Assembly: GCA_025360005.1 (NCBI GenBank)
Contig: JANYDA010000023.1
Coordinates: 1-64,000, forward strand
DNA from: Fibrobacteria bacterium
Lineage (GTDB): Bacteria; Fibrobacterota; Fibrobacteria; UBA11236
Length of the DNA: 64,000 bases
Direction: 5' to 3'
A program made the position numbers and the translations under genes. Below the pieces are notes generated by a model. That model was given only the letters and a program-made list of their open reading frames with translations, searched no databases and was not told the DNA's origin. This document shows, piece after piece, positions 1 to 64,000 of the stretch; position 1 is the first letter of the stretch; every line of letters starts with the position of its first letter.

Positions 1-2
1 GG

Positions 3-3000
3 GATTTCTCCATCCTGCCCTTATACAGCCGCCTGCCGCCCGGGGATCAGAAAAAGGTGTTCGCGGAAAGCCCCAAGCCCAAGATCATCCTGGCCACCAA
101 CATCGCGGAGACTTCGCTGACCATTCCCGGCATCGGCTACGTGGTGGATACGGGCCTGGCGCGCATTTCCCGCTACCATGCCCAGACCAAGATCCAGGGC
201 CTCCCCATCGAACGCATTTCCCAGGCCAGCGCACGCCAGCGCGCGGGCCGCGCCGGGCGCGTCAAGGCGGGCACCTGCGTGCGCCTGTACTCGGAGGCGG
301 ACTATAACGAGCGCATTCCGTTCACGGAACCGGAAGTGCTCCGCAGCAATCTGGCCAATGTGGTCCTGCACCTGCTGGCCTTGGGGCTGGACGTGGATTC
401 CTTCCCCTTCCCCGATCCGCCCGCGCCCGCCGCCTTGAAAGGCGCGTTCCGGCAGTTGCATGAATTGGGCGCCGTGGACGGACCGGGATCAGACGCGCGC
501 CTCACGGAAGAGGGCCGCAAGCTGAGCCGGCTCCCCGTGGACGTGGCCATCGGCAAGATCCTCCTCAAGGCTTCCGAATTCGGCGTGCTGCAGCCGGCCC
601 TCATCATCGCCGCGGGCATCACCGTCCAGGACGCGCGCATCACCCCGCGCGAAGAGCCGGAACGCGGCAAGGCCGTAGGATTGCATCGCCGCTACGAGGA
701 TCCGCGTTCGGATTTCCTGGGCGTGCTGGCTTTATGGATCTGGATCCACCGCAATTGGGGCGATCGTTTCACGCAGCGCAAGCTGCGCGCCTTGTGCGTG
801 GAGAATTTCATCTCCTTCAACCGCGTGCGCGAATGGATGGATCTGGCGGAGCAGTTCGCCTGTCTCTTGAACGTTACCCTCGATAACGCCAAGCTGGGCA
901 TGGAAGAGGCCAAGAACGATTCCCTGCATAAGGCCATCCTGGCCGGCTTCCTGCCTTTCCTGGGCCGACGCAAACCGGAGGACGTAAGCTACCGCCTGGC
1001 AGGGGACAAGGAGGCGTTCCTGCATCCCGGTTCCGCGCTGGCCAAGCGCAAGCCGGAATGGATAGTGGCGGGCGAAGTGCGCCAGACCTCGCGCGTGTAC
1101 ATATACCGCGCCTGCGAGATCAAGCCGGCCTGGGTGGAAGAGATCGCGCCCGAAGCCTGCAAGCGGTCCTATGCCAACGTGGCCTGGAACCCCGAGCGCG
1201 GTTTCGTGGAAGCGCTGGAACGGGTCTCTTACAAGGGCTTCGCCATCCGCCAGGATCGACGCGTCAATTACGAGTCCGTGGCCCCGGAGGAATGCGCGGG
1301 CATTTTCTGGAGCGAAGGCGTGATCCGCGACGCCTCCGGCGCGCCTTTCCCATTCAGGGAGGCGAACCGGAAAGTGCTGGAATCGCTGGCGTCCTTGGAG
1401 GCCAAAGCCCGCGTGCGCGCCCTGGTTCCCGATGAGGAGGCGCAAGCCCATTGGTACCGGAGCCATGCGCCCCAAGTGGCGTCCCGCATCGGCCTGGAGC
1501 GTTACCTGAAGGAAGCCGGGGAAGGGGCATTAGCCTATTCCATCCAGGATTGGGCCGGCGGTTTGATAGCTGGGGATTGGGACGTCTGGTCCGCCTTGGC
1601 CCGCAAGGAACCGCCCGTGCAAGCCCGCGCCGGCGTGGCCGCGGAGGCCCCGGTCGCCGAAGCCATGGCGGCGGAAACCCCTGCCGCGGAGGCGCCGGGC
1701 GCGCATGCGCTGCATAGGATGTACCCGGACAGGATGGCCGCCGGATCGCATACGTATCGTCTAAGTTACCGCTTCGATTTCGGGGATCCGCTGGACGGGA
1801 TTTCCCTGGAAACGGATGCGGCCGGGCTGGCCGCCCTCTCGGTGGCGGACCTTTTCCGCGCCATTCCGGGATGGCGCAAGCTGATTTGGGAATTCTGCCT
1901 GGAGAGGCTCCCGGCCAAAACGGCCCAGGCCGCGCGCATGGCGCTGCCGGCCCTCGCTTCGGCCTGGGATGTTTCGTCTTCCGGCGCCGGCCCTGCCTCC
2001 GCATCCCCCGCATTCCTGCTGGCCCAGGCGTTGGCAGCCCACCCGGACACCGCCGCCGCGCCGCTGACCCTTCCCGCCGTTTGGCCCGCCCATCTGCAGA
2101 TCCATGTCTTTGTACGCAGCCCCAACGGGCGAAAATTCCTGTTGCATGCGGACCCGTCCTTCGGGGACGCCGAATTCTTCGCGTCCCGCCGCCGGCTCCT
2201 CTTCGGGGAGGACCCCTGCGTCCGGCCTTGGCAGGAATGGGCCCCCGCCATCCTGGCCGATTTCGGTCGGGTACCTCCTGCGTTACCCTGGCGCGGCCTC
2301 TGGTTCGGCCCGGATCCGCTGGGCGTTACCGCGCCGCAGGGCGCCAAGGCCCCGGGCGCCTGCGGCTTTTTCACGGACCAGGAGGAGGCGCGGTTCCATT
2401 CCCATCTGGCTGCGGGCGGATGGGGCGCCCTGGGCGCGAAAGCCCCGGCCAAGGACGGTAAAGTCCTCCCTGCCGCGGACGCCAAGGCCCATGCCGCCCT
2501 GGCGGCTTTTTTCAGCAAGCGATTGCAATTGCTCGCGGATGCCTGGAATTGCCCCGTTCGCTTCCGCCAGGAAACCGCCGTGTTACGGGAACGCCTAAGT
2601 AACCTGCGCCTCCCGGACCAGTATATCCGGGCCTTCGGGGCGGAAGCCCTGGCCCGCGCCGAGAAGGACCTGCCCCCGCCGCGGCCGGCCGCCCTGGCCA
2701 TACCGGGAACCCAGGTGAAAAGCCTATCCGCCCTGGGGCAATCCATCGCGCGCGGCGGGGAATCCACCGCCTGGGCGGGAGTGGCCATCACCTTGGGCTC
2801 CGCCCTGGTTTCCCGCGCGCATTTCACCGCCTGGTTCCGCTTCTTCGCCCAGCCGCCGCTGGAAGCCAAAGCGGAAATCACCGCCTTGTTCCGCAAAGCC
2901 GCCGAACTGCCGGACTGGGAAGAATTCTTCCTGTCCCCTTACCGTATGGCATTGGCCTCGCGGGCCTGGGCAAAAACGGTTTCCCAGGGCGCGGCCATGT

Positions 3001-3380
3001 CCGATGCCGCGGACGGTTTCGCGTGGAAGGCGGGCGATGACGCTTGGCTGCAAAATTGGACCGCGTCCCGCGAGGCCGCCGAACGCATCCGCAAGGGCGC
3101 CAAAGCGCTGCGCGATCGCTTATGCGCGCGCCTCACGGCCCTGGGACAAAGCGTGGCGGGTTTGCCCAAGGACAGCCGCGCGGCCCTGGACGCCCTCGAC
3201 AAGCCGATGCCCTGGCAGGCCAAGGCGGAAGCGGAGCTGGAGCTGGAACTCTACCTGAACAAGTTGACGGGGAAATCCGGCGCAGGCGGCACGGCTGCGG
3301 CCGCGAAACCGGATCCGGTGGTTAAGGAGAAGAAGGAACAGCAGATAAAGGATTTGTCGGGACGGTTCAAGAAGCTTTGA
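3..3380 (+). CDS. hrpA: ATP-dependent RNA helicase HrpA (DEAH box), 5'-truncated by window edge
   Basis: The reading frame is open from base 3, so the N-terminal ATPase lobe (P-loop, DEAH box) lies outside the window; 1125 residues remain. The first residues (ILPLYSRLP) are the usual HrpA lead-in to motif V, TNIAETSLTI, followed by motif VI, QRAGRAGR. Then come the ratchet/HA2 region (LLALGLDVDSFPFPDPP), an OB-fold region and the long DUF3418 C-terminal part that distinguishes HrpA from short DEAH helicases. An Ala/Glu-rich, poorly conserved linker sits at about 1610-1720. HrpA proteins unwind RNA and in E. coli act on mRNA processing and stalled ribosomes. The stop at 3378-3380 is followed by a GC-rich hairpin and the convergent DUF1080 gene. 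Confidence 0.93.
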   Translation, partial: DFSILPLYSRLPPGDQKKVFAESPKPKIILATNIAETSLTIPGIGYVVDTGLARISRYHAQTKIQGLPIERISQASARQRAGRAGRVKAGTCVRLYSEADYNERIPFTEPEVLRSNLANVVLHLLALGLDVDSFPFPDPPAPAALKGAFRQLHELGAVDGPGSDARLTEEGRKLSRLPVDVAIGKILLKASEFGVLQPALIIAAGITVQDARITPREEPERGKAVGLHRRYEDPRSDFLGVLALWIWIHRNWGDRFTQRKLRALCVENFISFNRVREWMDLAEQFACLLNVTLDNAKLGMEEAKNDSLHKAILAGFLPFLGRRKPEDVSYRLAGDKEAFLHPGSALAKRKPEWIVAGEVRQTSRVYIYRACEIKPAWVEEIAPEACKRSYANVAWNPERGFVEALERVSYKGFAIRQDRRVNYESVAPEECAGIFWSEGVIRDASGAPFPFREANRKVLESLASLEAKARVRALVPDEEAQAHWYRSHAPQVASRIGLERYLKEAGEGALAYSIQDWAGGLIAGDWDVWSALARKEPPVQARAGVAAEAPVAEAMAAETPAAEAPGAHALHRMYPDRMAAGSHTYRLSYRFDFGDPLDGISLETDAAGLAALSVADLFRAIPGWRKLIWEFCLERLPAKTAQAARMALPALASAWDVSSSGAGPASASPAFLLAQALAAHPDTAAAPLTLPAVWPAHLQIHVFVRSPNGRKFLLHADPSFGDAEFFASRRRLLFGEDPCVRPWQEWAPAILADFGRVPPALPWRGLWFGPDPLGVTAPQGAKAPGACGFFTDQEEARFHSHLAAGGWGALGAKAPAKDGKVLPAADAKAHAALAAFFSKRLQLLADAWNCPVRFRQETAVLRERLSNLRLPDQYIRAFGAEALARAEKDLPPPRPAALAIPGTQVKSLSALGQSIARGGESTAWAGVAITLGSALVSRAHFTAWFRFFAQPPLEAKAEITALFRKAAELPDWEEFFLSPYRMALASRAWAKTVSQGAAMSDAADGFAWKAGDDAWLQNWTASREAAERIRKGAKALRDRLCARLTALGQSVAGLPKDSRAALDALDKPMPWQAKAEAELELELYLNKLTGKSGAGGTAAAAKPDPVVKEKKEQQIKDLSGRFKKL

Positions 3381-3451
3381 GCTTCGCTCCGGAGCCGCGT
3401 TTTACGGGCGGCGGCTTTCTCGCTCCGGTAAAAACGTCGGCTGAAATCATC

Positions 3452-4771
3452 CTAATCGACGGCTATCTTATGCAGGCGCGTCCAGTTCCCTTTTTGAAGT
3501 TTCACGAGATAAACCCCCCGCCTTAACCCGGTGACGAGTCGGCTCCGCATCTTTTCATTCACGGAGAAGGCCGAGAACTTGGATCCGGAAAGATCGAAAA
3601 CCACGACGTCGAATATGTTGGAATTGTTGTTTTGAACCACGAATCCGGCTCCGCTTATTCTGGAGAAGGATACCCTGGGTTCCGGCGATAAATCGAGATT
3701 TAGGAGCGAGGACGCGCCTTTTGTGAAAACGGCGGCTTCCGTACCGCTGTTCTTGAAACGGGCCCTGAACGTCTTGGCTTTCAACGTGGTGGTCGCCGCT
3801 ATGTTGATCGAATCCGAATAAACCGGCGAGGTTTCGGTAGGCTCGGTGCCATCCAAGGTATACCGGATGGTGGAACCGGTTATCGCGACTTCCAGCCCCA
3901 CTTTTATCACGGATGAGAAGCTTCCTCCCTTCGGGGAGATGGACGGGCTTATCAGGGTATCGCCGGGCGTGAATGGACGCACTTTTATATTCCGAAACCA
4001 GGCATCCTGGTTGCTCCCATGGGCCTGAAGGCAAAGCGAGCCCTTGGGATGCTTGGCCCACTGATCCACGGAAATGGTATTGACGTTCCATTTGCTTTTT
4101 AAGAATCGCGCGTCCCAATCGGGGCTGCCGATTTCAACATCCACTACCTTTTTCCCATTCAACCAATGTTCGATGAAATTGCCATCGGCCCAGATGACCC
4201 CGTGGCTCCATTGGTCATAAGGCTTTGATACCGTGCTATCGTAGTATTGCCCGCCCACCACTCCATCCTTGGTGGTCGGATACATGTCGTACACCGCGCC
4301 GGTCCTTTTGATATAGGCCATTTTCCCATTGGGAAGTTTATCCGCCGGGTTCTTGCTGACTTCGATTTTGTCGGCGCCGTTTTCGTCGTCTAGGATCGCG
4401 TATTCGTATCCGTCATTGTAAGTACTGGTAAGAACTCGTATGAAGAGGCCGCTGTTTCCGCCTTTGGCCAATTTCCAATCCACCTGCCACTCGAAGTCGG
4501 AAAATTGATCTGCGGCTGTCGTGCATAGGGACGTGTTGACATTAACCGTTCTCATCGCCGAGTCTTCTATGGTCCAGGGGTTCGCTTGGTTTCCGGCTTC
4601 GTTATAGCGCCAATGGGCGTTCTTGTCTTGGCCGTCGAATAACAGAATCCATCCCGCCTTCTTTTCCGACGCCGTCAGGGTATTCGCCGCATAGGCCGAA
4701 CCGGAAGCGAGTCCCGCCGAAAGGATCCCCGCCCACAAGAAACCGGATTTACCTGCTTTCCACATCCCCAC
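3452..4771 (-). CDS. Exported DUF1080 (3-keto-disaccharide hydrolase-like) protein with chitobiase-type and sorting-like C-terminal domains
   Basis: 439 residues. Residues 1-28 are a signal peptide (AYAA|NT). About 35-265 match the DUF1080/3-keto-disaccharide hydrolase jelly roll (start WILLFDGQDKNAHW, then GGNSGLFIRV, and WFRNIKVRPF at the end). About 275-350 resemble the chitobiase C-terminal repeat (STIRYTLDGTEPT). The last 70 residues resemble type IX secretion sorting tails (VVVFDLSG ... LRRGVYLVKL). Together this suggests a cell-surface or secreted sugar-active protein. Its base composition is noticeably less GC-rich than its neighbours, which could mean acquisition by transfer. It is convergent with hrpA and has no operon partner. 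Substrate unknown. Confidence 0.82.
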   Translation of the reverse strand: MGMWKAGKSGFLWAGILSAGLASGSAYAANTLTASEKKAGWILLFDGQDKNAHWRYNEAGNQANPWTIEDSAMRTVNVNTSLCTTAADQFSDFEWQVDWKLAKGGNSGLFIRVLTSTYNDGYEYAILDDENGADKIEVSKNPADKLPNGKMAYIKRTGAVYDMYPTTKDGVVGGQYYDSTVSKPYDQWSHGVIWADGNFIEHWLNGKKVVDVEIGSPDWDARFLKSKWNVNTISVDQWAKHPKGSLCLQAHGSNQDAWFRNIKVRPFTPGDTLISPSISPKGGSFSSVIKVGLEVAITGSTIRYTLDGTEPTETSPVYSDSINIAATTTLKAKTFRARFKNSGTEAAVFTKGASSLLNLDLSPEPRVSFSRISGAGFVVQNNNSNIFDVVVFDLSGSKFSAFSVNEKMRSRLVTGLRRGVYLVKLQKGNWTRLHKIAVD

Positions 4772-4962
4772 GCCCTTTTTTCAAGACTTGCTTCGGCCCA
4801 CCGACGGGCAGTTTCACTCCCATCCTAATCTAATGTCTACGCCCCGGAACCGGGTTCCCGAACCTGACGGGATAACCTAAAGCGTATTCTGGCGGACAAC
4901 GGAAAATGGGGAAACGGACCAAAAAAAAGAGGTATCGGAGAAATCGTTCCCAACCGTGACGG

Positions 4963-6474
4963 TTAATACCGGCCGATCCAAAGCAGCCAGCCCAAGACGG
5001 CGGCGGCCAAGGTCATCAGCACATTGGTATGCGCTCCCGGATCCATCCCTTTGCGCGCGGCCCATTCCCCCCAATAGGATTCGAAGGCGTTCGCCAGCAA
5101 GGCGATCAGCGACAAGCCCAGCGCGTCCCGGAAGCCGCCCCAGCCTAATGGAAGGATGGCTAAGGCCAGGATGACGGCGCCGGCCAGGCCCAACAGGGTT
5201 CCCGCCATCGAGACTCCGCCTTCGCTGCCGGGAGGAACGGACTTGAAGGTCCGTAGGGAAATGGTTTTGCCCTTCAGGGCCTTGCCCGTCTCCGAGGAGA
5301 CCGTGTCCATGGTCTTGGCGATCAAGGGGGCGATGCATACCAATAAGGCCGCGTGGAGGGCGGGCCCCGGGGCGGTTGCGTTATTGGCCAGATGAACCAG
5401 TGGCGTCATCCAGACCGCCATGCCCATGGCCCCGAACACTTCGGCTGCTCCCCGTTTTCCTCCGCGCGCTTCGGCGATGCCCAACGCCCGCTTGCGGGAG
5501 GCCCCGAAACGCGTGGCCAGATTGCCCAGGACGAAGAAACCGCCCAGGAAAGCGAACAACCAGGGATTGGCCAGGATGAGGATAAGGGAAAGTATGGCCC
5601 CCAAGAAGGAGCCCCCCAAGGTGAGCAGTCCCGTCGCGTAGGCCGCCACGCCGAATGCCGCCGCGGCCGGGGCCCAATAGGCGTTCGGCCCAAGTAACTC
5701 CTGTGTTACCCAGGCGCAATTGGGGATGAGCGGCGCCAGTGCGCAGGGGAAAAACGGGATCACCAGGTTGTCCGCCACGCCGAACCAGGCGGTTTCCGCG
5801 GCAGCGGAGATGAAGATCAGGAGCGCGATCGACGGCCAGGGCGCAGCCGCCATCCCTGAGGCGAAAGCGGGCGGAAGCCGCGCGGCCAGCATGGGCGCGG
5901 CAGCCAGGGCCGATGCGGCATGGATCAGCAGCCAAGCGGGGATGAAGGCCGCTGCGGCGCCCAAGCCAACGGCCAGCGCGGGCTTGCGCGGGTTCCACGG
6001 CAGCGCGGCGCCGTTAGGCAGCAGGCGGCAGGCCATGCCGATGCCGGCATCCACGAAAGCCAACGCGAACCAGGCCGCCGCCACGGGCAGGTACCATGCG
6101 GGTTTCCCCGCCCCGGATGCGGGCAGCGCGTGCCCCAAAACCGCGGCTCCCCCCCCAGGTATCGCATCGGTTACCCTAGGTAACATATGGGGTACGTCGG
6201 ATGCGCCGGCAGAGCCGAAAGCGATCACGCACGCCATCAATGCGGCCGGGTAGAGGATTATCTCCAGCGCGCCTTGGCCGGATTCTTCCGCGCGGTACAA
6301 ACCGTGCGCGAGTTTCGGCAGGATGAATACGTTCATGAGCAAGAGCAGGAAAGTTGCGCCCAGGGACTGCAAGGGAGTGAGCCAGGGCAAAAATAAGGCC
6401 GGCCAGAACGCCGCCATATGGGCGAGCTTGCGACGGGTTTCCCCCCAGGTCAGGCGGATGGGCTGCGAGGGCAT
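4963..6474 (-). CDS. Polytopic membrane protein: phytol/dolichol-kinase-like half fused to a DUF92 half
   Basis: 503 residues with many hydrophobic segments. The C-terminal half carries DUF92 (VTE6/TMEM19-like) signatures: DTVSSETG, then VPPGSEGGVS, then a Glu-containing ANAFES segment near the end. The N-terminal half begins ETRRKLAHMAAFWPAL, like the RKLxH start of CTP-dependent phytol/dolichol kinases. It then has a FVDAGIGM segment and AETAWFGVADNLVIPF, which resembles the VEALPxGxDDNLxxPL signature. In plants VTE5 and VTE6 phosphorylate phytol in two steps; a fusion would put both steps in one protein, but that is inference and the N-half looks divergent. Divergent from the HxlR gene; no clear Shine-Dalgarno at the start. 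Confidence 0.72.
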   Translation of the reverse strand: MPSQPIRLTWGETRRKLAHMAAFWPALFLPWLTPLQSLGATFLLLLMNVFILPKLAHGLYRAEESGQGALEIILYPAALMACVIAFGSAGASDVPHMLPRVTDAIPGGGAAVLGHALPASGAGKPAWYLPVAAAWFALAFVDAGIGMACRLLPNGAALPWNPRKPALAVGLGAAAAFIPAWLLIHAASALAAAPMLAARLPPAFASGMAAAPWPSIALLIFISAAAETAWFGVADNLVIPFFPCALAPLIPNCAWVTQELLGPNAYWAPAAAAFGVAAYATGLLTLGGSFLGAILSLILILANPWLFAFLGGFFVLGNLATRFGASRKRALGIAEARGGKRGAAEVFGAMGMAVWMTPLVHLANNATAPGPALHAALLVCIAPLIAKTMDTVSSETGKALKGKTISLRTFKSVPPGSEGGVSMAGTLLGLAGAVILALAILPLGWGGFRDALGLSLIALLANAFESYWGEWAARKGMDPGAHTNVLMTLAAAVLGWLLWIGRY

Positions 6475-6649
6475 GGCGCGAAAGTTAGGAATCCGGGTGC
6501 GGCAAGCGAGCGGCGGAAACGGTGGTTAACCACGATTCAGGCTCATTTTAGGGGTTAAACTCCTGAGCATGTTTTTTTTCTTCCAGTAACTATATTTTCC
6601 GCTGTATCGTAGCTTTCCATCCAAAAGGCTCGAATTGGAAACCTGATTT

Positions 6650-7060
6650 ATGCAAAACCATACTCTACAATGTCCCGTTACCACCGCCCTTTCCGTCATC
6701 GGCGGCAAGTGGAAGGTCATCATCCTCTGGCATCTCAAAGAAGGCGGTGTGAAGCGCTTCGGGGAATTGCAACGCCTGGTGCGCGGCATCAGCCAGAAAA
6801 TGCTCACCCAGGAACTGCGGGATCTGGAAGAGTCTGGCCTGGTCAGCCGCAAGGTGTATCCGGTGGTGCCGCCCAAGGTCGAGTACAGCCTGACCGAGAC
6901 GGGTTGGTCCCTGAAGCCGGTGTTGGAGCAGTTGTGCGAATGGGGTAGCGAGTACCGCAAGAGCCGCGGCGAACCCGCCGCCGCCGCAACCATGGCCGTA
7001 GAGGAAAGCTCCCTGCGCCCCGCTTCCACGACCCGCCGACTGGAAGCCGTTCAGGATTGA
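6650..7060 (+). CDS. HxlR-family winged-helix transcriptional regulator
   Basis: 136 residues. The conserved HxlR core is plain: an N-terminal Cys (LQCPVTTALSVIGGKWKVIILWHL), the recognition-helix region (FGELQRLVRGISQKMLTQELRDLEESGLV), and the wing (YPVVPPKVEYSLTETG), ending around residue 105 with WGSEYRK. The last 30 residues are a poorly conserved tail. HxlR proteins are small homodimeric DNA-binding regulators that often control a neighbouring, divergent gene. Here the divergent neighbour is the DUF92 fusion gene, so it is the best target candidate, though no operator is proven. The 175-bp intergenic region upstream is locally AT-rich. Confidence 0.9.
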   Translation: MQNHTLQCPVTTALSVIGGKWKVIILWHLKEGGVKRFGELQRLVRGISQKMLTQELRDLEESGLVSRKVYPVVPPKVEYSLTETGWSLKPVLEQLCEWGSEYRKSRGEPAAAATMAVEESSLRPASTTRRLEAVQD

Positions 7061-7100
7061 AAGCAGGAGCGGCATCCGCCGTTTCCCTTGACCAACCGGC

Positions 7101-8825
7101 TTATTCCATGGCCACCACCCGGAGTTGGATCTTCCGTTCGCCGCGGAAGGTATTCCACTCTGGGTAATAGGCTATCTTGGCCAACTTGGCCCTGTCCATC
7201 ACATACTCCCGCAGGTAGCCCAGGTTGAATCCGATGGCGTCGAAAGCCGCGCCGGGTTTTCCCACCATGAACTTCAGATGCTTGTCCCCCACTACTTTGG
7301 GCTGGGACATCAGTTCCACGTCTTCGGAATAGAAGAGCGGGCTTTCGTTGAGCGGGCCGAAGGGTTCAAAACGCTGCAACCATTGCATGCTGCCTTCATC
7401 CAATTTCGCGAGCGCGATTTCCACGGTGGGCGCGATGCGCGGGACGAAATCGTTATCGGCAAGGTGTTCTGCGGCGGCCGCGTTCATCAGGCCGCGGAAA
7501 GCGGGGATGTTTTCCGCCTTGATGGTAAGGCCGCAAGCATGGTAATGCCCGCCCCACTTTTCCAGCAGGTGGGCGGCTCCGGCCAGCGCTTTGTGGAGGT
7601 TGAAGCCGGTCATGGTGCGGCCGCTTCCCTTGGCCAAACCCTTTTCCGCGTCGATGGCGAGCACGAAACAGGGGCGATGGTACCGTTCCACCAGACGCGC
7701 CGCAACGATGCCGATCACGCCTTCGTGCCATTCCGGCGAGTCCACCACCAGGCAGCCGGATTCGGTCAGGGCCGGATCCCCGTCGATCATGCGCACGGCC
7801 TGTTCGGTGATGCCTTGGTCCAGCTTACGGCGGCGGTTGTTTTCGCCCGCCATCTGATCGAGATAACCCATGGCTTCCTCTTCCGTTTCCGAAAGCAGGA
7901 GGCGAGCGCTGATTTCCGGGCTGCCCATGCGGCCCATGGCGTTGAGCATGGGCGTGACCTTGAAGAGGATTTCCCCCGAGGTGATGCGGGCGCGCTCCAC
8001 GCCCACGCGCTCCATCAGGGCCTTGAGGCCAAGGTTGGGCGAGACCGAGAGCAGTTTCAACCCCGCTTTCACCAGGCGGCGGTTTTCGCCCACCAAGGGG
8101 ACGTTGTCGGCCAGGCTGCCCAGGGCCAACAGGTCGAGGAAGCGTTCGGCGGTTTCCCCGCGCAAGGCCAGCGAGACGGCGTTGAGGAGTTTGTAGGCCA
8201 CGCCTACGCCGGAGAGGCCTTTGTTGGGATACGCGCAACCGGGTTGGTTGGGATTGAGGATGGCATCCGCGGGAGGCAATTCGCCGGAGGATTGGTGGTG
8301 ATCGGTGATGATGACGCCCAGGCCCAGTTCCTTGGCCTTGGCCACTTCCGCCACGGCGGCGATGCCGGTATCCACCGAAACTATCCAACGCGCTCCTTGC
8401 GCGTGCAGCTTCCCCACGCTGGCGTAGCTGATGCCGTAGCCTTCCTGGAAGCGGTTGGGCAGGAACCAATCCGCATTGAACCCGCAGGCCTTGAGGCCCT
8501 GGTAGAGCAGCGCTGTGGCGGTCACGCCATCCACATCGTAGTCTCCGTGGACGAAGATCTTTTCTCCGGAACGATGGACCTCCAGCAACAGGGCCAGGGC
8601 GTTGTCCATCCCCAGCATTACGGGGCCGTGGCGATCGGATTGGGATTGGCCCAGGGCGGCCAGGAAAAAATCGCGCGCCTGTTCCTTCTCCAGGACGCCG
8701 CGCTGCAAAAGAAGATCGGCCACGAAGGCGGGCCCGTTGATATCCTTAGCCAGGCCTTCCCGCAAGGGATGCGCGGCCGTTTCCGGCTTGACGATGACGG
8801 CCGGTACGGCGGGGCGCTTCAGCAT
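7101..8825 (-). CDS. recJ: Single-stranded-DNA-specific exonuclease RecJ
   Basis: 574 residues from ATG at 8825 (MLKRPAVPAV). A longer in-frame extension runs into holB but is non-conserved, so the start overlapping the holB stop by 7 nt is preferred. DHH-superfamily motifs are all present: HGDYDVDGVTATALL, SVDTG, VIITDHH, and the DHHA1 motif KWGGHYHACGL, followed by the C-terminal OB-fold. RecJ is a 5'-to-3' ssDNA exonuclease acting in RecF-pathway recombination and mismatch repair, with Asp/His residues binding two metal ions. Overlap with holB indicates translational coupling in a minus-strand operon. Confidence 0.95.
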   Translation of the reverse strand: MLKRPAVPAVIVKPETAAHPLREGLAKDINGPAFVADLLLQRGVLEKEQARDFFLAALGQSQSDRHGPVMLGMDNALALLLEVHRSGEKIFVHGDYDVDGVTATALLYQGLKACGFNADWFLPNRFQEGYGISYASVGKLHAQGARWIVSVDTGIAAVAEVAKAKELGLGVIITDHHQSSGELPPADAILNPNQPGCAYPNKGLSGVGVAYKLLNAVSLALRGETAERFLDLLALGSLADNVPLVGENRRLVKAGLKLLSVSPNLGLKALMERVGVERARITSGEILFKVTPMLNAMGRMGSPEISARLLLSETEEEAMGYLDQMAGENNRRRKLDQGITEQAVRMIDGDPALTESGCLVVDSPEWHEGVIGIVAARLVERYHRPCFVLAIDAEKGLAKGSGRTMTGFNLHKALAGAAHLLEKWGGHYHACGLTIKAENIPAFRGLMNAAAAEHLADNDFVPRIAPTVEIALAKLDEGSMQWLQRFEPFGPLNESPLFYSEDVELMSQPKVVGDKHLKFMVGKPGAAFDAIGFNLGYLREYVMDRAKLAKIAYYPEWNTFRGERKIQLRVVAME

Positions 8826-10060
8826 GCGGCGGGTTCCTTGCGTGGGTGTTTGGAGGCGTACTCCAGGTACAGGCCCAGCGCGGCGACCTTGGGTTTGGCA
8901 TAGGATTGCACCGCGGAAAGCATTTCTTCGATCCAGGCGACCAATGCCGCCATGTCTTGCGTATTCTCCAGCGGGCCTAGGACATCGGCCAGGGTAGCGT
9001 CCAGACCTTGCCGCTGCAAGGCCGTGCGCGTCCAGGGGAATGCGGTGGCGCCCGCATTGGCAATGGCAATGGCATCGGGGTTCGTGCCGCCGTCCGGACC
9101 CATTCCCCTTCCCACAGGACCTTCCAAGGCTTCCAGGCGATGGAACACGCGTACCGCCCGCAACAGGAAGTGCAGGAGGCGCGAGGCGGACTGCAAATCC
9201 CCGAAGCCGTCCGATTCCTCCAGGTAGTCGGAAAAGGCGGACCAATCCCCGGCCAATGCGGAGGCCAGGAAGCGGGCGGATTCCTCCAGCAGGGTATCGC
9301 CGCCGTTACGGTGGAGGGAAAGCAGCGCCCCGGGCGATCCTTCCGCGAACGGGATCAGCCGTTCCGGCAAGATGGCGATGTCCCAGGCCTTGCCTTGCTT
9401 GGCCATCACGGCGCGCAGGGCGTCCGGAGCCATGGGGAAGAGCGGCAATTGCGTGCAGCGGGACAGGATGGTGGGAAGCAGGGCGCTGCGATCATCGCTG
9501 GAAAGGAGGAAGTAGGTGTTGGGGGGCGGTTCTTCCAGGGTTTTCAACAAGGTATTGGCGGCGGCGGCGGCCATGGTCTCCGCCCAGAGCAGGACCACGA
9601 TGCGCGGCCGCCGGGAGGATTCCGCGAAGGACAGGCGCGCTTGCATGCTGCGGATCTGCCCGATATTGAGATTGCTTTTCTCCGTGCGCGCGAAGGCGTA
9701 AGGATCCGCTTGGAACTCCTTGGCCCTCTCCGTGAGTTCATCCACCTGCGCGTCTTCCATTTCGCCGTCGCCGCCGGATTTCTCCAGGGCCTTGTCCTTC
9801 TTCTCGATCGGCATCAGGAAAATGAGGCTGTCCAGGTTGTTGCGGAGGCGCCCCAGGCAGCCCTGGCATGCGCCGCAAGGGCGCAGATCGGCTGCGTCGC
9901 AGAGCAGGATGTCGACCAAGTCCAGCAGCAGGGGGTTCTGGCCCACGCCTTCGGGGCCATGCACCAACAGGCCGTGCGGGAATTTGCCGGAGGAGAGAGC
10001 CTGGGACAAGAAAGCTTTGGCTTCCTCCAGACCCTGGGCGCGGCTAAAGGAGAATCGCAT
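8819..10060 (-). CDS. holB: DNA polymerase III delta-prime subunit
   Basis: 413 residues from the ATG at 10060 (MRFSFSRAQGL), which has GGAG six bases upstream; an alternative TTG 42 nt further up is less likely. It is an AAA+ clamp-loader subunit. The P-loop position reads GPEGVGQNPLL, without the GKT, as expected for the non-catalytic delta-prime. A four-Cys zinc module follows (CDAADLRPCGACQGC), and SNLNIGQIRSMQ and NTLLKTLEEPPPNTYFLL (with sensor region SRCTQL) are typical. It helps load the beta clamp at the replication fork. A Lys/Glu-rich insertion lies at about residues 85-115. Upstream partner is envC, 135 nt away; downstream recJ overlaps. Confidence 0.9.
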   Translation of the reverse strand: MRFSFSRAQGLEEAKAFLSQALSSGKFPHGLLVHGPEGVGQNPLLLDLVDILLCDAADLRPCGACQGCLGRLRNNLDSLIFLMPIEKKDKALEKSGGDGEMEDAQVDELTERAKEFQADPYAFARTEKSNLNIGQIRSMQARLSFAESSRRPRIVVLLWAETMAAAAANTLLKTLEEPPPNTYFLLSSDDRSALLPTILSRCTQLPLFPMAPDALRAVMAKQGKAWDIAILPERLIPFAEGSPGALLSLHRNGGDTLLEESARFLASALAGDWSAFSDYLEESDGFGDLQSASRLLHFLLRAVRVFHRLEALEGPVGRGMGPDGGTNPDAIAIANAGATAFPWTRTALQRQGLDATLADVLGPLENTQDMAALVAWIEEMLSAVQSYAKPKVAALGLYLEYASKHPRKEPAAC

Positions 10061-10195
10061 GGGAAACTCCGGCAGCGCGCGGGGAACCGGCGGGAAAATC
10101 AAAGCAAGGGACCGCGGGCCTCATGGGATAAAAGTAGTAATCAGGGGTTGCGGGGCGAAGCGCGCGGCCCCCGCCGGTGACGGCGGACACGCCCG

Positions 10196-11374
10196 TTATT
10201 TGCCGCCGCTGCGCAACCATTCGGAAGGATCGACGGTCTTGGTGCCTTTCCGCACTTCGAAATACACCTTTCCCGCTTCCACGGAAACCGTGCCCAGTTC
10301 CTGGCCGGTTTTGACCTTGTCGCCTTGCCGCACGCGGATGCCGGCCAGGTTGGCGTAGATGGTGAAGAAGTCCGATCCATTGTCCAGGATAACGCCCATG
10401 CCGTAGCCGGGGATGCGCGTGATGAGGGCGACCTCGCCGCTCACGGCGGCCCGCACCGGGGTGCCGGGCTGGCCTTTGATCTCTATCCCCAGGTTCTTGG
10501 TGGTGGTCTTGAGCGTGGCGTGGAATTGCAATCCGTATTTGGAGACCACTTCCCCGTCCACGGGCAGGCAATACTTGGATCCGCTTTCCAACACCGTGGC
10601 CTTGCGGTTGCGCGCCAGCTCCTCCTTGCGCCGCTTTTCCAGGGCGGTGATGATGTCCGTGATTAGGCGGGCGTTTTCTTCCAGCTCTTGCAGCGCCTTC
10701 TGCTTGGACTGCTCGTCGGATTGGATGGCCGCCAGGTTCTTCTCCTGCATTTTGCGGGCGCGGCTGTAGGTCTCCTTCTCGGCGGCCTTGTGGGCCCGGA
10801 AGGAGTTGACCTCCGTAAGGCGCCCGTCCAGCTTGGCCATGGCCCGTTGCTTGATCTGCGCATCCTCGCGGCCCGCTTCCACCAGGCTGCGATCGTAGCG
10901 CAATACGCGCTTCATGAAAAACACCTTGCGCATGAAATCCCCATGCCCGGCCTCCCACCCCCTAAGTATCATCCGATCGGGGCTCCCCGTCATGAACAAC
11001 GTGCGTACGCGTTTGGCCATCACCCGGTTGCGATCTTCGATGCGGGCCTGCACCTCCGTTAGGTCCTGGCGTTCGGAAGCGAGCGAAGCGTTCAGGGTCT
11101 CTTCGGTGGCGTCCAGCTTGGAGAGGTATTGATCGGTATGCTTGATGTTGCCGCTGATCTTCTCCAGGGTGCCCAGCGTCGATTCCCTTTTCTCGCGCAG
11201 GGATTCCAATTCCTTCTGCTCGGTGATCAGCCTATCGTGGAGATCGTCCAGCTCCTTGCGCTGCCGCGCGATTTCGCGATCGTAGTCTTTTTTCTCCGAG
11301 GCGAGAGCGGGGAAAATGCAAAAGGCAAAAGCCAAAATGCACGGCAGGAAATGGGGGAACCGGAAGCCGGTCAT
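10196..11374 (-). CDS. envC: EnvC-like murein hydrolase activator (coiled coil plus degenerate M23 domain)
   Basis: 392 residues from ATG at 11374 (MTGFRF); an upstream in-frame ATG at 11419 would give 407 residues, and the sequence does not decide between them. Signal peptide ends near FPALAS. About 45-260 is a long charged coiled coil; the last 120 residues are an M23/LytM fold. The zinc-binding residues are missing (NLGIEIKG where peptidases have HxGxD, YFEVR where they have HFEIR), as in EnvC, which activates amidases rather than cutting peptidoglycan itself. The next gene upstream is ftsX, and EnvC is known to be held by FtsX in the periplasm, so the pair makes functional sense. The signal-peptide codons lie in a 7-nt-period repeat. 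Confidence 0.88.
   Translation of the reverse strand: MTGFRFPHFLPCILAFAFCIFPALASEKKDYDREIARQRKELDDLHDRLITEQKELESLREKRESTLGTLEKISGNIKHTDQYLSKLDATEETLNASLASERQDLTEVQARIEDRNRVMAKRVRTLFMTGSPDRMILRGWEAGHGDFMRKVFFMKRVLRYDRSLVEAGREDAQIKQRAMAKLDGRLTEVNSFRAHKAAEKETYSRARKMQEKNLAAIQSDEQSKQKALQELEENARLITDIITALEKRRKEELARNRKATVLESGSKYCLPVDGEVVSKYGLQFHATLKTTTKNLGIEIKGQPGTPVRAAVSGEVALITRIPGYGMGVILDNGSDFFTIYANLAGIRVRQGDKVKTGQELGTVSVEAGKVYFEVRKGTKTVDPSEWLRSGGK
11313..11340. repeat. Heptad repeat array inside the envC signal-peptide codons
   Basis: Four exact 7-nt units follow one another: AAAATGC, AAAAGGC, AAAAGCC, AAAATGC. On the minus strand they encode the hydrophobic core CILAFAFCIF of the EnvC signal peptide. 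The same 7-nt-period pattern occurs in four other places in the window, all intergenic. Confidence 0.7.
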
Positions 11375-11398
11375 GCGCCGTGTCCGGGCCTTCCCCTC

Positions 11399-11433
11399 TT
11401 TCAATTTTTCACTTTGCATTTTGATTTTGCACG
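11399..11433. repeat. Heptad repeat array between envC and ftsX
   Basis: Five consecutive 7-nt units: TTTCAAT, TTTTCAC, TTTGCAT, TTTGATT, TTGCACG. It occupies almost the whole ftsX-envC gap and contains the alternative upstream envC ATG (11417-11419), which weakens that start. It ends 8 nt from the ftsX stop codon. Confidence 0.7.
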
Positions 11434-11440
11434 TTGACTT

Positions 11441-12319
11441 CTACACCGCATGCCCACGCAGGAAAGCCCGCACCGTCCTGGCGCTGGCGATGGCGGCGAT
11501 GCCGGCGGTGGCTCCCATCAGGGAAAAGGCGCAGGCCCAGAAAGGCACCAGGCCGGGAATGCTGGCCGAGACCAGGCGCGAAAGACCCAGCAAAAAGGCC
11601 AGGGACAATACGCCGATGAAGCTTCCCAGCACGCCCAGCAGCACGCCTTCCAAAAGGAAGGGCGCCAGGATGAAGAGATGCCCCGCGCCGCAATATTTCA
11701 TGTTCTCCACCAGGATGCGGCGGGAATACAGGTTCAGCTTCACGGCGTTGTGGATGATGAGCGATAGGGCGCCGCCCACCAGCAGCATCAGCAGCGATGA
11801 GCCGCCCGCCACCGGCACGCGCCATTTATCCAGCCAGGCCAGGTAGAGGGAATTGGCGCTGGCCTCCTCCACCTCTTCCAGGCGCTGCACCCGGTCCAGC
11901 AATAATTTGTTCTGGGCCGAAGATCGGAAGCCGGCCGCGGGATAGATGAGGAAGGAGTGGGGCAGGGGGTTCCAATCCAGGGAACGGATCATCTCGTCGC
12001 CGAAATCGCGTTTGAACTCCTCCAAGGCGTCATCCTTGCTGACGAATACGATGGAGTCCACGCCTTGCAAGCGATGCAGCTTGGACTCCAAGCCATCCAG
12101 GGAGGATTGCGATTCGTATTTGGCGCCGGGAAAAACGCGGATGACGCTATCCGAAGCGCCGCCCCCGCCCAGCGACCACACCAAGGTGAACGCCAGCAAA
12201 AGTCCCGCGAATACGGAGGTGCAGATACCGATGGTTATCACGGAGGTTACCGAGAGGAACTTGTCGGAGCGGAATCCCCGGAACGCTTCCAGAAGCAGGT
12301 AGCCGAGCTGGTTTTTCAT
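11441..12319 (-). CDS. ftsX: Cell-division ABC-transporter-like permease FtsX
   Basis: 292 residues. The N-terminal cytoplasmic stretch FRGFRSDKFLSVTSVITIGICTSVF leads into TM1. A periplasmic domain of about 110 residues follows (FVSKDDALEEFKRDFG, then NPLPHSFLIYP, the classic FtsX motif), and three more membrane segments form the FtsX/MacB permease domain. FtsX with the ATPase FtsE transmits a cytoplasmic signal to EnvC-type activators to split septal peptidoglycan. The envC gene lies directly downstream. No ftsE lies beside it; the upstream gene is an unrelated DnaB-like protein. GGGGA sits just before the ATG. Confidence 0.92.
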   Translation of the reverse strand: MKNQLGYLLLEAFRGFRSDKFLSVTSVITIGICTSVFAGLLLAFTLVWSLGGGGASDSVIRVFPGAKYESQSSLDGLESKLHRLQGVDSIVFVSKDDALEEFKRDFGDEMIRSLDWNPLPHSFLIYPAAGFRSSAQNKLLLDRVQRLEEVEEASANSLYLAWLDKWRVPVAGGSSLLMLLVGGALSLIIHNAVKLNLYSRRILVENMKYCGAGHLFILAPFLLEGVLLGVLGSFIGVLSLAFLLGLSRLVSASIPGLVPFWACAFSLMGATAGIAAIASARTVRAFLRGHAV

Positions 12320-12382
12320 CTGTCCCCGGAGGGAAAGGTAGCAAAGACCGGGAGGAAGAATTCAAAAGCGCGCCACGCGGCC

Positions 12383-14251
12383 TTACCCTTGCTCCACCGT
12401 GGTTCCGGGATTGACCGGCGCAGGCGCCGCGGCCTGCGGGGTGGGGCTGATCTCCTTGAAGAGGCAGCTGGGGCGATGGTACACGTAATGGCCCTGGAAA
12501 TGGCGATGGGCGCCGTGGGCCTGGAAGCGGATCTTGGCGAGGCAGATTTCCTGCATCAGCTTGGTCACGGAAAGATCCACGTGGAATCCCGCTTCCCATT
12601 CGGAGGCGCGCGGCTGGCGCAAGCTCTTGCCTGCGGCTTCGCGGGATCCGTCATGATCGAGCACCATCTGGTAGTCGGCCAGGCCCAGGCAGGGATCCGT
12701 CGCGCCTTGGTCCGCCGTCCTCATGCGGGCCACCCACAGGGAACCGTTGAACTCGCGGAGGCGCATCTTCATCTGGGACAGGCCGCGGAAGGTGTCCGCT
12801 TCGTTCTCGCCGGCGAACTCATCCAGGTTGTCGATCAGGATGGCCAAGGGTATCAAGGCGTTCCCGCGCTTGCGCTGCTTGGGCAGGTAATCGTGCTCCA
12901 GGTATTTCAGCAATTGCTCCAGCCCGTCCTGACGGCCGCAGGGAGCGACCTGCGGCGGGTTGGGGAAAAGGGAATCGAAGGCTTTGGTCAGCGAGGCCGC
13001 GTCGGGCGTGCCGCCTTCCGGCTTGCCGGCCAGGGGGTTGCCGCGATAGTGGCGGGACAATGCCGCCAAGGCCAGATCGCCCAGCCCGCGCTTCTTGGAA
13101 AAGATGAGGATTTGCCCGGTGCCTTCCTTGGCGTAGCCTTCCGAGCATTGCAACAGGAACTGGAAACCCAATTCGCCCGCGAAGGGATCGCATTGCAGGA
13201 ACATCATTTCCCCGCAACCCAGGCCCTGGTGGATCTTATTGAACGCGGCCGAATACAAGGGCCAGCGCCATTTTCCCAGGGTGTAGTTCTGGAACCAGGC
13301 CGTCAGTTCGCGGCCGCCTTCGCGCGGTTGGCCGCCCGAGAAATCGCCTTTGGCGGCGGAATAATTCTTCTCGTGCTGGAGTCCCGGCGAGGGCGCGCTC
13401 TCGTACTGGGGCTCTTGGGAGTCCTGCCAGTTCTGGCTCAGGCCCTGGATGTTGGAAGGAGTGACGTGATTATCCTTCTCCGCCTTCGGCTTCTTGGATT
13501 CGAAAACCTCTTCCAGCAACGCGGTGACGGCGCCATCCTCGCCGGGCTCCAAGGAGCCGGAGGACGTGACTACCATGGTTTCCGTGGATTCCGGCGAGAA
13601 CAGGCCGGGCAGGCCCGGCACGGGATCGTGGATCTTGCCGGACACGGCGGAAGTGAGCGCGAAATGCTTTTGTTCCTGCGGAGTCATCTTCTTTTCCAGC
13701 GATTCCAGCAGCTTCTTGGTGACCATGCCCAGCGTCATCTTCACCAAAGGCCTGCGCTGCAGCGCTCCCGGGGCCCAGACGCGCACGCAGATGCCCGTGA
13801 GGAAATAATCGAGGCTGTATTTGCGGATGCCCATCCGGCCCAGCATGGAATCGATCTGGTACACGATGTTCACCAGCTGTTCGTTGTTCCCGCTTTGCAC
13901 GTAAAGCTCGCGGATGAGATCCGGCTTGAAGAGGAAGACCAACGACAGCGAATGCACGCGCGCCTGCTCCTGGGCGGGAAACTCCAGTAGGCTCTTGTCG
14001 AACTGGTTGTAAGAAGGGCGCGTGGGGATCTGCGCTTGCGTATAGCTGTAATTGCTGAGGGCGAAATTGTAACGGCCGACGAGCCCGCGGCAGGCTTCCA
14101 GAAGGAAGTCCGTATCGTTGAAAAAGCCCCGCCCCTCAACCTTATCGGTCTTGCTGTTGATGAGCATGATTTCCAGGTAGGCTTTGCCGGAATCCGAGAG
14201 CGGTAGGAACGTTTTCACCAGGTCGGGTTTGCTGAATAGGGAGGAAAACAT
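12383..14251 (-). CDS. Protein of unknown function with degenerate DnaB/RecA-like C-terminal domain
   Basis: 622 residues from ATG at 14251, with GGAGG seven bases upstream. Residues 1-200 are an unrecognised domain (MFSSLFSKPDL...); 200-330 are low-complexity and polar. From about 335 the sequence follows the SF4/DnaB helicase core in order: HQGLGCGEMMFLQCD, a P-loop position reading DPFAGELG (no Lys-Thr), QILIFSKKRGLGDLALAALS where DnaB has VLIFSLEM..., a Walker-B-like LAILIDNLDEF near residue 470, LSQMKMRLREFNGSLWVARM, and a final KLMQEICLAKIRF strand pair. Loss of the P-loop Lys suggests it does not hydrolyse ATP. It is 63 nt upstream of ftsX on the same strand, so probably cotranscribed. 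Function unknown; the homology call is by eye. Confidence 0.6.
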   Translation of the reverse strand: MFSSLFSKPDLVKTFLPLSDSGKAYLEIMLINSKTDKVEGRGFFNDTDFLLEACRGLVGRYNFALSNYSYTQAQIPTRPSYNQFDKSLLEFPAQEQARVHSLSLVFLFKPDLIRELYVQSGNNEQLVNIVYQIDSMLGRMGIRKYSLDYFLTGICVRVWAPGALQRRPLVKMTLGMVTKKLLESLEKKMTPQEQKHFALTSAVSGKIHDPVPGLPGLFSPESTETMVVTSSGSLEPGEDGAVTALLEEVFESKKPKAEKDNHVTPSNIQGLSQNWQDSQEPQYESAPSPGLQHEKNYSAAKGDFSGGQPREGGRELTAWFQNYTLGKWRWPLYSAAFNKIHQGLGCGEMMFLQCDPFAGELGFQFLLQCSEGYAKEGTGQILIFSKKRGLGDLALAALSRHYRGNPLAGKPEGGTPDAASLTKAFDSLFPNPPQVAPCGRQDGLEQLLKYLEHDYLPKQRKRGNALIPLAILIDNLDEFAGENEADTFRGLSQMKMRLREFNGSLWVARMRTADQGATDPCLGLADYQMVLDHDGSREAAGKSLRQPRASEWEAGFHVDLSVTKLMQEICLAKIRFQAHGAHRHFQGHYVYHRPSCLFKEISPTPQAAAPAPVNPGTTVEQG

Positions 14252-14336
14252 ATGGGTGCCTCCATTCTCCCTCCATTCCGGGATTTTGGGTAGGGCTAAG
14301 ATTGGTGTCCGGGGAGGCATGAATTATCTTCGTTAA

Positions 14337-15338
14337 GTGATAACCCTCGGGATTGAAACCTCTTGCGACGAAACCTCCTGCGGCTTGGTGGACCATACGA
14401 TGCGGGTTTTGGCCAATCAGGTCCATAGCCAGATTCCCATCCATTCCGAATATGGGGGCGTGGTTCCCGAAATCGCCGCCCGGGCCCATCTTGAAAAAAT
14501 CGACCCCATAGTCCGCCTGGCGCTCCAAGAAGCCTCGCTTCCCTTGGAAGCCGTCGATCAAATTGCCTTCACGCGCGGCCCCGGCTTATTGGGCCCGTTG
14601 CTGGTGGGCGCTTCCTTTGCCCGCGCCCTGGGTCGATCATTGGGGAAACCGGTGGTGGGTGTGAACCATCTAGAGGGTCATTTGGCCTCCGCTTTTCTCA
14701 GGGATCCCGCCCTGGAACCGCCTTTTCTTTGCCTGGTCGTGTCCGGCGGGCACACGGAGTTCGTAAAGGTGGAAGCGGGCCTCGACTATACCATGGTGGG
14801 TAAAACCCGGGACGATGCGGCGGGGGAGGCTTTCGACAAATGCGGAAAAATCCTGGGATTGGGATATCCGGCCGGACCCATCCTGGCGCGCCTGGCCGCT
14901 TCCGGCCAGCGGGACTTCGTGCTCTTTCCCAAGGCCTTGGATAGCAAAGACAATTTCGAGTTTTCCTTCAGCGGATTGAAATCGGCCATGCTGCGGTATG
15001 CGGCTTCCCGGCCGCCGGAGTTCATCCGGAACAATCTGTCCCATATTTGCGCCTCGGTGGAATCGGCCATCGTGGACCTGCTGGTGAAGAAGTCCATCAA
15101 CGCTCTGTATGCCACGCATATGCAGGTCATCACCGTGGTAGGCGGCGTTTGCGCCAACGCTTATTTACGGAACCGAATGCAGGCGGAGGCGGAAAAACGG
15201 GGTTTCCGGGCCCTTTTCCCGGCGCAGGCCTATAGCGGAGACAACGGCGCCATGATCGCCGCCATCGGCCAATGGCGCGCCGGCCGCGGCCTGGCGCAAG
15301 CGGAGCTGGCCGTAACGCCCTCTTTGCGATGGCGGTAA
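14337..15338 (+). CDS. tsaD: tRNA N6-adenosine threonylcarbamoyltransferase TsaD
   Basis: 333 residues with a GTG start. Kae1/TsaD/Qri7 signatures are complete: GIETSCDETS at the N-terminus, VVPEIAARAHLEKI, GVNHLEGHLASAFL with metal-binding His residues, VSGGHTEFV, and GKTRDDAAGEAFDK. TsaD transfers the threonylcarbamoyl group to A37 of ANN-decoding tRNAs in a complex with TsaB and TsaE, neither of which is in the window. The gene is divergent from the DnaB-like gene across 85 bp and is followed by a separate promoter. Confidence 0.97.
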   Translation: MITLGIETSCDETSCGLVDHTMRVLANQVHSQIPIHSEYGGVVPEIAARAHLEKIDPIVRLALQEASLPLEAVDQIAFTRGPGLLGPLLVGASFARALGRSLGKPVVGVNHLEGHLASAFLRDPALEPPFLCLVVSGGHTEFVKVEAGLDYTMVGKTRDDAAGEAFDKCGKILGLGYPAGPILARLAASGQRDFVLFPKALDSKDNFEFSFSGLKSAMLRYAASRPPEFIRNNLSHICASVESAIVDLLVKKSINALYATHMQVITVVGGVCANAYLRNRMQAEAEKRGFRALFPAQAYSGDNGAMIAAIGQWRAGRGLAQAELAVTPSLRWR

Positions 15339-15361
15339 CGGGGCTCCCTGGGGAAAGGCGA

Positions 15362-15390
15362 TTGACAAGGCGGGTCCCGCAACCTATAGT
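15362..15390 (+). promoter_or_regulatory. Near-consensus sigma-70-type promoter
   Basis: TTGACA at 15362-15367 and TATAGT at 15385-15390, separated by exactly 17 nt, 24 nt upstream of the ATG of the small exported protein; GGAGG at 15405-15409 is the ribosome-binding site. It is among the strongest promoters readable in the window and implies high expression of the downstream gene. Confidence 0.8.
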
Positions 15391-15414
15391 ATTTAATATC
15401 GCCTGGAGGCCATC

Positions 15415-15780
15415 ATGTCTAAGAAATTCCTGCCCCTACTCGTTGCCGTTGCCACCGTGCTGAGTCTGGGGCTGAAAGCCCGCGCTGACGAAGCCGAAGT
15501 GCGCGCCGCCGCGGATAGGACCAAGGATGCCAAGCTCAAGGCCCATCTGATGAACAACATCGACATTTTCGGCAAATCCGATTTGCCCGCTATCTATATC
15601 TTGATGCCCAACTCGGACGCTTCCGAGGACATCCAGGGTTCGCTGCTCACGCGCGACTTCTCCCGCGATCCTTTCTTCATGCAGAATGTCGATCGGGAAG
15701 AGTTCGAACTCAAGGTCACCCTTCGGGAGATCAATGGGGACGATGAAGACAAGAAGGATAAAGAAGCCAAGGCCCACTGA
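15415..15780 (+). CDS. Small exported protein of unknown function
   Basis: 121 residues. Residues 1-24 form a signal peptide (LGLKARA|DEAEV). The mature part has no Cys, is acidic/charged, and contains LPAIYILMPNSDASEDIQGSLLTRDFSRDPFFMQNVDREEFEL; the end is strongly charged (DDEDKKDKEAKAH). I do not recognise the family. The conserved-looking SLLTRDFSRDPFF stretch could help a profile search. It is single, between tsaD and the convergent methyltransferase, with its own strong promoter and a good ribosome-binding site, so it is probably an abundant periplasmic protein. Confidence 0.75.
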   Translation: MSKKFLPLLVAVATVLSLGLKARADEAEVRAAADRTKDAKLKAHLMNNIDIFGKSDLPAIYILMPNSDASEDIQGSLLTRDFSRDPFFMQNVDREEFELKVTLREINGDDEDKKDKEAKAH

Positions 15781-15830
15781 GGCGGCGGTTTTTCTTTTGC
15801 CGGATTATCCGGACTTCCCGGGCCGATGCC

Positions 15831-17006
15831 TCAGGACCGGCGGGCGTAGACGCGCATTTGATCGCCCCATCCAGGCGCTGTGACCAGACCGCTCAGGAAG
15901 GCTCCCACTCGCTTGCCGGCTTTTTGGAAGGCGGTTTCGTGCCCCAGGCCGGCTGTCCCTTCCTTGCGGGAGGATTCGATGGTCTCGCGGCTGCGCAGGT
16001 TTTCCAACCATTGCTCGCGGGCATCCTGATCCCTATCCACCCTGTTGAATCCGCTGAACCAATCCCGGAACAGGGAGAGGCCGGAAGTCTTCACCACCAC
16101 ATCATGGAAGCCGGCCTTCCGCAGCAGGGCCGTCAAAGTACCCGGTGTGAAGTAGCAAAGATGGCGGGACGGTTCGAAGTAGGACCAACGCTTGCGCAAG
16201 AGCCGACGGGAAATGCTCCGGTAGTTGGGCGTCGACAAAAGCAATTGCCCACCCGGCTCCAAGTGATCGTGCACCCATTTGAGGAACTCGGCGGGATGGG
16301 CTTCCCGCTCCATCACGTCCCAGGCGGCGATGACGTTGTAGCGGCCCTCCCAGGGATCCCGGAAAATATCCGTGGCGGCAACCTGCAGATCGAAACGCTC
16401 GCGGGCGAAGGCGGCGCGTTCCTTGGACCATTCCAGGCCTTCCACGGATCGATAATGCGGTCGGCATAGTTGCAGGAAATGGCCCCAGCGGCAGCCCACC
16501 TCCAGCAGGGTGGCCGAGCGCTTGTTGAGGCCGTGCGCTTTGGGCATTTCCCGGTTCATGCGTTCCATATGCTCCGCCATTTTGTGGCGCAGCGTCAGGT
16601 TGCGTTCGGAAGCAAGGGGCGCGGGCTCGCGCCGCAGCATTTCCTCCCGTACCGATGTGGCCAGGCGCGGGGAGACATATAGCAGGGAACAGGCACGGCA
16701 CTTGCGCAACAGAGTGGGGCCCAACCGGCCCAGGATGCGCGCGGGGATTTGGCCGCAGGCGGGGCAAGGGGACTTTTCCAGGAAATCGTTAGCCTCCCCC
16801 GGGACCAGCAACCGGCTCCAGAAATCGGCCGCTTCCCGGCCTTGCCGTCCCTCCCGGCCGGAGGATCCGTGTCCATGCTGGCGCTCCCGGCCATCGTGGC
16901 GCCCCGGCCAGCCGCGCTTGCGGCCATGATCATGGTGTCCTTCGCGATCCTCGCGATTGCTGTGATCGGGCCGGCTGCCGCGGGGTCGGAATCTGCGTTT
17001 CTTCAC
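15831..17006 (-). CDS. Zinc-ribbon SAM-dependent methyltransferase with Arg/His/Gly-rich N-terminus
   Basis: 391 residues from a GTG. Residues 2-57 are extremely rich in Arg, His, Gly and Glu and look disordered. A CPAC...CRAC zinc ribbon follows at about 81-106, then a class I methyltransferase domain: motif I LLEVGCRWGHFLQL, VEGLEWSKERAAFARERF, NVIAAWDVMEREAHPAEFLKWVHDHLEPGGQLLLSTPN, and a C-terminal YFTPGTLTALLRKAGF. The pattern matches Methyltransf_23-type enzymes often acting on sugars or lipids of surface polymers; the substrate is not evident. No clear Shine-Dalgarno precedes the GTG, so the low-complexity N-terminus may partly be a start-site artefact, though no better start is obvious. 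Confidence 0.78.
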   Translation of the reverse strand: MKKRRFRPRGSRPDHSNREDREGHHDHGRKRGWPGRHDGRERQHGHGSSGREGRQGREAADFWSRLLVPGEANDFLEKSPCPACGQIPARILGRLGPTLLRKCRACSLLYVSPRLATSVREEMLRREPAPLASERNLTLRHKMAEHMERMNREMPKAHGLNKRSATLLEVGCRWGHFLQLCRPHYRSVEGLEWSKERAAFARERFDLQVAATDIFRDPWEGRYNVIAAWDVMEREAHPAEFLKWVHDHLEPGGQLLLSTPNYRSISRRLLRKRWSYFEPSRHLCYFTPGTLTALLRKAGFHDVVVKTSGLSLFRDWFSGFNRVDRDQDAREQWLENLRSRETIESSRKEGTAGLGHETAFQKAGKRVGAFLSGLVTAPGWGDQMRVYARRS

Positions 17007-17102
17007 ATGGAAATAATACCTTGCTTTCGATTGCGATTAAAGACCGGGCCGCCTACTTCGCATTTTATATTGCAGGGCGTAATTGCTACTCTTCAGGGAA
17101 CC

Positions 17103-17131
17103 TTCAACTTCAGAGATGCCTCGCCTATAAA
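17103..17131 (+). promoter_or_regulatory. Candidate promoter of pyrC
   Basis: TTCAAC (17103-17108) and TATAAA (17126-17131) with a 17-nt spacer, 31 nt before the pyrC GTG; AGGAG at 17148-17152 is the ribosome-binding site. Fits sigma-70 spacing, with a weaker -35. Confidence 0.5.
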
Positions 17132-17161
17132 GAAGCATCGCTTACATAGGAGCAGGATCGC

Positions 17162-18505
17162 GTGGACACATCTACATTGATTCACGGAGCCACGGTCATG
17201 ACCCCCCAGGGGCCCGCAATGGCGGACGTCCTGGTCGAGAATGGCGTCATCCGTTCCGTCGGCGTTTCCCTAAAGGCCCCCGGCGCCCGGCGGTTGGACG
17301 CCAAGGGCCTGACCCTGATTCCCGGCGCCATCGATCCCCAAGTCCATTTCCGCGAACCCGGCATGGAATGGAAGGAAGATCTGGCTTCCGGATCCCGCGC
17401 GGCCGCTGCGGGCGGGGTGACGAGTTTCCTGGAGATGCCGAATACTTCTCCGCCCACGGTCACGGTCGAACTCATGGATGCCAAGAAGAAAATCGCCGCC
17501 TCCAAATGTCTGGTCAACTACAACTTCTTCATCGGCGCCACTCCGGATAACCTGGAGGAACTGCTGGCGGTTAAGAATGTTTGCGGTATCAAGATATTCA
17601 TGGGAGCGTCCACGGGATCGTTGCTGGTGGATAAGCTGGCGGATCTCGATCGCATCTTCTCCCGGGGCCGCCGCCTCATCGCCGTGCATGCGGAAGACGA
17701 AGCTTTGATCCGGGAGAACAAGAGCCGCTATGCCGGCATCACGGACGTAGCCAACCATGCCCTCATCCGCAGCCCGGAAGTGGCATTGCGGGCCACGCGC
17801 ACGGCCGTGGAATTGTCCCGCAAGTACAAGCGCCGCCTGCATATCCTGCACATGACCACGCAGGAGGAAGCGGAGTTCCTGGCCAAGGAAAAAGCCGGCC
17901 TGCCCGTCTCCGCGGAAGTCTGCCCGCAGCATTTCCTGCTCACGGCCCCGGAGTGTTACGAAACCCTGGGCACTTATGCCCAGATGAACCCGCCCCTGCG
18001 CGAGAAGCGCCACGGGGAAGCGCTCTGGCATGCGCTCAAGACCGGCGTCATCGACTGCATAGCCACCGATCATGCGCCGCACACGCGCGAGGAGAAGGAC
18101 AAGGGCTTCCCGCATGCGCCCTCGGGCATGCCCGGAGTGGAGACTTCCCTGCCCTTGATGCTCAATCGCGTCAACCAGGGCCTGTGCACCTTGGAGGAAG
18201 TGATCCGCTGGATGTGCGGGAATCCCGCGCGCCTGTACGGCCTCAAGAACAAAGGGCGCATCGAACCCGGGTACGACGCGGACCTGGTGCTGTTGGACAT
18301 GGCCAGGGAAAAGATCATCGAGAACGGCAAGCTCCAGACCAAGGTGAATTGGAGCCCCTACAACGGCTGGAAGGTCAAGGGCTGGCCGGTGATGACCATG
18401 GTCAACGGAAACGTCGTGTACCGGGAAGGCGAGTTCTTCACGGAGGTATTGGGCAAGGAAATGATCATCGAGGCGCCTTGGGAAAACGGCGGCGCTTTTC
18501 CGTGA
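17162..18505 (+). CDS. pyrC: Dihydroorotase
   Basis: 447 residues, GTG start. Amidohydrolase of the long dihydroorotase type (TIGR00857-like), third step of pyrimidine synthesis: carbamoyl-aspartate to dihydroorotate. Seen: PGAIDPQVHFREPG (metal site 1), GVTSFLEMPNTSPP, the carboxylated-Lys region GIKIFMGASTG, AVHAEDE, HILHMTT, ATDHAPHTREEK and GMPGVETSLPLML. The first His of the usual HxH is Gln (QVH); I recall the same substitution in Bacteroidota-type dihydroorotases, so this is probably a lineage feature rather than a dead enzyme. Its TGA overlaps the GTG of the next gene. Confidence 0.93.
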   Translation: MDTSTLIHGATVMTPQGPAMADVLVENGVIRSVGVSLKAPGARRLDAKGLTLIPGAIDPQVHFREPGMEWKEDLASGSRAAAAGGVTSFLEMPNTSPPTVTVELMDAKKKIAASKCLVNYNFFIGATPDNLEELLAVKNVCGIKIFMGASTGSLLVDKLADLDRIFSRGRRLIAVHAEDEALIRENKSRYAGITDVANHALIRSPEVALRATRTAVELSRKYKRRLHILHMTTQEEAEFLAKEKAGLPVSAEVCPQHFLLTAPECYETLGTYAQMNPPLREKRHGEALWHALKTGVIDCIATDHAPHTREEKDKGFPHAPSGMPGVETSLPLMLNRVNQGLCTLEEVIRWMCGNPARLYGLKNKGRIEPGYDADLVLLDMAREKIIENGKLQTKVNWSPYNGWKVKGWPVMTMVNGNVVYREGEFFTEVLGKEMIIEAPWENGGAFP

Positions 18506-18843
18506 ACGCAGGCAGGGTCAAAGCAGCGATTCTCGATAACCCCTACATCCCGCTTTGCGTGCCGCCGGTATGCGTCGTGTTCCAATTCATGCTGGCTTTG
18601 GCAATACTCGGCAACGGGTTGCCGGACTATGTGACCAAGAGCAGGATGTCCAGCATCCCCGTCACCGGTATGTTTTTCGCGCTTTGCGCCTTCACCGTTC
18701 CGGCCATCATGCTGGGGACCCGGAATCTCATCTACGGTTCCAACAAGGTGGCGCCCGCGCTCGGCATCGTGCTGAACCTGATTTACCTGGTAAGCTTCGT
18801 GGCCTTTTTCCTGATGTTCATCGTTCTTAAAGTCCCGGACTGA
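18502..18843 (+). CDS. Small membrane protein translationally coupled to pyrC
   Basis: 113 residues starting at a GTG that overlaps the pyrC stop (GTGA at 18502-18505). Three hydrophobic segments are visible: PLCVPPVCVVFQFMLALAIL, GMFFALCAFTVPAIMLG and ALGIVLNLIYLVSFVAFFLMFIVL. No enzyme motif is seen and I do not recognise the family. The overlap implies coupled translation with pyrC. Followed by 217 bp without a gene before htrA. Confidence 0.7.
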   Translation: MNAGRVKAAILDNPYIPLCVPPVCVVFQFMLALAILGNGLPDYVTKSRMSSIPVTGMFFALCAFTVPAIMLGTRNLIYGSNKVAPALGIVLNLIYLVSFVAFFLMFIVLKVPD

Positions 18844-19060
18844 ACGTAGCCTAACGCATCCCGTCGTTTTCTTTTGCAACCCGGCTTTCCCATAGGATAG
18901 CGGGGTCCGCCCTTGCCTATGCGCGTGCATCCCTCCAGCGCATGGCTTCCCGAGCCTGTTCCCATGCGTCCGGCATCCGGCACGGCGTTTGCGTTTGCTT
19001 CTCCAACTGCGCTAGTCCCCGGGACGGCGATCCCGGTTTCCCTTCGCAAAGGATCCATGT

Positions 19061-20173
19061 ATGCAGGACACAATTTCGCACCCAAGCGAGCCCGGACGGG
19101 CGGGACGGCAGGCCGATTGGCATGGCGCCGCTGGAGACGATCCTCTTTGGGATGCCTATTCCCGGGCCGTCATCGGCGCCGCCGACCGGGTCAGCCCTTC
19201 CGTGGTATTCATCGAGGTCTTTCAGCGCGAGAAGGGGAAGCCGGCCGCCCGCAAGGAAGAGCAGCCGCGGCTTCCAGGCGCGGGCAAGCCTTCCGGCGAG
19301 GCCGCCCCGCCCGATCGATCCCCAGAGGGAGGGCGGGAGCATGGGGGCACCGGATCCGGATTCATCTTCACACCGGATGGATTCATCCTCACCAACAGCC
19401 ACGTGGTGCACGATGCGACCCGGATCCAAGTCGCCCTGCTCGACGGTTCCCGCTACGAGGCCAGCCTCATCGGCGACGATCCGGATACCGATCTGGCCGT
19501 CATACGCATCACGGCATCCAATCTGACGCCGGCGCCTTTGGGCGATTCCCAAGCCATCCGCGTGGGGCAATTGCTGATAGCCATCGGCAATCCTTACGGC
19601 TTCCAGACCACCGTGACAGCGGGCGTGGCCAGCGCTTTGGGCCGATCCCTGCGGAGCACTTCCGGCCGGCTCATCGACAACGTGATCCAGACCGACGCGT
19701 CCCTGAATCCGGGCAACTCGGGGGGCCCGCTGGTCAACTCGCGCGGCGAAATCATAGGCGTCAATACCGCCATCATCCGTCCCGCGCAAGGCATCTGTTT
19801 CGCCATCGCGATCAATACGGCCAAACGCGTCGCCTCGCAGTTGATGCAGAAAGGCCATATCACGCGCGGCTACCTGGGCGTGGGAGGCCAGGATATCCCC
19901 TTGCACCGGCGCATTGTCCGCTACCACCAGCTCGAACGGGAAGCGGGCATCCTGGTGATCTCCGTCGAAAAGCACAGTCCCGCCGGGAAAGCCGGCCTGA
20001 AAGAAGGCGATGTCATCGTTTCCATCGGCGGGCAGGCCTTGAGCGGCCTGGACGATCTCCACCGCATATTGACGGAAGAACGCATCGGCGTGGATAGCGA
20101 ACTGACCGTGATCCGCCGCTTCACGGAAAAACTCAACCTCAGCGTGCGTCCCATCGTGAGGCCGCCGCATTGA
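19061..20173 (+). CDS. HtrA/DegP-like trypsin-type serine protease with one PDZ domain, no signal peptide
   Basis: 370 residues. Catalytic triad of the HtrA fold is intact: ILTNSHVV (His), DPDTDLAVIRI (Asp), LNPGNSGGPLVN (Ser). A single PDZ domain fills about 270-360 (RGYLGV... AGKAGLKEGDVIVSIGG). Residues 1-40 have no hydrophobic stretch and 60-95 are Pro/Lys/Gly-rich, so unlike DegP it appears cytoplasmic, assuming the ATG at 19061 is right. No in-frame upstream start adding a signal peptide is visible. Role: probable protein quality control or regulated proteolysis; substrate unknown. Monocistronic by spacing. Confidence 0.88.
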   Translation: MQDTISHPSEPGRAGRQADWHGAAGDDPLWDAYSRAVIGAADRVSPSVVFIEVFQREKGKPAARKEEQPRLPGAGKPSGEAAPPDRSPEGGREHGGTGSGFIFTPDGFILTNSHVVHDATRIQVALLDGSRYEASLIGDDPDTDLAVIRITASNLTPAPLGDSQAIRVGQLLIAIGNPYGFQTTVTAGVASALGRSLRSTSGRLIDNVIQTDASLNPGNSGGPLVNSRGEIIGVNTAIIRPAQGICFAIAINTAKRVASQLMQKGHITRGYLGVGGQDIPLHRRIVRYHQLEREAGILVISVEKHSPAGKAGLKEGDVIVSIGGQALSGLDDLHRILTEERIGVDSELTVIRRFTEKLNLSVRPIVRPPH

Positions 20174-20253
20174 ACGCTTTCGATGCGCCCGTGCAGCCGT
20201 TTCCGCTTATCGTGCTTGCGGAGACGGGGCCGGTAATCCCATAATGAGGCACT

Positions 20254-21411
20254 ATGGAAGCCACCCGATCGGACGCGCCCTCTCCCAGGCCCCGGCGTCG
20301 TTCGCTCTCCGCTTTGGCGGCCGTCGCGGCAGTGGCTGTTTGCGTCCCCATACTGCTTATCGGTTTCGCGGAAGCCTATGCACGGCAGCATTTCCTTCCG
20401 GCCATCGGTTCCGTGCTGGAATCCGATCCCTATAGCCGCCTAATCCTGAAAAAGGCTCCCCGCGGCGTTTCGGCCCCGGCCGCCGTTTCCACCAACCGTT
20501 GGGGCATGCGCGGCGATGAGCCGCCCCGGGACTGGAAGGACTGGGCCAGCATCATCGCCATCGGCGGGGGCACCACGCAATGCTTCCAGTTGGATGACCA
20601 TAAAACCTGGCCGTACCTGCTCCAGGAAAAGCTGCGGCGCGCGAACCCGAAAACCTGGATCGGCAATGCCGGACAGGAAGGCGTGACCAGCTTGGCGGGA
20701 GTGGTGCTGATGGATGCGGTCATCCGCAGGCTGCATCCTGCCGCCATCCTGGTCCTGGCCGGCGCGGGCGACATGGCGCTGGATTTTTCCGACGATCGCC
20801 GTGAGCGGGGGAGCGCCTACGACCGCGCCTTCGAGAACCGCATCGATAGGCAAATGGCGAAAACCTCCTTCAAGGAACGCTCCCGCCTGTTCCGGGAATA
20901 CAATCTCTGGAAACGGCGTAACGCGCATGATTCGGTGGTGGCGGACCAGGCCTTCCACTCGAGCCGTTTTCCGGATCTCCTCGAATCCCCGGAAGACCCG
21001 GTGCCGCTGGATTCGCTGGCCGGCGGCCCGCTTGCCGCCTTCCATGCCAACATCCTCCGCATCCAGGCCCTGGCCCGCCAATTGCGCATCCGCGCCATCT
21101 TCATCACCCAGCCTTATCTCTATGGCGCGGATTCGGCCTGGTCCATCCGCGAGGCGCGCATCCTGCAATTCCACGATCGCGACTATCGCATTTCCGCCGC
21201 CACCGAGCGTCGACTGCTCGATCGCTTCAATGCCGATCTCCTTTCCCAATGCCGCGACGGCGGGCTCGAGTGTTTCGATTTGGCGCCCCGAATCCCCAGC
21301 GACTCGCTCCATTTCTACGACGAAGGTTTTCTCACGGAAGCCGGCGCGGCTTTGGCCGCCGAGCAGATAGCAGGCTATCTGGATAGCCACCCCAAAGGAC
21401 CGGGAACCTAG
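20254..21411 (+). CDS. Membrane-anchored SGNH/GDSL-hydrolase-like protein with altered nucleophile block
   Basis: 385 residues. One N-terminal membrane anchor at about 20-45 (SALAAVAAVAVCVPILLIGFA). The rest follows the SGNH fold: STNRWGMRG, block I IIAIGGGTTQCFQLDD, NAGQEGVTSLAG (Gly/Asn block), ILVLAGAGDMAL, and a terminal DSLHFYDEGFLTEAGAALAA (Asp/His block). Related proteins have GGST with the Ser nucleophile; here it is GGGT, so either Thr takes over or the protein is not a hydrolase. It probably faces the periplasm and could act on cell-surface polysaccharide. No operon partner. Confidence 0.72.
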   Translation: MEATRSDAPSPRPRRRSLSALAAVAAVAVCVPILLIGFAEAYARQHFLPAIGSVLESDPYSRLILKKAPRGVSAPAAVSTNRWGMRGDEPPRDWKDWASIIAIGGGTTQCFQLDDHKTWPYLLQEKLRRANPKTWIGNAGQEGVTSLAGVVLMDAVIRRLHPAAILVLAGAGDMALDFSDDRRERGSAYDRAFENRIDRQMAKTSFKERSRLFREYNLWKRRNAHDSVVADQAFHSSRFPDLLESPEDPVPLDSLAGGPLAAFHANILRIQALARQLRIRAIFITQPYLYGADSAWSIREARILQFHDRDYRISAATERRLLDRFNADLLSQCRDGGLECFDLAPRIPSDSLHFYDEGFLTEAGAALAAEQIAGYLDSHPKGPGT

Positions 21412-21526
21412 CCTTAGGTCCGTCTCCGGCTTCGGCCGGCAAGGAAGTTATATTCTTGGTTTGGCGCCCCCATTGGTAAAATGGTTTCAAAGCACGCCAA
21501 CCCACCCTCTTTCAAGTTAAAACGTG

Positions 21527-21552
21527 AATATATCTGAATTTCATGATATATT
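21527..21552. promoter_or_regulatory. Palindromic operator candidate of the ArsR-type regulator
   Basis: AATATATC (21527-21534) and GATATATT (21545-21552) form a perfect 8-bp inverted repeat around a 10-nt centre, ending 8 nt before the ATG at 21561. ArsR proteins bind such AT-rich palindromes. The position overlapping the translation start region suggests autorepression. No Shine-Dalgarno is visible here. Confidence 0.6.
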
Positions 21553-21560
21553 GATATGTC

Positions 21561-22526
21561 ATGCCTAAGGTCTTGCAAATCGAGGTCCTCACCGGCGTTT
21601 TCCGGCTACTCTCGGACGAAACGCGTCTCCGCATCCTCTGCGTCCTCCGCGAATCCGAACTCGCCGTGGGCGAGCTCCAGAAAATCCTGGGCTTGGGGCA
21701 AAGCACCTTGTCCACCCAGCTGGGTCTGCTCAAGGAGCAGGACCTGGTGGCCGGCCGCAAGGAAGGCCAGAAGGTGCTGTACCGAGTCCCGCGCAACGGG
21801 AAAGAAGATCCTAAACTGGATATCATCGAGAACGCTTTGCAAAGCGCGCCGGCCGCCAAGTGGTATGAGCGGGACAAGCGCAACCTCAATAAGGTATTGC
21901 AGGAACGCAGCGATCGTTCGCGGGAGTTTTTCAATACCCAGGCGGTACAGAACATGCCGTCGCCGGGACAGACCTGGCTGGCGTTGAGCAATGGCCTGAT
22001 CCGCTTGATCCGCAACCAGCGCATCGCGGATCTGGGCTGCGGCAATGGCCGCCTGGCCGTCCTGCTGGCCTTATCCGGAAACGCCGTCACCGGTATTGAC
22101 AGCAGTGAAGAGCAAATCCGGCTGGCACGCGGGAATGCGGATAAGGGCGCGGCGGACGGAGAAGCCGGCAACGGGAATCCCGTTTTCAAGCACGCCCCCA
22201 TGGAAGATACCGGCCTTCCGGCCGCCGGCTTCGACGTGGTCATCATGTCGCAGTCCCTGCACCATGCCGCCAAGCCCAAGGAAGCCATCGCGGAATCGCA
22301 CCGCCTGTTGGCGCCCGGCGGGCGCATCCTGATCCTGGATCTGCTCGCGCATGGCGAAGAGTGGATGCGGACCAAGTTCGGCGACTTCTGGCTTGGCTTC
22401 ACCCGTACCGATCTGGAAACCTGGCTGAAAGAAGGCGGCTTCAGCGCCGTCCATTTCGAGATCACCGGACCGTCGCAGGATTACCCGGAGATTGAAGGAC
22501 TGCTGGTGCAGGCGGAGAAACAGTGA
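21561..22526 (+). CDS. ArsR-family winged-helix regulator fused to a SAM-dependent methyltransferase domain
   Basis: 321 residues. About 1-90 is an ArsR winged helix (LLSDETRLRILCVLRESELAVGELQKILGLGQSTLSTQLGLLKEQDLVAGRKEGQKVLYRV) without the metal-binding CxC motif. About 145-300 is a class I methyltransferase: IADLGCGNGRLAVLLALSG, VTGIDSSEEQI, FDVVIMSQSLHHAAKPKEAIAESHRLLAPGG. Such ArsR-methyltransferase fusions often sit beside methionine-cycle genes, and SAM/SAH sensing has been shown for the ArsR regulator SahR in other bacteria. Next to metH, a SAM- or SAH-responsive regulator is the best reading, by inference. A palindrome sits just upstream. Confidence 0.87.
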   Translation: MPKVLQIEVLTGVFRLLSDETRLRILCVLRESELAVGELQKILGLGQSTLSTQLGLLKEQDLVAGRKEGQKVLYRVPRNGKEDPKLDIIENALQSAPAAKWYERDKRNLNKVLQERSDRSREFFNTQAVQNMPSPGQTWLALSNGLIRLIRNQRIADLGCGNGRLAVLLALSGNAVTGIDSSEEQIRLARGNADKGAADGEAGNGNPVFKHAPMEDTGLPAAGFDVVIMSQSLHHAAKPKEAIAESHRLLAPGGRILILDLLAHGEEWMRTKFGDFWLGFTRTDLETWLKEGGFSAVHFEITGPSQDYPEIEGLLVQAEKQ

Positions 22527-22549
22527 AGAAGAAAAGATTTTGCCATATG

Positions 22550-22695
22550 CAAATTGAAAACTGCAAATTGAAAATTGAAAGAGCGGGCCGTCGTAGGCCC
22601 GCAGCAAATGGCGCGACCGCATCAAGGGGGGCGCGATGGAATGCTTTGGCATTCCAATTTGCGATTTTCAATTTTCGATTTTCAATTCGCAAAAA
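22550..22695. repeat. Two opposed heptad arrays enclosing two perfect hairpins, upstream of metH
   Basis: Left array: GCAAATT, GAAACT, GCAAATT, GAAAATT, GAAAGAG (22550-22583). Right array: GCGATTT, TCAATTT, TCGATTT, TCAATTC, GCAAAAA (22661-22695). The two are roughly complementary, so the transcript could fold into a long stem. Between them are GCGGGCC/GGCCCGC with a 6-nt loop (22583-22602) and TGGAATGC/GCATTCCA with a 4-nt loop (22637-22656). This fills the metH leader region; no known riboswitch pattern was recognised. Confidence 0.65.
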
Positions 22696-22720
22696 TTCTT
22701 ACCAACACTAAGGACCCACC

Positions 22721-26443
<3,723 letters not shown>

Positions 26444-26569
26444 TCCAATCCTGAACGGAAGCAATCTTCCCGATCATGTGGGGCGACTTTTTTACGGATC
26501 AGGATTCCGATTTGGCGGAATCGAATCCAGATTTGCTACATTCATCCCGTCTTTTAGACACCACAACCA

Positions 26570-26586
26570 GGGTAGCGCGCCTACCC
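26570..26586 (+). other. Leader hairpin upstream of the bufferin-like genes
   Basis: GGGTAG and CTACCC pair perfectly around CGCGC, followed by GGATATTTTT, 25 nt before the ATG at 26612. It could be a weak terminator of metH or an attenuator in the 5' leader of the two small genes. The ribosome-binding site AGGAAGGA lies just downstream. Confidence 0.4.
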
Positions 26587-26611
26587 GGATATTTTTAGGA
26601 AGGACTAGAAA

Positions 26612-26881
26612 ATGACGAAGTACACTTTTTCAAAAATTGCTCTGTCGATGGCGGTAGTTGGTCTCATGGGCATCTCCCAGGTCGTAGCCGCTGACGCAGC
26701 CCCCGCCGCCGCCAAGACCGAAGCTACCGCTGCTCCGGCCGCCGCTCCCGCTACCGACGTCGCCCCCTTGGACACCAATGCCAAGGCTCCCAAGAAGAAG
26801 TCCCACAAGAAGAAGAAGGCCGCCGCCGCTGCTGCCGCTCCGGCCACCGAAGCCGCTCCCGCCGCCGGTGCCGCTAAATGA
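26612..26881 (+). CDS. Small exported Ala/Pro/Lys-rich protein without Cys, coupled to the bufferin-like precursor
   Basis: 89 residues: signal peptide (ends VVAADA), then Ala/Pro/Thr-rich sequence with a Lys cluster (APKKKSHKKKKAAAAA). No Cys. The stop codon overlaps the next ATG (ATGA at 26878-26881), so translation is coupled. Composition and leader resemble the next gene minus its Cys repeats, so it may be a degenerate paralogue or a partner protein. AGGAAGGA provides a good ribosome-binding site. Function unknown. Confidence 0.72.
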   Translation: MTKYTFSKIALSMAVVGLMGISQVVAADAAPAAAKTEATAAPAAAPATDVAPLDTNAKAPKKKSHKKKKAAAAAAAPATEAAPAAGAAK

Positions 26882-27339
26882 ATAAGTCCAACCTGTTCGC
26901 AAACCTGGCCATTGCCGGCATCGCTGCAGGCATGATCTCGGTTGCTTCGGTTTCCGCGGAAGACGTGGCTGCTCCTGCCGCCACAGCTCCGATGGACACC
27001 TCCAAGCATGCCAAGAAGGCCAAGCACGCCAAGGTCCATAAGGACGCTCCGGCTGCTGCCGCCGCTCCCGTGGCCGCCCCCGCTGCTGAAGCCGCTCCTG
27101 CGGCGCCTGCCGCCGCCGCTACCCCCGCTACCCCCGCTGCCGCTCCTGCCGCCGCCGCCGCTGAAAAGCACGCGTGCAAAGGCACGAATAGCTGCAAAGG
27201 CAAGGGCGGATGCAAGATGGATCAGGCCGGCATCGACGCCGCTGCCAAGAAAATGGGCGTGGCCGCTGACAAGGCCGGCAAAGCCCACGGCTGCAAAGGT
27301 CTAAACGAATGTAAGGGTCTGGGCGGCTGCAAAGCCTAA
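26878..27339 (+). CDS. Bufferin-like Cys-repeat exported peptide, probable MNIO-modified RiPP precursor
   Basis: 153 residues. Signal peptide ends near VSAED; a long Ala/Pro/Lys/His-rich spacer follows. Two repeats follow, CKGTNSCKGKGGCK and CKGLNECKGLGGCK, with Cys at 100, 106, 112 and 139, 145, 151 (spacing C-x5-C-x5-C both times). Cys-rich exported peptides with CxGxNxCKGxGGC patterns are associated with DUF692/MNIO enzymes, which convert Cys to metal-binding thiooxazole-type groups in bufferins. A DUF692 gene lies 138 nt away on the opposite strand. Likely role: periplasmic copper or other metal binding, by inference. The BufA2-type label is from memory. A strong terminator follows. Confidence 0.75.
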   Translation: MNKSNLFANLAIAGIAAGMISVASVSAEDVAAPAATAPMDTSKHAKKAKHAKVHKDAPAAAAAPVAAPAAEAAPAAPAAAATPATPAAAPAAAAAEKHACKGTNSCKGKGGCKMDQAGIDAAAKKMGVAADKAGKAHGCKGLNECKGLGGCKA

Positions 27340-27379
27340 TCCCATCCGAACATCCGGTCCCCTGACCGAGCGCTTGGAA

Positions 27380-27413
27380 GAACCCGCCCCCAAAAGAGGC
27401 GGGTTCTTTTTTT
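27380..27413 (+). terminator. Intrinsic terminator after the bufferin-like precursor
   Basis: GAACCCGCC (27380-27388) and GGCGGGTTC (27398-27406) form a perfect 9-bp stem with a 9-nt loop, followed by seven T. It ends the plus-strand transcript and separates it from the convergent DUF692 gene. Confidence 0.9.
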
Positions 27414-27477
27414 ATTGCCTATAGAACATAGAACAGGGAAAAACATGGCACGGGCCGGCAGCCCCGGAGCAAAGCTC

Positions 27478-28344
27478 CTAAACGCCTGACAAGGCGCTTG
27501 CCCCAATGCCAGACGCCCCTGCGCCTGTCCCTGAGACCCACTTCTTAGCCTTCAAAACCTCCGCATGCGTCTCAGGAAAAGCAGGTATCGCGTCGTCCCA
27601 TTCGACCATGGTAGCGGCCCCACCGCAACCGGCGTAGGCGGCCTTGAAAATCTCCCATACTTCGTCCCGGACGGGATGGTCGTGCGTGTCGAGAACATAG
27701 CTTCCCCGATCGCTATGGCCCGCCAGATGGATTTGGCAAACGCGCGACAAGTCCAGGCCGCCCAGGTATTCCATCGCATCGAAATGGTGGTTGCGGGAGG
27801 ACACATAGATATTGTTCACGTCCAGCATCATGCGGCAATCCGCTTTCTCGACCACGGCGCGGTAGAACTCCCATTCAGGCATGGTCCCGGCGGAGAACTC
27901 GGCCACCGCGGAAAGGTTTTCGATGCCGAATGGAAGCTCAAGGAAGTCCTGGGCGATGCGGGCCTTTTCCGCCACCCGCCGGACGGCCTCATCCGTGTAA
28001 GGGAGCGGCAGCAGATCATGGTAGTGATGCGCGCCTGCCCGCGTCCAGCACAGGTGATCGGTAAACCAGGGCGCTCCGGTTTTGCGGGCCAGCGTTTTCA
28101 GTTTTTTCAAATACCCGAAATCGAGTTCCCCCGGCGCCCCCAATGAGAGGCACACGCCGTGCATCACCACCGGATACGTCTCCAGGATCCGCTCGAGGTT
28201 ATATAACGGAACGCCTCCCGCGGCCATGAAGTTTTCGGAAATGATCTCGAAGAAATCGACCTGGGGACGATGCTCGAAAATGTAAGCGTAATGCGGAATG
28301 CGCAATCCCAATCCGAAACCCAGGTGGGGCAGTTTTAGCGGCAT
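27478..28344 (-). CDS. DUF692 multinuclear non-heme iron oxidase (MNIO/BufB-like)
   Basis: 288 residues, TIM-barrel. Family signatures: GFGLGLRIPHYAYI, VDFFEIISENF, VVMHGVCLSLG, WFTDHLCWT, PFGIENLSAV, MMLDVNNIYVSSRNH, QIHLAGHSD, DTHDHPVRDEVWEIF and TMVEWDDAIP. The His, Asp, Glu and Asn residues in these blocks are the metal ligands of the family. MNIO enzymes modify Cys residues in RiPP precursors. The convergent gene encodes a Cys-repeat exported peptide, the obvious substrate. The usual DUF2063-type partner is missing nearby, and the gene is alone on its strand, so the arrangement differs from classic bufferin operons. Confidence 0.92.
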   Translation of the reverse strand: MPLKLPHLGFGLGLRIPHYAYIFEHRPQVDFFEIISENFMAAGGVPLYNLERILETYPVVMHGVCLSLGAPGELDFGYLKKLKTLARKTGAPWFTDHLCWTRAGAHHYHDLLPLPYTDEAVRRVAEKARIAQDFLELPFGIENLSAVAEFSAGTMPEWEFYRAVVEKADCRMMLDVNNIYVSSRNHHFDAMEYLGGLDLSRVCQIHLAGHSDRGSYVLDTHDHPVRDEVWEIFKAAYAGCGGAATMVEWDDAIPAFPETHAEVLKAKKWVSGTGAGASGIGASALSGV

Positions 28345-28396
28345 GGGAAGAAGATAATAAGAAGGGCTGGAAGGATTCCGTTGGGCCCAGGGGGGT

Positions 28397-28426
28397 GGCG
28401 GGGTTAGGGGAACGCCCTATCCCGCC
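28397..28426. other. Strong GC hairpin between the DUF692 gene and the upstream membrane-protein gene
   Basis: On the minus strand GGCGGG-A-TAGGG pairs with CCCTA-A-CCCCGCC around a short loop. No T tract follows, so it may stop RNA decay or mark the 3' end of the outer-membrane protein transcript rather than act as a classic terminator. Confidence 0.4.
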
Positions 28427-28452
28427 TCCATGGCTGTCGCGCCGCCGCGGGT

Positions 28453-28953
28453 TTAGAACAGAATGCGGAAGTTAAGCCCGTCCACGATGCTGATCCCGTT
28501 TCCGATGGTGTCGAATTCAAAATCGGGAACCAAGGCCATTCCCACGCCGAATAGGATGGAGACGGCGAGATGGGGCAGCAGGATGACTTCCGGCTGGTAG
28601 CCGGCCTTGATTTTCAGGGAGCCGCGGGTAACGTTGCCGGAATACTGATCGGCCCGGAGCCCCGTGTTGTCATCGCGGAAATAAGCACCGACATGCAGAT
28701 AGCCCGTCATCTTTTCCCAGGAATGCAATGCGAGCAGATAGCGCCCGGAAGCGGTGATGTTGAATTTGGAATCCCCGGTGCCGTTGTTGTTGTAGTAAAG
28801 GCTGGTTCCGGCTTCGATGTGGTTGAAGCCGCCCAGCCCGATGCGGGCGACCACTTCCTTATTGTCGCCGTCCCAACCCATCCCTTCGAATTGCGCATTG
28901 GCGGTGGCGAAGGAAGCGAAGAGCAACGAAGCGAACAGAGGGAATTTTTTCAT
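28453..28953 (-). CDS. Small outer-membrane beta-barrel-like protein
   Basis: 166 residues. Signal peptide MKKFPLFASLLFASFATANA|QFEG. The mature part alternates polar and hydrophobic residues with aromatic ends and finishes with Phe (LNFRILF), as in outer-membrane barrels; 140-odd residues would make an 8-strand barrel. No specific family recognised. AGGAG lies eight bases before the ATG. A near-consensus promoter and a structured leader of about 100 nt lie upstream, so it is probably well expressed and possibly regulated. Confidence 0.72.
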   Translation of the reverse strand: MKKFPLFASLLFASFATANAQFEGMGWDGDNKEVVARIGLGGFNHIEAGTSLYYNNNGTGDSKFNITASGRYLLALHSWEKMTGYLHVGAYFRDDNTGLRADQYSGNVTRGSLKIKAGYQPEVILLPHLAVSILFGVGMALVPDFEFDTIGNGISIVDGLNFRILF

Positions 28954-28986
28954 GTAGCGAACTCCTATTCAAGTGGATTGGACTCG

Positions 28987-29051
28987 GCATCCGTGAGCCG
29001 GAGAAAGGATCCCCATCGGATCGGCATCTCTCCGGGCAACCGGTTGGATGC
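28987..29051 (-). promoter_or_regulatory. Structured 5' leader, possible regulatory RNA
   Basis: GCATCC (28987-28992) pairs with GGATGC (29046-29051), enclosing CCGGAGA (28998-29004) pairing with TCTCCGG (29029-29035), itself enclosing GATCC/GGATC around CCATC (29008-29022); AACCGGTT (29038-29045) is a further palindrome. This multi-stem fold lies between the promoter at 29063-29091 and the outer-membrane protein ATG at 28953. No known riboswitch family was recognised. Confidence 0.45.
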
Positions 29052-29062
29052 GGCCCGGGGAG

Positions 29063-29091
29063 TAAATAATTTTCGGCGGGCGCGGTGTCAA
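29063..29091 (-). promoter_or_regulatory. Sigma-70-type promoter for the outer-membrane protein gene
   Basis: On the minus strand TTGACA (29091-29086) and TATTTA (29068-29063) are separated by exactly 17 nt. Transcription would start near 29056, giving a leader of about 100 nt. Confidence 0.65.
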
Positions 29092-29203
29092 TCGTAAAGT
29101 ACGGCGATTGCGGGAAGTATTTTTCCGGTGGGCGGATGGGGAAGGGAGGGAACCCGGATGCTACTGAAGAGCCGGATGCCCGTTTTCAAAGGACAAAACG
29201 GAA

Positions 29204-30283
29204 TCAGGGAAAACCTTCCAGGCCCCCCAGGCCGCGGATTTCCACATCGTCGTATCCGGCAGCGGTCAAAGGCGCGATGATATCCTCGCCCGGTACGGGA
29301 AGGTAACTCATCAGCAATTCCGCATCGGCAGCGGTTTCCCGCAACCGCGGGTTCACGCAAGCGGCCGGCACCAATACCGTTTCGCCCAGCCCGATGGCCA
29401 TGGATTGGCCGCTCTCCCAACCGATCTCGAACGCCCCTTGGACGCAAGTGACGACCCGGAAGCGCCCCCGATTGGCCAGCGGAACGGCGCCGCGGCAACT
29501 GGAAAGCTTGACCACCGCGAAGTGGCGGCAGGCCACCCTGAATTCCTCGACATGGTTGGCGCGCTTGATGGCGAGCGGAGGAATGCGGTGCTTGCCATGG
29601 CGGCGCAGATCGATGACTTGGTCCGATTCGCTCAAGTGCAATTGCCGGGACTTTCCCGCGGCGTCCACCCGATCCCAATCATAGAGGCGGAAGGTAGTGT
29701 CTGAATTCTGTTGCACCTCGTACAGAAGCAAACCCGCGGTGATGGCATGTACGGTACCGGCGGGGATGAAAAACATGTCGCCCGCTTTGGCGGGCACACG
29801 GTTCAGAACGCTTTGGCAGGCCTTGGTGCGCAGGGCCGCCAACACCTGTTCGCGGCTTCCTTCCCCGGAAATCCCCAGGATCAATTCCGCATCCTTGGGC
29901 GCGTCCAGGATATACCAGCATTCGGTCTTGGACTCGCCCAGCTGCGATCCTTCCCCCGGGTGTACCTGCACGGAAAGGTTTTCCCGGGCGAAGATGAATT
30001 TGAACAGGAGCGGGAAGCGGGCCAGGGTGGGGGAATATTGGCTGCCCAGGATGTCCCGCGCATGGATGGAAAAGATCTCGCGCAAATTGGCGCCCGCGAA
30101 GGAGCCTCCCACGGTGACGCTGGCATTATCGTCCCGATCGGAAAGCTCCCAGGATTCGCCTACGTCCTTGTCCAACGCATTGCCTTTGCCCAGCACGCGA
30201 TGGAGACCGTCCCCGCCCCAGATGCGGGATTGCAGGATGGCTTTGAACTTCAGGGGTTCGCGCATGACAGCGGGCTGTACCAT
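29204..30283 (-). CDS. manA: Mannose-6-phosphate isomerase, class I type
   Basis: 359 residues. Cupin-type phosphomannose isomerase: IWGGDGLHRVLGKG near the start, ESWELSDR, LLFKFIFARENLSVQVHPGEG with Gln/His zinc ligands, KTECWYIL with the Glu ligand, and IPAGTVHAITAGLLLYEVQQNSDTTFRLYDWDR. It interconverts fructose-6-phosphate and mannose-6-phosphate, linking glycolysis to GDP-mannose and mannan use; a mannanase gene lies about 11 kb downstream. A second start at Met7 is possible. Not obviously cotranscribed with the STAS gene, from which it is separated by 83 nt. Confidence 0.93.
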   Translation of the reverse strand: MVQPAVMREPLKFKAILQSRIWGGDGLHRVLGKGNALDKDVGESWELSDRDDNASVTVGGSFAGANLREIFSIHARDILGSQYSPTLARFPLLFKFIFARENLSVQVHPGEGSQLGESKTECWYILDAPKDAELILGISGEGSREQVLAALRTKACQSVLNRVPAKAGDMFFIPAGTVHAITAGLLLYEVQQNSDTTFRLYDWDRVDAAGKSRQLHLSESDQVIDLRRHGKHRIPPLAIKRANHVEEFRVACRHFAVVKLSSCRGAVPLANRGRFRVVTCVQGAFEIGWESGQSMAIGLGETVLVPAACVNPRLRETAADAELLMSYLPVPGEDIIAPLTAAGYDDVEIRGLGGLEGFP

Positions 30284-30329
30284 GCGGTAAGGATAGATTT
30301 TTTCAAAGCCCTCGTCTTACCAGGGCGGC

Positions 30330-30391
30330 TCAAGCTGCGTTTTTGTTGCACCAGGACGGCGCTAATTCACGCTGCGTTTTTTGCTGCACCA
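30330..30391 (-). repeat. Near-identical tandem copies spanning a stop codon
   Basis: Two copies of about 24-25 nt, offset by 37 nt (30330-30353 and 30367-30391), share TGGTGCA, an A-run, CGCAGC and a terminal TGA on the minus strand. The upstream copy is the end of the STAS gene (codons for GAAKNAA and its stop); the downstream copy is untranslated. It is a recent-looking small duplication. Confidence 0.65.
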
Positions 30392-30807
30392 TCTTGGAAG
30401 CGGTGTTCTTCCGTGTTGATGATGGCGGATTCGGCGTTGAAGAGGTTCAGGGCAAGGCCCTTGGGCTGTAGCACCTTATCGCCGAACTCTTCGAAGGATT
30501 TGAATATCCGGCCGCTGAAGATGATGTTGAAGCCGATGGTGGCGAATAGGAATTGGATGTAGTCGGAGGTGGACACGATGTAGATATCGCCGCCGGTCTC
30601 CTGCACCTTCTTCATGTTATAGACCAGGGCGCCGATACCGCCGCTGCATAGAAAGGTGACTTCGTCGAGGTTGAAGATGATATGCGAGCACCCCTTCTCC
30701 ACCATCTTGTGGATCTGGGTGTCGAGGATGCGGGAGTTATCCCACCCGATCTTGCCTTTGACTATGAAGAGGGAAATTTTTTCATTGCTGGTTATTCTCA
30801 GTTCCAT
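30367..30807 (-). CDS. STAS-domain protein (anti-sigma-factor antagonist-like)
   Basis: 146 residues from ATG at 30807 (MELRITSNEK) with GGAAG seven bases upstream; this start lies inside the 3' end of the preceding gene (26-nt overlap). STAS fold: FIVKGKIGWDNSRILDTQIHKMVEKGCSHIIFNLDEVTFLCSGGIGALVYNMKKVQETGGDIYIVSTS. The usual DSSG phospho-site motif reads CSGG, so the normally phosphorylated Ser appears replaced and control by a serine kinase is doubtful. A 40-residue C-terminal tail follows. Likely a regulatory partner of a sigma/anti-sigma or other signalling system. Overlap with the DUF5610-like gene implies cotranslation. Confidence 0.8.
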   Translation of the reverse strand: MELRITSNEKISLFIVKGKIGWDNSRILDTQIHKMVEKGCSHIIFNLDEVTFLCSGGIGALVYNMKKVQETGGDIYIVSTSDYIQFLFATIGFNIIFSGRIFKSFEEFGDKVLQPKGLALNLFNAESAIINTEEHRFQDGAAKNAA

Positions 30808-31702
30808 CGGGCACTTCCGCGGTTGAAATGGCATTGCTTCGGGTCTTCTGATTATAGGCTTCGGAACCCTGCGCTTCAAGCCATTTGGAAAGCTTAGAGA
30901 AGACCAGGTCCCGGGTATCCTTGTTCAGCTTTCCGGCCGCGCCCGGCAATTCCCCCGTGGCCTGCTTGGCCTGATCGAAGCCCGCGCCTATGGCATCCCT
31001 TATTTTGGCGGCGAATTCCTTGAGGTCCAGGCCGGAAATTTTCGCCATTTGCGTGGCAAAATTCACAATCCTATCCGAGGTGTTCTCCGCGTTCCAATAG
31101 GGCGGCACTTGCGGCTCGTCCTGGGACGGATCCGCCTGCTTACCGTCCGCGCTTTGTACCGTGGTCGAGGAGTATACCAACAGGAACTTTCCGTCGCCGG
31201 AATCCACATGCTTACCGGATTGCTTTAAAACCTGCTCCATCAATTTGTGCTGCTGTTGCCTCAGCTCGCTTACCACCTGCTTGGCCCAAGCGCGGATGCC
31301 CGCCGTTTGCTTGGCTTGGGGATCTTCGGCGCCGGATACGTCTTGGCCCGCCTGTGCGCTAGCGGAGAAGGCAGGAAGACCGTTTCCTTCGTCACGCCCC
31401 GCGCCCCGTGCGCGCGCCGTCCCGCTATAGCTTGCGGTTTCGCTGGAGTAAGAAACCTCGCTGCTCTCGGCCGTCAGTTCCAGCACGTCCCCGTCGCGGC
31501 TGGTGTACTTCATATATAGGGATTCCGTCTGGGCGGAGGCGACCGTGGTGCTGGATCCGTAGGTCCAATCGGGCGCCCATGATTGGGGGCTGCCGGCCGG
31601 TTCGGCAATCGCTTGGCCCTTGGGCGTGTCCTTTGAGGAGTTTAGGTTGGGCTTTGCCGATTCCAAGTCGGATTTCAAGGCGCCGATGGCATTGCTGGTC
31701 AT
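30782..31702 (-). CDS. DUF5610-like protein, function unknown
   Basis: 306 residues from ATG at 31702 (MTSNAIGALK) with GGGGAG six bases upstream; a TTG 96 nt earlier is less likely. N-terminal half is Ser/Thr/Ala-rich and low complexity. The C-terminal part WNAENTSDRIVNFATQMAKISG...KIRDAIGAGFDQAKQAT...LNKDTRDLVFSKLSKWLEAQ resembles the DUF5610 module. No signal peptide or membrane segment. It overlaps the STAS gene by 26 nt, so the two products are probably made together. Confidence 0.62.
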   Translation of the reverse strand: MTSNAIGALKSDLESAKPNLNSSKDTPKGQAIAEPAGSPQSWAPDWTYGSSTTVASAQTESLYMKYTSRDGDVLELTAESSEVSYSSETASYSGTARARGAGRDEGNGLPAFSASAQAGQDVSGAEDPQAKQTAGIRAWAKQVVSELRQQQHKLMEQVLKQSGKHVDSGDGKFLLVYSSTTVQSADGKQADPSQDEPQVPPYWNAENTSDRIVNFATQMAKISGLDLKEFAAKIRDAIGAGFDQAKQATGELPGAAGKLNKDTRDLVFSKLSKWLEAQGSEAYNQKTRSNAISTAEVPDGTENNQQ

Positions 31703-32204
31703 ATGCTTCTCCCCGTTGGCGCCGCTTGGGGCCGGCGTCTTTCCATCATCGGAAGAGTTGAAGGGATACTTTAACTTTTCCGGCAACTCAGATGGCAACG
31801 GGTGGTTCCGGCGCCGCAGGCCCCGTAAATCATGGCTTGGCGGGCGGCGTTGTTTGCGGGAGTTGGGGTTGGCCGAGGCGGCGCGAAGTTCCGGCTTGAT
31901 GCCGCCGCTTTTTGTCCCGGATCCCGGGCCGAAAAAAACGCCGGGTATTTTAGAACCATTTGCGACTAAGGATCAACCGGAAAGAAATTTTTTTTGTGAA
32001 CAGGTTGTTAATACGAGGTGGACAATACAAGGAGAATCGATCCGGAAAAATCCTTTGGGATCCAAGAAGCGCGAAATAAGGATGATTGACTCGATTTGAA
32101 AATTTCTTTGCGCGGCTAGCCCGTGGAAAACCAAATATTCTTAGATTAACTCGCCTGACATCAACGGGTTGGCCCGGACAAGGGAGCATGATGGGAAGCA
32201 AGAA
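31703..32204. other. 502-bp intergenic region upstream of dnaA, weak oriC candidate
   Basis: Holds the divergent leaders of the DUF5610-like gene and dnaA. The part from about 31940 to 32160 is clearly richer in A and T than the surroundings. Two sequences resemble DnaA boxes on the minus strand: TTTTCCACG (32122-32130, one mismatch to TTWTNCACA) and TTGTCCACC (32017-32025, two mismatches). No perfect box was found, so an origin is only a possibility. No RNA gene or reliable promoter was seen. Confidence 0.3.
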
Positions 32205-33650
32205 ATGATGGGGGAGCACACCTTGATTGAAGCCGAAGAAAGCTCTTTGTGGGCGCAATGCCTTTCGGCGCTGCGGTCCCAGATCTCCGAGTCGGCCTTG
32301 AACACTTGGTTCTCCGCTCTAGAAATCCTCGATTCCGCCCAAGGGGAAATGGTCATCGGGGTTCCCAACGGTTTCGTGCTCGAATACGTGTCCCATCATT
32401 ATCGCGGCGTGATCGAAAAGACGCTTGAGGAAATTCTCCGCTCACCGGTGCGGATTTCCTTCACCGTCCTATCCCGGTCCCCGCACCTGGAAGTCTACCA
32501 GTCGGAATACCGCTTGGGGGAGGGCCGCTCGGAAATGCCCGGTTTTCCCACCGCCGGTTTTCCCGTCTCCGGGCCCGCCGCCGATGCGCCTTGGATCAAG
32601 TCGCGCGGCCCGGTCCGCATCGAGGTTACCGTCCCCTTGAACACGCGCTATACCTTTGATGATTTCGTCATCGGGGATTGCAATCAGCTGGCGCACGCCG
32701 CTTGCATGGCCGTGGCCGAAGCGCCCAGCCACAATAATTTCAATCCGCTCGTCCTCTACGGCGGCACCGGTATGGGCAAGACCCATCTGGTGCAGGCCAT
32801 CGCGCATTTCTGCATCGAGAACGAAACCGTCCGCAAGGTAGTTTATCGCACCTCGGAGGAGTTCACGCGGGAGTACATCGAATTCGTCCAGAAGAATAAG
32901 GACTCGCGCACCTTCTACCAGGTTTACAAGGATGCGGATATCCTGCTTATCGACGATATCCAGTTCCTGGCGGGAAAGCAGAGCACCCAGGACGAGTTCT
33001 TCAACATCTTCAGCATCCTGCAGTCCTTGAACAAGCAGATAGTCATCACCTCGGATCGCCCGCCTTCGGAGATCAAGGGGCTGCATACGCGCCTGTTGTC
33101 GCGTTTCGACACGGGCCTGCTGGCCGATTTGCAGCCGCCGAACCTGGAAACGCGCCTGGCCATTCTGCAGAAGAAGAGCGAGGGCGACGGGGACAGCTGC
33201 GTCACCGGGGACGTTTTGACCTACGTGGCCAACCAAGTCACTTCCAATATCCGCGAATTGGAAGGCACCTTGATCAAGCTTTCCGCCTATGCCAGCTTTA
33301 CGCATATGCCCATCACCGTGGACATCGCCAAGCAGATCCTGGGGGATACCCTCCGCAATGTGAACCAGCCCGTGACCATCAAAAGGGTGCTGGATCAGGT
33401 GGCCATGGAGTACAGTACCACGGTTTCCCTGATGACCTCGCAAACGCGTAAGAAGAATGTGGCGGAACCGCGCCAGATTGCCATGTACATGGCTCGGCAG
33501 CTTACCGACAATTCCCTGCATACCATAGGGCTGGCCTTCGGCAGGGACTATTCCACCGTGATCCACAGCATCAAGAAAGTGGAGATGTGCCTGGAGCGGG
33601 ACGCGGACCTTAAGAAGCAGGTGGAGAGGTTGATGGGGGCGTTAGCGTAG
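32205..33650 (+). CDS. dnaA: Chromosomal replication initiator DnaA
   Basis: 481 residues from ATG at 32205 (GGAAG six to seven bases upstream; 32208 is equally possible). Domain I: LWAQCLSALRSQISESALNTWFSALEI. Domain III AAA+: YTFDDFVIGDCNQLAHAA, P-loop LYGGTGMGKTHL, Walker B ADILLIDDIQFLAGK, FDTGLLADLQPPNLETRLAIL. Domain IV: DnaA signature FGRDYSTVIHSIKKVE. Domain II is a short Pro/Gly-rich linker. It binds DnaA boxes and melts oriC. Unusually, the next genes are tol-pal, not dnaN-recF-gyrB. A perfect palindrome plus T tract follows the stop. Confidence 0.97.
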   Translation: MMGEHTLIEAEESSLWAQCLSALRSQISESALNTWFSALEILDSAQGEMVIGVPNGFVLEYVSHHYRGVIEKTLEEILRSPVRISFTVLSRSPHLEVYQSEYRLGEGRSEMPGFPTAGFPVSGPAADAPWIKSRGPVRIEVTVPLNTRYTFDDFVIGDCNQLAHAACMAVAEAPSHNNFNPLVLYGGTGMGKTHLVQAIAHFCIENETVRKVVYRTSEEFTREYIEFVQKNKDSRTFYQVYKDADILLIDDIQFLAGKQSTQDEFFNIFSILQSLNKQIVITSDRPPSEIKGLHTRLLSRFDTGLLADLQPPNLETRLAILQKKSEGDGDSCVTGDVLTYVANQVTSNIRELEGTLIKLSAYASFTHMPITVDIAKQILGDTLRNVNQPVTIKRVLDQVAMEYSTTVSLMTSQTRKKNVAEPRQIAMYMARQLTDNSLHTIGLAFGRDYSTVIHSIKKVEMCLERDADLKKQVERLMGALA

Positions 33651-33653
33651 AAT

Positions 33654-33683
33654 GCAAAGTGCAAATTTGCACTTTGCCTTTTT
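33654..33683 (+). terminator. Terminator-like perfect palindrome after dnaA, built of heptads
   Basis: The 24 bases 33654-33677 are a perfect palindrome, giving a 9-bp stem (GCAAAGTGC/GCACTTTGC) and 6-nt loop, followed by a T-rich stretch to 33683. It starts 4 nt after the dnaA stop. The arms consist of 7-nt units (GCAAAGT, GCAAATT) of the repeat family described elsewhere, so this terminator may have arisen from that element. Confidence 0.7.
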
Positions 33684-33786
33684 CCGGTAACGACCTCCGA
33701 GTACTCCCCCGGTTCCCCCCCAATTTTCTAGATTGGCTATGTTCCGTGGCGCCGCTGCGCCTGTCCACTCTTAACCGGGTATATCC

Positions 33787-34482
33787 ATGCATTCGGTCGT
33801 CCTGGAAATCCTCAAGCAAGCGACAGCCTCCACCTTCACCATCGTCGGCCTCATGTTCCTGCTTTCGATAGGGGTATGGGCCACTTTGGTCCAGAAATGG
33901 CTCGCGAACGGATCGCGCAAACGCTCTTTCGCCAAGTGGCGGGAGTTGATGAGTGAACGGCCCACTTTCCAGGATCTGCTAAAGCTGTCCAAGTCCATCC
34001 CCGATTCCCCCATGGGGCGCATCACCAAGTCCGCGCTTTCGGAAATGGAAGGCCTTTCCGCCTACGTCTCTTACGATTCGCTGGAGCATCGCGGCGAACT
34101 GGTACGCGAGTCGGTGGAACGGTCCGTGGATATCGAAAAGGAAAAGAACGAACGCAGCCTGGTGTTCCTGGCCTTCTGCTCGGCCACGGGACCTTTGATA
34201 GGGTTGCTGGGCACGGTATGGGGCATCATGGATTCCTTCTATCAGATAGGCAAGCAGGGATCCGGCAACATCACCGTAGTGGCGCCCGGCATCGCGGAGG
34301 CGTTGCTCGCTACCATGGCAGGCTTGCTCGTGGCCATCCCTTCTTCGGTCGGCTATAACGCCTTCGCGGGCTTCAACCGCAAGGCCGAGTCCATCATGCT
34401 GAACTTCGGTTCCGAATTGGTGAGCCTTTTCAAGCGCGGCGATCTGTCGGCCCTGGAGCGCTCGACCGCGAAGAAAGCCTAG
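33787..34482 (+). CDS. tolQ: TolQ, proton-channel subunit of the Tol-Pal system
   Basis: 231 residues, three membrane segments: TFTIVGLMFLLSIGVWATLVQ near the N-terminus, then LVFLAFCSATGPLIGLLGTVWGIMDSF and VVAPGIAEALLATMAGLLVAIPSSVGY, the MotA/TolQ/ExbB hallmark pair. With TolR it harvests the proton-motive force to drive TolA-type proteins that pull in the outer membrane at division. TolQ rather than ExbB is inferred from the downstream tolR-tolA-tolB-pal order. Confidence 0.93.
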   Translation: MHSVVLEILKQATASTFTIVGLMFLLSIGVWATLVQKWLANGSRKRSFAKWRELMSERPTFQDLLKLSKSIPDSPMGRITKSALSEMEGLSAYVSYDSLEHRGELVRESVERSVDIEKEKNERSLVFLAFCSATGPLIGLLGTVWGIMDSFYQIGKQGSGNITVVAPGIAEALLATMAGLLVAIPSSVGYNAFAGFNRKAESIMLNFGSELVSLFKRGDLSALERSTAKKA

Positions 34483-34504
34483 GCTGCGGGTCTTGCGGTA
34501 GAAG

Positions 34505-34546
34505 TCAAAATGCAAACGCAAACGGCAAAACGCAAAGTCCAAAATG
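34505..34546. repeat. Heptad repeat array between tolQ and tolR
   Basis: Six consecutive 7-nt units: TCAAAAT, GCAAACG, CAAACGG, CAAAACG, CAAAGTC, CAAAATG. Lies in the 130-nt tolQ-tolR gap, the longest gap before tolB in this operon. Same repeat family as at 11313, 11399, 22550 and 33654. Confidence 0.7.
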
Positions 34547-34612
34547 GAAGAGGAATGCCGATAGGCTTCCCTAAAGCACAAGCCATGGTTAGCCGGGCCC
34601 TCGCGGGAATGC

Positions 34613-35044
34613 ATGCGTAGGCGCGAATCGTTACGGCCCAATCCCGAACTCAACCTCGTCAATCTCATCGACGTTCTTTTCGCGATCCTGATCGTATTCA
34701 TGATCACGGCGCCGCTCATGAGCCAGGGCGTGAAGGTGGAGCTGCCCAAGGCGCAGGCGGCCAGCCTGGAGGAGAAGAAAGCTATCCAGGTTACCGTGAC
34801 CAAGGAGCGCGAAATCCTGATCAACGAAACGGCCTCGGATCAAACGAGCTTCGAGAAGGACTTCCGCAACGTGTGGACCGGGGACGATGAGACCGCCGTC
34901 ATCATCAACAGCGATCAGACCGTGCCTTACGGATTCGTGATGGAATTGGTGGCGGCGGTGCAGAGGCAAGGCGGCAAACGCCTGGGGTTTCTGACCGATC
35001 CCGGATCGCGTCCCGCGGCTCCTCCCAAGGCGCGGCACCGCTGA
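34613..35044 (+). CDS. tolR: TolR/ExbD-type biopolymer transport protein
   Basis: 143 residues. Single N-terminal membrane helix with the essential Asp: NLVNLIDVLFAILIVFMITAPLMSQGVKVELPKA. A periplasmic domain follows (IQVTVTKEREILINE ... VIINSDQTVPYGFVMELVAAVQRQGGKRLGFLTDP). It couples proton flow through TolQ to motion of the TonB/TolA partner encoded next. A Pro/Ala/Arg tail ends the protein. Confidence 0.92.
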   Translation: MRRRESLRPNPELNLVNLIDVLFAILIVFMITAPLMSQGVKVELPKAQAASLEEKKAIQVTVTKEREILINETASDQTSFEKDFRNVWTGDDETAVIINSDQTVPYGFVMELVAAVQRQGGKRLGFLTDPGSRPAAPPKARHR

Positions 35045-35057
35045 AGGGCCCATCATA

Positions 35058-35843
35058 ATGGCGTCCTCTCCCAGAGAATCGGTTCCATCGGGGGCGTCCG
35101 GCGCGGAGCGGCCCGGCACCGCCGCCAGGGAAGGAGCGCTCGGGGGCGGTGCTTCGCGGCTCGGCAAGGAGCCGGTCACCCAGAATTTCGCCGTTCTGGT
35201 TTCCGTGCTGGTGCATGGCTTGGCAATTCTCTTCATCGGCCTGTCCGCCTTGCTCTCGCCGCACCGTCCTTCCACCGTTCCCGTCTTCGAACTCGTCAAT
35301 CTGGAAACGCCCAAGCTGCGGCCATTGACGCCCAAAACGATCAAACCGCCGGAGCCCAAACCTCCCGAGCCCGAACCGGTGAAGCCTCCCGAGGCGCCCA
35401 AGCTTACGCCTAAACCCACCAACGCCGTGCAGCCGAAAAAGCCCGAGCCCAAGGTGGTCAAGGATAAAGACGACGATACCAAGCCGGTCAAGGAGGCGGT
35501 GCAGGAGCAGCAGGTGCTGACGCCGCAAATCGTCTCGCATGTACCCGCCGATCCCAGGCTTTCCTTCTGGGCCGGCCGCGTTAAGAAGTCCGCGGAGCTT
35601 TTATGGAGGCCGCCCACCGGCATCGATATCGCAGGGACGGTCAAGGCCGTGATCAGTTTCAAGGTGACGCGGGAAGGGCAGATCCAGGACGTGGAAATCG
35701 CCTCCGGCAGCGGCAATGCCGATCTCGATGATTTGGCCAAGCAGACCATCGTCCGGCTCGATCATACGCCCCCCATTCCGGAGAACTTTCCGGAGGATAT
35801 GATCCAGGTAAGCTATGAATTCGTCTACGCAGGGCAACAGTAA
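35058..35843 (+). CDS. TonB/TolA-type energy transducer
   Basis: 261 residues. Cytoplasmic N-terminus of about 45 residues, one membrane helix (FAVLVSVLVHGLAILFIGLSALL, with the SxxxHxxxxx pattern of TonB/TolA helices), a Pro/Lys/Glu-rich periplasmic stretch (KPPEPKPPEPEPVKPPEAPK), and a C-terminal TonB-like domain (WRPPTGIDIAGTVKAVISFKVTREGQIQDVEIASGSGNADLDDLAKQTIV). By position between tolR and tolB it should serve as TolA, although the C-terminal fold reads as TonB-like. The next gene starts 1 nt after its stop. Confidence 0.88.
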   Translation: MASSPRESVPSGASGAERPGTAAREGALGGGASRLGKEPVTQNFAVLVSVLVHGLAILFIGLSALLSPHRPSTVPVFELVNLETPKLRPLTPKTIKPPEPKPPEPEPVKPPEAPKLTPKPTNAVQPKKPEPKVVKDKDDDTKPVKEAVQEQQVLTPQIVSHVPADPRLSFWAGRVKKSAELLWRPPTGIDIAGTVKAVISFKVTREGQIQDVEIASGSGNADLDDLAKQTIVRLDHTPPIPENFPEDMIQVSYEFVYAGQQ

Positions 35844-35844
35844 C

Positions 35845-37131
35845 ATGCATAATACCCAAGCTTTCCGCGTCTTGCGGGCCGCCGCGGCCTTCCTCTTCCT
35901 GGCCGGTCCCTCGGTTTCCCCGATTCGTGGGGCGGACGTGGTCATCACCTCCGAGAACAAGGGCGCCGAGACCATCGCGCTGGGCTTCGTCGATTTCAAA
36001 TGCGCCAAGGGGGACGCCAACTCCCTGCCGTTCACGCCCGGCGCGGTCATCTCCTGGGATCTGGATTTCAGCGGGCGTTTCAAGGTCAAAAGCGCGGCCC
36101 AATTCGACAGCGCCAGTAAGGGCGCGTTCAAGGCCGAGGGAGCGCTGGCCTACGTGCGCGGCGAATATACCCTGGACGGCGACAATTTCACCCTCAACTG
36201 CGAGCTCATCGACATCGATTCGCAGGAGCGCATCCTGGGCAAGAAGTACTCCGGCAAGAAGGCGGACCTGCGCCAGTCCGCGCATAAGTTCTCGGACGAA
36301 TTGACCTACCAGCTTTTCGGCGAGAAGGGGATCGCCCAGTCCCGCATCGCCTACGTCAACAAGCGGGGTGGCAACAAGGAAATCTCGGTGATGGATTATG
36401 ACGGAGCCAACGTCACGGAAATCACGAAGAACAAATCCATCAACCTGATGCCCTGCTGGGTGGACGGCAAGAACAAGGTCCTCTACACCAGCTACGCCGG
36501 CGGCCAGCCGCAATTCTACCTGAAGGATTTCGAGAGCGGCAAGAACGGCGTTTATTTCATGTCCAAGGGCATGAACACATCGCCCAGTTGGAACAAGATG
36601 GACAAGGAAATCGCCTATGCCTCCACCCTGGACGGTAACACCGAGCTCTACCGCCGCGCCTTCCCGGACGGCAAGCCGCAGCGGCTCACCTTCTTCGGTT
36701 CCATCGAAACCTCCCCCAGCTGGTCCCCCAACGGGTACGAAATCGTTTTCATCTCCGATCGCGGCGGCAAGCCCATGGTGTACGTGATGGATAGGGACGG
36801 CTCCAACATGCGCGCTATCACCCACGACGGCGACTACTACGGATCGCCCTCCTGGTCGCCCAAAGGCGATAGGATAGCCTTCACCGCCATGGACGAGGGC
36901 AACAACATGAACATCATGACTCTGTCCCCGGACGGCAAGGATCCGGCCAAGCTGACTACCCAGGCGGGCAGCAACGAGAATCCCAGTTGGAGCCCGGACG
37001 GACGCCACATCGTGTTCATGTCCACCCGCACCGGGAGCCCGGAGATATTCATGATGAATGCGGACGGCAGCAACCAAAAGCGGATCAGTTTCTCGGGCGG
37101 CAATTATATGCCCAAGTGGTCGGATTACTGA
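35845..37131 (+). CDS. tolB: Tol-Pal periplasmic protein TolB
   Basis: 428 residues from ATG at 35845; an in-frame ATG 30 nt upstream inside the preceding gene is possible. Signal peptide ends near SPIRGAD. N-terminal TolB domain (ALGFVDFKCAKG ... GEYTLDGDNFTLNCELIDIDSQERILGKKYSG) then a six-bladed beta-propeller of PD40 repeats (SPSWSPNGYEIVFISDRGGKPMVYVMDRDGSN and similar). TolB binds Pal and is released by the TolA motor during outer-membrane constriction. Confidence 0.94.
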   Translation: MHNTQAFRVLRAAAAFLFLAGPSVSPIRGADVVITSENKGAETIALGFVDFKCAKGDANSLPFTPGAVISWDLDFSGRFKVKSAAQFDSASKGAFKAEGALAYVRGEYTLDGDNFTLNCELIDIDSQERILGKKYSGKKADLRQSAHKFSDELTYQLFGEKGIAQSRIAYVNKRGGNKEISVMDYDGANVTEITKNKSINLMPCWVDGKNKVLYTSYAGGQPQFYLKDFESGKNGVYFMSKGMNTSPSWNKMDKEIAYASTLDGNTELYRRAFPDGKPQRLTFFGSIETSPSWSPNGYEIVFISDRGGKPMVYVMDRDGSNMRAITHDGDYYGSPSWSPKGDRIAFTAMDEGNNMNIMTLSPDGKDPAKLTTQAGSNENPSWSPDGRHIVFMSTRTGSPEIFMMNADGSNQKRISFSGGNYMPKWSDY

Positions 37132-37321
37132 TCGGCCGCAGGGGTGGATCGGGGCAATGGGCCTGACCGGGTTGTGGAAAGCCCGCCATATCGACCCCTT
37201 GAGGCGGGAAGCATTGCCGAAAAGGGAAAAAGGCCGAGCGGTAAAGCATCGGATTATAGTCCAGAGGTCGCGGCTTAAGGCCGTGAATGCGCGCGGCGGG
37301 AAAGATCGCTGGGAAATATGC

Positions 37322-37342
37322 GGGGAAAATTTAAATTTCCCC
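37322..37342 (+). other. Stem-loop between tolB and pal
   Basis: GGGGAAA (37322-37328) pairs with TTTCCCC (37336-37342) around ATTTAAA-type loop bases. No T tract follows. It lies 38 nt upstream of the pal ATG in a 248-nt gap that holds no gene. It may protect or process the mRNA so that Pal is made at a different level from TolB. Confidence 0.45.
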
Positions 37343-37379
37343 CCTATAAGTGTTAGATTTCAGGAAAAAGGAGATGGAT

Positions 37380-37907
37380 ATGAATTTGAAGCATTGGACC
37401 CTCATGGGCCTGGGCGCATTGGCCATTATCGGTTGCTCTAAGCCGCCACCCCCAGCCCCTAAGGCCGAACCGGAACCTCCCAAGATGGAGCGTCCGGAAC
37501 CCCCGCGCGCCGCGGAGCCGCCCAAGGTGGATGAGGAAGCCTTGCGCCGCCAGCGCATCCAGGCCCGCATCGCCGAAGTGTTCAAGCCCATCTATTTCGC
37601 TTATGATCAGAGCACCCTGTCCGCGGAAGGCCAGTCCACCTTGCAGGAAATCGGCAAGCTCATGAAAGAGGTGCCGGAAATCACCGCCCGCGTGGAAGGC
37701 CATTCGGATGAACGGGGTTCCAACGACTACAACTTGGCCTTGGGCGAACGCCGCGCCAAGTCGGTGAACGATTACCTGGCCAGCTACGGCATCCAGGCCA
37801 CGCGGCTCAGCACCATCAGCTACGGGGAAGAAAAACCCGCCGTTGAAGGCCATGATGAAGCCTCCTGGTCCAAGAACCGCCGGGTCGAATTCACCACCAC
37901 GTTCTAA
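37380..37907 (+). CDS. pal: Peptidoglycan-associated lipoprotein Pal
   Basis: 175 residues from ATG at 37380 with GGAG six bases upstream. Lipoprotein signal with lipobox LAIIGC. A Pro-rich linker follows (PPPPAPKAEPEPPKMERPEPP), then an OmpA-like peptidoglycan-binding domain: IYFAYDQSTLSAEGQSTL, RVEGHSDERGSNDYNLALGERRAKSVNDYL, and a final WSKNRRVEF. It anchors the outer membrane to peptidoglycan and cycles with TolB. Confidence 0.96.
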   Translation: MNLKHWTLMGLGALAIIGCSKPPPPAPKAEPEPPKMERPEPPRAAEPPKVDEEALRRQRIQARIAEVFKPIYFAYDQSTLSAEGQSTLQEIGKLMKEVPEITARVEGHSDERGSNDYNLALGERRAKSVNDYLASYGIQATRLSTISYGEEKPAVEGHDEASWSKNRRVEFTTTF

Positions 37908-37913
37908 GCCTTC

Positions 37914-38813
37914 GTGATTCCCATCCCCGCTTTCGCGCTTAAACCCCGCTCCCGCCTCCCAGGCGGGTTCCGGGGTCCTGCGGCAGCGGGAAAACTCTTT
38001 CGCTCCCTGCTGCCGCGCCTGGTCCTGATTCCCATCTCCATCCTTTTCTGGACCGGGTGTTCGGCCATCACCATGATTCGGACCGAGGAATTGCGCAAGG
38101 TGCAAGCGGAAGTGAAAGCCACCGGCAAGCAGATCGAAAGCCTGCAGAAATCGGTGGATGAACTGAACCTGGCGCAGGGCGGCTCCACCAGCAAGATGAA
38201 AGCCGATCTGACGCTGATGCTGACCCAGCTCGAATCGCAAATCACCCGTCTGCATGCCGAAATCGACGAGACCCAATACCGTTTGACCCAGCTCAGCGCC
38301 AAAATTGAAAAGTTGGATCAGAAGAAGTATATCGTGGGCGGCCCGGCGGCACCCGGTCAACCCGGAGTTCCCGCGGGAACGCCCGGCTCCGCAACCCCGG
38401 GTGCGGTAGGGCCTAATGGCGAGCCCGTGCGCGTGGTGGAAGGCCTGGATCTGGAAGCCCTCTTCAACCAGGCCCGGGATGATTATATCCGCGGCAAATA
38501 CGATCTGGCCTTGGCCGGATTCAAGAACGTCTATGAGAAGGACGTCGGCGGCACTTGGCGCGAACTCGCCATGTTCTGGCTGGGAGAAACCCTGGTCAAA
38601 CAGGACAAGGCAGATAAGGCCTTGGAAGCCTATGGCCGGGTGGCGAAGGAATTTCCCCATGGCACCAAGGTTTGCTCCGCCCGTTTCAAGATCGGCCTGA
38701 TCTACAATCAGAAGAAGGACAAGTCCAAGCGGGACGAAGAGTGGAACAAGCTGATCTCCGAATGCCCCGGCTCCAATGAGGCCGAGCGGGCGCAGGAAAT
38801 GCAGAAGGAATAA
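37914..38813 (+). CDS. cpoB: CpoB/YbgF-like Tol-Pal accessory lipoprotein
   Basis: 299 residues, GTG start 6 nt after the pal stop. Hydrophobic signal with lipobox-like LFWTGCSA. Coiled coil at about 55-140 (ELRKVQAEVKATGKQIESLQKSVDEL ...), Gly/Pro linker, then TPR-type repeats (LFNQARDDYIRGKYDLALAGFKNVYEK ... WLGETLVKQDKADKALEAYGRVAKEFP). CpoB coordinates Tol-Pal with peptidoglycan synthesis. Last gene of the tol operon. Confidence 0.9.
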   Translation: MIPIPAFALKPRSRLPGGFRGPAAAGKLFRSLLPRLVLIPISILFWTGCSAITMIRTEELRKVQAEVKATGKQIESLQKSVDELNLAQGGSTSKMKADLTLMLTQLESQITRLHAEIDETQYRLTQLSAKIEKLDQKKYIVGGPAAPGQPGVPAGTPGSATPGAVGPNGEPVRVVEGLDLEALFNQARDDYIRGKYDLALAGFKNVYEKDVGGTWRELAMFWLGETLVKQDKADKALEAYGRVAKEFPHGTKVCSARFKIGLIYNQKKDKSKRDEEWNKLISECPGSNEAERAQEMQKE

Positions 38814-39103
38814 GCCTCCTTTTCCTCCCCTGTCCCCGGCAAGGCCCGGTGACGGCAAAGCGGCATTTGCCGGGCCCCAATCCGCCATCCATCCCTCTAT
38901 GTTTTGCGCCTCGGTTTTTCCAATGCGGGTTGAGTAGGGATACTTCCTAGCACGGCGAATCCTCGACCTCATAGAATCCTATCAGGGGTACTGAAATCCA
39001 TTTGAAATTCTGGAACACTTCCCTGCAATAACCAATGCATAGGTTTAGCCTCCACTGGAATACCGCAGTATCCCGGTCTATCAAATCCCAACCCGGAGAA
39101 CCT

Positions 39104-41149
39104 ATGATATTGAGACTTGGACGCATTTTATACCCGTCCATCCTAATGGCGGTGGCGGCAGCCCATGCCGCCCCGACCTTGATTGCTACGGGCATATTGG
39201 ATCAACCGACGGATTTTTCCCCTGTCACGGAAATCCTTGAAAACGGATTGACTCAGAACGTCCTGGGCGGCATCGGATCGGGATTGACCTGGGCGGGCGG
39301 AACCACCTTTCTGGGGATCCCCGATCGCGGGCCCAATGCCACCCCCTATACCAACGGACCCTTGATTGACAACACCGCTTCTTTCATTTCACGCGTGGAA
39401 ATACTGGATTTGAAGCTTACTCCGGCCGTCTCCGGGGGGTTACCCTTCACGCTCACGCCTTCGCTTAAGGCAACCACCTTGCTGTCCAGCCCAACGCCCC
39501 TGATTTACGGAAGCACCCCGGGTTTGGGCAGCGCGATTCCGGCCGCAAACCAGCCCGGCAAATATTTTTTCACCGGCCGATCGGATAATTTCGGCTCAGG
39601 CCTTTCCACCAACCCGGACTTCGCCCGGTTTGATCCGGAAGCCATCCGCGTTTCCAATGACGGCAATACGTTTTTCATCGCCGATGAGTACGGACCCTTC
39701 GTATACCAGTTCGATCGTGCCACGGGCCAGCGCATCCGCGCCTACACGCTCCCGGACCGGTTCGCCATCAGCCACCTTTACTCCGTCGGCGCCGCGGAAA
39801 TCTCCGGGAACACTTCCGGCCGCGTCACCAACAAAGGCGCCGAAGGCCTGGCCATCACCCCGGACGGCTCGACCTTGGTGCTCCTGATACAGAGTCCGTT
39901 GATCCAGGACGGCGGGGACGGGGGCCGCGCGAACCGCGTTGTTACCATCGACATCGCTTCCGGCGGCACGCACGAGTATGTCTACGACAACAAAATCGGT
40001 TCCAAAGCCTACAACAGCAGCGAAATCATCGCCCTCAACGATCACCAGTTCCTGATCGACACGCGCGACGGCAAGGGCCTGGGCGACGGCAGCGTGGCCG
40101 TGGTCAAACAATTGTGGGGCATCGATATCGCCGGCGCCTTCGACGTATCCGGAGTGTCCGGGGAAGCGGCTTTGCTCGCCAAGGCCGTGCCCAAGAAGCT
40201 TTTCCTGGATGTGGTTTCAGCGTTGACCGCCAATGGTTTCACCACCGCCCAGATCCCGGCCAAATTGGAAGGCCTGGCTTTCGGCAAAGACGTGGTCATC
40301 GGCGGGGTGGTCAACCATACCCTCTACATCGCCAATGATAACGATTTCATCCCCAATGTGGCCGGCCCCAACCGCTGGTTCGTATTCGGGGTGACCGATT
40401 CGGATTTGGCTGCCCTGGGGTATTCCTTCCAACCCCAGGCCATCACCGAACGCGGCCCGGATTTGGCGTTGTCGAAATCGGCCTCGTCCGCATCCGTCAT
40501 CACCGGTACGGATGTGGAGTACACCCTCACCGTCTCCAACACCGGTTTGGTGCCCGCGGCCAACGTGGTAGTCCAGGATCTGCTCCCGGCCGGATTGAGC
40601 CTGACCGGCTGCGTGTCCACCGGGGTATGCGGTTCCGGCGCGACCGGCCCCACCATTTCTATTGCATCGCTTGCCGGCCCCCAGACGCAGTCCGCGACCC
40701 TTAGCGCCAAAGTAGGCTGCGCGGTGGCGGACGGGATCGTCATTTCCAACCAAGCGAACGCCGCATTCGATCTCGTCGACCCCACGCCGGACGACAACGT
40801 ATCCGCGGTATCCATCACGGCCGTGAACCCGGCGCCCGCCATCAGCGGAATATCCGTGGACAAACCCGAACTCTGGCCCCCCAACGGAAAGATGATCCCG
40901 GTCCATGTCAATTATGGAGTCAGCGACAATTGCGCCGGCACGGTTTGCAGCCTGGACGTGATCAGCAGCGAAGCCGCGGCCAAGGGAGCAAGCCTATTCC
41001 AAATAGTGGACGAACATAACGTGATGCTTCGCGCCGACAGGAATGGCAACGGCCCCGGCCGCACCTACTCCATTCCCATCACCTGCAAAGACAGCGGTGG
41101 TGCCCTCTCGGTTTCCTCTGCTACGGTCCTGGTCCCCCACAACCAATAA
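39104..41149 (+). CDS. Exported phytase-like esterase with DUF11 repeat domain
   Basis: 681 residues from ATG at 39104, with GGAG upstream; signal peptide MILRLGRILYPSILMAVAAAHA. About 30-450 match the phytase-like esterase propeller (GIGSGLTWAGGTTFLGIPDRGPNATPY, FARFDPEAIRVSNDGNTFFIADEYGPFVYQFDRATGQRI, NKGAEGLAITPDGSTLVLL). A DUF11 Ig-like domain follows (LSKSASSASVITGTDVEYTLTVSNTGLVPAANVVVQDLLPAG), then a second beta-sandwich with several Cys ending VLVPHNQ. It is probably secreted or at the surface; a phosphatase or esterase role is inferred from family only. Single gene, with a GC hairpin after the stop. Confidence 0.8.
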   Translation: MILRLGRILYPSILMAVAAAHAAPTLIATGILDQPTDFSPVTEILENGLTQNVLGGIGSGLTWAGGTTFLGIPDRGPNATPYTNGPLIDNTASFISRVEILDLKLTPAVSGGLPFTLTPSLKATTLLSSPTPLIYGSTPGLGSAIPAANQPGKYFFTGRSDNFGSGLSTNPDFARFDPEAIRVSNDGNTFFIADEYGPFVYQFDRATGQRIRAYTLPDRFAISHLYSVGAAEISGNTSGRVTNKGAEGLAITPDGSTLVLLIQSPLIQDGGDGGRANRVVTIDIASGGTHEYVYDNKIGSKAYNSSEIIALNDHQFLIDTRDGKGLGDGSVAVVKQLWGIDIAGAFDVSGVSGEAALLAKAVPKKLFLDVVSALTANGFTTAQIPAKLEGLAFGKDVVIGGVVNHTLYIANDNDFIPNVAGPNRWFVFGVTDSDLAALGYSFQPQAITERGPDLALSKSASSASVITGTDVEYTLTVSNTGLVPAANVVVQDLLPAGLSLTGCVSTGVCGSGATGPTISIASLAGPQTQSATLSAKVGCAVADGIVISNQANAAFDLVDPTPDDNVSAVSITAVNPAPAISGISVDKPELWPPNGKMIPVHVNYGVSDNCAGTVCSLDVISSEAAAKGASLFQIVDEHNVMLRADRNGNGPGRTYSIPITCKDSGGALSVSSATVLVPHNQ

Positions 41150-41163
41150 GTCCCGGAATGCAG

Positions 41164-41185
41164 GAAGCCCTCGCAGGGGGGCTTC
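41164..41185 (+). terminator. Probable terminator of the phytase-like gene
   Basis: GAAGCCC (41164-41170) pairs with GGGCTTC (41179-41185), 8-nt loop, followed by TTCG. The T tract is short, so termination may be partial. Confidence 0.5.
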
Positions 41186-41201
41186 TTCGCACGTCGATCC
41201 C

Positions 41202-41232
41202 CAGGCGTCGAAAAGGGCGGCGATGTCGCCGC
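41202..41232. repeat. 31-bp direct repeat, intergenic copy (glyS-derived)
   Basis: Differs at one base (41224) from 43853-43883 inside the 3' part of the fused glyS gene. On the minus strand it still reads GGDIAALFDAW, like [10 protein letters not shown] in GlyS. The two copies, in the same orientation, bracket the mannanase, lipoprotein and small outer-membrane-like genes. Confidence 0.75.
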
Positions 41233-41387
41233 CTTGCAAGGATCCCGCATCGCCCGCTTCGCCTTAAAAGCGCGTAACAGGGAATGCGGTCGAGGCCATT
41301 GGTTCCGCCTTTTGGAATCCGGACGAACGCTGGGAAACGGCTTTCCGCGCTAACTTTAGCTTTAGCCAACCGGACAAGGGGCAATGA

Positions 41388-42617
41388 ATGAACGGTTCCC
41401 AAACACATAGCCGATTCCCTGATCCACCCGCATGTATTTCCGCAGCCATCCTTTCTTTGGCCTTGCTCGCCGCTCCCGTTGGGGCCGCCGCGCCTGCGGA
41501 TCCCGCCTTGGACGTCCCGGCCCGGAAGCTGCTTGCTTATCTGGAGTCCATCTATGGCAAAAAAGTCCTGGCCGGCATGAACGGGGAGCGCGATCAGGCG
41601 GGCAAACTTTTTGCCATTGCGGGCAAGAAGGCATCCCTGCTCGGCATCGATCTATCCGGCTGGAACGCGGTGAAATACAGCGATACCTACAACGCCAATT
41701 CCCGCGCCCAAGTAGCGCTTTTGAAATCCTGGTGGGAAAAGGACGGCATTATTCCCACCCTAACCTGGCATTGGGGAAACCCCATGGGAACCAATGGGGA
41801 CTTCGACGCCACCTCAAAGGATTTCAAGCCGGCCATCGACATGGGCAAAGCCGTGACGGCGGGAACCGATGAGAATAAGAATATCCTTCTGGACTTGGAA
41901 AAGCATGCCGACTTTATGCAGCCCCTGGCCGATGCGGGGATACCCGTTCTCTTCCGGCCTTTGCATGAGATTGACGGAGGCTGGTTCTGGTGGAGCGATT
42001 GCGATAAGCCGGAGAACACGGCAGCGCTTTACCGGATCATCTTCGATTATTTCACCAAGACCCGCGGATTCCACAACCTCATCTGGATCTACAATACCGG
42101 TCTCGCGGCCTGCGGCCAGGACGATCCGGCCAGCATACCGCTGCGCAAGCGATTTTATCCCGGGGCGGGTTATGTGGACCTGGCCGGCATCGACATCTAT
42201 CCCAATGATTGGTGGAAATGGGGGGATAACAAAGTGGACGCCTATCCCGCCGCCTATGCCATCATGACGCAGGTGGCGCCGGGCAAGATGCTGGCCCTGA
42301 ATGAAACCCAAGGGGCTCCCAATCCGGACAGCATCGCCAAACCTGGCGGACCGAAATGGCTTTACTTCATGCCTTGGTGGGAGGATCGGGATCCGGCCGC
42401 CTACCTAAAGTCGTCGTATGCCCATGATGCCTTCATCACCCTGGACGAGTTGCCGGACTTGAAGGGTCCCATGGGGATGCGCTTTGGGGCGACCCTGCGC
42501 GCTCGGGAACGGGGCCTCACCCTGCGCCTGGAAGGCGGACGATTGGTCTTGGAACCAGCCGAGGGCGGGACGTATGCCGGAAAGCGGTTCGACCTGCGCG
42601 GATTAATCCTTCCGTAG
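41388..42617 (+). CDS. Exported GH26 beta-mannanase
   Basis: 409 residues. Signal peptide ends near GAAAPA. GH26 (alpha/beta)8 barrel: SLLGIDLSGWNA, GIIPTLTWHWGNPMG (His of the -1 site), acid/base Glu in VLFRPLHEIDGGWFWWSD, VDLAGIDIYPNDWW, nucleophile Glu in MLALNETQGAP, and WLYFMPWWEDR. It hydrolyses beta-1,4-mannans; with manA in the window this fits mannan use. The last 40 residues (LRLEGGRLVLEP...GKRFDLRGLILP) look like the start of a sorting-type tail that ends early. Flanked by a 31-bp direct repeat. Confidence 0.88.
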   Translation: MNGSQTHSRFPDPPACISAAILSLALLAAPVGAAAPADPALDVPARKLLAYLESIYGKKVLAGMNGERDQAGKLFAIAGKKASLLGIDLSGWNAVKYSDTYNANSRAQVALLKSWWEKDGIIPTLTWHWGNPMGTNGDFDATSKDFKPAIDMGKAVTAGTDENKNILLDLEKHADFMQPLADAGIPVLFRPLHEIDGGWFWWSDCDKPENTAALYRIIFDYFTKTRGFHNLIWIYNTGLAACGQDDPASIPLRKRFYPGAGYVDLAGIDIYPNDWWKWGDNKVDAYPAAYAIMTQVAPGKMLALNETQGAPNPDSIAKPGGPKWLYFMPWWEDRDPAAYLKSSYAHDAFITLDELPDLKGPMGMRFGATLRARERGLTLRLEGGRLVLEPAEGGTYAGKRFDLRGLILP

Positions 42618-42665
42618 CTGGAAATTCATATTACTGGAGAGCCGTCCGCGTTCGTCATACTCTCT

Positions 42666-43121
42666 ATGCGCCCACAACGGTTGATGCGGATATCCTGCCT
42701 GGCTTTTTTAGGGTTCTTCGGCTGCACGCTCGATTCGGGCGAGAATCGCCGTTCGGAAATCCTGCCTGGCCGATACCAGGCCGCCAACGAGAACGGACGG
42801 GCGGTTTACGAGTTTCGTTCCGATGGGACCTTTTCCTTCCAACGGTACGACAGCGCCCAACTCACAATTACGGAAGAGGGGAAGTGGCTTTACCGCTACC
42901 TGAACCCGGACACCAGGTATTTGGATGAGATCGAAGTAACCCGCAAGGATCTTGCTTCCACCGGCACCTGGAATACGCAGGACCATTTGAACTATTCCTA
43001 TACGATTGATGCCTCTTCGGAGGATGAGTTCGTACTCAACCCTGGATCCGTTGATGGACCCGGAATCCTTGTTCTTGTCTCATTATTCTCGGATACCGAT
43101 GTCCATTTCATCCGGCAGTAG
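42666..43121 (+). CDS. Small lipoprotein of unknown function
   Basis: 151 residues. Lipoprotein signal with FLGFFGC lipobox. The mature part looks like a small lipocalin- or calycin-type beta-barrel domain: PGRYQAANENGRAVYEFRSDGTFSFQRYDSAQLTITEEGKWLYRY, similar in style to bacterial 'lipocalin-like' domains. No catalytic motif. Its 3' end overlaps the next gene's start by 23 nt, so the two are coupled. Confidence 0.7.
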   Translation: MRPQRLMRISCLAFLGFFGCTLDSGENRRSEILPGRYQAANENGRAVYEFRSDGTFSFQRYDSAQLTITEEGKWLYRYLNPDTRYLDEIEVTRKDLASTGTWNTQDHLNYSYTIDASSEDEFVLNPGSVDGPGILVLVSLFSDTDVHFIRQ

Positions 43122-43737
43122 ATTACTGGTTGCGGTCCTGGGTTGGCTGGTAGCGGCGACGGATGTCAAGGCGACGGATAATCCAATTTCCTGGTTATCC
43201 ATTGCCCTGGCCACCGACGGACTACCCGTTACTGAGGAGCATCCGGCCCTGGCCCTGGCGCTCAAAAAAGCGGCCGGCCATGGCTTGCTAATGGAAAGCC
43301 GGCTCGTCTTAAGTCCCACCCTGTATGGGATTTTCGACGATAAGCATACGCCGCGGCCCTATTACGGAAGCCTCTCCGGATTGATAGGCATTCTGCCCGG
43401 GGGCCGCGGAAGCTTCGAGCTGGCCACCGGCATCGGCGTGGTCGCCGGACAGAAGCAAGGAGAACTCTATTTCCACCACCGATGGGGCAACGGGTTATTC
43501 GCGCCCGAAACTTATGAACACCGCGGCCTGGAATTCGTGGATGTGGGTTTGCCGATCGTGGCGCAGTGGCGGTTCACGAGACGCAGAACCACGGGGCTGG
43601 GATTCGATCTTTCCTGCCTGTGGTCTCCGGAGTTGTTTTGTTGGAACCTGGGCATGTCGCTCCAGTTCGGCTTGGGGGGTAACGCGGCGGTGAATGAGCC
43701 GCCCCCCCGGCCGGTGAAGGAAGAATCGATGCCTTGA
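43099..43737 (+). CDS. Small exported outer-membrane-like protein
   Basis: 212 residues from ATG at 43099, in the tail of the lipoprotein gene; the longer upstream reading would have no signal peptide. Signal: SRLLVAVLGWLVAATDVKA. The mature part has alternating hydrophobic beta segments (GSFELATGIGVVAGQ, GLEFVDVGLPIVAQWRF, WNLGMSLQFGLGG) consistent with a barrel, and a Pro/Glu tail. Family not recognised. Converges on glyS 6 nt from its stop. Confidence 0.65.
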   Translation: MSISSGSRLLVAVLGWLVAATDVKATDNPISWLSIALATDGLPVTEEHPALALALKKAAGHGLLMESRLVLSPTLYGIFDDKHTPRPYYGSLSGLIGILPGGRGSFELATGIGVVAGQKQGELYFHHRWGNGLFAPETYEHRGLEFVDVGLPIVAQWRFTRRRTTGLGFDLSCLWSPELFCWNLGMSLQFGLGGNAAVNEPPPRPVKEESMP

Positions 43738-43743
43738 TCCGGT

Positions 43744-46700
43744 TTATCCCTGGAACGCGGAAAAGTCCGCTATCTCCCCCACCAGATCCCGTACCTTGCG
43801 CAGCAGCAAATGCCGTTGCCGCTTCAGGGCCGGATCCGGATCGTTGACCATGCAGGCGTCGAAAAGGGCGGCGACGTCGCCGCGCAGCGCGCCCACGGCG
43901 TCCAGGACGTCGCCGTAGCGTTTTGCGGCCAGCCCTTTGCTAACCTCCGCTTCCGCTTTGGCGACTCCGGCCAGCAATTGCCTTTCCGCCGGCAAGGCCA
44001 GCGACTGCGCGTCCAATACGCCTTCCATTTTCGCATCCAGGATGTTGGATACCCGCTTGAAGGTTTCGGCGGCGGGAGCGAATGCCGGGCGTTCGCGGAA
44101 GGCCTGCAGCGCCTGCAAGCGCGCGACCAGGTCGGTGAAATCGCGCCAGCCGGCTTTGGACAGAACCACGGCTTCGATGGTGTCTTTCGCGAAGCCTCCC
44201 GGCAATCCGGGGCGGGGCGCTTCCTGGAACAGGTTCTTGGCCCTGCCCAGGAAGAATTCCGAAAGCTTGTCCGCCAGGCCGCCGGTTTCCCCGGGCTTGA
44301 GGATGGGCTTGTAGATCTCCTCGATGGCATAGCGCAGGATTTCGCCGATGTCCAGCCGGAAGTTCCGGTTCACGATGAGGGCGATGCTGGACCAGCAGGC
44401 GCGCCGCAAGGCGTAAGGGTCCGATGATCCCGTGGGGGCCTTGCCTTTGGCGAATAGGGTGATGAGGGTATCGAGCCTGTCCGCCAGGCCGGCCGTCGCG
44501 GCCTCGTCGCTGCCCGGGAAGGTATCATCGGCGTTACGGGGCAGGTATTGATCGCGGATCCCGTCGCAGACAACCGGGTCCATGCCCTCGGCGACGGCAT
44601 AGTAGCGCCCCATGATGCCTTGCAGCTCCGGGAACTCGCCCACCATGTTGCTGGTGAGATCGCATTTGGCCAATCTTACGATACGGGCGGTACGATCCGT
44701 GCGGGCCGCGTCGAAATCGAGGGCCTTTCCGATATGCAGAGCCAGCTTTTCCGCGCGCGCCACTTTTTTCGCCAAGGTGCCTTCCGGCCCCAGGTCGGCA
44801 GTGAAAGTCACCTTCTCCAGATCCTTGCCGCGCGATTCCAGCTTGCGCAGTTTGTCTTCCCGCAGGAAGAACTCCGCGTCCGAGAAGCGGGCGCGCAGCA
44901 CCTTCTCATTGCCTTCCCTGACCAGGTTGAAATCCGCGCAGCGCATGTTGGAAATGGTCACAAAGGCGTTGGCCAATCCGCCGTCCGGCTTTTCCATCGC
45001 GAAATATTTCTGATGCTCGCGCATTTCCGAGACCAGCACTTCTTCGGGCACTTCCAACAGGCGCTCCTCGAAGCCGCCCAGCACGGGCGCGGCATATTCC
45101 ACCAGGAAGGTGACCGTTTCCAATAGCTCCTCGTCCTTGCGCCAAATCAGGCCGGCCTTGGAGGCGGCCTCTTCCGTGAGCTTGCGGACCAGGGCTTTAC
45201 GTTCTTCCTGATCGGCATAGACATCAGCCTTGCGGAGGGCGGCCAGATAACCCTCCCGCGCGGCCGGAACCGCCACGCTCCGGTTGTGCAGAAAACGATG
45301 GCCGCGGCTCTCATTGCCGGAGGCGATGCCGGCGAAGGCCATGGGAATGATCTTATCTCCCAGCAGGGCTACCAGCCAGATCACCGGCCTCACGAACGGG
45401 GTAACCTTGCCGTCACCCCAGCGCATGGTCTTGTACCAGTGGATTTCCGCGAAGACCTTGGGGAACATCTCCGACAGGATGTCCATGGCGCTTTGGCCCT
45501 TCTTCTCGGCCTGGGCGAAAAGGTATTCGCCGCCTCCGATGGCGCGGAAACCCAGATCGGCCGGGGCCAGGCCCGCCTTCTGCGCGAACGCCAGCGCGGC
45601 CTTGGTCCATTCGCCCTGCGCGTCCTTGGCCAGGTTGGCGGGAGGGCCTTTCAATTCCAGCTTCAGATCGGGCTGCCGCGTCAGGATGGAGCCGATGGAG
45701 ATGGCCACCCGGCGCGGGGTGACGAAAATCCGGATATCCTGCGCCTGCAACTGGGTGGGCTCCAGATGTTTTTTGAGCAAGGCGGGCAGCTCGCGCAAAA
45801 GCGGCGCGAACACGCGCGCGGGCATTTCCTCTACGCCCAGTTCGATCAGGAGCGGGGCGCGCTCGGAGGCGGAGGCGGCCGAAGCCGCGCGGGATTCCGC
45901 AGCGGCGGCCGGGGACGTCATTGCGGCGCGTTCATCGGCCGATGCCAATGCATATACATTCAATCCGGCCATGCTCGCCCGGCCCACGCCAGCGGTCGCG
46001 GCGGTAGCCGTGGATTTCGCGCGCGCCAGCAAGGGATAGCCCAAGGCCTCGCGATTCTTCATCCAGGCTTCGGCGACGGTCTTGGCCAGGGTGCGCACGC
46101 GCAGGATGTATCCCTGGCGTTCGTTGACGGAAATGGCCCCGCGCGCGTCCAGCAGGTTGAACGCGTGGCTGGCCTTGAGGCAATAGTCCAACGCGGGCAC
46201 AGGCACCTCGGCTTCGCACATGCGGCGGCACTCGGCCTCATAGGCGCCGAACAGTTTCAGCTGCGCGTCCACGTCGGCCAATTCGAAATTGTGCTTGGAG
46301 AACTGCACTTCGTTCTGATGGTAGATGTCCCCGTAGGTGAAGCGGCCATCGTACATCAGCTCGAACATGTTGTTCTTCTTCTGCAGGTACATGCAGATAC
46401 GTTCCAGGCCATAGGTGATCTCGCCCATGATGGGGGACAGATCGAATCCGCCCACCTGTTGGAAATAGGTGAACTGGGTGATCTCCATCCCGTCCAACCA
46501 CACTTCCCAACCCAGCCCCCAAGCGCCCAAGGTGGGGGACTCCCAATCGTCATGGACGAAACGGATGTCATGCTCCTCCGGCTTCAGGCCTATCTCGCGC
46601 AAGGACCCGATGTACAGATCGAGGATGTCCAGCGGACTGGGTTTCAGCACCACCTGGAACTGGTAATAATGCTGCCCGCGATTGGGGTTCTCCCCATAGC

Positions 46701-46887
46701 GGCCGTCCTTGGGACGGCGGCAAGGCTCGATGAAGGCGGCGTCGAAAGGCTCCGGACCCAGGGAGCGGAGGAAGGTGGAGGGATTGAAGGTGGCGGCGCC
46801 TTTCTCCACATCATAGGGTTGCGCGAGCAGGCAACCGCGGCTGCTCCAATATTTTTGCAGGGTCAATACCAGGTCCTGAAAATGCAT
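43744..46887 (-). CDS. glyQS: Fused alpha-beta glycyl-tRNA synthetase
   Basis: 1047 residues. Residues 1-300 are the alpha subunit ([70 protein letters not shown]). A 45-residue Ala/Ser-rich linker follows. From about 346 comes the beta subunit ([54 protein letters not shown], and a DALR-type C-terminus). Most bacteria make the two as separate chains; fused forms are known in chlamydiae and some others. GGAGG lies shortly before the ATG. One copy of the 31-bp repeat falls in codons near the C-terminus. Confidence 0.96.
43853..43883. repeat. 31-bp direct repeat, copy within glyS
   Basis: Partner of the intergenic copy at 41202-41232, one mismatch (43875). It encodes [10 protein letters not shown] near the GlyS C-terminus. 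Confidence 0.75.
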
Positions 46888-46930
46888 CCAACCTCCGGAG
46901 AGCCGAGAACGAGAGACCTTAAAAATGGCA

Positions 46931-46936
46931 ATTATA
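46931..46936 (-). promoter_or_regulatory. Perfect -10 element upstream of glyS
   Basis: TATAAT on the minus strand, 44 nt before the glyS ATG. The -35 position holds no good TTGACA match, so the promoter may be activator-dependent or weak. Confidence 0.45.
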
Positions 46937-46993
46937 AGGGGAAAGTAACAGTGCCGGCAGGGGGAGACGGTTGCCCGGAATGTTCCCGTCGGC

Positions 46994-48229
46994 TCATCCC
47001 AGCGCCTGGGCGAAATCCTCCAGCAGGTCTTCCGTATCCTCGATGCCCACCGAGAGGCGGATCATCCCGTCCTCGATGCCCATGCTGGCGCGGCGGGCCG
47101 CGCCCATTTCAAAGAAGATGGTCTGCGCCACGGGGATGATCAAGGTGCGGTTGTCGCCCAGGTTGCTGGAACAGATGGCGAGCTTGAGGCGGTTGATAAA
47201 GGCGAACGGATCGATGCCTTCCGCCAGCACGAAGCTGAGCAGGGCGCCCGGACGCTTGAAAAGTTCCTTGGCCAGGGAGTTCTGGGCATGGGAGTTGAGC
47301 CCGGGGTAGTTCACCACCTTGACCTTGGGATGCGTGGACAGGAACAAGGCGACGCGCGCTGCGTTCCCGCAGGCGCGGTCCATGCGCAGGGCCAGCGTTT
47401 CCGAACCCACCGACAAGGTATGGGCCGTTTCCGGGGCCAAGGTCCCGCCGAAATCCCGCAAGCCTTTCTTGCGGAGCTGCAACATGGCGTACAGTGCCGG
47501 ATCGGATCCGGGAACCTTGTAGATGTCCAGGATGTTCGGGAAAGCGCTCCAATCGAATAACCCCGTATCCGTCACGCTACCCCCCAGGGCATTGCCGTGG
47601 CCGCCGAAATACTTGGACAGGGAGTTAACGGAAAGGGATGCTTTCACCCCCTTGGGCAGGAAGAGATAAGGGGAGGTGAGCGTATTGTCCACCACGTATA
47701 CGATCCCCTTCGCCTGGCAGAGCGCGCCGATGCGGGCCATATCGGCCACCTGGGTGGCGGGATTCGCGATGGTCTCCACCATCACCATGCGGGTGGCGGG
47801 AGTAACGGCCTCTTCCACGCGATGGACATCGGTGGCGTCCACGAAGGTAACATCTATGCCGATTCCGGCGAGCGTGTTCAACAGACTGTTGGTGTTGCCG
47901 AACAGGAAGGCGCTGGAAACCACGTGATCGCCTTTGCGGAGCAGCGCCGTCAGGGCGGCGGCCAGGGCGGCCATGCCGGTGGAAAAGCAGACACTGGCTA
48001 CGCCTTGTTCCATCGAGGTGATCTTTTGCTCCAGCGCGGAGACGGTGGGGTTGGCCTGGCGGGCATAGGCGTAGCCTTTGGCTGTGCCCTGGAATACCGC
48101 GGCCAGGTCTTCCGCTTTCTCGTAGCCATAAGCGATGGAGGTATGGATCGGTTTATGCAGCGAACCGTGCTCCGGTTTGCCCAAGCGATCGGAGTGGATG
48201 ATGTTGGTGGTGAATCCGCGGTTCTTCAT
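46994..48229 (-). CDS. PLP-dependent trans-sulfuration enzyme (Cys/Met metabolism family)
   Basis: 411 residues from ATG at 48229 ([15 protein letters not shown]) with AAGGA eight bases upstream. Family landmarks: [77 protein letters not shown], and the PLP-binding Lys in [20 protein letters not shown]. Members include cystathionine gamma-synthase, O-acetylhomoserine sulfhydrylase and methionine gamma-lyase; sequence by eye cannot separate these. It would feed homocysteine to MetH, or degrade methionine. Gap to glyS is 106 nt. Confidence 0.9.
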
Positions 48230-48278
48230 AGCTTGAATCCTTAGAGCGCCGGATGCGGGCATCCGGCCGCGTACCCGG

Positions 48279-51200
48279 TTAGAATGTTCCCAGGCTGAAC
48301 CCGACGTAGAAGCGGGGTTGCTTGACCTGTTCGATATAGTTCTTCCTGTCCGCTGCATCGTTGGCGAGTTGATCCTTGCCGGGAGTGCCGTCGTCGTTGG
48401 CGGCGCCGGTGTGGGAATAATCGTACCAGAACAGGTTGTCCGCCTTCAATTCGTTCCAAGGCACGAATACCTGGCCGAAAACGGTGAAGGGGAGTTGGTG
48501 GTAGAGATGGAAATTCATGGATAACCGCAACCCGTAATCCAACAACAGGTGCTGCTCCCCGTCCAGCAGGGCGCGGTAGATATGGTCGGGGCGGGTGGCA
48601 AGCGTGGTGCCCCATTCGCCGAGTCCGGTCAGCATGATCTGCTTCCAGGAGGTGGTGGGCAGTCCGGGCAGGAAGACTCCGGTCTTGATGGGGATCTGCA
48701 CGCCGGCCTGTCCGAAGGTGTAGGAAGAGCCTTGCATGATGTCCCGTCCGCGGTAGTAGAAGTTGTAAGGATAGCCGGACATGCGGTAATACCCCAGGCG
48801 GTAATTGATGGCCCACAGGCTGCCTTCCAGGTCATCGGCGAAGGTAGTGTCGTACTTGCCCGTTGTGCCGTTGTAAGTGAGGTTGGCCGGGCTGGACACG
48901 GTGGGGAACTTGTTCAGAAAGGCTCCCGCATCCATATTGGCGAAAAGGGAAGCATAGCGGCCCAGGGAAACGATTCCGCCGCCGCCCGCTTCCGCCGTCC
49001 AGGCGTTGAATTGCAATTGCGTCAGCACGGCCTCCGGAGTAGCCTCCCCATCCTGCGACCGCCTGATAAGGTTGGCGGTATCGACCGCAACGGATCCACC
49101 TTGATAGGTGGCCCAATAGCGGTTGGCGGTGGCCCAAATCCCTCCGCCCGTAGGCAGGTAGGTGCCCAACATGCCTTTGGACCAGCTCCATCCCAGGTCG
49201 GTATGGTAATGGCGGTGTTGCTGCGCGTCCCTATAGAGATTGGTGCGCGGGGAGATGTTGTAAGCCGTGTCCGGGGTGGTGAGATTCACGAATTGGATGT
49301 TCCGGGCTACGTCCAACGTCAGGCGCTGCGAAAAATAACTGGCGCCCACAGTGAACGAGTAGGGCAAGGGCAAAACGGCCGATGCGGCGTCGCGGCTCCA
49401 GGTGGCGAAAGAGAATTGCCGGTCGACGGCTCTGACCTGGCTCACCCCCGAGAGGTACGTGGTCACGTAGTCGTTTTCCGTATTCGAAGCCAGCACGTCA
49501 TGATAGACGTTGTAATAGATCCCTATGGGCCAGATATCGCTGGTGTGCCGCACCGGCTCGTAGCCGATGCCGCCGGAGTAGGAGAATTGGTAATTCAAAG
49601 GCGCGTCCAATTGCGTACGCTTGGTGACGGCCGCGGAAACCGACTGCATCCAGGATCCGTAGGCTTCGCCGAAGGCGACGTTCAGGCCCAGCGCCAAATC
49701 CGTGTAAGATTTGGTTCCGGTGAGGAAAACGGGCTGCACGGACAGGAACGGGGTGATGTCCAGCGCCACGAAGGTGCCGGTGTATTCCCCCGTCTCGAAG
49801 ACCTTGGTGAAGTCCTCCTTCTTTGGTTTGGCATGGGGAAGCGAATCGGAAACGGGCCCCAGCAGATCATGGGTCCGGGTCAAGGCCAAGGGCTGCCGGA
49901 AGATGCGGAATTGCTGCTTGCGATAACCTTGGTAATACAGGCTGCCGTCGTGGGTGATGGGTTCCATGGCCTGGCCGGAGACATGGGTGGCGCGATAGAC
50001 GGCCGAGTCCCCCGGCACCCGCGCATAGATATCATATACGCTGTAGGCGCTGTCCAACGCATTGGATGCCCAATACAGGGTGTCGTTCTGGAAGCGCAGC
50101 TGGCGGAACGCCCCCTTGCGCATCGGCGTGATGAAGTTGATCTGCTGGGTCTTGGCCAACTGGAGCGAATCGGGGAAGAGGGCGGAATCCTTCAGGGTCA
50201 GGAAGGGATTGTAGCCCGGCGCATCGGCGGGCACGGATACGATGGCCTCCTTGTCCAGCAGACCCAACGTGAAATAGACAGAATCGCCTTTGGGGCTGAA
50301 GCGGGGATTGTAGACCTGTTCGCCATTGCTGAAATTAGTGATTTGCCAATTGCGTCCCAGGGAGTCCAACATGGCCAGGTTGCTGGAGCCGTTCTTCTTG
50401 CGCGCATAGACTATCAGATCCTTCTGCGGATGGTAGCTGGGATAGGAGGCGCGCTCTTCCCATGTGAGCCTGTGCCATTTGTCTTCCTCGTTCTTGTCGG
50501 AGCGGAATTCGTATTCCCAGATGTCCGTGTACTGTGCGTTCTCGCTTTGGCGCGCAGTCAACAGGCGGTTGCCGGCCAGGTTGAATTCCAGGCCCGAAGA
50601 TCCGAACTCATCGCTGCGCTTGGCATCCGGGAGCGATTCCATTTCATGGACCATGCCGGAGGAGGAGAGCCCTCTCCGGGCGAATCCATTAGGGATGGCC
50701 CCGAAACCGCGGCCCAATGCCAAAGCGGGGTTGGCGAAACGCGGATGCGGCATGACGCTCGGTACGCCGCCCGCCGGCGCTACGGGAGCGAAGCCCTCCT
50801 GACCGGGTTTGGGCGCCGCTCCCGGCGAAGCGGGGGCCGGTGCCGCGGGCTTGTCCACGGGCTGCTCCGATTTTCCGGCGGCTCCCCCGCCGATTTTCTT
50901 CCAGTAGATCCAGTTTAGGGGATAGCGCCGATTCTCGTCGTTGCCCAGCCAGGCCATGTACTTTCCGTCCGGGGAGAAGGCCAGGTTCTGTTGGAAGCCG
51001 CCCACCATTTCCTTGTCAGCGATGGGATCCGTCGGAATGTCCTTGAAGTCCGCATAACGATCGGAAAGGGAACGCTTGAAGTCCTCGAAAAGCACGGTGA
51101 GAGGCTTTCCGAAAGCCTGTTCTACCGACCAGGAAAAGTTGAACAGCGGCTTGGGCCGGGCCAGATCCCGCACCTTGTCCGCTCCGAAGCGATCCTTCAG

Positions 51201-51911
51201 GTAGATGAGGAAGGCATAGCCGGTATTGTAGCAACGCTCCGCTTGGGTCCAATCCTCGTCGCCCTCGAAGGTCTCGATGAAATCCAGGCTCGGCAGGGTG
51301 CCGGTGAGGAACGCGTCCCTGACCACCATGTCCCGCTGCGAGTCCCAGCTGTCGTTGCCGTTCATGTAGGCTTCGAATTGGGCGATGCCTTCCACGTACC
51401 AGGTGGGCGCTACCAAGGGAATCCACGGTACTTGGAAGGAGTAGTTGATTTTGTCCGAGTAATTATAGGTGCTGCCGTAGAACTCTACGGCATCCACCGG
51501 GGACAGCCATGCGGCCCGGCGCAAGGAGAACACATGCGCCAACTCATGGGTGACCACGTTCTGGATCCACAATTGGCGGTTGCGCATCACCCAATCCATG
51601 TGGGGAGCGAAGATTACCACGCGGGAATAGGTATAGATGGCGTAGCCGTTGGCGTCGTCCCCTTCATCCGTGATCAAGATATCGATTCTTTGATAATGGT
51701 TGTAGCTGTCGTATGCCTTGGCCAGGGTGGGCCAGACGGATTCCGCCACTTTGAGAACTTCCCCCGCCAACTGCGTGTTCTTTTTCTCAAAACCGATGCG
51801 GTAATGCTGGGTTTCCAGGGTGATGGTTTTTTCCGCCCTGGCGGGCGCGAATCCACATACCAGCGCGAACAAGGCAACCAATGGCGCGAAGCAGAGGGGG
51901 GATTTTTGCAT
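48279..51911 (-). CDS. Giant exported protein: gluzincin-like metallopeptidase, beta-propeller, outer-membrane barrel
   Basis: 1210 residues from ATG at 51911 (MQKSPLCFAP); signal peptide ends at APARA. Around residue 120 it has VVTHELAHVFSL (HExxH) with WYVEGIAQFEAY about 55 residues later, the Glu of gluzincin peptidases. About 340-750 carry PD40/TolB-like blades (NLAFSPDGKYMAWLGND, YNPRFSPKGDSVYFTLG). About 780-1210 are beta-strand rich, with GVFLPGLP and a final PRFYVGFSLGTF, as in Omp85/surface-antigen barrels. Probably an outer-membrane peptidase with the propeller and enzyme in the periplasm or outside. A Pro/Ala/Gly linker sits at about 365-400. Function unproven. Confidence 0.78.
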   Translation of the reverse strand: MQKSPLCFAPLVALFALVCGFAPARAEKTITLETQHYRIGFEKKNTQLAGEVLKVAESVWPTLAKAYDSYNHYQRIDILITDEGDDANGYAIYTYSRVVIFAPHMDWVMRNRQLWIQNVVTHELAHVFSLRRAAWLSPVDAVEFYGSTYNYSDKINYSFQVPWIPLVAPTWYVEGIAQFEAYMNGNDSWDSQRDMVVRDAFLTGTLPSLDFIETFEGDEDWTQAERCYNTGYAFLIYLKDRFGADKVRDLARPKPLFNFSWSVEQAFGKPLTVLFEDFKRSLSDRYADFKDIPTDPIADKEMVGGFQQNLAFSPDGKYMAWLGNDENRRYPLNWIYWKKIGGGAAGKSEQPVDKPAAPAPASPGAAPKPGQEGFAPVAPAGGVPSVMPHPRFANPALALGRGFGAIPNGFARRGLSSSGMVHEMESLPDAKRSDEFGSSGLEFNLAGNRLLTARQSENAQYTDIWEYEFRSDKNEEDKWHRLTWEERASYPSYHPQKDLIVYARKKNGSSNLAMLDSLGRNWQITNFSNGEQVYNPRFSPKGDSVYFTLGLLDKEAIVSVPADAPGYNPFLTLKDSALFPDSLQLAKTQQINFITPMRKGAFRQLRFQNDTLYWASNALDSAYSVYDIYARVPGDSAVYRATHVSGQAMEPITHDGSLYYQGYRKQQFRIFRQPLALTRTHDLLGPVSDSLPHAKPKKEDFTKVFETGEYTGTFVALDITPFLSVQPVFLTGTKSYTDLALGLNVAFGEAYGSWMQSVSAAVTKRTQLDAPLNYQFSYSGGIGYEPVRHTSDIWPIGIYYNVYHDVLASNTENDYVTTYLSGVSQVRAVDRQFSFATWSRDAASAVLPLPYSFTVGASYFSQRLTLDVARNIQFVNLTTPDTAYNISPRTNLYRDAQQHRHYHTDLGWSWSKGMLGTYLPTGGGIWATANRYWATYQGGSVAVDTANLIRRSQDGEATPEAVLTQLQFNAWTAEAGGGGIVSLGRYASLFANMDAGAFLNKFPTVSSPANLTYNGTTGKYDTTFADDLEGSLWAINYRLGYYRMSGYPYNFYYRGRDIMQGSSYTFGQAGVQIPIKTGVFLPGLPTTSWKQIMLTGLGEWGTTLATRPDHIYRALLDGEQHLLLDYGLRLSMNFHLYHQLPFTVFGQVFVPWNELKADNLFWYDYSHTGAANDDGTPGKDQLANDAADRKNYIEQVKQPRFYVGFSLGTF

Positions 51912-52002
51912 AGCCACAAAATGTACGATTAGTGTCAGGAAGGGACAACCGAAGGAGTGCCGAGCGCGGAAGGGAATCCATGCGCGCCGGAGCCAGCCGC
52001 GC

Positions 52003-52485
52003 TTAAGTAACTGGGGAACCGCTTTCCATCTTTTCCAGGAGCGAAGCACAGCAACGTTGCAGCATTTCGTATACCGCGTCGAATTCATACGGACCGCCGT
52101 AGTATGGATCCGGCACGTCCGCGGCGGTTTTGGCCTCCATGTCGAAATCCCGCATCAGCCTGATTTTCCCCCGCAGTTGGGGCGGGCACAGGGAGTTGAG
52201 GTCCTCATGGTTGCTCCTGTCCATGGCGAGGATGAGATCGAAGTCCTGGAAATCGGCCTTGGCTATCTGGCGGCACAGACTGGGCAGGTTCACCCCGCGC
52301 TTGCCGGCCGCGGCGACGGCGCGCGGATCCGGCGGTTGCCCGCGATGCCAATCCCCGGTCCCGGCGGAATCGGCCAGGTAGCGTCCTTCCAACCCGCGTT
52401 GCCGGACCAGGTGGATGAAGACGCCTTCCGCGATGGGGGAACGGCAGATATTCCCCAGGCAAACGAACAACACTTTTGCGATCAA
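52003..52485 (-). CDS. Low-molecular-weight protein tyrosine phosphatase
   Basis: 160 residues. P-loop VLFVCLGNICRSPIAEG near the N-terminus (CX5R, catalytic Cys and Arg), and the general-acid Asp in VPDPYYGG. Typical of bacterial LMW-PTPs that dephosphorylate tyrosine kinases controlling capsule or other processes. Its ATG overlaps the trpC stop (ATGA, 52482-52485), so it is the last gene of the trp operon, an unusual partner. Confidence 0.95.
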   Translation of the reverse strand: MIAKVLFVCLGNICRSPIAEGVFIHLVRQRGLEGRYLADSAGTGDWHRGQPPDPRAVAAAGKRGVNLPSLCRQIAKADFQDFDLILAMDRSNHEDLNSLCPPQLRGKIRLMRDFDMEAKTAADVPDPYYGGPYEFDAVYEMLQRCCASLLEKMESGSPVT

Positions 52486-53291
52486 AAGGAGAGCATCTCC
52501 CGGAGGGCCGCGGTAACGTCCTTCTGCTTGATCAGGCTTTCGCCTACCAACGCGGCCTGGATGCCGGCATCCGCCAACGCTTTAAGATCCTCTTTCCTGA
52601 AGATCCCGGATTCCGAGATCACCGGCGTGCCCGCGGGAATCAGCGGGCGCAGCTTGTAGGTGGTTTCCAAAGAGGTATGGAAGGTCTTGAGATCGCGGTT
52701 GTTGATGCCGATGATGGGCGCGCCCGCGTCCAGGGCCGTTTTCACTTCCGCTTCCGTATGCGCTTCCACCAGGGGCGTCAGCTTGAGTTCGGCTCCCAGG
52801 GCGATCATCTCCGCCAGCTGTTTTGGCTTGAGGCAGGCCGCTATGAGCAGGAACGCGCTGGCGCCCAGCACCTTGGCCTCGAAGATCTGGTAGGGATCCA
52901 CGATGAAATCCTTCCGCAAGGTGGGCAGCTCCACGTTGCGGGAGATTTCCAGCAGGTAGCGATCATGGCCTTGGAAATGATCCTCTTCGGTGAGGACGGA
53001 AAGGGCGGATGCGCCGCCGGCGAGATAGCCCTTGGCGATTTCCAGCGGCTTGAAATTCTCGCGGATGACGCCGCGCGAAGGCGAGGCTTTCTTGACTTCC
53101 GCTATCACGTGGATGCCGGGCCCGCCGGTAGCCGAGGTCTTGGGCGCGGTGAGCGCGGCCAGGAAATCGAATCGCGGCGCGGGCAGGCTGCGGGCCTTGG
53201 CTTCGATATCCTCCGGGGATACGGCGCCCTTGAGGTCCGCCAGCCGCAGGATCTTGGCCTTGATGATCTTGTCCAGGATGTTGTTTGCCAT
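52482..53291 (-). CDS. trpC: Indole-3-glycerol phosphate synthase
   Basis: 269 residues. TIM barrel with family motifs: VIAEVKKASPSRGVIR, GGASALSVLTEEDHFQG, LPTLRKDFIVDPYQIFEAKVLGASAFLLI, GAPIIGINNRDLKTF, VISESGIFRKEDL. It closes the indole ring of CdRP in tryptophan synthesis. Follows trpD by 25 nt. No fused TrpF domain. Confidence 0.97.
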   Translation of the reverse strand: MANNILDKIIKAKILRLADLKGAVSPEDIEAKARSLPAPRFDFLAALTAPKTSATGGPGIHVIAEVKKASPSRGVIRENFKPLEIAKGYLAGGASALSVLTEEDHFQGHDRYLLEISRNVELPTLRKDFIVDPYQIFEAKVLGASAFLLIAACLKPKQLAEMIALGAELKLTPLVEAHTEAEVKTALDAGAPIIGINNRDLKTFHTSLETTYKLRPLIPAGTPVISESGIFRKEDLKALADAGIQAALVGESLIKQKDVTAALREMLSF

Positions 53292-53316
53292 GCTTCAGGA
53301 CCTGGTGGGAATCATA

Positions 53317-54339
53317 TCATACCGGCGCAAGGGAGCGCGAGTGGGAAACCCAATGTTCCAGGGTCTTGCGCGCGGCCCCGGACTCGACCGATTTGCGGGC
53401 CAACGCCACTCCGCCGGCCAGGTCGGATGCAAGGCCGCCCACGTACAGGGCCGCTCCCGCGTTCAGCAATACGATATCGAGCGCCGCCGATCGCTTGCCT
53501 TCCAATACCCCGCGGATGATGGCGGCATTTTCCGGCGCGTCCCCGCCCTTGAGATCCGCCGCCGCGCAAAGCGAGAAGCCCAGATCCTGGGGATTGAGGA
53601 TATAATCGTGGATCTCCCCGTGCTTGAGTTCGGAAACGCGCGTGGGGGCGGTGAGGCTGATTTCGTCCATGCCGTCTGTTCCCGCCACCACCATCACGTG
53701 TTCGGAACGCAACTCGCCGAGCACTTCCGCCAGGGTGCGGGTCAGGTTCAGATCGTACACGCCGATCAACTGGCGTTTCGCCCGCGCCGGGTTGAGCATG
53801 GGGCCCAAAAGATTGAAGAGGGTGCGCTGGCCCAGTTCCTGGCGCGGGCCGGCCACGTGCTTGAATGAGCTGTGCAGCTTGGCAGCGAACAGGAAGCCGA
53901 TGCGGCAGGTATCCACGCACCCGCCCACCTGCTCCGGAGTCAGCTCCAGATTGACGCCCAGCTCCTGCAGGACATTGGCGCTGCCGCAGCGGCTGCTCAT
54001 GGCCCGATTGCCGTGCTTGGCCACGGCCACGCCCCCTCCCGCGGCCACGATGGCGGCGGCGGTGGAGATGTTGAAGGAACCGCTATGATCTCCTCCGGTG
54101 CCGCAGGTGTCCACCAATGGCTTGGCCGAAGTGGGCACCAAGGTGGCCTTTTCCCGCAAGGCGGCTACGGCGGCGGCGATTTCCACGGGCGTCTCGCCCT
54201 TGATGCGCAGGCCGATGAGGAAGCCGCCGATTTGGGCGGGTGTCCATTTGCCTTCCATGATGCCGTCCATGGCCCCCTGCATTTCCGCGAAGGCCAGGTC
54301 CTGGCCCTGGATCAGTTTGCCCAGCAGGGAGGCTATCAT
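53317..54339 (-). CDS. trpD: Anthranilate phosphoribosyltransferase
   Basis: 340 residues. Signatures: DTCGTGGDHSGSFNISTAAAIVAAGGGVAVAKHGNRAMSSRCGSANVLQELGV (PRPP site), then FKHVAGPRQELGQRTLFNLLGPMLNPA and GTDGMDEISL. Adds phosphoribosyl to anthranilate. trpG ends 1 nt upstream; not fused to trpG as in enteric bacteria. Confidence 0.97.
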   Translation of the reverse strand: MIASLLGKLIQGQDLAFAEMQGAMDGIMEGKWTPAQIGGFLIGLRIKGETPVEIAAAVAALREKATLVPTSAKPLVDTCGTGGDHSGSFNISTAAAIVAAGGGVAVAKHGNRAMSSRCGSANVLQELGVNLELTPEQVGGCVDTCRIGFLFAAKLHSSFKHVAGPRQELGQRTLFNLLGPMLNPARAKRQLIGVYDLNLTRTLAEVLGELRSEHVMVVAGTDGMDEISLTAPTRVSELKHGEIHDYILNPQDLGFSLCAAADLKGGDAPENAAIIRGVLEGKRSAALDIVLLNAGAALYVGGLASDLAGGVALARKSVESGAARKTLEHWVSHSRSLAPV

Positions 54340-54340
54340 G

Positions 54341-54943
54341 TCAGGCGCCTTTCATGGCGAGGAAGTTGCGGATCATGGCCTTGCCGTGTTCGGTGAGGAT
54401 GGATTCGGGATGGAATTGTACGCCGAAGATGGGCCGCGTCCTGTGGCGCATGGCCATGATCAGTTTCCCATCGCCGCCCAGTTTCGCGGCGGCTTCGTCC
54501 TGGCAGGTGGCCGTGATCTCCAGTTCGGCCGGGAAGCCTTCCCGTTGCACGATCAGGGAATGGTAACGCGTGGCGCTGAAGGAGGCGGGCAGCCCCGCGA
54601 AGATGCCTTTGCCGTCGCAATCCACGATGGATAGCTTCCCGTGCATCGGGGCCGGGGCCCGTACCACCTTGCCGCCGAAGGCTTCGCCCATGGCCTGGTG
54701 GCCCAGGCACACGCCGAACAGGGGGATGGTAGCCGGAACGTTACGGATGAGTTCCACGGAAATGCCGGCCTCGGCGGGCGTGCATGGCCCGGGGGAAACC
54801 ACGATATGGCTGGGCTTGAGAGCCAGCGCCTGGGCCACGGTGAGACTGTCGTTGCGCGCCACTTTCAGATCGGGATCGATCTCCCCGATGTATTGCATCA
54901 GGTTGAAGGTGAAGGAGTCGTAGTTGTCGAGGATGAGGATCAT
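54341..54943 (-). CDS. trpG: Anthranilate synthase glutamine amidotransferase subunit
   Basis: 200 residues. Class I amidotransferase: DNYDSFTFNLMQYIGE, HIVVSPGPCTPAEAG, nucleophile Cys in LFGVCLGHQAMGEAFGG, and the His-Glu pair in FGVQFHPESILTEHGK. It supplies ammonia to TrpE. It can also serve PabB in some bacteria. Starts 1 nt after the trpE stop. Confidence 0.96.
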   Translation of the reverse strand: MILILDNYDSFTFNLMQYIGEIDPDLKVARNDSLTVAQALALKPSHIVVSPGPCTPAEAGISVELIRNVPATIPLFGVCLGHQAMGEAFGGKVVRAPAPMHGKLSIVDCDGKGIFAGLPASFSATRYHSLIVQREGFPAELEITATCQDEAAAKLGGDGKLIMAMRHRTRPIFGVQFHPESILTEHGKAMIRNFLAMKGA

Positions 54944-54944
54944 G

Positions 54945-56402
<1,458 letters not shown>

Positions 56403-56430
56403 GACTGTTTCCGAATCTAGCAAAAACAGG

Positions 56431-56453
56431 CAAAAAGGGCGGTAGGCGCCGCC
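56431..56453 (-). terminator. Attenuator-like hairpin before trpE
   Basis: On the minus strand GGCGG (56453-56449) pairs with CCGCC (56442-56438) around a 6-nt loop, followed by CTTTTTG. It sits about 30 nt before the trpE ATG. No Trp-codon-rich leader peptide is visible, so attenuation of the E. coli type is not shown. Confidence 0.4.
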
Positions 56454-56518
56454 AACCCGGGGCACTGCGGGCAATCGCTCCTCTCTTGGCCGCCGGGAAT
56501 TAGTTAGAATATAGGGCA

Positions 56519-58141
56519 ATGAGTCCGCTTCCAGGATCGATGCCGCGGGCTTTGGTCCTCCTGTTTCTGATTCCATTCCTGCGCGCACCCGCCCGCGCGG
56601 CTTCCGAACCCGTCAAGTTGTGGATCACTCTCATCGATAAAGGTCCCGGATCCCCTGCCCATCCGCAAAGCGAAAGCGCCGCCCGCAGCTACGAAGGCCT
56701 TCCCGTGTATGCGGAGTATGCGGCGGCCTTGCGCGCGCGGGGTTTCAAACCCGACATTTTCCTCAAATGGCAGAATCGGATCTCCGGCTACGCAGATGCG
56801 AGCCTCATCCCCTCCCTTCGGAGGCTCCCTTTCGTCGCCGGGGTCGCCTTGATGCCGCGCAAGGCCAAGGCCGCTCCCTTGCCCCGGATCCCGCGGCTGT
56901 GGCGGCCCAACGCGCTCGCCAAGCGCGCCGCTGAAGGCCTCGACTACGGCCAGGGCCGCCCGCTGATGGAATCCCTGCGTGTGGACAAGGTGCATGCCTA
57001 TATGATCGCCAGCGGGATGCAGCCCGGGAAGGGTATGCGCGTGGCCGTCATCGACGCGGACTTCCACCTGGGAAGCCCCATCTTCGCCGCCATGAAAAGC
57101 CGCATCAAAGATCAATGGGATTTCGTGGACGATAAGCCCAACGCGGTCACGGACAGCCTGCAAAGCAGCCACGGCGCGGAATGCATGTCCCTGATCGGGG
57201 GTAACGTGCCGGGTACTCTGGTGGGCGGCGCGCCGGAAGCGGAATTCCTGCTGTACCGGGCGGAAGAAAGCGCCCAGGAACGTTATGTCGAGGAGGACTA
57301 CGTGGCGGCCGCCATCGAACGCGCGGTGGATTCCGGCGCGCAGGTGATCAGCATCAGCCTGGGTTACCGGTACGAGTATTCCGACGGCAGCCCGGACCTG
57401 GCCTATTCGGAGTTCGACGGCCGCACCCGCCCCTCTTCGCTGGCGGCCTTGGGCGCGGCCCGCCGCAACGTGCTGGTCTCGGTGGCGATGGGCAATGACG
57501 GCGAAAGGCGGATTCCCACGCCCACCCTGAGCGCGCCGGCCGATGCCGACAGCATCCTGGCCGTGGGCATAGCCGATCGCTCCCACCGCAAATGCGGTTA
57601 TTCCAGCACCGGTCCCAGCGCGGACGGCCGGGTGAAGCCGGACGTAATGTCCATGGGAATCGCGGGCGAGTGCACCGTGGCCGTGGCGAACTCATCTTCC
57701 CCCATCGCTGCCACGGATTCGCTGGGGGGGACCAGTTTCGCGGCGCCGGTCATGGCCGGCATAGCCGTCATCCTCCGGCAATTGCGGCCCTCGCTCCCCG
57801 CGGAGGACGTCCGCCAAGCCCTCATCACTACGGCGGATCGCTACGCACACCCGGATTCCGGATCCGGAAACGGGGTAGTGGACGTGGCCGCCGCGGCCCG
57901 CAAGCTCAACGTGCCCATCAATCCCCCCCTCGCGGAAAAGGGTCTGGCCCGGATTTTCCACTCCGGGGGCGGATCCCCCATTTTCCTGGGTTGGGATCCC
58001 GCCAAGCCCAAACCGGCTCTGCAACTCATCGATTTGGGCGGACGTCTTATCCCCGTTACCGTGCTCTCCGCGGGTTCCCTGCTTAGCCTGCAGCCCGATC
58101 GCTCGCTGCGCAGCGGGATTTATATCGTCAGGATTCCGTAG
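56519..58141 (+). CDS. Exported subtilisin-family (S8) serine protease with sorting-like tail
   Basis: 540 residues. Signal peptide ends APARAASEP. Propeptide-like region to about 165. Catalytic residues: Asp in MRVAVIDADFH, His in SSHGAECMSL, Ser in GGTSFAAPVMAG; the oxyanion Asn is likely in SVAMGNDGE. The last 40 residues (LQLIDLGGRLIPV...LRSGIYIVRIP) resemble type IX secretion C-terminal signals. A TAGAAT -10-like box ends only 8 nt before the ATG, so the mRNA may be nearly leaderless. Likely secreted. Confidence 0.9.
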   Translation: MSPLPGSMPRALVLLFLIPFLRAPARAASEPVKLWITLIDKGPGSPAHPQSESAARSYEGLPVYAEYAAALRARGFKPDIFLKWQNRISGYADASLIPSLRRLPFVAGVALMPRKAKAAPLPRIPRLWRPNALAKRAAEGLDYGQGRPLMESLRVDKVHAYMIASGMQPGKGMRVAVIDADFHLGSPIFAAMKSRIKDQWDFVDDKPNAVTDSLQSSHGAECMSLIGGNVPGTLVGGAPEAEFLLYRAEESAQERYVEEDYVAAAIERAVDSGAQVISISLGYRYEYSDGSPDLAYSEFDGRTRPSSLAALGAARRNVLVSVAMGNDGERRIPTPTLSAPADADSILAVGIADRSHRKCGYSSTGPSADGRVKPDVMSMGIAGECTVAVANSSSPIAATDSLGGTSFAAPVMAGIAVILRQLRPSLPAEDVRQALITTADRYAHPDSGSGNGVVDVAAAARKLNVPINPPLAEKGLARIFHSGGGSPIFLGWDPAKPKPALQLIDLGGRLIPVTVLSAGSLLSLQPDRSLRSGIYIVRIP

Positions 58142-58189
58142 CCTGTTTCCATAACGTCTTCCAGCCCGGTGTTCCGCCCTCGCCCCTAA

Positions 58190-58283
58190 CAGGGTGTTGA
58201 AAAAGTCCGCGCGGGCGTCGGCCGGCTGCGCCGGGGCCTGCGCGCACGGCCTTTGGTCTCGCGGGGACTTTTTCAACACCCTG
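58190..58283. mobile_element. MITE-like element: 19-bp perfect terminal inverted repeats with CTAA target duplication
   Basis: Left end CAGGGTGTTGAAAAAGTCC (58190-58208) and its exact inverse complement (58265-58283) enclose 56 GC-rich bases with an internal GCCGGC hairpin. CTAA lies directly outside both ends (58186-58189, 58284-58287), consistent with a 4-bp target-site duplication as made by IS5-type transposases. Too small to encode a transposase. In RNA it would form a long hairpin and may also terminate transcription of the subtilase gene. Confidence 0.75.
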
Positions 58284-58395
58284 CTAAGGCAATTCCGCGG
58301 AAATGTCCCTAAGACCCCAATTCCTTTCCGGACCGGGAATGTCCGGGAGGAAAAGTGTCGGGATTCCGCCTTGGCTTAAGCTCCCTTCCACAAGG

Positions 58396-58401
58396 TATAA
58401 T
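58396..58401 (+). promoter_or_regulatory. Perfect -10 element of the minor-pseudopilin operon
   Basis: TATAAT 17 nt before the ATG at 58419, so the leader would be about 11 nt. A -35 is poor (TTGGCT with 19-nt spacing). An inverted repeat CCGGAC/GTCCGG lies upstream near 58336-58354 and could be an operator. Confidence 0.45.
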
Positions 58402-58418
58402 CAAGCGGGGTATGCCGA

Positions 58419-60158
58419 ATGGATACGGATTCGGAACACGGTAAAGTCACGGGACGGCAAAAGGGATACATCCTTTTGGTAGCTCCGATTCTACTGCTGG
58501 GCATTTCCTTTCTGGCCATCCAAGCCATGAATCGTTCCCGGGTTTCCATACGGATAGCGTCCTCGGATTTCAGGAACCTGCAGACGATGTTGTGCACCCA
58601 ACAATGCGCGGCGCTGTCCGTCAATTCCATTACGCGGGCCATGGACGGGAACGCGCGGATTTCATCCGGGGGCGAAGCCTGCGCCTGTCCGGAACAGGAC
58701 AACACCCAGGCCATAACCTGCGGCAATTCCTGGGGCTCTCCCGTCGAGACCCGGACTTCCAATTGTTACGGATTGCAGGTGGCAAAGACGAACATGGACA
58801 TCAAGGTCCAATGCCGGGAAGGCGTAAACCGGGCCATCCAGATCCAGGAAAACGTCTCCTTCCAGGAGATTCCCATTTTCCAATTCGCGGTATTCTTCGA
58901 TAAGGTGCTGGAACTGCACAACGGCCCCCCGATGGTGATCAGCGGCCGGGTCCACTCCAACGATACCATCCGGTTGTTTCCGGTAAACCAACTCTCCATC
59001 GAGGACTGGGTCACCTCCGCCGAGGTCATCGAGGGGAAACAAATGAATTCAGGGAGCAATACCCTGGTGGCCTTGCCGAAGATGGACGGTTCCGGCGCCG
59101 ATGCCTTCGTTCGCTACACCAACACGTCCTTCGTTCCTTTGGCGGATCTCTATGCGGATTGGCCGGATTGGAAAAAGAACCATCGGGTGGCTTACGCCCA
59201 GGAAGGGGGATCCTGCGGGTCGGTGCAGAAGCTTGCCATTCCCTTGAAAGGAGTAAGGAATCCCCATACCCTCATCGATTGGCGCGAGACCGGCGACAGC
59301 TACGATCTGAAGCGGCAGAAATACGCCTGGAGGGCGAGTCTGATTTACAAGGACGGCAAGTGGGTGGACAATCAACTTAATGCCGTGAGCATAATGGAGC
59401 CCAAGAGAAGGCCGACCAGGCGGGCGGTCATGACCGATGCCGCCGATGCGAATCGCGTGACGTTTTGGGACAACCGCGAGAATGCCATGGTCAAGGTCAT
59501 CTCCATCGACGTGTCTCTCCTGCAACAGCGCAGCAAGGATTCCATCGTCTATCTCTTCGACGAGCTCCCGGATCCGGGCCAGAGCGGCCGGGATGTGGGC
59601 GGTTTCCTCCTGACCAACGGCGATCGCCTGCTTCGCCCCCTGACGGTGGTGTCCAATTCCCGCATCTATATGTGGGGAGACTATAATACCGATTCCTCCT
59701 ATGCGCCATCCATGGGGGGGAAAAGCCCCTTTCCCTCCGCCATCATTTGCGATGTCTATACGCAACTCTCCAACCAATGGAATCCGACCGACTACACCTT
59801 CAAAAGCCGCTGGTCCAAACAGGTCAAGGGTTGGAAAGCCAATGAAGTCACTATCCTGAACGCGTGCGTCATGGCGGGGATTCCCGAAAACAAAGGTTCC
59901 TGGTCCGGGCAGGGAGGATATCACAACTTCATCCGTTTCATGGAGGACTGGCACGATATCCCCTTCCGGTATTCCGGGTCCACGGTGGCGATTTGGTCGT
60001 GCGCCATCTCCCAAGGAGGCCTGGACAGAACCTGGTTTTATCCCCCCATCCGCAAATGGGCGTTCGATCCCATGTACAATGATTTGAAAAACATGCCGCC
60101 GGGAACCCCGCGCGTGGTCAGCCCGGGATTGAACAGCTGGGAGATCGTGCGTGAATAG
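58419..60158 (+). CDS. Large PilX/GspK-like type IV pilus or secretion assembly protein
   Basis: 579 residues. N-terminal Lys-Gly-Tyr-Ile followed by a single hydrophobic helix (GYILLVAPILLLGISFLAIQAM), like PilX/GspK minor pilins but without a classic Glu5 motif. The large periplasmic part has many Cys (CTQQC, ACACPEQD, CGNSWG, NCYGLQ) in the first 130 residues and a segment GPPMVISGRVHSNDTIRLFP typical of 'PilX-like' proteins. It is first of four overlapping genes whose other products are pseudopilins, so it is probably the tip or core of a minor pilin complex. Confidence 0.7.
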   Translation: MDTDSEHGKVTGRQKGYILLVAPILLLGISFLAIQAMNRSRVSIRIASSDFRNLQTMLCTQQCAALSVNSITRAMDGNARISSGGEACACPEQDNTQAITCGNSWGSPVETRTSNCYGLQVAKTNMDIKVQCREGVNRAIQIQENVSFQEIPIFQFAVFFDKVLELHNGPPMVISGRVHSNDTIRLFPVNQLSIEDWVTSAEVIEGKQMNSGSNTLVALPKMDGSGADAFVRYTNTSFVPLADLYADWPDWKKNHRVAYAQEGGSCGSVQKLAIPLKGVRNPHTLIDWRETGDSYDLKRQKYAWRASLIYKDGKWVDNQLNAVSIMEPKRRPTRRAVMTDAADANRVTFWDNRENAMVKVISIDVSLLQQRSKDSIVYLFDELPDPGQSGRDVGGFLLTNGDRLLRPLTVVSNSRIYMWGDYNTDSSYAPSMGGKSPFPSAIICDVYTQLSNQWNPTDYTFKSRWSKQVKGWKANEVTILNACVMAGIPENKGSWSGQGGYHNFIRFMEDWHDIPFRYSGSTVAIWSCAISQGGLDRTWFYPPIRKWAFDPMYNDLKNMPPGTPRVVSPGLNSWEIVRE

Positions 60159-60639
60159 GTCCCCGACGGAACTCGGGGTCACCCTGATTGAAATGATGGC
60201 GGTCCTGGTCATATCGGTTTCGCTCATCGCCGCCGGCTCCAAACTCTACTCCGGATTCGGTTCCAGGGGAGCCGCGAACCTGGAGGCCGGGAATCTGGTG
60301 GACAACCTTTGGGATCTGCGCGCCAAGGCGACCGCCGGAATGAAGAATCCGTGCCTGGATTTTCCGGATTCCGTTTCCTTCCGGGTTTATTCGGATACCT
60401 CGGAAATTCCGGATGGGTTCGACGCCGGTGATCTGCTGATCCAAACTCATTCATTCTCCGCGGGCACCAAGGTCCTCTCCATATCGGGGGGGAACGGCCC
60501 CGGGCATTTCGTCTGTTTCGAGTCCAAGGGCGTACTGGGATCCGCCAACGCGGCTTTACTGGTCACGGTGGGCCGCGATTCGACGAACGGCAAACGGGTC
60601 CGGCTGCTCCCCGCCACCGGAATGGCCCGGGCCTTATGA
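60151..60639 (+). CDS. Pseudopilin, GspH/FimT-like
   Basis: 162 residues, overlapping the previous gene by 8 nt. Prepilin cleavage motif ELG|VTLIEMMAVLVISVSLIAAGSKLY with Glu5 (numbering from the mature Val). Mature part ends with LLVTVGRDSTNGKRVRLLPATGMA, like GspH/FimT C-termini. Part of a minor-pilin complex. ATGA overlap with the next gene. Confidence 0.82.
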   Translation: MNRSPTELGVTLIEMMAVLVISVSLIAAGSKLYSGFGSRGAANLEAGNLVDNLWDLRAKATAGMKNPCLDFPDSVSFRVYSDTSEIPDGFDAGDLLIQTHSFSAGTKVLSISGGNGPGHFVCFESKGVLGSANAALLVTVGRDSTNGKRVRLLPATGMARAL

Positions 60640-61058
60640 AGACCGCCGCTGCATCCCGGTCCCAGGCCGGCCTAACCCTTTTGGAAGTGATCATCGGCGT
60701 CATCATTCTCAGCATCGCGGCCTCGATATTGGTCGTCACATCGCGGACATCCATGCTGGGCCAGACTCGATCCAAGGTTTACGGAGACGCCGCCACGGCC
60801 ACCAAGGAAGCCCTCCAGACAATTCAATTGCTGCCCCTGGATTCGGTTTCCCGCCTGGACAACAACCTCATGGAACATTCCCAAGGACCCTCGGTGGAAG
60901 TGAGGGCCAGCAGCCGGAGCCTCACGTCCGCGGATGTCACGGATCTGGCGGCTTTCGATACCAGTTCGTTGCGATACATTACCTTGGCCACTTCCTTCCA
61001 CAGCCAATCCGGGATCACGGTAAGCAAGGTTTTCCACACCATCGTCTATCGGCCATGA
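60636..61058 (+). CDS. Pseudopilin, GspI/PilV-like
   Basis: 140 residues. Prepilin motif SQAG|LTLLEVIIGVIILSIAASILVV with Glu at mature position 5. Short periplasmic domain without clear motifs. Starts at ATGA 60636-60639 and ends with ATGA overlap at 61055-61058, so all four genes are translationally coupled. Confidence 0.82.
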   Translation: MKTAAASRSQAGLTLLEVIIGVIILSIAASILVVTSRTSMLGQTRSKVYGDAATATKEALQTIQLLPLDSVSRLDNNLMEHSQGPSVEVRASSRSLTSADVTDLAAFDTSSLRYITLATSFHSQSGITVSKVFHTIVYRP

Positions 61059-61900
61059 TCGACCGGGAAGGCGGGCAAAAAGGATTCTCCCTGATCGAAG
61101 CCATCATAGCCATCGTCGTGGCTTTGTTCGCCATGGTGGGCATGCTTTACCTGTACAAGGTCCAGCATAAGAACATGGAGATCCAGGGAGCCATTTCGGA
61201 AATGCGCATGAACGGCCAGTATTGCCTGAATGAGGCCCAGTATTATCTGGAGCATGCGGGATTGGGATTGCCCCGCGACTATAAAAACCTGTCGATATCC
61301 GGAGGGGAGCTGACTGTCTCGAAGAATGGGACCAAGCTCTCGGCTCCGGCGGCCATGGATCCATCGAGCGGAAGCTCGCAGATCGTATACCGGATCGCGA
61401 GCGCCGACACCGGTCTATTCACCAAGAAAGCCTATGCGGTCGCCGCGCTGGCGGGAGGGGCCAAAGAGGCTCCCATTCTGTCCGTCGCGCCCCGGCCCGG
61501 AGTGCCGAGCCAAGCGCTGGTGACCCTGCTGGCCGACAAGGCCGGGTTTCCCGCGGCTACGGATTTATACCCGCTGGAAAAGATCCGCCTCCATATCGGA
61601 ACCGGTATCGGCGGCGATACGGCGGCCGGCGACTTTAAGGTATCGGATGAGAATCCGGGCATACGGCCGGGTATCGTTCCGGAAATCCTGACCCTGGCCG
61701 AAGGCATAGAGGCCATCACCTACCGGTACTTCATGCTGGACGGGGACAGTCTCACGGTCCTGCCGGGAACCCTGGATTCGGTCCAGCGGATTGAAGTCCA
61801 GGTGATCGCCAAGACCCGGCTTACGGATCGCGCCGCGTCCGGGGACGGCTACCATCGGCAAACCCTGAAAGCCAAAATCGGGTATCACCACACCTTATAA
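61055..61900 (+). CDS. Pseudopilin, PilW/GspJ-like
   Basis: 281 residues. Prepilin motif GQKG|FSLIEAIIAIVVALFAMVGMLYLY with Glu5. Mature part includes MRMNGQYCLNEAQYYLEHAGLGL (PilW-like) and a final IEVQVIAKTRLTDRAA ... LKAKIGYHHTL. Last gene of the operon; major pilin, motor and secretin genes are not in the window, so whether this serves type IV pili or type II secretion is open. Confidence 0.82.
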   Translation: MIDREGGQKGFSLIEAIIAIVVALFAMVGMLYLYKVQHKNMEIQGAISEMRMNGQYCLNEAQYYLEHAGLGLPRDYKNLSISGGELTVSKNGTKLSAPAAMDPSSGSSQIVYRIASADTGLFTKKAYAVAALAGGAKEAPILSVAPRPGVPSQALVTLLADKAGFPAATDLYPLEKIRLHIGTGIGGDTAAGDFKVSDENPGIRPGIVPEILTLAEGIEAITYRYFMLDGDSLTVLPGTLDSVQRIEVQVIAKTRLTDRAASGDGYHRQTLKAKIGYHHTL

Positions 61901-61943
61901 GGACCGCGGCGCATCTGCCTGCCCAGGCTGGCCGTGCAGGGCG

Positions 61944-64000
61944 TTATTCCAGATCGGCCAGCGCCGTTTTCAGTTTCTCCACCTTGTCCCGCTGCGATTG
62001 CAGCTTGGTCCGCTCGCCTTCCACCACTTCCGCGGGCGCGCTTTTGACGAAGCCCTCATTGGCCAGCTTTTTCTCCTGCGCCGCCGCGAAGCCCTCAGCC
62101 TTGCCCAACTCCTTGCTCAGGCGCGCCTTCTCCTGGGCCGGATCGAGAATGCCTTCCAACGGAATGAAGATGCGTCCGCCCGGGAAGAGGCCCGCCGCGG
62201 AAAAGGCGGGCTTGGCCGCGTTGGCCTCCAGCGTGAGCGCGCCGACCTTCTCCAGGCTGGAGATCACGTCCGCATGGGGCAGCAACCGCTGGTACAGGCC
62301 GGCATCGTCGCAGCTGACGCGCACGTCCGTGGCCTGCGAGGGCGGCAGGGTATAATCGCCGCGGATGGCGCGGATGGTATCCACTATCTTCAGCAACAGC
62401 TCCATGGTCGCTTTGGCTTCCGCATCGCCTGCCGAAGCCGCGCCCGCTTTCGGCCACTTGGACGTGATCAACAATTCCTTCCGCCCCAGGGCCTGGCGGA
62501 TTTCCTCCGTGATAAAAGGCATGAAGGGATGCAACAGGATGATGAGATTTTCCAACACCGTAGCGAACACGGACACGGCCAGCTTCTTGGCGGCGGCGGC
62601 CTCCGGTAGCGCGGAAGTTACGGCCCGTGAAGCATCGGCCAAATCGGCCGTGATCACCTTCTTGCGGATTTCCAGGTAGCTGGAGCAGAAATCGTCCCAA
62701 GTGAAACGGTACAAGGCCTGCGCGGCCTCGGAGAAACGCAGTCCCGAAGACCCGTCCGCGCCGCGCGGCTCCAGGCTTTCCGTCACCGTACGGATGGTTT
62801 CATCCAGACGCGCCAGGATCCACCTGTCGGCCAGATGCAAATCACCCGCGCGCAAATCGTCCCGATCGCCGGGCTTCTGGAAGGAACCGGTCTTCGCAGC
62901 GGAGCCGGCCTCCGAAACGGGGGCTTCCAGGTGCGGCAGCACAAAGCGCACCGCGTTCCAAAGCTTATTGGCGAAGTTGCGCCCCGTTTCGAACTTGACC
63001 GGGGACAGCTTGATGTCCTGGCCTTCCGTGGTCAGGATCATCAGCGCGAAGCGCACCGCATCCGCCCCGTACTTGCCGATCATCTCGATGGGGTCGATGC
63101 CGTTGCCTTTCGACTTCGACATGCGCTGGCCCTTTTCGTCCAGGATGGTGCCGTGGATGTACACGGTATGGAACGGCGTCTTGCCCAGGAACTTGAGCCC
63201 GGAGAAAATCATGCGGGCCACCCAGAAATAGATGATGCCGCGATCGGTCACCAGAACGTCGGTGGGGTAGTGGGCGGCCAATTCCGGCGTCTTGTCCGGC
63301 CAGCCCAAGGTGGAGAACGGCCATAAAGCGCTGGAGAACCAGGTGTCGAGCACGTCCTCTTCCTGCACCAGCACGGCCTTATCGCCATATTTTATGGCCG
63401 CTTCCGCCTGCGCATCTTCCTGCGTGCGCGCTACGATGAATGGCGTATCCTGCCGCCGCGCGCCGCCCGTTTCGCTCACCACGTACCAGGCGGGAATCTG
63501 ATGCCCCCACCACAACTGGCGGGAAATGCACCAATCCTTGAACGGCTCCAGCCAGTCGCGGTAGGTCTTGGCGTAGCGCGCGGGAACGAAACGGGTTTTG
63601 CCCTGCTCTACCGCGTCCAACGCCGGCACCGCCAGCGGCTTCATGTTCACGAACCATTGTTCCAGCAGATACGGTTCCACTACGTCTCCGGATCGATAGC
63701 AAAGCGGCAATTGAATGATGCGATCCTCGACCGCAGCCAGAAGGCCGGCCGCCTCCAGATCCGCGACGATGGCCTTGCGCGCATCGAAACGGTTCATGCC
63801 CTGGTACTTGCCGGCCTGATGGTTCAGGGTGGCGTCCAGGTTCATGGCGATAATGGGCTTGAGATTGTGCCGCTTGCCCACTTCATAATCGTTGAAATCA
63901 TGCGCCGGCGTGATTTTCACCGCGCCCGTGCCCTTGGTCGGATCCGCGTGCTCATCGGCAATGATGGGAATGGTCCTGTCTGTTCCCGGGATCCGCACCT
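61944..64000 (-). CDS. valS: Valyl-tRNA synthetase, 5' end beyond the window
   Basis: About 685 residues of the C-terminal part are present; the HIGH motif lies outside. Seen: editing-domain end (GTGAVKITPAHDFNDYEVGKRHNL), CYRSGDVVEPYLLEQWFVNM, DWCISRQLWWGHQIPAWY, EDVLDTWFSSALWPFSTLGWP, KMSKS motif in GQRMSKSKGNGIDP, and the Val-specific C-terminal coiled coil (PAQEKARLSKELGKAEGFAAAQEKKLANEGFVKSAP). Charges tRNA-Val. Converges on the pilin operon, 43 nt from it. Confidence 0.97.
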   Translation of the reverse strand, partial: VRIPGTDRTIPIIADEHADPTKGTGAVKITPAHDFNDYEVGKRHNLKPIIAMNLDATLNHQAGKYQGMNRFDARKAIVADLEAAGLLAAVEDRIIQLPLCYRSGDVVEPYLLEQWFVNMKPLAVPALDAVEQGKTRFVPARYAKTYRDWLEPFKDWCISRQLWWGHQIPAWYVVSETGGARRQDTPFIVARTQEDAQAEAAIKYGDKAVLVQEEDVLDTWFSSALWPFSTLGWPDKTPELAAHYPTDVLVTDRGIIYFWVARMIFSGLKFLGKTPFHTVYIHGTILDEKGQRMSKSKGNGIDPIEMIGKYGADAVRFALMILTTEGQDIKLSPVKFETGRNFANKLWNAVRFVLPHLEAPVSEAGSAAKTGSFQKPGDRDDLRAGDLHLADRWILARLDETIRTVTESLEPRGADGSSGLRFSEAAQALYRFTWDDFCSSYLEIRKKVITADLADASRAVTSALPEAAAAKKLAVSVFATVLENLIILLHPFMPFITEEIRQALGRKELLITSKWPKAGAASAGDAEAKATMELLLKIVDTIRAIRGDYTLPPSQATDVRVSCDDAGLYQRLLPHADVISSLEKVGALTLEANAAKPAFSAAGLFPGGRIFIPLEGILDPAQEKARLSKELGKAEGFAAAQEKKLANEGFVKSAPAEVVEGERTKLQSQRDKVEKLKTALADLE

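Follow-up and report, generated by a model that had tools for sequence, protein, structure and literature searches.

A probable dispersed BufA2-like captophorin pathway in Fibrobacterota, with one MNIO–PME1 pair proposed to act on two unlinked precursors

The window analysed here, a stretch of 64,000 nucleotides (G000:C45:1-64000) of a 4.98-Mb Fibrobacterota genome in 65 contigs with 98% completeness (G000), very probably carries part of a dispersed BufA2-like captophorin (bufferin) pathway, in which one MNIO–PME1 pair would act on two unlinked precursors of the Cys-Lys kind. The modification probably yields 5-thiooxazoles and would serve to buffer copper in the periplasm. The gene identities, the co-occurrence of the components, their congruent trees, their conservation and the unlinked gene order were all observed. 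While the chemistry belongs to a known type, novelty lies in the Fibrobacterota lineage, the lasting separation of MNIO and PME1, and the set of precursors at two loci for a single enzyme. The known distribution of bufferin-like peptides is herewith extended to Fibrobacterota, which find no mention in the MNIO papers examined.

The first-pass annotation of this DNA had described a Cys-rich peptide gene and an MNIO gene that face each other across a strong terminator, and both open reading frames as well as the terminator were found. The precursor gene pepA (26878..27339, + strand; 153 aa, a BufA2-like captophorin-type precursor) and the MNIO gene (27478..28344, - strand; 288 aa) are convergent, and the intrinsic terminator of the peptide transcript, a hairpin with a T-run of about -21 kcal/mol, lies on the + strand at 27378..27414. 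The locus had been given a start at 26612, which is that of an upstream gene, pep0 (26612..26881, + strand), and not that of the Cys peptide. This gene, overlooked before, encodes a Cys-less exported Ala/Pro/Lys-rich peptide of 89 aa, and pepA is the second gene of the pair, its start codon being overlapped by the stop of pep0. Upstream are found genes for an ArsR-type regulator-methyltransferase (21561-22526) and for metH (22721-26443). On the far side of the MNIO gene, and like it on the other strand than pepA, an exported protein without Pfam match (28453-28953), manA (29204-30283) and a STAS protein are encoded, followed further on by TolQ, TolR, TolB and an OmpA/Pal-type gene. The exported protein is kept across the family, with varying orientation.

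The pepA product is composed of an apparent Sec signal peptide, an Ala/Pro/Lys/His-rich linker and one six-Cys core; the putative signal peptide site (MNKSNLFANLAIAGIAAGMISVASVSA/ED) is conserved and was judged by eye only. Its Cys residues stand exactly where they had been reported, at positions 100/106/112 and 139/145/151, and each of the six is followed by lysine (6/6 Cys-Lys). A search of all six reading frames of the window for C[KAH]GxNxCKGxGGC gave just two matches, and both lie in pepA. Among 15 homologues from the window's Fibrobacterota family the six core Cys are invariant with identical spacing, and the invariance extends to Gly and Asn in the CxGxN units and to the two CKG triplets. 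Comparison between congeners gave pN/pS values of 0.09-0.37 for the core, which is thus under purifying selection, and pepA is therefore a real gene. In the number of its conserved Cys, six, it agrees with the Buf2 (Buf_6/12Cys) precursors, which are defined by 6 or 12 such residues; six are present in 90% of Buf2 precursors and twelve in the rest (PMC12452194). On the NCBI BufA2 model NF050166, pepA scored 17 bits, below the cut-off of 60, and for that reason it is called BufA2-like and is not filed as BufA2. Scores of the other peptides on this model were 22.8 bits for pepB, the second precursor described below, and 27-62 bits for operonic relatives, of which one from Acidobacteriota (L115) passes with 61.9 bits against 60.

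A core-alignment scan of 84,980 species genomes recovered 43 loci, 11 from the window's Fibrobacterota family and 32 from elsewhere. The MNIO gene follows immediately downstream on the same strand at 26 of the 32 loci outside the phylum, and the next gene encodes DUF2063 in 22 of those, the other four stopping at a contig edge. The six-Cys core is found in such peptide–MNIO–DUF2063 operons of Myxococcota, Acidobacteriota, Planctomycetota and Verrucomicrobiota, and the peptides outside the phylum carry six or twelve core Cys in units as in pepA. Since this core is common to ordinary operons of other phyla, the 'duplicated core', from which two sites per chain had been suggested, is the usual unit of the family: its CX5CX5C triplets together form one ordinary six-Cys unit, and two special metal sites arising through duplication are ruled out. 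Tandem repetition of whole six-Cys units does occur in L104, L109, L111, L112 and L113, which have four CxGxNxC triplets and up to twelve core Cys. At five further loci from Planctomycetota and Myxococcota (L120, L124, L132, L135 and L136), six-Cys peptides were found with no MNIO gene in the flank examined; these are possibly further dispersed pathways, or else reflect contig limits.

The MNIO (DUF692) of the window, the sole MNIO of the genome, scored 331.8 bits on Pfam PF05114 and 313 bits on the NCBIfam BufB equivalog NF050167 (cut-off 310), in agreement with the earlier description of a bufferin-type DUF692/MNIO facing a likely Cys-rich precursor; it gave 242 bits on the HvfB model and 32 bits on MbnB. 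Invariant over 35 aligned rows are H62, H97, E142-N143, D175, N178, H206, H210, D219, H221, E248 and D250, and H62, H97, E142, D175, H206, H210, D219, H221 and D250 are identical in 3BWW; these conserved His, Glu and Asp residues we take to be the iron ligands. In the sequence EWDD, Asp251, the putative determinant of Cys-Lys specificity, directly follows the catalytic-base Asp250, where 3BWW has Phe, and the operonic relatives in other phyla have Asp, Glu or Ala at this position, never Phe. Asp occupies it in Cys-Lys (BufB2) enzymes and Phe in Lys-Cys enzymes (PMC13097082). The presence of Asp251 together with a pepA that is entirely of the Cys-Lys kind means that enzyme type and peptide type agree. 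Distant domains of the MNIO superfamily, with about 30% identity and 117-136 bits on PF05114, were also seen inside frames of ~500 aa in two congeners (L011, G003:C22:134114-134650; L012, G005:C268:25841-26380).

It had been stated that no DUF2063 gene is near, which is correct for the locus itself; the genome-wide search, however, detected one on contig C17, and the absence of a DUF2063 partner is thereby ruled out. This protein, PME1 (G000:C17:142420-143292), is the only DUF2063 protein of the genome; it has DUF2063 and NGO1945_C (RRE) domains and exceeds the cut-offs of PF09836 (45.5 bits) and PF22106 (33.2 bits), while it lies under that of the HvfC equivalog (44.5 vs 142). As a full PME1 is present in the genome, though unlinked, the pathway is complete. 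The genes for MNIO and PME1 are almost always adjacent (PMC13097082). In every one of the six window-genus genomes, as in the sister-genus genome G006, no contig carries both the window-type MNIO and its PME1; judged from the contig ends, the distance between them is at least about 35 kb (G000), 80 kb (G003) or 170 kb (G006). The clustering of precursor, MNIO and PME1 that is absent here is typical of bufferin pathways but not mechanistically required. No DUF2282 (BufA1) precursor is present in the genome, and its DoxX complement comprises two distant matches above the cut-off and one below, none of them at the pathway loci; DoxX is widespread in control genomes. A shared upstream motif of the peptides, MNIO and PME1 was not found by eye, and a pattern with the wrong spacer length occurred at about the frequency of the reversed control.

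Elsewhere in the genome lies a precursor as good as pepA, namely its paralogue pepB (G000:C8, from 10811), which has a counterpart in every congener. Given this second precursor, pepA is probably one of two substrates; many bufferin precursors are unlinked to the MNIO gene, and tandem precursors occur (PMC12452194). It could be argued that only pepB or another peptide is the substrate and that pepA, exported without modification as a thiol protein or a binder of metal, came to lie beside MNIO by an accident of the metH neighbourhood. The almost equal paralogue would fit such an explanation, as would the position of pepA behind metH in both genera, with MNIO not beside it in G006. We nevertheless regard it as quite improbable, given that pepA and pepB have one conserved core with the same invariant residues, that no selective signature sets the two apart, that pepA never occurs in the phylum without MNIO and PME1, and that an identical core is operonic with MNIO–PME1 in other phyla.

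The distribution within the phylum accords with a joint pathway of MNIO, PME1 and peptide. Among 168 Fibrobacterota genomes, MNIO was found in nine and DUF2063 in the same nine, a 9/9 match that does not represent nine independent events because the genomes concerned are phylogenetically clustered. The peptide core is present in eight of these nine and in none of the others; in G010, the ninth genome, the MNIO–DUF2063 pair has beside it a gene for a divergent, Cys-rich peptide that resembles a lipoprotein. Two of the four sister-genus genomes (G007 and G008) are without MNIO, PME1 and peptide. The trees of MNIO and PME1 have the same deep split between dispersed pairs (window genus and G006) and operonic pairs (G009, G010, a second copy in G005, and L104, L107, L109 and L129), and the distances in the two trees are correlated with r = 0.90 over 28 pairs. 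G005 has both kinds, dispersed and operonic, each MNIO with its own type of PME1. The correlation supports the pairing of MNIO with PME1 and is no proof of it, since species history contributes.

The convergent arrangement, which had been called unusual, is real but confined to one genus, where it reflects the neighbours of the two genes. The peptide follows metH in both the window genus and the sister genus, and the neighbours of MNIO, both in the window genus and in G006, are manA and Tol-Pal; the two neighbourhoods touch in the window genus, so that peptide and MNIO become convergent. Because G006 keeps the peptide at metH and MNIO at manA/Tol-Pal, on different contigs (C14 and C6), the layout is best regarded as an accident of neighbourhood. 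A function of the layout itself, for example in antisense or read-through control between peptide and MNIO, might be suspected from its retention in no fewer than four other genomes of the genus (G002, G003, G004 and G005). Terminator equivalents were, however, found in four congeners, so that at 5/5 convergent loci the transcript of the peptide is closed by a strong terminator on the + strand; moreover, the gap between peptide and MNIO varies from 139 to 1180 bp, and in G006 the genes are apart altogether. Functional convergence is unsupported in view of the variable gap and of G006, and we consider it extremely improbable.

By analogy with characterised MNIO–PME1 pairs (PMC13097082, PMC13419390), which supply the expectation of a heterodimer, of a 5-thiooxazole product, of export and of a copper function, MNIO would bind the PME1 encoded on C17, which would bring the precursor in and whose binding would let the iron cluster of MNIO reach its active mixed-valent state. 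Before export, the pair would oxidise the Cys of the Cys-Lys dipeptides in pepA and pepB, each modified Cys becoming a 5-thiooxazole with the loss of 4 H, and the modified peptides, after export by way of Sec, would serve as periplasmic buffers of copper or a comparable soft metal. The copper role itself appears moderately probable; it is rated lower than the pathway assignment because no copper gene or regulation was found and because the chemistry of the Cys-Lys branch has received less study. Near pepA, specifically, no copper gene was detected. The ArsR-type regulator-methyltransferase is a usual neighbour of metH. A product other than a copper-binding 5-thiooxazole, related for instance to zinc, mercury or oxidative stress, seems unlikely, despite the location of pepA behind the gene of the zinc/B12 enzyme metH and that of the ArsR-type protein, which precedes metH in both genera. 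Bufferin relatives fused to MerC do suggest other metals (PMC12452194), and FonBC, the best-studied Lys-Cys enzyme, left an NACKG substrate unprocessed (PMC13097082), a test that consequently does not cover the Cys-Lys branch; on the other hand, the characterised products of MNIO–PME1 pairs carry 5-thiooxazole and generally bind Cu (PMC13097082).

Among known systems, Bufferin 2 (BufA2-BufB2-BufC2) resembles the proposed pathway in its exported six-Cys precursor with CxGxNxCKG units, its BufB-type MNIO, its DUF2063-RRE partner and the Asp at the Cys-Lys specificity position. It differs in that pepA is under the BufA2 equivalog cut-off and contains an extended Ala/Pro/Lys linker as well as, between its triplets, a helical-looking spacer of 26 residues, and in that the genes of the window pathway are spread over four transcription units with no DoxX gene in the cluster. 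The captophorins fontiphorin, oxazolin and gonophorin likewise combine MNIO and PME1 with a Sec-type Cys-rich precursor, but theirs has EGKCG (Lys-Cys) repeats and the enzyme Phe behind the catalytic Asp, in place of Cys-Lys and Asp. Methanobactin (MbnABC) shares the MNIO superfamily, Cys oxidation and copper, whereas its peptide is without a Sec signal, its partner is MbnC, its product is an oxazolone-thioamide and its role copper uptake; the score of the window MNIO on MbnB is correspondingly low. The operonic relatives L104, L107, L109 and L129, from Myxococcota and other groups, have the same peptide core and type of spacer (KLAKxAGVPxDKAGxAHxC) and sister clades of MNIO and PME1, yet their peptide, MNIO and PME1 genes form one operon. 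In L129 (4370-6196, + strand; RFKJ01000260.1, a Deltaproteobacteria MAG), directly behind the six-Cys peptide, a complete MNIO is fused to a complete DUF2063 in one frame, a natural counterpart of the artificial HvfBC fusion.

A lineage in which MNIO and PME1 are unlinked but have matching trees lends itself as a natural experiment on the formation of the active heterodimer and on the use of one enzyme for several precursors, and it also makes clear that neighbourhood mining at five genes either side overlooks complete pathways. Tentatively, and with rather less confidence than for the copper role, it may be proposed that MNIO and its obligate PME1 have been apart ever since the genus arose, and are so in one genome of the sister genus too, working in trans on two dispersed precursors as a distributed, separately regulated regulon, with the heterodimer assembled without co-translation from one mRNA and pep0 as an additional, undescribed component.

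The 5' region of the pep0–pepA pair (26537..26611, + strand) contains a TACATT -10-like box (26537-26542), a short hairpin (26570-26586, GGGTAGCGCGCCTACCC) and a putative ribosome-binding site (AGGAAGGA). Box and ribosome-binding site are conserved in congeners, and the pairing of the hairpin is maintained despite changes in G005 and G003; this strongly conserved region is possibly a regulatory leader. A promoter scan gave one match, no more than expected by chance. The Cys-less Ala/Pro/Lys-rich frame is found directly 5' of pepA in 6/6 window-genus genomes, the G004 copy being cut by the contig end, and across the genus its stop overlaps or adjoins the pepA start codon; the sister genus has no pep0-type frame between metH and the peptide. 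The pep0 peptide resembles the linker half of pepA minus the Cys core.
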